36,881 bases of DNA from Planctomycetota bacterium (GTDB lineage: Bacteria > Planctomycetota > Phycisphaerae > UBA1845 > Fen-1342), in contig JACRLV010000299.1 of the NCBI GenBank assembly GCA_016235145.1, forward strand, positions 1 through 36,881, read 5' to 3'. The translations under genes were made by a program, and so were the position numbers. Positions 1-36,881 of this stretch are shown here, one piece after another (position 1 is the first letter of the stretch; each line of letters begins with the position of its first letter). Below the pieces are notes generated by a model that saw only the letters and a list, made by a program, of their open reading frames with translations, was not told where the DNA came from and ran no database searches.

Positions 1-228
1 GTCGATCAGGTAATGCGCGTCGCGGCCGACGTTAAACGCACGGCCGTAGAGCTCCTTGGCGCGCTTCAGGTCGCCCGCCTTCCTGGACTCCTCAGCTTTC
101 TGCGCCAGAAACTGGGGATCTTTCTTGCCCGCCGTGTACGACGCGACGCCGACCGTGCTCACCAACGCCAGAACGGCCACCGCGGTCAGGGCGCCGATCA
201 CGTTTTTGTTCAATTGCCGTTTGGCCAT
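1..228 (-). CDS. N-terminal fragment of a membrane-anchored, probably TPR-like protein (continues off the left edge)
   Basis: Minus-strand reading from CAT at 226-228: MAKRQLNKNVIGALTAVAVLALVSTVGVASYTAGKKDPQFLAQKAEESRKAGDLKRAKELYGRAFNVGRDAHYLID; one TM helix followed by a TPR-like helix pair. Confidence 0.6.
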   Translation of the reverse strand, partial: MAKRQLNKNVIGALTAVAVLALVSTVGVASYTAGKKDPQFLAQKAEESRKAGDLKRAKELYGRAFNVGRDAHYLID

Positions 229-251
229 GACAGACTACCTTCTACGCCGGA

Positions 252-1118
252 TCATGGTCCGGCGACGACCGGCGGCTCGCCGCGCGAAACCGCTTCCCAA
301 TCCTGAAAATGCTCTTTCCACAACAGCGGCATGACGGCGCGCAACAGCGGGCCCGCCGCGTCGATCGATTCCTGGTGGCCGGCGTGCTGACCCGCCTGAT
401 TCCTGAAACTGACCTCGATCTTGCAGTAGTACGCATAGCGGTCGAACAGGTTCGCGACCTTCCAGCGCACCCCGCTGCGCGTGGTCGCAAAGCCGCCGTT
501 CGTGCAGAAAAAGAAGATCACCGTCTGGCGGCTCGACTTCAGCCCTGCGGACAGGACCGCCCGCTGGCCGGTCGGCGGCTCGAAATCCAGTACAGCCAGC
601 GGAATCTCGATGGGTGTGCCGCTCGGGCCCGGCGCCTCGATCGTCATGTACTGCTTGTTCACCAGATCGTATCCGCCCGCCTTCATGCAATCCTCGGGAT
701 TGTGCGGCACCATGTCGGGCTTGCCGGTGAAATAGCTGAGAAACACGTTGATTCCGTAGGTCGGGTCGCTCGGCTTTGCATCCCGATCGATGAGCTCGAG
801 CATGATGTAGTTTTCAGTGCCGAGGTTGTCGACCGTCTCGTGCGGCAAGGGCGGCGGCTGTACCGGCGCCAGCGCGTAGCGCGGCAACAACTCCGACGCG
901 TCAAGCGCCGTTAGTTGCTTCTTCAGGGGCAACGCATCCTTGTGAAAATACGCACCGAGGAACGCCGCCGATGCCTGAAGTCCGAGCGCGCAAATGACGA
1001 GTATGCCCAGGCAGACATGGAAACGGCGATCCCTCGCCCGCCGAACAGCGGCGATTTGCTCGCCGGGCGGTGCAGCGCCGGCAAGTTTGGTCTTGGCCGA
1101 GTTCGCGACGTCGTTCAT
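252..1118 (-). CDS. EpsI-like (DUF3485-type) exosortase-associated protein
   Basis: Start MNDVANSAKTKL; N-terminal TM segment; 'VPHNPEDCMKAGGYDL' resembles the H-P-E-x-C...G motif of EpsI proteins; 4-bp ATGA overlap with the upstream exosortase gene. Confidence 0.7.
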   Translation of the reverse strand: MNDVANSAKTKLAGAAPPGEQIAAVRRARDRRFHVCLGILVICALGLQASAAFLGAYFHKDALPLKKQLTALDASELLPRYALAPVQPPPLPHETVDNLGTENYIMLELIDRDAKPSDPTYGINVFLSYFTGKPDMVPHNPEDCMKAGGYDLVNKQYMTIEAPGPSGTPIEIPLAVLDFEPPTGQRAVLSAGLKSSRQTVIFFFCTNGGFATTRSGVRWKVANLFDRYAYYCKIEVSFRNQAGQHAGHQESIDAAGPLLRAVMPLLWKEHFQDWEAVSRGEPPVVAGP

Positions 1119-2050
1119 GATCGCGCCCCACCCGTTTGCAAGTCGGCATCGCCGGCGCCCGGCTCGTCTTTGGCCTCGACGAACAGATTGCTCAGGATCC
1201 AGCCGAGCAGATTGAACAGCAGAAAGGCGATCATCAGCGTGAACAGACCGAGCGCCGTGTGATACGTCCCCTCGGAGTACTTCGGATCCGCGTAGATGTG
1301 CAGCAGGCAGGTCGTGGACACGCGGATGAAATTCGAGAACACCGCGATCGGCACGCACGCCACGATCATGACCACGCGCTGCCACATCGGCCGCTGGCTG
1401 AGAAACGCCACGGCCACACCCAGGGCACACAGCGTGATCGTGCTGCGCATTCCACTGCACGCGTCGGCCACGCCGAGCTGCCCGGATCTACCGCTGTGGT
1501 AGTACTCGATCGTCGATCCGATCCGTTCGATCTGTAGATCCGGCATCAGCTTCAAAACCGCGGTCGCGACCGTCGCCGCGATCCGCCGCAACGGGTCAGT
1601 CAGCCGGAAGTAAATCTCCTTCGGCAACGGCACCGCGAAAAACAGATAGAGCCACGGCACCAGCGCGTAGCGCAGGATCGCAACGCCGCGCAGGTAGACG
1701 ACAATCCCCAGCAGGCACAGGAGCATTGCCGTCGGTCGGATGTAGCCGAACAGGATCGCCCAGAGCGAAACCTGATACAGCGCCAGCGACGCGATCATGA
1801 GCACCAGGCCGAGCAGGTGCCCGCTCGCCGGGCAGCGGCGGATCTTGTCCCAATTCACAAAGAGCAGATACGCGCTGAAAATCGGAATGATCGGGCCGTG
1901 CGACCAGTCGGCCGAGTGCGTCCACTCGTACCAGAGCGCCTCGAACACGCTGTAGAAGACGCCGGCGAACGCGGCGGCCAGCAGGCTCGCCCGAACCTGC
2001 GCCCTGCCGTCGAACTCCAGCGTCAAGGTAGGCGTGTGTGCGCTTGTCAT
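1115..2050 (-). CDS. xrt: Exosortase/archaeosortase family transpeptidase
   Basis: Polytopic membrane protein with the exosortase Cys motif 'VADACSGMRS', Arg motif 'VFSNFIRVST' and His motif 'GTYHTALGL'; adjacent EpsI-like and Wza-like genes. Confidence 0.9.
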   Translation of the reverse strand: MTSAHTPTLTLEFDGRAQVRASLLAAAFAGVFYSVFEALWYEWTHSADWSHGPIIPIFSAYLLFVNWDKIRRCPASGHLLGLVLMIASLALYQVSLWAILFGYIRPTAMLLCLLGIVVYLRGVAILRYALVPWLYLFFAVPLPKEIYFRLTDPLRRIAATVATAVLKLMPDLQIERIGSTIEYYHSGRSGQLGVADACSGMRSTITLCALGVAVAFLSQRPMWQRVVMIVACVPIAVFSNFIRVSTTCLLHIYADPKYSEGTYHTALGLFTLMIAFLLFNLLGWILSNLFVEAKDEPGAGDADLQTGGARS

Positions 2051-2066
2051 CCCAGCTCCGGCGATT

Positions 2067-3605
2067 CTAGAACGGCAAACCGCGGTTCTGGCGGCGAATC
2101 TGCCTCAGCACTTCAGGGTTGGTCTTGGCCCCGTAGGCGTCCTGATCCGCAAAATTCCGGTCATAAACGAACCCGAAACCGTAGGTAAAGCGGAACGAGT
2201 TACGAATCACGAACAGGAACGGCGCCGCGATGTTGCTGCCCACGTTGACGATGTCGTCATCCTTCAGCAGCACGTCGTCCTCGATCCCCGCGAAGATCGC
2301 GTCCAGGTTGATCGGAATCGTGATCTGCTTATCCGTGCCCTTCTCGCGGCGGATGATTTCGCATCGCGCCGGCCAGGCCATGGCCGAGAATCCGCCGAAC
2401 ACCGCGACCGCCTGCTTAAGCGTGATTTCGCGATCGCTGAGCGGGAACGCGCCGGGCCGGTTCACCTCGCCCATTACGTAAAACAGGCCCGTGTCGATCG
2501 GGATCACGATCGAATCGCGGTTCCGCACGATGATATTCTGCTTGGGCTCGCCGGCCCGCAGCGCGTCCGCATTAATCTCAATTACGCGCTGGCTCTCGCC
2601 AAGCTGCGGCTCCTCTTCCCAACGGAATTCCTTGTTGGACGACGGCTCTTGAAAAGGCGTACCGGACGGGGCGGTGCTGGTCTCCTGCGTCGCAGGCGCC
2701 TCGCGCAGCTCGCCGGTCGCCGGATCAAAGACCAGCGGCGCGAACGGACGATCTCCGGGCTGCGAGGCTTGCGCTGCACTGCTCTTTTCCGCTGGTCTCA
2801 GGGCTGAATCCAGTTCATTCTGCGCCGACTCCTGAGCCGCAACGACCGCCGATCCGCCCGCCGACATCGAAACGCCGCGAAGACTCTCGATCTCCTCCGG
2901 CGGCGGGATCACCAGGTCGGATTTCGGTTGCGATCCCGTAGGTTCGGTTCCTGCGGGAACCTCGGGAGCGTTTTCCGGGCGGCGGATCACATAAAGCCGC
3001 CGCACGGTGGCGCCCATGTCGCCGGCCATGCCGATTGCTTCGAGCAGGCGCAGGTCATTGTTCGGGAGCGGATACGTTCCGGGTGTGCGAATGGCGCCGA
3101 GAATCGAAAAAGTCTGCTGCCGCTTCAGCGTGATCTGAACCTGCACGACCGGATCGGGCAGAATTTTCGCCTGCCGCACGCGCGTGCGAATGTCCTCTTC
3201 GAGCTCGTCCTCGGTCATCCCCGTGACTTTGATCAGCCCAAGCTGGGGAATGCGGATGTAGCCAGCGGTTGTGACTTCCTGCGCGGCGGTGAACGGAAGG
3301 CCTGCTTGCAGGAAGTCGTCAATGCTCAGCGCTAACTGGTCCGCCGGGCCAAGACGGTACTCTTCAAACCGCGGCGTCAGGTCGTCTGCCGTTGGTTCGA
3401 TCGCATTCGCGAGTCCGTACGGGCTTTCGCGCGGCGTGAGGACGCGGCGAATGCCGCCTTCCTTGTATTCCGGGGGGAATCGCCCAACTTTGGTCGGGTC
3501 GAGGAACCCGTTCATCGGGTTGAGCGCGCATCCGAACATCGTCGCGCAGACCGCGCTCAGGAGTAGGACGCCGCGAGTTGTGCTGACCAGCCAATACCCA
3601 CGCAT
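2067..3605 (-). CDS. Polysaccharide export outer-membrane protein (Wza/SLBB family)
   Basis: 'EYRLGPADQLALSIDDF', 'GYIRIPQLGLIKVTGMTEDELEEDIRTRV', 'FSILGAIRTPGTYPL' and a second SLBB-like block 'FYVMGEVNRPGAFPL'; lipoprotein-like N-terminus. Confidence 0.9.
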   Translation of the reverse strand: MRGYWLVSTTRGVLLLSAVCATMFGCALNPMNGFLDPTKVGRFPPEYKEGGIRRVLTPRESPYGLANAIEPTADDLTPRFEEYRLGPADQLALSIDDFLQAGLPFTAAQEVTTAGYIRIPQLGLIKVTGMTEDELEEDIRTRVRQAKILPDPVVQVQITLKRQQTFSILGAIRTPGTYPLPNNDLRLLEAIGMAGDMGATVRRLYVIRRPENAPEVPAGTEPTGSQPKSDLVIPPPEEIESLRGVSMSAGGSAVVAAQESAQNELDSALRPAEKSSAAQASQPGDRPFAPLVFDPATGELREAPATQETSTAPSGTPFQEPSSNKEFRWEEEPQLGESQRVIEINADALRAGEPKQNIIVRNRDSIVIPIDTGLFYVMGEVNRPGAFPLSDREITLKQAVAVFGGFSAMAWPARCEIIRREKGTDKQITIPINLDAIFAGIEDDVLLKDDDIVNVGSNIAAPFLFVIRNSFRFTYGFGFVYDRNFADQDAYGAKTNPEVLRQIRRQNRGLPF

Positions 3606-4118
3606 GCCGGTTTGCTCGTAGTCTGAGTAGGGCGCACCGCCGCCGCGCCGGCGGACTGGCTCGCACGCGGCCGAATCGCGTGCAACCTATGGAAGCGCCG
3701 AAACTTCCGTATCATAAAGAGGGCTGAATCTACCCCACCGATTGCGGCCGGTCAAACCGTGCCTCGTGGACTGCGTACGCCTCCCGATCGGCTGCTCTTT
3801 CATCACAGCCGCTCAGCAGAAGCGGGACAACACATTTCACGTGCGCACGTTCCCACACTTCATACGACCGCGACCGCACGCGATTCAACCACACTTTTCG
3901 CTCACACGTAGTGGATTTATCGGGCAGTCGGCAGGCAAAACTTGCGGGATTTCGGGACACGGCCTGTCACGTGGCGCTTTGCGCGGAATCCCGCACCAGA
4001 GCCGTCATCGCGGGCCGGCCGGCCGGCCGAGAGTTGATCGCCGAGCCGCCGCGCCAAATGTGCGTCGAGAAATCGCCGGAAGCGCTCCCGAAGCCGTCGC
4101 CGAGCCGATACCACCCTC

Positions 4119-4826
4119 GTGGATATCACGCGCGAGCCAAGCCAGAGAACGATCCTGATCGCCGGCGCCGGCGGGCACGGGCGCGTCGTGCTCGACATTC
4201 TCATGCACGACCGGGCGACCGAAGTTCTTGGCTTCCTCGACAACAACCGTGAGATCATCGGGCGGCGAATCGACGGCCTGCCCGTGCATGGCACGATCGC
4301 CGACCTGGGACCCATCGCGGAACGGCTCGGCGCGACGGGCGTCGTGATTGCGATCGGCGACAACGGCGTGCGGCGGGGCCTTGCGCGCCAAGCCGAACGG
4401 CTGGGCGTCGGGCTGGCTTCAGCGATTCATGCGTCGGCCACCATCGCGCACAACGCGACCATCGGCCGCAACGTCGTCATCGCCGCCGGAACGGTCGTGT
4501 GCGCGAATTGCCAGATCGGCGACTCCGTGATCCTTAACACGGGCTGCATCATCGACCATCAGACGATGATCGGCGAAGGTTCGCACATCTGTCCGGGCGT
4601 GCGCATCGCCGGCCGCGTGAAAGTGGAGCCGGGCGTATTCGTCGGCATCGGCGCGACCGTCGTGCCCAAGGTGACGCTCGGTTGCGAGGCGATCATCGGC
4701 GCCGGCGCGGTCGTGATCGAAGACGTGCCGCCGATGGCGACCGTGGTCGGCGTTCCGGCCAAGTCCGTGCGCAGAGCCGCCGCGGACGAGGAAGTCGCCG
4801 CGATGCTGCTGCCTGCCCGCGTTTGA
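4119..4826 (+). CDS. NeuD/PglD-like sugar O-/N-acyltransferase (left-handed beta-helix)
   Basis: 'ILIAGAGGHGRVVLDIL' nucleotide-sugar-binding N-terminus, then hexapeptide repeats 'GRNVVIAAGTVVCANCQIGDSVILNTGCIIDHQTMIGEGSHICPGVRIAG'; GTG start. Confidence 0.88.
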   Translation: MDITREPSQRTILIAGAGGHGRVVLDILMHDRATEVLGFLDNNREIIGRRIDGLPVHGTIADLGPIAERLGATGVVIAIGDNGVRRGLARQAERLGVGLASAIHASATIAHNATIGRNVVIAAGTVVCANCQIGDSVILNTGCIIDHQTMIGEGSHICPGVRIAGRVKVEPGVFVGIGATVVPKVTLGCEAIIGAGAVVIEDVPPMATVVGVPAKSVRRAAADEEVAAMLLPARV

Positions 4827-4872
4827 TCCCGTCGAAAAACGCTGAGCCGCGTCCGACAAAGCGCCAATCCTG

Positions 4873-7314
4873 TTACGGACAGCTTGATCCAAACACCGCC
4901 AGCAACGACGCCAGATCCTGCAAATCGACGTCGCCGTCGCCGTCAGTGTCTCCCTGTTCGAACGTGGCGCCGCTGGTCGTGCCGAAATTGGCCAGCAGCA
5001 CGGCCAGATCCTGAAGCGTGACCAGGCCGTCGTGATTGAAATCGCCCGGGCAGTTGCCCACCGCCGGAAGCGCCTTTCGCCACGCACCGCGTCCGTAGGT
5101 GCCGGCAGTAATCGTGTTCGCGGTGGTGTCGATCAGCAGGTCGCCGATGTTCACGTTGGGCAGGTCCGTGCCGTCCTTCGTCCAGGTCGCGCCGCCGTCC
5201 TGCGATTCCCAAACGCCGCTGCCGCAGCCCAGGTACAGATGCGGCGGGGTGAAACGCCAATCGACGGCGAGCGCCTTTCCGGCGACGCCGCCCGGCAGGT
5301 TTCCGGTCGTGCTGGTCCACTGCTGGCCGTAGTCGGAGGTGACGACGACCCGCGCGCCGCCCGTGTTGTAGGTGGAAGCGTATGCGTGGCCGGGGTCCGT
5401 CGGATCGATCACGATGTCGCTGATCTCGCCGCCGGGCAGGCCAGTGGAGCGGATCGCCCAACTGGACGCGTTGGTGGTGACGTAGATCGTGCCGCGCGAG
5501 TTGCCTGCATAGATCGTGTTGTGCGCACCTGTGGCGACCGCGATGGCATTGACGACGCCGCCGTCCGGCACGACCGGACCGCTGATGTCCGTCCATTCCG
5601 CGAGCGTATCGGCGTTCTGCGTGCGCTAGATTCGGTTCGTTCCGCCCAGCAGCGTGTGCGAGTTATTCGGACTCATGATCAGGGGAGCGATGAAATTCGC
5701 CGGGTCGCCTCCCCAGGGTCCGGTGATTTCGGCCCAATCCGTGGCTGTCAGCCGGAAAACGGTCAGATAAACGTAGGTCGTGTACTTGCGGAAGGTCTCG
5801 ACGAAGTCGTATGCGGCGAAACCGCCGTCGCCCGAGACAATCTGCGTCCACGGCAGCGTCGCGTCGTTCTTCTCGATGGTGCCGTTGTCCTGCGTCCCGC
5901 CGATCACCATGTTCGGGTTGCTGGCGCTGATCGCAATGTTGTAATTCTGCGTGACGCTGAGCGTCGCGTTCATGTTGAACCACGTCTGCCCGCCGTTCGA
6001 GCTTTTCCAAACGCCGCCGTCGCAGCCCACCCACAGCGTGCCGGTCGGGCCGATCGCGAACGTCTGGATGTCGGGATGGACCTGTCCGGCGATGGAGCCG
6101 CGTGTGATGTCGGTCCAGGTGGTTCCGCCATCCGTCGTCTTAATGATGCCTGCGACCGCATAGTCGGGGAAGACGCCGCCGCAGTAGACAGTGTTGGCGC
6201 TGCTGGAATCGACGATGACGCAGCAGTCGTACCAACCCTGCGGCCTGGGAAAATCGGGCGTGCTCGTGAGTTGCGTCCACGCCCCGCCGCTGTTGGTTGT
6301 TTTGTAGAAGCCGCGCAGGCCGGCGCTGCCGTTGATGATGGCCGCGTAGAGCGTCGCGGGAGTGGAGCGAGAAATCGCGAGCACGATGCGATGCACGTCG
6401 GTCGACGGCAGGCCGCTGCTGAGGCGGTTCCATGTGTCGCCGCCGTCGACGGTCTTGTAAATGCCGTCATTATGTCGGCCCGCGAACATGACGATCGGTG
6501 TGGTGCGATTGATGACAAGGTCGGAGCACGAGCCGCCAAGCACGGTCGCCCAGGTCGCGCCGCCGTCGACGCTGCGCACGATGCCCGCGCTTCCGCTGAC
6601 GAATACGCGCAGCGGGTTGCTTGGGTCGACCACGACCTTGCTGCAATTGGCGCCGACCTGCCCCGCCGTCGCGATTCGCGTCCAGTTCAGCCCGCCGTCC
6701 GTCGAGCGAAACAGGCCGTCGCCGCCGCTGCCGGTGGTGTATTCACCCGTACCGGCATAGATCGTGTCCGGGTTTTGCGGATCGATGCCGAGCACCCCGT
6801 GATTCAGCGTCGAAAGCTCGTCGGTCAGCGGAACCCACGTCGCTCCAAAGTCCGTCGTCTTCCAGACCCCGCCCGACGCGCTCGCGATGTAGATCGTCGA
6901 TGAGTTGGTCGGATGGGGCGCGATCGAGATGACGCGCCCGCTGGCGTCGTCGTCGCCGCTCCAGTACTCGTTGCGAATCGGCTTTGCGCCGATGAACTCC
7001 CAAGGCGTGCCGCGCGGACGCGGCGCGTGCATCGACTCCGGCGTCCAGTCCGGCACCGGATCCCCGAGAATGCGAATGTAACCAGGGGGCGGCGGGCCGA
7101 ATTCGAGGCGGCCTTCCTGCTCGCGCTCTTCGCGGCTCTCGGACCCGGCCCGGCCGATCGCCGTGGGGATTCGCCCGCGTTCGGCCAGCCGCTCGGCCTT
7201 CTCCGCGTCGATTCGAAAACTCGGCGAAATATCTCTGCTCTCGTATCTCGGTGTCGTGCACCAGGCGGCCATGAGGGCGCCGGCGGCCGCGAGGGAAACG
7301 GTTGTTCGAATCAT
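4873..7314 (-). pseudogene. VPS10/BNR-repeat beta-propeller protein with C-terminal dockerin-like repeats, interrupted by one in-frame TAG
   Basis: MIRTTVSLAAAGALMAAWC signal region, many 'TTDGGxTWT' sortilin/BNR blades, C-terminus 'GDFNHDGLVTLQDLAVLLANFG...GDTDGDGDVDLQDLASLLAVFGSSCP'. TAG at 5626-5628 (minus); reading continues in the same frame as GGTNRI*RTQNADTLAEWTDISG into the 4873-5571 ORF. Confidence 0.85.
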
Positions 7315-7444
7315 GGAGTTTCTCGCATGTTGAAAAGAGGAGCGCCTCCGCGCTCGCGAACACTTCATCTTATGTCGTTGCGCGCCGCAACCGCAAGAGA
7401 AATCCCAGCGTCCGGATAAGTGATCGCTGATCCGCTTTGAATTT

Positions 7445-7525
7445 TGTGGGGCAGGCCTCCGTCCTGTCTTGTGTGGGGCAGGCCTCTGGCCTGTCTTGTG
7501 TGGGGCAGGTCTCTGGCCTGTCTTC
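7445..7525. repeat. Three tandem 27-nt units (TGTGGGGCAGGCCTCTGGCCTGTCTTG-like), each with an internal palindrome
   Basis: Units start at 7445, 7472 and 7499 with a 27-nt period; unit 2 contains the hairpin CAGGCC-TCT-GGCCTG. Confidence 0.9.
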
Positions 7526-7556
7526 TCTTCCGCAGTGCCGCCGATTTCACCGAAGA

Positions 7557-7580
7557 GACGGGCCGGAGGCCGGCCCCACA
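7557..7580. repeat. Inverted copy of the 27-nt unit
   Basis: GACGGGCCGGAGGCCGGCCCCACA; its reverse complement TGTGGGGCCGGCCTCCGGCCCGTC aligns to the 7445-7525 units. Confidence 0.85.
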
Positions 7581-7652
7581 TTCACGCATTGAGCGCCCAC
7601 CGACGCTCGCAAATGGCCTCGGCGGGCAGTAGGATCCGCGCCCCGCTCGGCC

Positions 7653-7668
7653 TGGCACGCCCCTTGCC
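7653..7668 (+). promoter_or_regulatory. Candidate sigma54 (-24/-12) promoter upstream of malic enzyme
   Basis: TGGCACG-CCCC-TTGC-C matches consensus TGGCACGN4TTGC exactly; about 150 nt upstream of the malic enzyme ATG. Confidence 0.7.
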
Positions 7669-7816
7669 TTGACTACTCGTGGATGGGTAGGCCGGACGAT
7701 CAATCTCCGCGTGAATGCGCGTCATTCTTGATCGTCCGAAGCGGTGCTTGAAACTGCGGCGCGGAATCGTGCGAACAGAACCGCCTGCGCCCGTCGGCAA
7801 CAGAAAAGAGGACAAC

Positions 7817-9532
7817 ATGTCTACGTATCCTGGGGATCGGCGTGCGGATGCGGGTCAGCGGCGCGTGCCGTATCGGGGGGTTCGCCTGCTTCAGGAGCCG
7901 CGTTTCAACAAGGATGCGGCCTTTACGCATGAGGAGCGCCTCCGATTGGGTTTGGACGGCCTGCTGCCGCCGACGCCGCTTTCGCTGAAGGAGCAGGTCA
8001 CGCTCGAACTCGAGCATCTGCGCTGCAAGCCCGACGATTTGGAGCGGTTCATCGGCCTGATCGCGTTGCTCGACCGGAATGAAACGCTTTTCTATCGCGT
8101 GCTGATCGACAACTTCCGCGAGTTGCTGCCGATCGTCTACACGCCGACGGTCGGCAAGGCCTGCGAGAGCTACAGCCACATCATCCGCCGGCCGCGCGGC
8201 CTGTGGATCACGCCGAACGACGTCGGGCGCATCCCCGAAGTGCTGCGCAACACGGGGCGCAATGACGTGCGGCTGATCGTCGTCACCGACAACGAGCGGA
8301 TCCTCGGGCTGGGCGACCAGGGCGCCGGCGGCATGGGCATTCCCGTCGGCAAAATCACGATTTACTGCGCCGCCGCGGGAATCGACCCCGGCTTGTGCCT
8401 GCCGATCAGCCTGGACGTCGGCACGGACAACGCCAAGCTGCTGGCTGATCCGTTCTATTGCGGACATCGGGCCCGGCGCCTGCGCGGCGAGGAGTATGAC
8501 CGTTTCATCGAGGCCTTTGTGGACGCAGTGCTGGAGGTCTGGCCGCGGGCCCTGATCCAGTGGGAGGACTTCAGCCGGCACAATGCGTTCAAGCTGCTGG
8601 ACCGCTATCGCAAGCGCACTCCCAGCTTCAACGACGACATTCAGGGAACAGCGGCGGTCGCGCTGGCGGGCATCTGGTCGGCGCTGCGCATCACGGGCGG
8701 AACGCTGGCGGAGCAGCGGGTGATGCACGCGGGCTCGGGCAGCGCGGGCATCGGCATCGGACGGCTGATTCACTTCGCACTGCTGCGCGACGGCGTCGAT
8801 CCGGCCAAAGCGCGGCGTGTGCAGTCGTTCGTGGACACGCACGGGCTGGTGTACGACGACCGACCCATCCGCGAGGCTTACAAAGCGGAATTCGCGGTAA
8901 ACGCCACATGGCGCGATGAAATGGGAATCCAGCCCGGCATGAGCATTCACCTGCTCGAAGCCGTGAAACGCATCCGCCCGACGATCCTGATCGGCACGAC
9001 CGCCCAACCGGGCATTTTCGACGAAGCGGTGGTGCGCGAGATGTCCAGACATTGCGAACGCCCGGTCATCTTCGCGCTCAGCAACCCCACCTCGAAGGCC
9101 GAATGCACGCCGGCCGAGGCGCTGAAGTGGTCGGACGGCCGAGCCCTGATCGCGACGGGCAGCCCGTTCCCGACGGTTGAGTACGGCGGTCGCTGGCACG
9201 AGAGCGGCCAGGCGAACAACGCGCTGGTTTGCCCGGGAATCGGCTTTGGCAGCATTCTGGCCGAGACACTCGAAGTGACGGACGATATGTTCTACGCCGC
9301 CGCTCGCACGCTAGCCGACGCGGTCCCGGCGAACCGGCTGGACCAGGGAGCCCTCTACCCGAACATCAACGATCTGCGGGCATTCAACGCGCGGATCGCA
9401 GCCGCGGTAATCAGAGCCGCCCGCGAGCAGGGAGTCGGCCGGCTCATTGCGGACCGGAACGTCGAGACGCTCGTTGCAGAAAAGACCTGGTACCCCGAGT
9501 ACGAGGAGTACACGAGCGCGGAATCCACATAG
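7817..9532 (+). CDS. maeA: NAD-dependent malic enzyme (oxaloacetate-decarboxylating)
   Basis: '[29 protein letters not shown]', '[25 protein letters not shown]', '[15 protein letters not shown]', '[12 protein letters not shown]', '[14 protein letters not shown]'. Internal ATG at 7817 preceded by AGAGGA. Confidence 0.95.
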
Positions 9533-9558
9533 TCCAATCCGGCAAACAAAACACCGAA

Positions 9559-9584
9559 GCGCCGCCCACGCAAGCGGGCGGCGC
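9559..9584. terminator. GC-rich hairpin after malic enzyme
   Basis: GCGCCGCCC (9559-9567) / GGGCGGCGC (9576-9584), 8-nt loop, 27 nt past the stop; no U-tract. Confidence 0.5.
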
Positions 9585-9682
9585 GCGAACCGCGGCGATC
9601 GCTCGGGGTGAGGATCGGACGTGGCTGTTCGCTCGTGTCGTGAGTGCGGTCCGCCACGCCGTTGGCGTCTTTACAGAGTGAT

Positions 9683-9699
9683 CCGGGCGTCACGCCCGG
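9683..9699. terminator. Short palindrome between convergent genes
   Basis: CCGGGCGT-C-ACGCCCGG near the 3' end of the 9755-11785 minus-strand gene. Confidence 0.4.
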
Positions 9700-9754
9700 G
9701 CCTGACGACCGGCGAGACGCCGATGCTCCCCAAAGATCGTGCATTGACGGACCA

Positions 9755-11785
9755 CTAGCGTGCTTCCGGCACGACGGAAACGGCACAGTGCAGGCCCCCG
9801 CCGCGGCGTTGCGTCTCGGAGGTCAGAATCGGCACAACCTCGACCGACGGCCCCACCGTCTTTCGATAGACGTCGAGCGCGGCCCGGTCGAGATCGGCGT
9901 ACAACCCGCCCCACACCGGCACATACTGCGTCTTCAGCAGGCTCAAGCCGTTCAGATAGTTGATGCCGCGCTCCTCGTTGGAAATGCTCGGAACGCGAAC
10001 GATCCGCCAGCCGAGGTCGGCGAGTTGCTTCGCGATCGCCTCGCGATCCTGCGCGTTTCGCCGCATGGCGCGCAGCGTCCCAAAAGTCCGATCCGACGGA
10101 ATGTCCTGGGGCTGAAGCGAACTCGCCAGCATCCAGTCCATCGCGAACAGGAAGACGTACAGATTCCCCACGCCGGAATCGCCGGGGCTGCGGGCGAAAC
10201 GCCGGACGCTCTTTTCATCCAGCACGCCCGCGTCTTTCAACACCGCCAGGCCGCACCGAAGCACGATGCGCGCGGCGGCGTCCTGGTCATTCATGAAAAC
10301 GACCACGCGGCCGTCCACCACGCGCGGACAAACCTCAAAGTCGATATGAAAGGAAACGGCGGGAAGGACGACGCAACGGTCGACGCCCGTTTCCGTCTGA
10401 AACGCCTCGATCACCTGCTCGGGCGTCAGGCCGAACGCCACGTTGCGATGCACGTCCGCCTCGCCGATGAGCAACACACGCTGCCCTGCGACAGGGTCGG
10501 CGACGCACAGCAGATTTCCGCCCTGAAACAGCAGCGGCGACGAAATCCGATTCGGCAAATCGGCGGTGGCCAGCGATTCGCCCGGCACGAACACCGCGCC
10601 GTCTTCGCCGCGGCTGGCATAGCGCGGCACAATCGCCGCCGTTGTCAAATGCCCGTCGGCTTCGATCCAGCCGTACTTGTGGTTGTCCTGCGCCCATTGC
10701 GCCAGGGTCGCCGGGCACGACTCGATGGCGAGCTCCACGGCGCGGGGCGATCGCCATATCCGCGCGGCATCGCGCAGGGCCTCCGCCTCGGGCGCGTGAA
10801 TCAGCGCATGAAGCGAGGCGGGCGAGCCGATTCGACAAAACTGACGCAGAATGTCGAGCGAGCCTCCGTCGTCCGGGCCCATCCAATCGGTCGCTCGCGT
10901 CATCTGTAACCGCAGGGCGGCGGCGGACCGCGTCCCGTCTTCCTCCGCCAGGCGAAACCCGGCCCGCGATGCGCGAAAACGAAACGCGGGCGTCGTAGTC
11001 GGCGGCTTGTCCGCGGCCGCGCGGCGCAGCACGCTCCACAGCGCGTCGTCGGGATCGGCGTCGTCCGCGCACATCGCAAGCAGATCGAGCGGCAGACCGG
11101 TCGCCGCAAGTTGCGCTAGCAGAGCACCCGCATCGGGTGACCGCCGGTCGACCGCGGCGAGCTGCTCGCGAAAATCCGGCCCGAGCCGCTCGATGACGCC
11201 ATCCAGGGTCCGCAGTAGACCGTCCGTCGCCAATCGGCGGCCGACGTATGCCCGAGCCTCGCGCACCGCTGGGCTCGCATCCGGCGCGGAGGTCGCTTGC
11301 AGCGGAAGCGCGAGCTTTCCGGCGGACGCTCGAAAACCACGCAGCGCAGGCCGCATCTCCGCCTGCTCAGAAAGCGGCTTTCGTTCACCCGTGTCCGCGG
11401 GCGGAATGAGCGTAATTGAAATCCGATCGCCCGCCGGAGCGCTGGCGGGCTGCGACGCGGGAAACGCCGGCTGCGTGTCGGCGGTGTCATGCTCTTCGCG
11501 CACCACGCGGCGGAAATTCCGCTCAAAGTAGCCATGGACGATCCGGTCGCCGACCCGCCGCAGAAAAGGCTCCGGCATGTTCCAATCGCCGAGCGTGTGG
11601 TCGCCGACGGAGATCGAGCGGAGGTTCGCCAGCACTTCATCTTCGATCGACGGCTGGCTGGCCGGCGCGGGCTGCGAGGCCGGCAATTGCGGCGCTTGTT
11701 GCGACGCACCTTGGACGTATGTTGGAAGTACAATCGCGGCGAGAGCGCGGACGCTGATTCGCCACGCAGGGAATTTGAGTTTCAT
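9755..11785 (-). CDS. Secreted protein with a C-terminal pentein-fold (agmatine/peptidylarginine deiminase-like) domain
   Basis: N-terminal signal-like segment and Ala/Ser/Gln/Pro-rich linker; C-terminal 'FQGGNLLCVAD', 'VSFHIDFEV', 'YLNGLSLLKTQYVPVWGGLYADLDRAALDVYRK' and 'RRGGGLHCAVSVVP' track the GG-N, H-I-D and GGG-[IL]-HC motifs of the deiminase superfamily. Confidence 0.7.
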   Translation of the reverse strand: MKLKFPAWRISVRALAAIVLPTYVQGASQQAPQLPASQPAPASQPSIEDEVLANLRSISVGDHTLGDWNMPEPFLRRVGDRIVHGYFERNFRRVVREEHDTADTQPAFPASQPASAPAGDRISITLIPPADTGERKPLSEQAEMRPALRGFRASAGKLALPLQATSAPDASPAVREARAYVGRRLATDGLLRTLDGVIERLGPDFREQLAAVDRRSPDAGALLAQLAATGLPLDLLAMCADDADPDDALWSVLRRAAADKPPTTTPAFRFRASRAGFRLAEEDGTRSAAALRLQMTRATDWMGPDDGGSLDILRQFCRIGSPASLHALIHAPEAEALRDAARIWRSPRAVELAIESCPATLAQWAQDNHKYGWIEADGHLTTAAIVPRYASRGEDGAVFVPGESLATADLPNRISSPLLFQGGNLLCVADPVAGQRVLLIGEADVHRNVAFGLTPEQVIEAFQTETGVDRCVVLPAVSFHIDFEVCPRVVDGRVVVFMNDQDAAARIVLRCGLAVLKDAGVLDEKSVRRFARSPGDSGVGNLYVFLFAMDWMLASSLQPQDIPSDRTFGTLRAMRRNAQDREAIAKQLADLGWRIVRVPSISNEERGINYLNGLSLLKTQYVPVWGGLYADLDRAALDVYRKTVGPSVEVVPILTSETQRRGGGLHCAVSVVPEAR

Positions 11786-12021
11786 CCCAAGAGGATAACC
11801 CGGACAGCGGCGTTTGCGGCAGGACCGTCAACTGACGCGGTGATGGAGATTTTCCAAGCGGGGGCGCCCCGCGGGAACGTCGCGCACCGTGGTCGTGGGG
11901 AGGAAGCTGAAGCCGAACCCCGCGTGATACTCCGCTCCGGACCTGCTGCTGCCAAGCCCCGCGACCTTGCCCGTCGCACGGACCGCCCGCTACCATCTCT
12001 TCGTGTGACTGAGGAGCGAAG

Positions 12022-12615
12022 ATGATCCGCGACGAAGACGTAATGGTGATCGAGCCGCCGAAGCTCACCCCGACCGAGCGGCTGTACCTGCCGCAGATCT
12101 TCGGCGGCATGCGAACCACGTTACGCCACATGTTCGCCAAGAAAGCCCGCGACCAGCGCGTGCTCCAATACCCCGAGCAGCAGCGCGAGCTGCGGATCGC
12201 CAACTACCGCGGCGTTCACCGCCTGAACAAGGATCCGCAGGGCCGCGTGGCCTGTGTGGCCTGCTTCATGTGCAGCACGGCGTGCCCGGCTCATTGCATC
12301 CACATCGAGGCGGGCGCTTCCCCCTGGCCCGACCGCGAAAAGTACCCCGTCCGCTTCGACATCGACGAGCTGCGCTGCATCTACTGCGGCATGTGCGAGG
12401 AAGCCTGCCCGTGCGACGCGATCGAGCTGACGCCGCACTTCGAAATGATCGGCCGCAGCCGCCAGGAGATGATCTTCGACAAGGAAAAGCTCCTGCACGT
12501 CTTCGATCACACGAAAGATCTCAAGCCGCGCAAGAACCCGGCGGTCACGGACTACGGCCTGACCGGCTCGCAAAGCGCCGACGTCGCGCGGCCAAACGCC
12601 CACACGAAAATCTGA
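12022..12615 (+). CDS. nuoI: NADH-quinone oxidoreductase subunit I (NuoI-like, two 4Fe-4S clusters)
   Basis: 'CVACFMCSTACPAHCI' and 'CIYCGMCEEACPCDAIELTPHFE'; SD GAGGAG upstream. Confidence 0.88.
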   Translation: MIRDEDVMVIEPPKLTPTERLYLPQIFGGMRTTLRHMFAKKARDQRVLQYPEQQRELRIANYRGVHRLNKDPQGRVACVACFMCSTACPAHCIHIEAGASPWPDREKYPVRFDIDELRCIYCGMCEEACPCDAIELTPHFEMIGRSRQEMIFDKEKLLHVFDHTKDLKPRKNPAVTDYGLTGSQSADVARPNAHTKI

Positions 12616-12634
12616 TCCGCACTCGCCGCTTCAG

Positions 12635-12892
12635 CTACTTCTTCGCCCGCTTCCTTCCAGACCGACGACGCGGTTTCGTGCCTTGGCGCGACGCCCGCCA
12701 CTGACACGATCGGTTCTTGGCCACCAACTGGACCAGTTTGAGGCACCAGACTCCCGCCATCGTTCGGCAAATTCCGGCGGTCTCCGCCGGCGGAAAATCG
12801 GCGTGGGGGCACTCAAACCCGCAGAGGGTCGGGATTTTCGCGTCATCCGGCGTGCCTTTTGACGAACTGCGATTTGCAGCCGATCGAGGCAA
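12635..12892 (-). CDS. Small Cys-rich protein of unknown function (TTG start, start uncertain)
   Basis: ...CGFECPHADFPPAETAGICRTMAGVWCLKLVQLVAKNRSCQW...; five Cys in a compact arrangement and a basic C-terminus KRAKK. Confidence 0.4.
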   Translation of the reverse strand: MPRSAANRSSSKGTPDDAKIPTLCGFECPHADFPPAETAGICRTMAGVWCLKLVQLVAKNRSCQWRASRQGTKPRRRSGRKRAKK

Positions 12893-13090
12893 AGCGGCTC
12901 CTTGCGATCAGGGACGCCCGGCATGTCCGGAGTATCCAAATTCCGAGCGCCGGCAGCCGCACCCATCGTGCGCCGTCGCCGCCAAACTGGCCGGACAGCG
13001 GTTCCCCGGCTATTTTGGCTCCCTACGGCAGCGCGCGGTTGAATCGTCGACGGGCCCGCCGCGCCGAATCGCCAGAGCGACAGTATACCC

Positions 13091-15430
13091 ATGGTCAATC
13101 GCGCGGAAATCATCGATCGAAATTTCATCTCCCTGTGCCGGGAGTTGGCAGCAAGCGGGGCACGCGCGTTCCGCCGGCCGCTCGATGCGGCTCTGCGCGG
13201 CGATTCCGACCTGACCGGCAGCCTGCTCGTCGAATTGTTCGAATCCCAGGTCACCAGCAGGCACCTCGACATCCTCGCCCGCGAACTCCGAAAAGTGGAC
13301 AAGGGCTATTACACGATCGGAAGCTCCGGCCATGAGGGCAACGCCGTCGTGGGCGCCCTGACGCGCTACAACGATCCGGCGTTCCTCCACTACCGCAGCG
13401 GCGCATTCTTGATCCAGAGGGCCAAGCAACTGCCGGACCAGGACCCGGTACGCGACACGCTCCTGGGAATGATGGCGTCCATCCAGGATCCGATCGCCGG
13501 CGGGCGGCACAAGGTATGGGGCAGCGTCCCGCTATGGATTCTCCCGCAGACTAGCACGATCGGCAGCCATCCGCCGAAAGCGGTCGGCGCCGCGATCGCG
13601 CTGGCGCGGGCGCATCGCGTGGCGCGCACGAACCCACAGGCCGCACCAATCGCCGCCGCACTCCCGCAAGACGCCATCATCGTGTGCACGTTCGGCGACG
13701 CATCGCTGAATCACAGCGTGGTGCAGGGAGCGCTGAACTCGGCCGGTTGGTGTGCCCACCAGAAGATCCCCGTGCCGATCCTGTTTGTCTGCGAAGACAA
13801 CGAGATCGGCATTTCGGTCCGCACGCCGCCCGGGTGGGTCGCCGCCTCAATGTCAAACCGGCGGGGGATTGAGTATCTCGCCTGCAACGGGCTCGATCTG
13901 CCGGACACGTACGCGGTGACGAGGCAGGCCGTTGAATATGTCCGCTCGCGGCGCTCGCCGGCGTTTGTGCATATGAGGACTGTCCGGCTGCTCGGCCATG
14001 CCGGCAGCGACGTTGAGACGGAATATCGCACGACGGCGGAAATCGAGGCCTGGGAGGCGCGCGATCCGCTGCTGGCCGCGGCGCGGCTGCTGGTCGCGGC
14101 GGGCTATCTTTCGCCCCAGGAGGTGCTCGATCTTTACGAGCGCGTCCGGACGCGGGTGAAGGACGCCGCGGCAAAGCTCGGCGATCCACCCAAGCTCCAG
14201 ACCGCCGCCGAGGTCGTTTCGCCGCTCGCGCCGTACCACGCGAACGCGGTGGGCGCTGAAGCCGCGCGTCCGGCGACTCGCGACGCCCGCCTGGCCGCCT
14301 GGGGCGACGAGAAATCGCTACCGGAAAGCGGCCCCGCCAGGCACATGGCGGTCAACATTAATCGCGGTTTGCACGACCTGCTCGCCAAGTACCCGGAGAT
14401 GTTGGTTTTTGGCGAAGATGTGGCGGCCAAGGGCGGCGTGTACCACGTCACCACCGGGCTGCTCGCGAAATTCGGCCCCGCTCGCGTGTTCAACACTCTG
14501 CTCGACGAGACCACGATCCTCGGGCTGGCAATCGGCGCCGGGCACATGGGCCTGCTGCCCGTGCCCGAAATCCAATACCTCGCGTACGTACACAACGCGA
14601 TCGACCAGCTTCGCGGCGAGGCCTGTTCGTGCCAATTTTTCTCGAACGGGCAGTACCGAAACCCGATGGTGGTTCGGATCAATTCGCTCGCATACCAGAA
14701 GGGTTTCGGCGGACATTTTCACAACGACAACAGCTTCGCGGCGATGCGCGACATTCCCGGACTGGTGATCGCCGTCCCGTCACGCGGCGACGACGCGGTG
14801 AAGATGATGCGCACCTGCATGGCGCTGGCAAAGGTGGATGGGCGCGTGGTCGCGTTTCTGGAGCCGATCGCCCTCTATATGACCAAGGATCTGCATCAAC
14901 CCGGCGACGGCGGTTGGTGCTTCCGCTATCCGCCTCCGACCGAGGCGATCGCGGTCGGCGAAGGCTTTGTGTACGAGGATTCGGCCGGCGACGCGACGAT
15001 CATCACGTTCGGCAACGGCGTTTACATGTCGCTACGGGCAGCGCGCACGCTTCGCGAAGCGCATGGCCTCAACGCGCGGGTCGTGGATCTGCGCTGGCTG
15101 AACCCGCTGAATGAAGATTTCGTCGTCGAACAGGCGAGCGCGACTCGCCGCACCGTGGTGGTTGACGAAGGACGGCGCAGCGGCGGCGTGAGCGAGGCCA
15201 TTCTGGCCGTCTTGCAAGAACGCTGCGGCGGCGAGGTTGTGACCCGGAGAGTCGTGGGGGTGGATACGTACATCCCGCTCGGTCCCGCCGCGAATACCGT
15301 CCTGCCGCGCGAGGAGGACATCGTCGGCGCCGTATTATCTGTCGTTTCACAGGACCGAGAAATCAGGCCAGGCGACGCGAAACGCCGCGCCGGGCCGAAA
15401 TCCGTTTCGGGCACGCGAAGACAGAAGTGA
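13091..15430 (+). CDS. Fused 2-oxoacid dehydrogenase E1 alpha/beta (thiamine-diphosphate dependent, branched-chain-type)
   Basis: 'GYYTIGSSGHEGNAVVG' and ThDP motif 'GDASLNHSVVQGALN...EDNEIGISV' in the alpha half; 'LVFGEDVAAKGGVYHVTTGLLAKFG...NTLLDETTILGLAIG' and transketolase C-domain in the beta half. Confidence 0.88.
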   Translation: MVNRAEIIDRNFISLCRELAASGARAFRRPLDAALRGDSDLTGSLLVELFESQVTSRHLDILARELRKVDKGYYTIGSSGHEGNAVVGALTRYNDPAFLHYRSGAFLIQRAKQLPDQDPVRDTLLGMMASIQDPIAGGRHKVWGSVPLWILPQTSTIGSHPPKAVGAAIALARAHRVARTNPQAAPIAAALPQDAIIVCTFGDASLNHSVVQGALNSAGWCAHQKIPVPILFVCEDNEIGISVRTPPGWVAASMSNRRGIEYLACNGLDLPDTYAVTRQAVEYVRSRRSPAFVHMRTVRLLGHAGSDVETEYRTTAEIEAWEARDPLLAAARLLVAAGYLSPQEVLDLYERVRTRVKDAAAKLGDPPKLQTAAEVVSPLAPYHANAVGAEAARPATRDARLAAWGDEKSLPESGPARHMAVNINRGLHDLLAKYPEMLVFGEDVAAKGGVYHVTTGLLAKFGPARVFNTLLDETTILGLAIGAGHMGLLPVPEIQYLAYVHNAIDQLRGEACSCQFFSNGQYRNPMVVRINSLAYQKGFGGHFHNDNSFAAMRDIPGLVIAVPSRGDDAVKMMRTCMALAKVDGRVVAFLEPIALYMTKDLHQPGDGGWCFRYPPPTEAIAVGEGFVYEDSAGDATIITFGNGVYMSLRAARTLREAHGLNARVVDLRWLNPLNEDFVVEQASATRRTVVVDEGRRSGGVSEAILAVLQERCGGEVVTRRVVGVDTYIPLGPAANTVLPREEDIVGAVLSVVSQDREIRPGDAKRRAGPKSVSGTRRQK

Positions 15431-15641
15431 CTCTGCCCGTGCGGCCTGGGTATCACGCTATGCACAGGATGGAGTGAGAAGCGGAAGGAGGAGCGCCAAC
15501 CCGGCGTTCTCCCGTAGCTCATTTCTTGAGTTTGTTGTTTCTTGGTGTTACCCGTGGTTTCTGTTTGCGGTGCGCGTGCTCCGTGCATTTGGGCCGCTTG
15601 CGCGTCGTCACGACGCCCGCTTTCTCTGAGGAGGAGAATCG

Positions 15642-16377
15642 CTGCGGAATCTGCTTGCCACGCTCACCTTCGTGGGCCTTGGCGCCGCGGCGGCGTTCGC
15701 CGGGCCCATCGTCCCCAGCACCGTGCCACGCAGAGCGCCGATGCGATCGTCGCGAATGACGGCGAGACCGGCGGCTCCACGCGCGTCGTCGATCGGTACA
15801 ACAACTGGACGAATCCGGGTTCGCTCCTGAACGGCTTGTTCCGTGCCGGCCGCGACGAGATCGCGGACGACTGCGCAACCGTCGGCATGGCCGGTCCTGA
15901 GCTCCTCACGAACAGGGGCCTCAATGTCGCGAACATCGACGCCCCCTCGAACCTGACCGGCGGCCAGGTTGGGGTTCGCTTCTATCGCTTGGACGACGGC
16001 ACCTTCATTACCGGATTCAACGCGAACCTGCCGGCGGTGAACGGCGGCGCAGGCGCCAGCTATCGCCTCCAGTTCTCGGATGGCGCGTTGGATGGTATCG
16101 GGATCAACATCCCGGATACCGGCGTGTGGGTCAGCTTGAAGTGGAACACCGCGACCTTCGCCGGCGCTGGCGACATCTCGAATCTGGGTTCCAGCAGCGC
16201 GGCCCGATTAACATCGGTTCGAGCGCGGACAACATGTACAATGTGACCACCGGGACGAACTTCAACTTTGGCGGCAACCCGCTCGCCAACACGGGCATCT
16301 ACCTTCGCACCGTTCCCGAGCCCGCCTCCATCGGTCTGCTCGTGGTCGGCGCGCTGGCCCTGCTCCGTCGCCGCTAA
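15642..16377 (+). pseudogene. PEP-CTERM protein disrupted by two frameshifts and lacking an obvious ATG
   Basis: Signal peptide LRNLLATLTFVGLGAAAAFAGPIVPS in one frame, body QSADAIVANDGETGG...DISNLGSSSA in a second, GPINIGSSADNMYNV...VPEPASIGLLVVGALALLRRR in a third; SD-like GAGGAGGAG just upstream. Confidence 0.8.
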
Positions 16378-16431
16378 GCTGCGACGCACTGCCTGCGGCG
16401 CAAGCCGTTTGCGGCGATGACTGAATTCAAC

Positions 16432-16465
16432 AGCGACCCCGGCGGTATTCCTCGCCGGGGTCGCT
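16432..16465 (+). terminator. Strong hairpin after the PEP-CTERM locus
   Basis: AGCGACCCCGGCG-GTATTCCT-CGCCGGGGTCGCT, 13-bp perfect stem. Confidence 0.7.
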
Positions 16466-16507
16466 CTGCTATTCGGCCCCGCGCCGCCCGCGTCTATACT
16501 GCCTTCG

Positions 16508-16957
16508 ATGTTGAGCAATCCCTTGGTCTTGTCGATCCTGGCGGCGGCCGCGGTCATAGTCGTCATCTCGATTGTCGCCTCATTTCTGAGCAAGCGCCGC
16601 GAAGGCCGATTCCTGCGCCAGCGGCGCGAGGAGCTTCGCCGTCAGCAGGGCTATCTCGCGATGCAGCAGCAGGAACTGGAGCGCATGACCCGCCGCATTC
16701 TGGCGACCAGCTCCACGGCCTCCATCGCGGGCTTCGAGGTGCTGCGCCAGATTGAAGCCGTGTTCACAGACGGCCACCCCAGCCCGAACCGCGCGATCGA
16801 CGTGCTGAAGGCGATGGCGGCGGAGCTCGGCGCAAACGCGATCATCAACCTGTCGAGCGAACGGCTTCCCAGCGGAAAATGCCTGGCTCGCGGCGACGCG
16901 GTGCTCGTACAGCCCCACCCGCTGGTGCGAGAAACACCGCCGGCGGCGGACCAGTAG
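16508..16957 (+). CDS. Single-TM protein with a YbjQ-like C-terminal domain
   Basis: N-terminal TM helix, coiled region, then 'RAIDVLKAMAAELGANAIINLSSERLPSGKCLARGDAVLVQP'. Confidence 0.55.
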   Translation: MLSNPLVLSILAAAAVIVVISIVASFLSKRREGRFLRQRREELRRQQGYLAMQQQELERMTRRILATSSTASIAGFEVLRQIEAVFTDGHPSPNRAIDVLKAMAAELGANAIINLSSERLPSGKCLARGDAVLVQPHPLVRETPPAADQ

Positions 16958-17011
16958 GATCAGACTTGCACACTCGCGCCGAAATGGCGTGATTACGCCG
17001 GAACCAGCGAA

Positions 17012-19255
17012 ATGACGGCTTCTCATATGGACGCAATCGAGAATGGCGATGCGCGAAACGCAGAGGCCGGCGCGCCGAGCGTCGGCCCCGATTTCGATTT
17101 CCGGCGGTTGATCCGCAACCCCTGGCTGCCTGCATTGCTCGGGATACTGTGCTTCTTCACTTCCCTCTTCGGCGGCTTTGTCCGCGATGACGTACTGATG
17201 ATCGAACGAAATCCGCGCATCCAGCATCCGGCCGATTTCCGGGCCATCTGGATGACCGACTGGTGGCAGACGCTTTCGGACGCCGGCCACGCGACGCCGA
17301 GCGCCGATCGAGATCGGCTCTACCGACCGCTTTCGCTGTACACCTTCGCAGTCCAGTACGCCGTACACGGCATGAACCCGTTCCTGTTCCGACTCGCCAA
17401 TGTCATCCTGCACGGACTCGCGTGCGCGCTCGTTTGGAAGTTCGTACTGCGGCTCTTCGACTCGCACGCGAGCGCAGCGCTGGCCGCATGCCTTTTCGCC
17501 GTTCATCCGATTCACGCCGAGGCGGTCGCGGAAATGGTCGGACGGGCCGAAATCCTCGCGACGATCTTCATGCTGCTGGGGCTGCTGCTCCTGCTCCCGC
17601 CGGGACGGCTGCCGGGCGTCGGCCGCGTGCTGGCGGCGGCGGTATGTTTCTTCCTGGCGCTGCTGGCCAAGGAAACGGCGATTTGCTACCCAGCGGTCGC
17701 GGCGATCGCGGCGTGGCACTGCTATCGCGTGCACGCCGTTGATCAGGCTCTCGGTTGGCGCCGATTGACCCTATTGCTCGTGCTGCTGGCCGTGCCGCTG
17801 GCCCCCTATTTCGCCATGCGAAACGTCGCCTTGGAAGGCGTGCTCATCCGCCCGAAGCTGATCAGCATTCTGGGAAATCCGCTCCGCGACGCCGACCTCG
17901 CCGGCCGCATTCACGGTCCGCTGACGATTCTCGGACACTACACGCGGCTGATGCTCTTCCCGGCCAAGCTCAGCAACAACTACGGTCTGGCGATCATCGA
18001 TCCCAAGGCCGGGCCGAATCAGTCCACGCTTGTCGGGGCCGTCGTCGCGCTCGGCATGGTCGTTCTCGCGGCGCGCTGGGCGTTCGCAGCGGTGCGCTCC
18101 CGCCAACCGGGGAGGCAGCCGAGTTGGTTCGTCTACTATGGTCCGCTCGCCGCCATGCTGCTGTGCAGCTATCTGCTGATTTCAAACACCTTCCTGCTGA
18201 TCGGCGTCACGCTGGCGGAGCGGCTGATGTACTGGCCGTCCGTGCTCGTGCTCGCCGCGGCGGCCACTTTTTTCGTGCGGCTCATCGAGGATAGCCGCGC
18301 GACGTCAGGCAGTCCGGCGATGCGCGCGCGGATCGCGGCGGGCGTGCTCGGTGTCGCGATGCTCGCTTTTGCCGGGCGCTCGGCCCTTCGCGGTATGGAC
18401 TGGCAGAGCGATCTGACGCTGTTCGCGTCGGACTACGCGGCGTATCCGCAGAGCGTGATCTCGGCGACGTCGTACGGCCGGCAGCTCGTCTGGACGTCCC
18501 GAAACGCGGTCGGCCGACAGCGTGCGGATTACCTGGATCGAGCCGTGCAAGTATTGAACGATGCGATCAAGCTTCACCCAAACTACCCGCAGGCCCTTCA
18601 GCAACTCGGCGTTGCGCACGAACTCAAGGGCGACCGTCAGAGGGCGGCGCAGTATTTTTCCGCCGCGCTGCAATTCGATCCGACCGACGCACTCTCCCGC
18701 GATTCGCTCGGCCGTGTGCGCGGGGTATCAGCGGCGGCGCAACAGCGAGTTCGAGAGCTGGAGCAGCGCATCGCCGAAAATCCGGCTGATCCAGGCCTTC
18801 GAGTGACGCTCTCGACTCAACTCTTCGCGCTCGGCCAAGCCGCGGCCGCGATCGAGCATCTCGAAGCCGCGATCGCCGCCGCGCCGAATCACCCGGGCGC
18901 GCACAGCGCCTACGCCCAGGCCCTGCTGCTGGTTGGCAGGCAGGCCGACGCGCGGCCGGTGCTCGAAAAAGCAATCGAGCTCAACCCCAGAGATTGGCGC
19001 TCGCACACGAATCTGGCTGGAATTCTCGTTGAAAGAGACCTGTCGGCGGCCCTGTCGCACGCACAGGCCGCGGTCGATATTGAGCCAAACGATGTGACGG
19101 CGCGGCTGAATCTGGCGGAGATGCTCGCGACGGCCCATCGCGCCGCCGAGGCGATCCCGCATTTCAAGGCGGCGATGGAAGCGATGTCCGCGGACGATCC
19201 GAATCGAAGGCTGATCGAGTCCCGCCTCAAGGCGATCGAATCGCAGAAAAAATAG
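17012..19255 (+). CDS. TMTC-like/GT-C-type multipass membrane protein with C-terminal TPRs
   Basis: 'FVRDDVLMIERNP', 'YRPLSLYTFAVQYAVHGMNPFLFRLANVILHGLACALVWKF', 'LFAVHPIHAEAVAEMVGRAEIL', then TPR repeats such as 'AIKLHPNYPQALQQLGVAHELKGDRQRAAQYFSAALQFDP'. Confidence 0.85.
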   Translation: MTASHMDAIENGDARNAEAGAPSVGPDFDFRRLIRNPWLPALLGILCFFTSLFGGFVRDDVLMIERNPRIQHPADFRAIWMTDWWQTLSDAGHATPSADRDRLYRPLSLYTFAVQYAVHGMNPFLFRLANVILHGLACALVWKFVLRLFDSHASAALAACLFAVHPIHAEAVAEMVGRAEILATIFMLLGLLLLLPPGRLPGVGRVLAAAVCFFLALLAKETAICYPAVAAIAAWHCYRVHAVDQALGWRRLTLLLVLLAVPLAPYFAMRNVALEGVLIRPKLISILGNPLRDADLAGRIHGPLTILGHYTRLMLFPAKLSNNYGLAIIDPKAGPNQSTLVGAVVALGMVVLAARWAFAAVRSRQPGRQPSWFVYYGPLAAMLLCSYLLISNTFLLIGVTLAERLMYWPSVLVLAAAATFFVRLIEDSRATSGSPAMRARIAAGVLGVAMLAFAGRSALRGMDWQSDLTLFASDYAAYPQSVISATSYGRQLVWTSRNAVGRQRADYLDRAVQVLNDAIKLHPNYPQALQQLGVAHELKGDRQRAAQYFSAALQFDPTDALSRDSLGRVRGVSAAAQQRVRELEQRIAENPADPGLRVTLSTQLFALGQAAAAIEHLEAAIAAAPNHPGAHSAYAQALLLVGRQADARPVLEKAIELNPRDWRSHTNLAGILVERDLSAALSHAQAAVDIEPNDVTARLNLAEMLATAHRAAEAIPHFKAAMEAMSADDPNRRLIESRLKAIESQKK

Positions 19256-19361
19256 CACCCCGCGCTTGAATTCGGGAGCGGCCTGCGTGTCTGCCTGCGT
19301 CGCTCGATACGTATCTCGCTCTTGGCTTCTCGCTTCTGCTCGCTTTTCGGGTTCGAAAATG

Positions 19362-19402
19362 CGCCCTCACCCCGGCCCTCTCCCGGCGTACAGGGAGAAG
19401 GA
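19362..19402. repeat. CCCTCACCCCGGCCCTCTCCC...GGGAGA-type intergenic repeat
   Basis: GCCCTCACCCCGGCCCTCTCCCGGCGTACAGGGAGAAGGA with TCTCCC/GGGAGA arms; I recognise this as a common dispersed intergenic motif. Confidence 0.6.
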
Positions 19403-19443
19403 GTTTGGCAATCGCTGCGAAATCGGCGGGCTGTAGCGGGTCG

Positions 19444-20913
19444 CTATGCCAGCAAGTCCGGCACGAGCTTGCCGAAGACGTCGGTCAGGCGGAAATCCCG
19501 CCCTTGGTAGAAGTAAGACAGCCGCTCGTGGTTCAGCCCGAGCAGGTGCAGCATCGTCGCGTGCAGATCATGCACGTCCATCGGCTTGTCGACGATGTTG
19601 TAGCTGTAATCGTCGGTCTTGCCGTAGGTGATCCCGGGGCGAATGCCGCCGCCGGCGAGCCAGACCGTAAAGCAGCGCGGGTGATGATCGCGGCCGTAGT
19701 TTTCCGTCGTCAGCGTGCCCTGGCTGTAGACCGTGCGGCCGAATTCGCCGGCCCAGAAGATCAGCGTGTCGTCGAGCATGCCCCGCCGCCGCAGATCCTT
19801 GATGAGCGCCGCCTGCGGCTGGTCGACCGCGGCGCTCTGGTCGCGGATTTCCTTCGGCAGGTTGTTGTGCGCGTCCCAGCCGCGCATGTAGAGCTGGATG
19901 AACCGCACGCCGCGCTCCGCCAGCCGCCGGGCCAGCAGGCAGTTCGCCGCGAAACTGCCCGGCTTGCTGACATTCGGGCCGTACATCGCCAGCGTTTCCT
20001 CATCCTCATCCGAAAAATCCGTCAGCTCCGGCACGGACATCTGCATGCGGTACGCCATCTCGTACTGGGCGATGCGCGTGCGAATCTCCGGATCGAGCGT
20101 TCGCTTCAGCTCTGCATCGTTCAATTCGCCGACCAGGTCGAGCATGCGCCGCCGGTCGGCTCGATTCACGCCCGCGGGATCCTTGAGATAGAGCACGGGA
20201 TCGCCGCCGGCCCGCAGCTTGCATCCCTGGTGCTCGCTGGGAAGAAACCCGCTGCCCCAAAATCGCGCCGAGAGAGCCTGCATGTTGCCGAAGCCCTGCG
20301 AAATGAGCACGACGAACGCCGGCAGGTTCTCGTTCGCGCTGCCCAGGCCATAGCTCACCCACGCCCCGAAGCTCGGCCGCCCGGGCTGCTGGTGGCCGGT
20401 CTGGAAAAACGTGATGCCCGGCTCGTGGTTGATCGCCTCGGTGTGCATCGTGTGGATGAAACAGATTTCGTCCGCGACCTTCGCCGTGTGCGGCATCAAT
20501 TCGCTGATCCATACGCCGTCCTGGCGGTTCGCATAGCGCGTGAACTTGAAGATCGAGGGGGCGACCGGAAAGCGCGCCTGGCCGCTGGTCATTCCCGTCA
20601 GCCGCTGCCCCTGGCGGATCGAGTCCGGCAAGTCCTGGTTGAACCGCCGCCGCAATTCCGGCTTGTAATCCCACAGGTCGATCTGGCTCGGAGCGCCCTC
20701 CATGTGCAGGTAGATGATTCGGCGGGCCCGCGGCGCATAGTGCGGGGCGAGCAGCTTGGGTGCGGTCGCGGGCGTTGTGTCCGCAAGCGCCTTGACCGGA
20801 CCGAGCAGCGAGCCCAGGGCCAGCGCGCCCAGGCCGCCGCTCATGGAGCGCAGGCAAGTGCCGAAGAATCGCCGCCGCGTCATATCGACATAATGCTCTT
20901 CGAGCGGATGCAT
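19444..20913 (-). CDS. DUF1501 family protein
   Basis: 'TRRRFFGTCLRSMSGGLGALALGSLL' Tat-like signal, 'YLHMEGAPSQIDLWDYKP', 'DTLIFWAGEFGRTVYSQGTLTTENYGRDHHPRCFTVWLAGGGI'. Confidence 0.93.
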   Translation of the reverse strand: MHPLEEHYVDMTRRRFFGTCLRSMSGGLGALALGSLLGPVKALADTTPATAPKLLAPHYAPRARRIIYLHMEGAPSQIDLWDYKPELRRRFNQDLPDSIRQGQRLTGMTSGQARFPVAPSIFKFTRYANRQDGVWISELMPHTAKVADEICFIHTMHTEAINHEPGITFFQTGHQQPGRPSFGAWVSYGLGSANENLPAFVVLISQGFGNMQALSARFWGSGFLPSEHQGCKLRAGGDPVLYLKDPAGVNRADRRRMLDLVGELNDAELKRTLDPEIRTRIAQYEMAYRMQMSVPELTDFSDEDEETLAMYGPNVSKPGSFAANCLLARRLAERGVRFIQLYMRGWDAHNNLPKEIRDQSAAVDQPQAALIKDLRRRGMLDDTLIFWAGEFGRTVYSQGTLTTENYGRDHHPRCFTVWLAGGGIRPGITYGKTDDYSYNIVDKPMDVHDLHATMLHLLGLNHERLSYFYQGRDFRLTDVFGKLVPDLLA

Positions 20914-20917
20914 GCTG

Positions 20918-23900
20918 CTATCCTTGTGTCACGCCGGCCGCGAGATTGATCACGGCGTTTGCGATCATGGTCCAGGCGGCCATCTCCGCCGGGTCGCGAT
21001 CGCGGCCGGCAGGCGATTCGCCGATTTTCAGCAAAGCGTTCGCGTCATCCTTGCTATCTTTGTAGCGCGCCAGAAATCCGTTCAGTGAGCGCTCCAACGC
21101 ATCCAGGTTCGCGTCCGTGGGCGGCATGCCGGTGACGCGCCGAACCATTCGCGAAAGCCGCTCACGCACGGTGCCGGGCTCGCTGAGCGTTCTGGCCGCC
21201 AAGGCCCGCGCCGCCTCCACGAACTGCTCGTCGTTCCACATCACCAGCGCCTGATGCGGCGTGTTCGTCGTCATTCGCCGCACGATGCAAGACTCGCGTA
21301 CGGGCGCGTCGAGCGTCAGCAGCGACGGCGGCGGGCAGGCCCGCTTCCAATACGTGTACAGGCTGCGCCGCCAGAGTGCCTCGCCCTCGCCGCGCTGAAA
21401 GATGCGCGTGTTAGACGCCGGCATCGCCACCTCCTGCCACAATCCGTCCGGCTGGTATGGCTTGACCGACGGTCCGCCGAGCTTTTCGACCAGCAGCCCC
21501 GCGGTGTAGAGGGCCTGATCGCGGATTTGCTCAGCCGGGAGGCGTCTCCGCGGAAAACGCGACAGCAGTCGATTGTCCGGATCGGCCTCCGCCGACTCGG
21601 GCCGCACGCGTGAGCTTTGGCGGTAGGTCGCGCTGGTGACGATCTGCCGCAGCATGCGCCGCACGTCCCACCCGCCTTCGCGAAAATCTACCGCCAGCCA
21701 GTCCAGCAGTTCGGGGTGCGACGGCCATTCGCCTTGCAGGCCGAAATCCTCGGACGAACGCACGATGCCGGCGCCGAACAGCATCTCCCAGAATCGATTC
21801 ACGGTGACTCGCGCGAAAAGCGGGTTGTCCGCCCCGGTGAGCCACTCAACCAGCCCAAGCCGATTCTGCGGCGCACCGTCGGGCAGTTTCCCCAGCGCCG
21901 CCGGCACGCCGCGCGTTACGGGCCGTGATTTGTCCGGCTTGTCATACTGCCCGCGCTTCAGCACGAACGTCTCGCGCGGCGTCGGCAATTCGCGCATCAC
22001 CATCGTTCTGGGAATCGCCGCCTGGAGCGCGGCCAGATCCCGGTCGAGCCTGGCGAGCGCGTCGCGCCGCTCGCGAAACCCGGTGGAGAATCGCAGCTTC
22101 CAGTCCTGATCGAGCCGCTTGCTCTGCGCGTCGCCGCGAAGCGCCGCCGGCAGAATCGCCGCAACCAAAGCGCCGCTCAGTTCTCCCTCGCGCGGCGCGG
22201 CGTCGTAGTAAAAGCCGCTCTGTCCGCCGGTGTTGACGATTTTCATCATCAGGAAACTGCGGCCGGCGGGCAGGTCCACGGTCGCGCGGTCCTGGTCGGG
22301 CAAGACGCCTCGCTCGATTTTCTTGGCCGCGATCTCCCGCCCGTTCAGAAAGAGCGCGAACCCGTCGTCGCTCCCGAGCGAAACATCGACCTTTCGCGAC
22401 GTCGGAGAGAAAATCTCGCGGCCGACAAAGAGGATGTTCGTACCCGCGGCGAGCGGATTCGGCCTGCCGTCGAGCAAGTTCTCGTCAAAGCGCCACGCCT
22501 GGTTCCCGAAGCCGAAGTTGCGCGCCCGGTCGAGTGTGGCCTCTTTCTCCGGCCCGAATGCGGCTTCGTACGCCTTTGCGGGATCATCGACGGGAAACGG
22601 CCCCGTCAGGTACCAGCCGCTGACCGCCGCGGGGAGATTTTCCAATCCGGCCGACGCGATCGAACCGACGCCGATCCGGACGCGGCCGAGCGTGTGTTGC
22701 GCGTAGATCGAGCGGTGCTCGAGTTGCACGTGAATTTCCGTGCCGCCCTCGAATCCAAACGGCTCATCCGCCAGGAACAGCGCCGTCCGGCTCTCCTTGA
22801 GGTTGTGGCCATTGAGCGCCCAGCCGCGTTTCGGATCGCGGTCGAGCACGTTCACCACGCGGAAGTCGCCGTTGGCCTGTTCATGATCCGCCCACGCCCA
22901 AACGAGTCTTACGTCGCGTTTCTGATTCGGATCGGCGAGCGATACGGCTTCGATCGAGACGCCGGTCAAGACCGCGTTGCCGTTCGGCGCGCGTCCGACG
23001 CGGCCGTCCGCCAGGCTCGGGTCGGTGAGCGCTTCAAGCGAAATCAGCCGCAGGTTCCGCGCCTGCGTACGTAGGGAGATGACGTAATCGTCCTTGTCCG
23101 GATTCGCGTCGCCGGCCAGCACCGATCCATCCGGCTGAATCGCAAGCGTGGCGCCCTGTTCCGAGCGGGCGGATTCGACGCTCGCCGCCTCCCACGCGAC
23201 GCCGTAGCGGCTCGCGGCCTGCTCAAGAAACTCCTGCCGCTGCTTCTGTTCCTCGGGCGTGAATTGGTCGAGCTTCTCGCGCATGGAGCGAATGTCGGCC
23301 TCAAGCGCGGCCTTGCGAGTTTTTTGCTCGTCGCTGGGAACCTCCATGAACGGCTCGAACGCCCGGTTCGAATCCGGAAGCTGCGAGTACAACCCCGGCT
23401 CGTCGATCGAGTTGAAAAACGCATAAACGCCATAGAACTCGTCGTGCGAGATCGGATCGAACTTGTGCTCGTGGCAGCGGGCGCAACCCATCGTCAGCCC
23501 GAGAAACACCGAGCCGAACGTCGCCGTGCGCTCCACCGCGTATTCGACCAGGTACTCCTCGGCAATCGCGCCGCCCTCGTCCGTCGTGACGTGATTGCGA
23601 TTGAAGCCGCTGGCGATTTTCTGCTCGTCGGTCGCGTCCGGCAGCAGATCGCCGGCGAGTTGTTCGGTCACGAAGCGGTCGAACGGCATGTTGTCGCGAT
23701 AGGCGTTCAGCACCCAATCCCGCCAGGCCCACATCTGTCGGCCCGCATCGGTATGAATGCCCGACGTATCCGCATAGCGTGCTGCGTCGAGCCAGGGCAC
23801 CGCCATCCGCTCGGCATAACGCGTGCGATACGGCTCCTCCGTCAACAACTTGTCCACGCAACGCTCGTAGGCGTCCGACCGCTCGTCCTTCTCGAACGCA

Positions 23901-24556
23901 TCCAGCTCCTCCGGCGTCGGCGGCAGTCCGGTCAGGTCGAGAAAAACGCGCCGCAGCAACGTCGCGCGATCCGCCTCCGGCGATGGGCTCAGGCCCTTCG
24001 CTTCCTGCGCCGCCAAAATGAACCGGTCGATCTCGCCGCGCGGCCAGCCGGCGTTCTTGACCACCGGCGGCTGCGGCCGTTTCGGCAAGACGAACGCCCA
24101 ATGCGGCTCGTATTCCGCGCCGGCTTCGATCCAGCGGCGGATGATGTCCTGCTCGGCGGCGGAGATCGGTTTTTTCGCGCTGCTTGGCGGCGGCATCACC
24201 TCGTCGGCGTTGTGGCTGGTGATTCGCCGATACAGCGGGCTTTCGTCCGGCATGCCCGGCACGATCGCCGGCCCCTGCTCTCCGTCACCCAGAGCGCCCG
24301 AGCTCGAATCGAGCCGCAGTCCGGCCTGCCGCGATCCGGGATCGGGGCCGTGGCACTTGAAGCAGCGGTCGGACAAAATCGGCCGCACGTCGCGCCCGTA
24401 GCGCGGGGAGTCCGATGAGCCATTTTCAGAAGCCGGTGAGGCCGTAGCGAAATGACCAACCAACAACGGCGCGAAGAACGCTGCCGTTCCGATCGTCGCG
24501 CGCAGCAGAAGTGTGCGCGCGCTCCAGCGCCTCGCGTGTCTCGGCAATTTCCGCAT
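20918..24556 (-). CDS. PSCyt1/DUF1549/DUF1553 family protein
   Basis: Haem motif 'CFKCHGPDPGSRQAGLRLDS', 'PHWAFVLPKRPQPP', 'FLDLTGLPPTPEELDAF', 'MGCARCHEHKFDPISHDEFY', 'NRFWEMLFGAGIVRSSEDFGLQGEWPSHPELLDWLAVDF'. Start taken at CAT 24554-24556; precedes the DUF1501 gene on the same strand. Confidence 0.93.
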   Translation of the reverse strand: MRKLPRHARRWSARTLLLRATIGTAAFFAPLLVGHFATASPASENGSSDSPRYGRDVRPILSDRCFKCHGPDPGSRQAGLRLDSSSGALGDGEQGPAIVPGMPDESPLYRRITSHNADEVMPPPSSAKKPISAAEQDIIRRWIEAGAEYEPHWAFVLPKRPQPPVVKNAGWPRGEIDRFILAAQEAKGLSPSPEADRATLLRRVFLDLTGLPPTPEELDAFEKDERSDAYERCVDKLLTEEPYRTRYAERMAVPWLDAARYADTSGIHTDAGRQMWAWRDWVLNAYRDNMPFDRFVTEQLAGDLLPDATDEQKIASGFNRNHVTTDEGGAIAEEYLVEYAVERTATFGSVFLGLTMGCARCHEHKFDPISHDEFYGVYAFFNSIDEPGLYSQLPDSNRAFEPFMEVPSDEQKTRKAALEADIRSMREKLDQFTPEEQKQRQEFLEQAASRYGVAWEAASVESARSEQGATLAIQPDGSVLAGDANPDKDDYVISLRTQARNLRLISLEALTDPSLADGRVGRAPNGNAVLTGVSIEAVSLADPNQKRDVRLVWAWADHEQANGDFRVVNVLDRDPKRGWALNGHNLKESRTALFLADEPFGFEGGTEIHVQLEHRSIYAQHTLGRVRIGVGSIASAGLENLPAAVSGWYLTGPFPVDDPAKAYEAAFGPEKEATLDRARNFGFGNQAWRFDENLLDGRPNPLAAGTNILFVGREIFSPTSRKVDVSLGSDDGFALFLNGREIAAKKIERGVLPDQDRATVDLPAGRSFLMMKIVNTGGQSGFYYDAAPREGELSGALVAAILPAALRGDAQSKRLDQDWKLRFSTGFRERRDALARLDRDLAALQAAIPRTMVMRELPTPRETFVLKRGQYDKPDKSRPVTRGVPAALGKLPDGAPQNRLGLVEWLTGADNPLFARVTVNRFWEMLFGAGIVRSSEDFGLQGEWPSHPELLDWLAVDFREGGWDVRRMLRQIVTSATYRQSSRVRPESAEADPDNRLLSRFPRRRLPAEQIRDQALYTAGLLVEKLGGPSVKPYQPDGLWQEVAMPASNTRIFQRGEGEALWRRSLYTYWKRACPPPSLLTLDAPVRESCIVRRMTTNTPHQALVMWNDEQFVEAARALAARTLSEPGTVRERLSRMVRRVTGMPPTDANLDALERSLNGFLARYKDSKDDANALLKIGESPAGRDRDPAEMAAWTMIANAVINLAAGVTQG

Positions 24557-24650
24557 GTTCACCCGAATCCAGGCTGCGACGTGAACAGGAGCGTAGTTGC
24601 CCGGACGCTGTCCTGTCAATCACTTTTGCCGGTCGTCGCCGGCGCAGGGA

Positions 24651-24912
24651 TGCGTGACAGGAACGGCGGGTTTGCAGTTCAGCCCTGGAAGGGCGCAAGA
24701 AGACAGCCCACAGCGCGAGCCGTGGGACGCAGGTACTCGATGTCCGAAGAGCCGCGGAGCGGCGAAAGAGGCGAAAAGGATGAGCAGCAGGTTGGTTCTT
24801 TTGCCGCTCCGCGGTTATCGGCGTCTGAGGCGATAGCCCCCACGGCTCGCGTTGCGGGTGCATCTCCGCCGCGCCTTCGGGGCTGGTTGAATCCCACCGT
24901 TCCTGTCACGCA
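24651..24912. repeat. 262-bp imperfect inverted-repeat element with 16-bp perfect terminal inverted repeats
   Basis: TGCGTGACAGGAACGG (24651-24666) vs CCGTTCCTGTCACGCA (24897-24912); CGCGAGCCGTGGG (24714-24726) vs CCCACGGCTCGCG (24839-24851); CCGCGGAGCGGCGAAAGA (24752-24769) vs TCTTTTGCCGCTCCGCGG (24797-24814, one mismatch). Confidence 0.88.
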
Positions 24913-25016
24913 CCCCTCTTCCAACTCGGCATCACGGCCTGCTTGCCATTCGCCTGCCGCCCTCCGATCATGGCGTCCCGCGCCGCCGGGTGGCGCACAA
25001 CAGGAACGGGGGACGC

Positions 25017-26060
25017 ATGGTCATCTGGGCGTGGGCGGCGTTCATCGTATTTGTGCTCGGCATGCTCGCGCTCGACCTCGGCGTGCTCAACCGCGGTTCC
25101 AAGGTCATCCGCACCCGCGACGCGCTGAAATTCTCGCTGCTCTGCGGCCTGCTGGCGGTCGCGTTCTCGGTCTTTATCTACTTCGCGTACGAGCGCGACT
25201 GGCTCGACCTGCGCTCCAGTTCGAGCGAACGATTGAACGGCTGGACCGCCGCGATGCAGTTCCTGGCCGGCTGGGTCATCGAGCAGTCGCTCAGCCTCGA
25301 TAACATCTTCGTAATCGCGGTGATCTTTACTTTCTTCGGCGTGCCGATGCAGTTTCAGCACCGCACGCTCTTCTGGGGCATCATCGGGGCGCTCGTCATG
25401 CGCCTCGGCATGATCCTGATCGGCGCCACGCTGATCGCGAAATTCTCGTGGATCATGTACGTCTTCGGCGTCCTGCTGCTGTATACCGCATACAAAATGC
25501 TGCGTTCCGGCGACGAAAAGGTGCATCCCGACCGCAATCCGCTGGTCAGAATCGCACGGCGCTTCTATCCCGTGACCAGCGAGTTTTACGAGGAGCGTTT
25601 CTTCGTGCGCATGTCGACCGATCCGGCCGCCGGCGCTTCCGCTGCGCTCTGTCGCGAACGGCTTGCGATCACGCCGCTGTTTCTCACGCTGCTCGCGATT
25701 GAAAGCACGGACGTGCTTTTCGCGATCGACTCGATTCCCGCGATTTTCGCCATCACCAAGGACTCGTTCATCGTATTCACGTCGAACGTGTTCGCGATCC
25801 TGAACCTGCGCTCGCTCTACTTCGTGCTGGCCGATCTGCTGGATCGCTTCCGTCTGTTGAAATACAGCCTGGTCGTGATCCTCGCCTACGTCGGCGTGAA
25901 AATGCTGTTGGAGCACCATTTCGGCATCGAGATACCGATGTACGTCACGCTCGCAGTGCTGGTGGTTTCGCTGGGAGTGGGAGTGATTGTGTCTGTGCGG
26001 ATCACGCGAACAGCCGGCTCAAGCTCGGATGAGCCTGGTTCGACCGAGTCCAGCAAGTAA
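25017..26060 (+). CDS. TerC/Alx family integral membrane protein
   Basis: 'EQSLSLDNIFVIAVIFTFFGVP', 'FWGIIGALVMRLGMI', 'ESTDVLFAIDSIPAIFAITKDSFIVFTSNVFAILNLRSLYFVL'. ATG at 25017. Confidence 0.93.
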   Translation: MVIWAWAAFIVFVLGMLALDLGVLNRGSKVIRTRDALKFSLLCGLLAVAFSVFIYFAYERDWLDLRSSSSERLNGWTAAMQFLAGWVIEQSLSLDNIFVIAVIFTFFGVPMQFQHRTLFWGIIGALVMRLGMILIGATLIAKFSWIMYVFGVLLLYTAYKMLRSGDEKVHPDRNPLVRIARRFYPVTSEFYEERFFVRMSTDPAAGASAALCRERLAITPLFLTLLAIESTDVLFAIDSIPAIFAITKDSFIVFTSNVFAILNLRSLYFVLADLLDRFRLLKYSLVVILAYVGVKMLLEHHFGIEIPMYVTLAVLVVSLGVGVIVSVRITRTAGSSSDEPGSTESSK

Positions 26061-26152
26061 TCGCGTCGTCCCCGTGTCGCGACCTGCGGACTTTCGACCG
26101 TAGCGGCGAGGGACTGCGGCGGATTCGCCGCGTTCGATCGTTATCAGTTGCT

Positions 26153-27592
26153 TCAGCGCGCCTGCGCGACCGGCGGATCCCCCAGCAAATGCTGCTTGGC
26201 CAGACCCACGAGGTAGAACGAGCCGGTCACGCAGATCAGGTCTTCACGCGTCACGCAGTGCAGCGCGGTCCTGTAAGCATCCTGTAGCGTCGGCGCGATC
26301 TGGGCCATCTTCTGCGACTTCTCGATGAAGCGGGCCTGAAGCTCGCGCGGGTCGGCGGAACGCGGCGTGCCGTTGTTCGTGAAAATCACCTTGTCCGCCC
26401 CGAGCTGGAGCTGGTTCAGCATGCCGTCGATGTCCTTGTCCGCCGAGCAGCCGAAAATCACGACCATCGAGTCGTAGCTGATGTTCTGGCCGATGGCCCG
26501 CATCAGAGCGGCGATGCTGGCGGCGTTGTGCGCCCCATCGACGAGGATGCGCGGCTGCTCGCGGATCAGCTCGAACCGCCCGGGGATCTTGAGCTTGGTC
26601 AGCCCGTCCACCGCGCGCTGTTCAGGAATCGCGTGGTGCTTTGCACGCAACGCATCGAGCATTCCCAGGGCGAGGCCGCAATTCAGCGCTTGGTGCTCGC
26701 CGAGCAGCGGAACCGCGACATGGTCGAAACGGCTCGCCGGGGTCATCATGCAAATGCGGGCGTGCGGGCCGGTCGCCCGCGACGACTCGAAGCGATAGCT
26801 GAACTCGACGTCTTCGCCGATGAACTTCACTTCGCATCCGACCCGCTTGGCGACGTCCTGCATGACGCGCTTCACGCCCGGCGTCTGCGGCACGCTCAGC
26901 GCGGGAACGCCCGCCTTGAAAATACCCGCCTTTTCCTCGGCGATCGCTTCGAGCGTATGCCCGAGCTGCTGCATGTGGTCATAGCTGATCGCCGTGATGC
27001 CGATCACGTCGGGCTTGATTACGTTGGTCGAATCCAACCGCCCGCCGAGCCCGGTTTCGATCACGGCATACTCGACGCGCTGGTTGGCGAAGTGCAGGAA
27101 CCCGGCCGCCGTCAGCACGTCGAAGTACGTGGGCTTCGACGATTCCATGCGCCGGACGATCGGCGCGATCTTCGCGATCAACCGGGCGAATTCGCCTTCG
27201 GTGACCATGTGGCCGTTGACCTGAATGCGCTCGCGGATATCCACCACGTGGGGCGATGTGTAAAGACCGGTCCTATAACCACAGCCACGCAGCATCGCCG
27301 CGAGCATATGGCAGGTCGAGCCCTTGCCCTTCGTGCCGGCGACGTGCAGGCATTTGAATTTCTTGTGCGGATTCCCGAGAGCGTCAAGGATTCGAGACAT
27401 CCGCGCGAGCTTGAAGTTCGTGGGAGTATACCCCACGCGGAGCATGTTCTCAAAATTGGTTTGGCTGTTCAGGAAGTTTAGGGCGGAACGATAGTTAGAG
27501 ATTCCGCCGGCCGTCCGTTGCCGCCGCGCCGGACGAGCACGCATGGGACGCTTCGCGCGGGACTTTTTCTTGCTGGCAACCGCCTTTCCCAT
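26153..27592 (-). CDS. folC: Bifunctional folylpolyglutamate synthase/dihydrofolate synthase
   Basis: 'HVAGTKGKGSTCHMLAAMLRGCGYRTGLYTSPHV', 'TAAGFLHFANQRVEYAVIETGLGGRLDSTNV', 'ILVDGAHNAASIAAL'. Confidence 0.93.
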   Translation of the reverse strand: MGKAVASKKKSRAKRPMRARPARRQRTAGGISNYRSALNFLNSQTNFENMLRVGYTPTNFKLARMSRILDALGNPHKKFKCLHVAGTKGKGSTCHMLAAMLRGCGYRTGLYTSPHVVDIRERIQVNGHMVTEGEFARLIAKIAPIVRRMESSKPTYFDVLTAAGFLHFANQRVEYAVIETGLGGRLDSTNVIKPDVIGITAISYDHMQQLGHTLEAIAEEKAGIFKAGVPALSVPQTPGVKRVMQDVAKRVGCEVKFIGEDVEFSYRFESSRATGPHARICMMTPASRFDHVAVPLLGEHQALNCGLALGMLDALRAKHHAIPEQRAVDGLTKLKIPGRFELIREQPRILVDGAHNAASIAALMRAIGQNISYDSMVVIFGCSADKDIDGMLNQLQLGADKVIFTNNGTPRSADPRELQARFIEKSQKMAQIAPTLQDAYRTALHCVTREDLICVTGSFYLVGLAKQHLLGDPPVAQAR

Positions 27593-27631
27593 GACGACTT
27601 AGGGTATCGCGCCGACGCTTTCTCGTCAAGT

Positions 27632-27647
27632 TGGCACGCGACTTGCG
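27632..27647 (+). promoter_or_regulatory. Candidate sigma54 promoter in the folC/endonuclease V divergent region
   Basis: TGGCACG-CGAC-TTGC-G, exact consensus core. Confidence 0.6.
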
Positions 27648-27894
27648 TCACGATCGCCGCCACCAAAAGCCGGGGCAGCGATGAACATAAACACTTTACA
27701 TATATATAGTTACAATTCATGGAGAGTGCCATCGGTGTCCAGTGGGTAGATTTCGGACAATAGCGGCGTCGCGATTCAGGTAAGCAACAGATACGGGCCG
27801 TCGGAGAGGTTGTGCGAGAGTGCCGGGCTTGCACCGCTGACCAATGCAGCCATAACCTATTGTCATCACAAGAGTTTCAGGAAGGCGAGCAGCG

Positions 27895-28566
27895 ATGCGT
27901 TTCGACCGGTTGCATTCGTGGCCCAAGACTGCTTCCGCGGCGATCCGCATTCAGGAGCGACTGGCGGGCGACCTGGAATTCTCGCAGATCACTTCCGAGC
28001 CCGAATTGATCGCCGGCGTGGACTGTGCTTTCTCGCGTGACGAATCGAGAACGATCGCCGGGGTGGTGGTCTGGCGGCGGCGCGAGCGTGGAATCTGCGA
28101 GACGCGCGTCGCGCAGGCCCGCTGCACGTTCCCATACATCCCCGGGTTGCTCAGTTTCCGCGAACTCCCCGCCGTCCTCAGCGCGCTCAGCGCTCTGCGA
28201 AACGTGCCGGACGTCGTTCTATGCGACGCGCAGGGGCTGGCCCATCCGCGGGCGATGGGGCTTGCCTGTCATCTCGGGCTGTGGCTCAATCTGCCGACGA
28301 TCGGCTGCGCGAAGTCGCGGCTGTGCGGTGAATTCGACGAGCCGGGGCCGCGGCGCGGCCAATCAAGCCCGCTGCTTCTCAAGGGCCGGCAAGTCGGCGT
28401 TGTGCTGCGGACGCGCGACCGCGTCAAGCCGCTCTTTGTCAGTCCGGGACATCGGTGCGATATTGAATCGGCGACACGGCTTACGTTGGAAGCGGCGGTT
28501 CGCTACCGCCTGCCGGAGCCGACGCGTCTCGCGCACCAGCTCGTGACGCAGGCTCGCAACGAATAA
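27895..28566 (+). CDS. nfi: Endonuclease V
   Basis: 'IAGVDCAFSRDE', 'FPYIPGLLSFRELPAVLSAL', 'PDVVLCDAQGLAHPRAMGLACHLGLWLNLPTIGCAKSRLCGEF'. Confidence 0.93.
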   Translation: MRFDRLHSWPKTASAAIRIQERLAGDLEFSQITSEPELIAGVDCAFSRDESRTIAGVVVWRRRERGICETRVAQARCTFPYIPGLLSFRELPAVLSALSALRNVPDVVLCDAQGLAHPRAMGLACHLGLWLNLPTIGCAKSRLCGEFDEPGPRRGQSSPLLLKGRQVGVVLRTRDRVKPLFVSPGHRCDIESATRLTLEAAVRYRLPEPTRLAHQLVTQARNE

Positions 28567-28597
28567 TCCGGAATACGGACGCTATACTTGGACCGCC

Positions 28598-29608
28598 ATG
28601 GCGCAGAAACGCGATCCCGGAGAAGAGAACATCCGTGCGCTGGAGGATCTGCGCCTCGCGGCATCTGGATCTGCCAAGCCCGGCCAGCGCAACCCGCCGC
28701 CTCCGCCGTCGGCAGCGGACAACGCGGCGCTATATCCGGAAGTGCGGCCGGCGCCGGCAGTGCCTTCGAAATCGGATGAGCCGCGGCCCGGCACGCCGCG
28801 GCTCCCGGGTCACGGCCCAACGCCCCAGCCCTCCAGGCGTTCCGACGGACGGCCTGACTACCACTGCCTGCACTGCGGCTACGGCCTTTTTTCCGAGACG
28901 AGCTATCGCTGCTCGGAATGCGGCACGCAATACGACGCAGGATTTCTTTCGGCGTGGTTTGAGGGCTCGGAGGCGACGCGCTTCGCGAACCTGACCTGGA
29001 CCGTGAATATCGCGCTGGTGCTCAAGGCATGGACGCTGGTGGTGGTCGTGACGCTGGCGATGGGCGCCCCGCAAACTTGCTACAACATGCTGGTGATGAT
29101 GGTCGGCGCGGGCTGCGCGATCGCGGCGTGCGCCTGGGCCGGACGAGACCGCATGGACACGGTCTGCGGGTACTACGCGATCGGCGGGATGGCGGCGGGC
29201 GGGCTTCTGGTGTTGGGCATACTTTTCGGCGGCCTGAATGACAAGAGCCGGTTCATGCTGCCGGCCCTGGTTTTCGCGATGGACTCGCTCTGCGGCGCGA
29301 TGCTGCTGCTCTCGATGGTGCATTCGGCCGGCAAGGTGAAACTGCTGGGAGCGCCGCAAATGCGTGCGGTGGCCCTGCCCGTGGCGATCGTCACGCCGCC
29401 CCTGGCGTTCTTACTCTACGCATTTGAATCGAAGTACCGCGCGGCCGTGGCGAGCTCGGGCGGCACGGTTCCGGCGCTTCTCAACTTCTTCAACACGACC
29501 ACGTTGATGGCGGCGGTGAGCGTCGGCGTGTGGGTTTACGCGCGACAATGGCTCGTCGGGTTCAGGCGCCTCGTGTTCTCTCCTGTCGAAGAGGAAGACG
29601 AAACGTAA
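28598..29608 (+). CDS. Membrane protein with an N-terminal zinc-ribbon
   Basis: 'YHCLHCGYGLFSETSYRCSECGTQYDAGF' (CxxC...CxxC) followed by several TM helices. Confidence 0.7.
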   Translation: MAQKRDPGEENIRALEDLRLAASGSAKPGQRNPPPPPSAADNAALYPEVRPAPAVPSKSDEPRPGTPRLPGHGPTPQPSRRSDGRPDYHCLHCGYGLFSETSYRCSECGTQYDAGFLSAWFEGSEATRFANLTWTVNIALVLKAWTLVVVVTLAMGAPQTCYNMLVMMVGAGCAIAACAWAGRDRMDTVCGYYAIGGMAAGGLLVLGILFGGLNDKSRFMLPALVFAMDSLCGAMLLLSMVHSAGKVKLLGAPQMRAVALPVAIVTPPLAFLLYAFESKYRAAVASSGGTVPALLNFFNTTTLMAAVSVGVWVYARQWLVGFRRLVFSPVEEEDET

Positions 29609-29666
29609 CGCAATGAATGCGGCGGCGCGGTTGTATCGAGATTCGATTTCTGTTTGAATATCAACC

Positions 29667-31127
29667 ATGATCGAAACACCCGCTGCACCAACTGCGTCGC
29701 CATCCGCCGAGCCGACTTGCACGGCGCGTGGCCGGATTCTGGTCGTAGACGACGAGCCGCTGAAGCGCATCACGCTCCAGATCGAGCTGAGCGAACAGGG
29801 ATACGAAGTTTTCGAAGCAGCAGATGCCGTCGCCGGCAAGCGGATCATCGAATCGCAGCCGATCGACGTGGTCGTTTCGGACGTCCGCATGCCCGGGCTC
29901 AGCGGCCTGGATCTGCTCGCATACGTCAAGCTGACGCGGCCCGACGTCGAAGTGATCCTGATGACCGCGTACGCCACCGTGCAGACCGCCGTGCAGGCGA
30001 TTAAGCGCGGCGCGTACGATTACATCACCAAGCCCTTCACCACCGCGGAGCTTTCCGAAAAACTGGCCCAGCTTTTCGCGATCCGCCAGGCAAAGCAGAA
30101 CACCGACAGCGTGCAGAAGTTCGGCCGCCTGATCGCGCGCAGCGCGAACATGCACCGGCTTTTCGACAAGCTGCGGGCCGTCGCCGACACCGATCGCACG
30201 ATCCTGCTGTGCGGAGAAAGCGGAACGTGCAAGGAGTTGTTCGCCGAAGCGATCCATCAGAACAGCCGCCGCGCGGATCATCCGCTGGTGCGTTTCAGTT
30301 GTGCGGCGCTTCAGCCGACCGTGCTTGAAAGCGAATTGTTCGGCCATGAGAAAGGCGCGTTCACCGGCGCAATCCGCCAGAAGCCCGGCCGTTTTGAAAT
30401 GGCTCACAACGGCACGATTCTGCTCGACGAGGTTGACGACATTCCGACCGAGATCCAGGTCAAGCTGCTGCGCGTCGCCGAGCAGCACGAGTTCGAGCGC
30501 GTCGGCGGCGAGAGCCCGGTCAAGGTCGACGTGCGCCTGATCTGCGCCACAAAACGCGACCTGCTCGGCCTGGTCAAGGAAGGCAAGTTCCGCGAAGACC
30601 TCTACTACCGCCTCAACGTGTTCAGCTTGAACATCCCGCCGCTCCGCGAGCGCCGCGAGGACATCCCCGTGCTTGCGCGGCACTTCGCTGATAAGCACTC
30701 TTCCTTGGCGGGCGACAAGCCCGTGGCGATCAACGCGCACGCGATTGACGAACTCATGCGGCACACCTGGCCCGGCAACGTGCGCGAACTCGAGCACGTC
30801 ATCGAACGGGCCTTGGCTTTCTGCGGCGGCGAGGAGATTCGTCCGGAGCACATTCTGCCCCTGGCGCAGGATGCATCGGACCAGGTCGGGGCGGCGACGA
30901 TGGAGCTGGCCGAGGCCGGCAAGCTGGGATTGAACGAAACCGTTTCCGACATCGAACGCCGGATGATTCTGATGGCCCTGCGCCAATGCAACGGAAACCA
31001 GGCGCGGGCCGCGCAGCGTCTTGGCATTCCGCGCACGACGCTTCGCGCCCCTAGCCACGAGCCAGCCCTATTGGCACGCTATTTGCCCGCGTGCATTTCG
31101 TGTCGCTTTGCGCTATTGTATTTGTAA
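29667..31127 (+). CDS. NtrC-family sigma54-dependent response regulator (atypical Walker A and C-terminus)
   Basis: Receiver 'ILVVDDEP...VVVSDVRMPG...LMTAYAT...YITKPF'; AAA+ domain with GAFTGA ('GHEKGAFTGAIRQKPGRFEMA') and 'GTILLDEVDDIP'; Fis start 'QCNGNQARAAQRLGIPRTTLRA'. Confidence 0.88.
   Translation: MIETPAAPTASPSAEPTCTARGRILVVDDEPLKRITLQIELSEQGYEVFEAADAVAGKRIIESQPIDVVVSDVRMPGLSGLDLLAYVKLTRPDVEVILMTAYATVQTAVQAIKRGAYDYITKPFTTAELSEKLAQLFAIRQAKQNTDSVQKFGRLIARSANMHRLFDKLRAVADTDRTILLCGESGTCKELFAEAIHQNSRRADHPLVRFSCAALQPTVLESELFGHEKGAFTGAIRQKPGRFEMAHNGTILLDEVDDIPTEIQVKLLRVAEQHEFERVGGESPVKVDVRLICATKRDLLGLVKEGKFREDLYYRLNVFSLNIPPLRERREDIPVLARHFADKHSSLAGDKPVAINAHAIDELMRHTWPGNVRELEHVIERALAFCGGEEIRPEHILPLAQDASDQVGAATMELAEAGKLGLNETVSDIERRMILMALRQCNGNQARAAQRLGIPRTTLRAPSHEPALLARYLPACISCRFALLYL
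31072..31087 (+). promoter_or_regulatory. Candidate sigma54 promoter upstream of the 2-oxoacid:ferredoxin oxidoreductase operon
   Basis: TGGCACG-CTAT-TTGC-C; exact consensus core, about 77 nt upstream of the ATG at 31164, overlapping the 3' end of the regulator ORF. Confidence 0.75.
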
Positions 31128-31163
31128 CGGGCCAAGTATTCCGATTCATAGGGAGACGGTCGG

Positions 31164-33038
31164 ATGACCACGACTCTCGCCGCTGATTCCATTGACAGTT
31201 CCAAGTCCAGACGGGTTGAGGAGCTGCCTCACGCCGCGGTCCGCTTCGCGGGTGATTCCGGCGACGGTATGCAGCTCGCTGGAACGCAGTTTACGAACAC
31301 CTCTGCGGTGCTTGGCAATGACATTGCGACATTGCCCGACTACCCTGCGGAAATTCGCGCACCTGCCGGGACGCTGGCCGGGGTGTCGGGGTTCCAGATC
31401 AACTTCTCGAACCACAACATCCACACGCCCGGCGACAAAGTCGATGCGCTGATCGCGATGAACCCGGCCGCGATGAAGACCAATCTGAAGGACCTCATCG
31501 ACGGCGGCATCCTGATCGTGAACATCGATGAGTTCACGCCGATCGCGCTTCAAAAAGCGAAGTACGAGGGAGACCCGTTCGAGCTTCCGGAATTTCAGCG
31601 CGTTCGCGTCTACAAAGTGCCGATTAGCAAGCACACTCTCGAGGCTGTCAAAGAGTCCGGCCTTGCGCCGAAGGAAGCCGAGCGCTGCAAGAACATCTAC
31701 GCCCTTGGCATCGTTTTCTGGCTCTACGATCGCCCGCTCGAAACCACGCTGAAGTGGATTCACTCCAAGTTCGGCAGCAAGGCTGGCGTCGCGAAGGCGA
31801 ACGAACTGGCTCTTCGGGCGGGGTACAACTTCGGCGAGACTGCCGAGCTGTTCCCGGTCCGCTACAAGGTCAGAAAGGCATCGCTTCCGCCCGGCCGCTA
31901 TCGAAACGTGACGGGAAACCAGGCCGCGGCGCTCGGGTGCGTCGCAGCCGCGAAGCTGGCGGGCAAGCCGCTCGTTTATTCGTCATATCCAATCACGCCG
32001 GCGAGCGAGATTCTTCAAGAACTTTCCGCACTGAAGGCCTTTAACGTTCGCACATTTCAGGCTGAGGACGAGATCGCCGCAATGTGCAGCACCGTCGGCG
32101 CCGCCTTCACCGGCGCGATCGCCGTCACGGGCACCAGCGGACCAGGCGTGGCTCTCAAGCAGGAGGGCATCGGCCTGGCGGTGATTCTGGAGCTGCCCAG
32201 CCTCATCATCAACGTGCAGCGCGGCGGCCCGTCGACCGGCCTGCCGACCAAGACCGAACAGGCGGACCTGTGGCAGGCCGTGATGGGCCGCAACGGCGAA
32301 TGCCCGATGCCGGTCATCGCGGCCGAATCGCCGGCGGACTGTTTCTGGGCGGTCGTTGACGCCGCCCGCATCGCGGTCAAATACATGACGCCGGTCATGG
32401 TGCTGTCCGACGGTTACGTCGCCAACGGCTCGGAACCGTGGCGAATCCCGACCGAGGCGGAACTGCCTCCGATCGCCAGTCGGCATCCGACCGATCCCGC
32501 TGAATTCCAGCCGTATCTTCGCGATGCACATGGCAGTCGGCCGTGGGCGCTGCCCGGCACGCCGGGATTTCAGCACCGCGTCGGCGGGCTCGAGAAAGAG
32601 CACGTTACCGGCGACATCAGCTACGACCCCGCGAATCACCAGCTCATGGTCGATCTGCGGGCACAGAAAGTCGCCAACGTCGCCAAGGACATTCCGACAC
32701 CGGAAGTGTACGGCGATCCGCAAGGCGAACTCCTGGTCGTGACCTGGGGCGGGACGTTCGGAACCGTGCGGACGGCGGTCGAGCGGGCGCGTGACGAGGG
32801 CAAATCGGTTTCGCACCTGCATCTGCGTTGGGTGAACCCGATGCCGTCGCAGCTTGGCGAGATCCTCGCTCGTTTCCGCACCGTGCTGGTCGCGGAACTG
32901 AACATGGGCCAGCTCGAATTCCTGCTGCGCGCCCAGTACCTGATTGAGCCGCTGGCGCTGCACAAGGTGCAGGGCAAGCCGTTCCAGGTGGCTGAGATCC
33001 AGCAGAAGATTGACGAGATCCTGTCCGGGATGAAATAA
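31164..33038 (+). CDS. korA: 2-oxoacid:ferredoxin oxidoreductase, gamma-alpha fused subunit
   Basis: 'VRFAGDSGDGMQLAGTQFTN' gamma domain; 'YSSYPITPASEILQELS', 'AVTGTSGPGVALKQEGIGLAVILELPSLIINVQRGGPSTGLPTKTEQADL'; SD GGGAG. Confidence 0.93.
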   Translation: MTTTLAADSIDSSKSRRVEELPHAAVRFAGDSGDGMQLAGTQFTNTSAVLGNDIATLPDYPAEIRAPAGTLAGVSGFQINFSNHNIHTPGDKVDALIAMNPAAMKTNLKDLIDGGILIVNIDEFTPIALQKAKYEGDPFELPEFQRVRVYKVPISKHTLEAVKESGLAPKEAERCKNIYALGIVFWLYDRPLETTLKWIHSKFGSKAGVAKANELALRAGYNFGETAELFPVRYKVRKASLPPGRYRNVTGNQAAALGCVAAAKLAGKPLVYSSYPITPASEILQELSALKAFNVRTFQAEDEIAAMCSTVGAAFTGAIAVTGTSGPGVALKQEGIGLAVILELPSLIINVQRGGPSTGLPTKTEQADLWQAVMGRNGECPMPVIAAESPADCFWAVVDAARIAVKYMTPVMVLSDGYVANGSEPWRIPTEAELPPIASRHPTDPAEFQPYLRDAHGSRPWALPGTPGFQHRVGGLEKEHVTGDISYDPANHQLMVDLRAQKVANVAKDIPTPEVYGDPQGELLVVTWGGTFGTVRTAVERARDEGKSVSHLHLRWVNPMPSQLGEILARFRTVLVAELNMGQLEFLLRAQYLIEPLALHKVQGKPFQVAEIQQKIDEILSGMK

Positions 33039-33104
33039 ACCGTCGCGCGGCGAACGCCCGCGTGACACGCTCGACGAGTAGCGAGAATTGCGAGGTTTTT
33101 TGAG

Positions 33105-34028
33105 ATGTCCACTGCGGAACTCCCGACGCTGAAGCCCAAGGACTACAAGAGCGACCAGGAAGTGCGCTGGTGCCCGGGCTGCGGCGACTATTCGATCCTG
33201 CTTCAGTTGCAGAAGGTCTGCGCCGATCTCCGGCTGAAGAAAGAGAACACCGTCTTCGTGTCGGGCATCGGTTGCTCCAGCCGCTTCCCGTATTACATGG
33301 AGACGTACGCCGTGCACGGAATCCACGGCCGCGCGCCGGCAATTGCGACCCGCCGCAACGTCAACCTCAAGATCATCCTGTTCAACAATCGCATTTACGG
33401 CCTGACCAAGGGCCAGTATTCGCCGACCAGCGAACTCGGCAAGAAGACCAAGAGCTCGCCGATGGGAACCGTCGATTATCCGATGCACCCGCTGTGCATC
33501 GCGATCGGCGCGGAGGCGACGTTTGTCGCGCGAAGCGTCGACGTGGACGTCAAACACCTTCAGGAAACTCTGCGGCGGGCCGCACTGCACCGGGGCACCG
33601 CGTATGTCGAGGTCTACCAGGACTGCAACGTGTTCAACCACGACGCGTTCGCATTCGCGACGGAGCGCAGCGTGCGCGACGACAACCTGCTCTACCTGGA
33701 GCACGGCAAGCCGATGATCTTCGGCAAGGAACGCAACAAGGGCATCCGGCTCAACGGAACCACGCCCGAGGTCGTACAGCTCGGCGCCGGCGTCACCGCC
33801 GACGACCTGCTCATTCACGACGAGAAGGCGCCGGAGCCGACCTTGGCGTACCTGCTCTCGCGGATGCGATACCCGGAATTCCCGGAGCCGGTCGGCGTTT
33901 TCCGCGCAGTTGAGCAGCCGACTTACGACGACATGGTGATGGAGCAGGTTCGGGCGGCGGAGGCCAAGCACGGTCAAGGCGACTTGATGAAGCTCTTCAA
34001 CAGCGGCGAAACCTGGACCGTGAACTAG
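33105..34028 (+). CDS. korB: 2-oxoacid:ferredoxin oxidoreductase, beta subunit
   Basis: 'VRWCPGCGDYSILLQLQKV', 'FVSGIGCSSRFPYYMETYAVHGIHGRAPAIATRRN', 'NNRIYGLTKGQYSPTSELG'. Confidence 0.93.
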   Translation: MSTAELPTLKPKDYKSDQEVRWCPGCGDYSILLQLQKVCADLRLKKENTVFVSGIGCSSRFPYYMETYAVHGIHGRAPAIATRRNVNLKIILFNNRIYGLTKGQYSPTSELGKKTKSSPMGTVDYPMHPLCIAIGAEATFVARSVDVDVKHLQETLRRAALHRGTAYVEVYQDCNVFNHDAFAFATERSVRDDNLLYLEHGKPMIFGKERNKGIRLNGTTPEVVQLGAGVTADDLLIHDEKAPEPTLAYLLSRMRYPEFPEPVGVFRAVEQPTYDDMVMEQVRAAEAKHGQGDLMKLFNSGETWTVN

Positions 34029-34056
34029 CACGGACTGGATTCGATTTTCACATCAG

Positions 34057-34099
34057 ACCTCCGCGTCCGACGGCGAATTTCGCTGGCGGACGCGGAGGT
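34057..34099 (+). terminator. Rho-independent terminator of the oxidoreductase operon
   Basis: ACCTCCGCGTCCG (34057-34069) / CGGACGCGGAGGT (34087-34099), 13-bp perfect stem followed by TGATTTTT. Confidence 0.85.
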
Positions 34100-34225
34100 T
34101 GATTTTTGGTCTCGTCGCCGTTCCGCCATGCCGCGCCCGCGCTGGATTCGCCGTTTCGCAGTCCCCGGGGCGCTACCTGTTCGGTCGATCGTCAGCGGGC
34201 GGTCTGGCCGGTCTTAAAAGGAGGC

Positions 34226-34270
34226 GGGCGAGTCGAGCATGGGCGTAAGGTGGCGGGACTCGACTCGCCC
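34226..34270. repeat. 12-bp perfect inverted repeat
   Basis: GGGCGAGTCGAG (34226-34237) / CTCGACTCGCCC (34259-34270), 21-nt loop. Confidence 0.8.
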
Positions 34271-34297
34271 TTCATCAGGGGAACGGAGGTTTGGAAA

Positions 34298-34380
34298 GAG
34301 GCTCGCAGGCTCTTGCGGCGACGGTCCGAATCGGACCTCCCCTCGCAAGCACCGTCTTCCATGAACGCCCTACGAGCCTT
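34298..34380 (-). other. Nested three-stem intergenic structure (candidate structured RNA)
   Basis: Outer GGCTCGCAGG (34300-34309)/CCTACGAGCC (34369-34378); middle CTTGCG (34312-34317)/CGCAAG (34344-34349); apical GGTCCG-AAT-CGGACC (34323-34337). Confidence 0.4.
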
Positions 34381-34460
34381 CGTCCTGGGAGCAGCAGCCG
34401 CTGCAAAGCGGGCATTCCAGCCGTGGCGCGGAAGCAACGCCCGCTCGCGCTAGCTCTGGC

Positions 34461-35045
34461 TCATTCGTGGATCGTCTCCTCGCTCGATGCCTCCACTCCG
34501 CACTGGGGAGCAGCGCCCGCCGCCGCTTCGGCGAGCCCCCAGGCCATCAGTTCGTTGCGAATCAGTTCGGCCACCAGCGACGCGGACACGACCGCAAAGT
34601 CAAGCCCAAGCACGCGGGTTTCGATTTCGCCGGCCAGGATGCGCGCGACGCCTGCGCCGATTTCGTGATTGCGCTCGATCGAATGCGCGACGCGCGATTT
34701 CGACCAAGGTTCGGCCTTCTCGCCCCCGGGCGTCAGCACGCAAGTCCGCTTACGCTTGCTCTGGCGAAGCCGACGGTGGCGCATAACCGCTTCCGCGACA
34801 TCCGGCAGGCCGGTTTCCTGAAGGACGGTCCGCACGCAATGAAAGAGATATTCCGTAGTCGGCGGAGCGTCCTCGCGCCACTCTTCCACGTGAATCGCGA
34901 CCGCCCGCGCCAAGGCATCGGCGTAAAGCTGGTCGTAGCCGCAGCCCTCCATGGCCGCCGCCAGCCCGCGCCGGAGCTTGCGAAAATCAAACGCCTCGCA
35001 TGAGCCGTCACGCTTTTCGACGCTAGCGCGTTTGTTCTTTTTCAC
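34461..35045 (-). CDS. Standalone ATP-cone domain protein next to NrdR
   Basis: GTG start; 'VEKRDGSCEAFDFRKLRRGLAAAMEGCGYDQLYADALARAVAIHV...TEYLFHCVRTVLQETGLPDVAEAVMRHRRLRQ' fits ATP-cone; second part 'WSKSRVAHSIERNHEIGAGVARILAGEIETRVLGLDFAVVSASLVAELIRNELMAWGL' resembles an RNR-type N-terminal helical segment. Confidence 0.75.
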   Translation of the reverse strand: MKKNKRASVEKRDGSCEAFDFRKLRRGLAAAMEGCGYDQLYADALARAVAIHVEEWREDAPPTTEYLFHCVRTVLQETGLPDVAEAVMRHRRLRQSKRKRTCVLTPGGEKAEPWSKSRVAHSIERNHEIGAGVARILAGEIETRVLGLDFAVVSASLVAELIRNELMAWGLAEAAAGAAPQCGVEASSEETIHE

Positions 35046-35553
35046 GGTGTTCGCCTGATGGGTCGAACAGGTTCTGCTGCCCAGGAATATCGCCGGCCGC
35101 TTCTTCGATTACGTTTTGCGCTTCCTCGATGAAGTCGCCGACATCCTGAAACTGGCGATACACGCTGGCGAACCGCACATACGCAACCTTGTCGATTCGC
35201 TTGAGCACCGCGGCGATCTTCTCGCCGATCGCCTGACTCGATACTTCCTTTTCGAAGGCGGAGATCAGCTGCTCTTCCACCTCGTCGGCGATCTGCTCCA
35301 AACACTCGGCGGAAATCGGGCGCTTGTACGTCGCGCGCTTCAGTCCGGCGAGCACCTTTGCACGGTCGTACGGAACGCGCGATCCGTCCCGTTTCACGAC
35401 CTGGAGCTTGACCTTGTCCTCAGCCCGTTCGTACGTCGTGAAACGCCGCTCGCACGCCAAGCAATGCCGACGACGACGAATCCCTCTTCCGCCGTCCGTG
35501 GCGCGAGAGTCAATCACCTTGTCGTTGTCAGCGTTACAGAACGGGCATCGCAT
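35023..35553 (-). CDS. nrdR: Transcriptional repressor NrdR
   Basis: 'MRCPFCNADNDKVIDSRATDGGRGIRRRRHCLACERRFTTYERAE' zinc ribbon plus ATP-cone 'VVKRDGSRVPYDRAKVLAGLKRATYKRPIS'. ATG at 35551-35553. Confidence 0.95.
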   Translation of the reverse strand: MRCPFCNADNDKVIDSRATDGGRGIRRRRHCLACERRFTTYERAEDKVKLQVVKRDGSRVPYDRAKVLAGLKRATYKRPISAECLEQIADEVEEQLISAFEKEVSSQAIGEKIAAVLKRIDKVAYVRFASVYRQFQDVGDFIEEAQNVIEEAAGDIPGQQNLFDPSGEHREKEQTR

Positions 35554-35766
35554 GCGAATCCGCCGCAGGACCGCCGCCCGCGCCACCGGCCGACTTCCTC
35601 GGGTCTGCCCAAGCCGGTTTCGTTTCTCAAATCCCCTGGGAGGACACCGACTTGGACACAACCAGTTGTTACATGGCGCACTGTACACCACCATACAATG
35701 GGTGTCAATGGAAAAGCCCGCTCAAACGAGACTTTCTGTGAAGATTTCGATATAAGGGCGGCAATC

Positions 35767-36520
35767 ATGGCTGCTGCGGAAATCCTCCACGACAACATTC
35801 GCATTCTGGGCTCGTCCTCGGCGGGCGAAGAGACCTATTTTCTGCTTCCCGAGCTGGGCGTTGCTTTCGATTTCGGCCGCTCGCCGCGTGAGCTGATTCC
35901 CATTGAGCATGTGTTTCTGACTCACGGGCATCTCGATCACACCGCCGGGCTCGCCTATTACTTTGCGCAGCGCTGGTTTGTGGACGCCGCACCGGGCAAT
36001 CTGTACCTGGCGCCTTCGTTGATCGAGCCCGTGCGCCGGTTGCTTCGTGCTTTCGGCGAAATCGACGGGCACGAGCCGCCTGCGCGGTTACACCCGTCGG
36101 TTCCCGGAGTCGACATTGAGGTGCGTCGCGGATTGATCGTGCGTCCATTTGACGTCAATCATTTCGGCCCGCGCACACAACGGGCGGCGCTCTCACAGGC
36201 TCTGGGCTATGGTCAGAAAGGCCAAGATCCTGCTGCTGGAATGCACTTTTTTTGACGCCGAGGACCAACAACGAGCCCGCGCCGGCGGGCACATTCACGT
36301 CGATGATCTGCCGGCAATGCTCCCCCGCCTGGAGAATGAGCGAATCGTGCTCACCCATCTCTCGCGACGAATCATGCCTGGAGAGGCCAAGACCATCCTG
36401 CGCCGCGTAATCGGCGACCAAGAACTCGCCCGCGTTTCGCTGCTGAACGACCATCGGCGGCGCGGTGCGAAGGACCACAAGCCGCGCACCGAAAAGCCCG
36501 ACGCGCAAACGCCACCCTGA
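35767..36520 (+). pseudogene. MBL-fold (RNase Z-like) hydrolase with an internal deletion and frameshift
   Basis: 'EHVFLTHGHLDHTAGLAYYFAQRWF...FDVNHFGPRTQRAALSQALGY' in one frame, then 'MVRKAKILLLECTFFDAEDQQRARAGGHIHVDDLPAMLPRLENERIVLTHLSRR' in the next frame; expected central GDT region missing. Confidence 0.75.
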
Positions 36521-36609
36521 TCTTCGCAAACAAAAGCGGTCCGGCGCGGGTACAAACGCCGCGATCGCCCTCGCCGCGCCGCTGCTTGCGCTCTGGGGTG
36601 CAAAGCAAC

Positions 36610-36638
36610 GCGGCCGGTCCCGTAAGGAAGCCGGCCGC
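36610..36638 (-). terminator. Hairpin at the 3' end of the right-edge dockerin gene
   Basis: GCGGCCGG-(13 nt)-CCGGCCGC between the MBL locus and the stop at 36672. Confidence 0.55.
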
Positions 36639-36671
36639 TGTGTTGTTCGCGAGTGCGATGCTTAATTTCGA

Positions 36672-36881
36672 TTACGGGCAGGGCAGCCCGAAACGCGAGA
36701 GCAGCAGCGTCAGATCGGCCAGTTCCACGGCGCCATTGTTGTCCAGGTCAGCGGGCAGGCTGGAGCCCGTGCTGCCGAACTGGCTGAGCAACAGCGTCAG
36801 GTCGCTCAGATCCACCTGATGGTCGTTGTTGATGTCGCCGACGCACGGCTGTGAGGCCGAGACTGTGAAACTGATCGAGGG
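36672..36881 (-). CDS. C-terminal fragment of a dockerin-type secreted protein (continues off the right edge)
   Basis: Minus-strand reading PSISFTVSASQPCVGDINNDHQVDLSDLTLLLSQFGSTGSSLPADLDNNGAVELADLTLLLSRFGLPCP*; two Ca-binding dockerin-like repeats. Not in the ORF track because it has no start in the window. Confidence 0.85.
   Translation of the reverse strand, partial: PSISFTVSASQPCVGDINNDHQVDLSDLTLLLSQFGSTGSSLPADLDNNGAVELADLTLLLSRFGLPCP

Follow-up and report, generated by a model that had tools for sequence, protein, structure and literature searches.

The window, the 36,881-nucleotide stretch of planctomycete DNA analysed here, contains a divergent gene pair, in which a PSCyt1/PSCyt2/PSD1 gene reads along the minus strand and TerC along the plus strand, and between the two gene starts, where the original prediction had placed it, lies a non-coding element of about 268 bp (24648–24915). 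That prediction described a 262-bp span bounded by perfect 16-bp terminal repeats, TGCGTGACAGGAACGG and CCGTTCCTGTCACGCA, which are indeed located at 24651–24666 and 24897–24912. The span is real, yet its true ends lie slightly further out, at about 24648 and 24915, as judged by alignment to sister copies in which 9-bp target duplications start just outside GGGTGCG...CGCACCC. Both of the hairpins it proposed, CCCACAGC-GCGA-GCCGTGGG (with one A-C mismatch) and GCCGC-GGA-GCGGC, were found, but a third unit on each arm (24681–24695, partner at about 24870–24885) had been overlooked. The resulting feature list, with the basis of each assignment in brackets, is as follows.

24648–24915, no strand: whole element, most probably a degenerate ISKra4-type MITE with a REP-like hairpin cluster (alignment to sister copies)
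24648–24669, plus strand: left terminal inverted repeat (TIR) GGATGCGTGACAGGAACGGCGG, consensus GGGTGCGTGACAGTTTCGGCGG (consensus of the own-genome copies; same repeat on locus L186)
24681–24695, plus strand: unit A, short hairpin AGCCCTGGAAGGGCG (recovered in the alignment of almost every sister copy; makes up the first half of the RF01687 match)
24681–24726, minus strand: Acido-Lenti-1 (Rfam RF01687), corresponding to units B and A on this strand (cmscan)
24705–24726, plus strand: unit B, long hairpin AGCCCACAGCGCGAGCCGTGGG with a GCGA loop (sister-copy alignment; second half of the RF01687 match)
24750–24769, plus strand: unit C, short hairpin AGCCGCGGAGCGGCGAAAGA, also written AGCCGCGGAGCGGCG, with a GGA triloop (sister-copy alignment)
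24797–24816, minus strand: unit C', inverted copy of C (inverted-repeat match)
24838–24860, minus strand: unit B', diverged inverted copy of B (inverted-repeat match)
24870–24885, minus strand: unit A', diverged inverted A-type unit, CGCGCCTTCGGGGCTG (A-B-C...C'-B'-A' order, as in the G019 and G007 copies)
24894–24915, minus strand: right TIR, plus-strand letters CCACCGTTCCTGTCACGCACCC (inverted-repeat match)

The order from left to right is TIR, A, B, C, spacer, C', B', A', TIR. The inverted arms reach 28 nt at 89% (24646–24673 / 24890–24917), and two inner inverted pairs extend over 20 nt at 90% (24707–24726 / 24839–24858) and 18 nt at 94% (24752–24769 / 24797–24814). Folded as single-stranded DNA the element reaches −89.7 kcal/mol, with a z-score of −8.5 relative to dinucleotide-shuffled sequence, and a cmscan search retrieved RF01687 at 47.2 bits (gathering score 37, E = 8.8e-8). 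Coding capacity is absent, the overlapping open reading frames being mechanical, and the copies vary by insertions and deletions.

The element is clearly not single-copy. BLAST returned 40 matches at about 20 places in its own genome (G000, a 4.6-Mb draft, 82% complete), with full lengths mostly of 290–320 bp and with common ends that are sharp in the alignment. Among these copies that of the window is the more diverged; its TIRs are mutated, GGAACGG replacing TTTCGG in both arms, and its right arm keeps an A-type unit where most others carry a C-type one. The departure is identical in the two arms (24651–24666 and 24897–24912), as though one had been copied onto the other. RF01687 matches number 34 in the same genome, often as inverted pairs some 130–160 bp apart, and occur in 28 of the 41 genomes searched (own genome and relatives), one of which holds 111, many of them identical. 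A separate observation concerns relative G007, in which many near-identical Acido-Lenti-1 clusters (L112, L113, L114, L219–L226) sit in a different carrier; its flanks, TCCTAAGAAACTACGAAGGTACATGTTTAACGTTGCAG and, inverted, TGAAAGAAACTACTCCTAGAAAGTACGCGTTTAGCCTTCTGATAG, look as if they terminate another MITE family. An orthologous empty site was sought through the TerC gene and none was found, since its best relatives are about 40–55% identical and scattered over many phyla. Very stable hairpins between two divergent gene starts could in principle serve the host, by bidirectional transcription termination or insulation between PSCyt1 and TerC, but with some 20 other insertion places in the genome, a diverged copy in the window and no T-runs noticed by eye next to the hairpins, such a function can hardly be entertained.

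The ends of the element point to a specific transposon family. The own genome contains the TIR consensus as inverted pairs, and ten of the 27 genomes of the bacterial family have it within two mismatches. Several contigs of relative G014 break just inside this repeat, while one locus (L186) extends across a complete IS bounded by the same repeat, GGGTGCGTGACACTTGCGGCGG...GTGTCACGCACCC. Its transposase matches the ISKra4 profile NF033572 with E = 6e-59 and 200 bits, marginally missing the cut-off of 205, and no other family profile scores near it. The reading frame is apparently split, there is no matching duplication in the G014 assembly, and this is the sole intact IS seen with a near-identical TIR; a 76%-identical relative in G013 (L189) has the variant ends GGTCCGTGAC.../...GTGTCACGGACC. 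A transposase with matching TIRs, which the original prediction had proposed looking for, is thus present in one relative and in variant form in another, but a search of the own genome, 82% complete and with repeats that assemble badly, found no ISKra4 transposase.

Target duplications provide further detail on how the ends behave. Over 27 candidate TIR pairs, flanks agreed at 5.26 of nine bases, at offset 0 only, whereas permuted TIR pairs gave 2.50, with 3.59 as the highest of 1000 values; the agreement spans exactly positions −9 to −1 and drops sharply beyond. Five pairs show perfect 9-bp duplications (AATGGAACG, CCAGCGCCG, GCCTGTCGG, GTCTCAAAC, CTTCCCGGT), four of them being composites that enclose Acido-Lenti-1-type units; the CTTCCCGGT duplication surrounds a composite from a different genus (G016, L252). 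Perfect 9-mers around composites show that what was inserted, as a single piece, was the composite and not a mere empty TIR pair. The copy in the window has no such duplication, as originally noted (three of nine flank bases match), and decay or rearrangement is the likely cause. The suggestion that the element is MITE-like is therefore borne out by its copy number, by TIRs common with an ISKra4-family IS and by 9-bp duplications on sister copies. A 68-bp minimal MITE in G007 (L187, 1456–1521) consists of barely more than two TIRs, with a target duplication matching at eight of nine bases.

The inner units lead to a different enzyme. In G007 a gene for a 150-aa Y1 transposase (PF01797, E = 4e-28) sits between C and C' of a hairpin cluster of this kind. 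When the Y1 genes of the family were searched for and their flanks then run through cmscan, Y1 genes in G007, G003, G042 and G016 proved to have RF01687 on either side, the two matches oppositely oriented and almost constant in their distance from the gene. In other Y1 genes of the group the stems differ, but the hairpins again follow a short-long-short order. Cross-flank inverted repeats exceeded all 100 shuffles at 21 of 24 Y1 loci, with a mean score of 27.7 against 8.3 (maximum 11) for 44 control windows taken within these loci, and flanks with other stems are independent of the RF01687 structure model. Among the Y1 genes of the own genome, loci L020–L026 included none with Acido-Lenti-1-type units, and L133 has the architecture of the Acido-Lenti-1-flanked loci but other stems. 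In G016 (C1:2614693–2619377) four consecutive Y1_Tnp-like matches lie about 1.3–1.6 kb apart, a possible local amplification.

The stems clearly covary. In an alignment of 27 pairs of units, drawn from many genera, 99.1% of cells are paired, and double changes occur in ten of 13 pairs (0/500 shuffles were as good), a count biased toward the model's structure in that most unit pairs were found with it. Selection on stem or protein-binding blocks, which the original prediction had set beside a MITE as an alternative, accordingly agrees both with these compensatory changes and with the identity of the inner blocks as the units that flank Y1 genes. Both alternatives hold, each in a different layer, the MITE in the ends and the structural conservation in the inner blocks.

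The same covariation, together with an RF01687 match above the gathering score and the GNRA-like loops of unit B, is what would be expected of a small structured RNA gene, Acido-Lenti-1 as filed in Rfam, with the surrounding repeats incidental. Against this account, the units reach 34 copies in one genome and 111 in a second, frequently arranged in inverted pairs, they lie on both sides of Y1 transposase genes, and the whole composite is enclosed by 9-bp duplications. The loops are also informative. DNA mini-hairpins are extra-stable when closed by a GNA triloop or a GNNA tetraloop, and in the Y1 flanks GNA triloops account for 75 of 112 loops and the complementary TNC for six; this pattern favours a role as single-stranded DNA, such as a HUH transposase substrate would have, over one as RNA. 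An RNA gene is on these grounds highly improbable.

IS200/IS605 Y1 transposition yields no target duplication. The exact 9-bp duplications are for this reason unexpected if there were a single mobile system here, with the terminal repeat belonging to a Y1 (HUH) element of the TIR-associated tyrosine transposase kind; moreover, the same TIR terminates an ISKra4-family IS and encloses unrelated palindromes, and at most Y1 loci inspected the hairpins are present without an ISKra4-type TIR. What speaks for a single system is that TIRs flanking Y1 genes have been described (PMC3733652) and that the distance from TIR to unit A is near-constant, 29–34 nt, in five genera (G000, G007, G010, G016 and G019), including a G007 copy that contains the Y1 gene. 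The balance makes this account very unlikely, and two nested layers of distinct origin remain the preferred reading, under which the near-constant spacing suggests one old composite behind the copies in five genera instead of many insertions.

Acido-Lenti-1 units are not the only passengers of these ends. Further palindrome families lie within the same TIRs, and one of them at least is also found flanking a different Y1 transposase. Palindromes of the TAGCGTCCG/GTCGGACC type lie on both sides of other Y1 genes (L022, L276, L277, L284), and those of the CCGAGCCCC type near some (L280, L281, L287). By simple hairpin scores, perfect hairpins in MITE interiors of the CCGAGCCCC type are no longer than in shuffles, so that this test gives no ground for calling all MITE interiors palindromic. 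Within the own genome, a second type of Y1 gene lies between inverted GTAGCGTCGGACCTCCGAGTCCGACG palindromes (L022, 1–700, G000:C337), likely a REPtron. Three further loci of this genome (L118, L119, L120) carry a 163-bp MITE with the same TIRs and the interior TGGCACTGTCAACG.../...GGCCAAGCGAGTACGCTTGACCGTGCC, one copy having the perfect 9-bp duplication GTCTCAAAC; a search for a Y1 partner of these palindromes found none. The association between the hairpins of several Y1 transposases and one MITE family looks recurrent, whether the hairpins are captured, insert there in a targeted way or are selected because they do no harm.

Taken together, the element is most probably a decayed non-autonomous ISKra4-type MITE that carries a Y1-transposase REP-like hairpin cluster, in two nested layers. 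An ISKra4-family transposase acting in trans would have moved the whole element through its 22-bp inverted repeats, generating the 9-bp target duplication, while the A-B-C / C'-B'-A' hairpins would be recognition units of an IS200-like Y1 (HUH) transposase, read as single-stranded DNA; movement by these two enzymes themselves is what we infer from the comparisons above. The window element would then be a REPIN-like derivative without the transposase gene that autonomous relatives hold between C and C'. An ancestral hairpin cluster may have come to lie within ISKra4-type ends, captured by a MITE, and ISKra4-type transposases may since have spread the composite with 9-bp duplications, the inner layer presumably being carried mainly by the outer one in the own genome. 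As a broader proposition, to which we incline somewhat, ISKra4-type MITEs of this planctomycete family have repeatedly carried REP hairpins that belong to several different Y1 transposases (those of Acido-Lenti-1, of the TAGCGTCCG type and probably of the CCGAGCCCC type), so that one element is shared by two unrelated transposition systems, and Acido-Lenti-1 is the hairpin that an IS200-like transposase recognises in single-stranded DNA.

MITEs and REPs are already known kinds of element; what appears to be new is the composite, and Acido-Lenti-1 as a REP and not an RNA gene. Literature searches, with most subscription journals outside their coverage, found nothing linking ISKra4, MITE and REP, or linking Acido-Lenti-1 with RAYT or Y1-associated hairpins. 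If the reading is true, an Rfam RNA family is a transposon DNA hairpin, and annotations would be corrected in genomes of Planctomycetes, Acidobacteria and Lentisphaerae. It would also be a case of REP-like hairpins, thought tied to their own Y1 transposase, spreading on the ends of another transposon, and so offer a testable account of how REP families get to new genomic sites, and a single element for comparing two unrelated transposition systems.

Among known systems, the element shares its GGG-starting TIR with an ISKra4-family IS (NF033572) of the same bacterial family and resembles IS-derived MITEs in belonging to a short, non-coding, multicopy family with a 9-bp target duplication; its interior, unlike theirs, consists of REP-like hairpins of another transposase family and is not a deletion derivative of an IS. 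As in the REPIN/RAYT (TnpA-REP) system and REPtrons (PMC3116915, PMC2817692, PMC6006769), multicopy inverted hairpins also flank a single-domain Y1 gene and non-autonomous copies lack the transposase gene, but here each arm has three hairpins where those systems have a single REP, and the hairpins are nested in the MITE of another transposase. A GT[AG]G foot 5' of the hairpins was looked for and not found, the preceding bases being mostly TA, CA or GA, and the one Y1 protein scanned scored 23.7 bits with the REP-associated tyrosine transposase profile NF047646 (cut-off 80), as against 76.7 with IS200 NF033573 (cut-off 55) and 98.5 with PF01797. Because the foot is absent and the profile scores fall below the RAYT and above the IS200 cut-off, the system was not filed as RAYT proper.

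The Acido-Lenti-1-flanked Y1 proteins have class-1-like motifs (DHVH, WQ, Y---Q) and come closest to TnpA-Y1 subclass 1.2, in which Quentin et al. 2018 (PMC6006769) report no REPs. The TnpA-Y1 class 3 of that study has Planctomycetes and Acidobacteria hosts, several 'atypical' flanking structures in these phyla and large copy numbers, with about 600 in Solibacter, all of which recall the present case, but its motifs NHVH, W[TA] and Y----Q (YV[VI][AENY]EQ) are absent from the Acido-Lenti-1-flanked Y1 proteins read, and the label was dropped on this basis (L128 has DDHVH, WQ and YIAEQ). Acido-Lenti-1 itself, proposed as a non-coding RNA (PMC2864571), is matched by the identical 46-nt two-hairpin motif above the gathering score, although the motif here appears to behave as a mobile DNA hairpin pair. 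Finally, GTAG/CGTC palindromes and TIRYTs (PMC3733652) offer a parallel in which palindromes or TIRs flank Y1 genes, with Acidobacteria among the examples, whereas in the present case the TIR belongs to an ISKra4-type IS, with more than one palindrome family, indeed several, found inside it.
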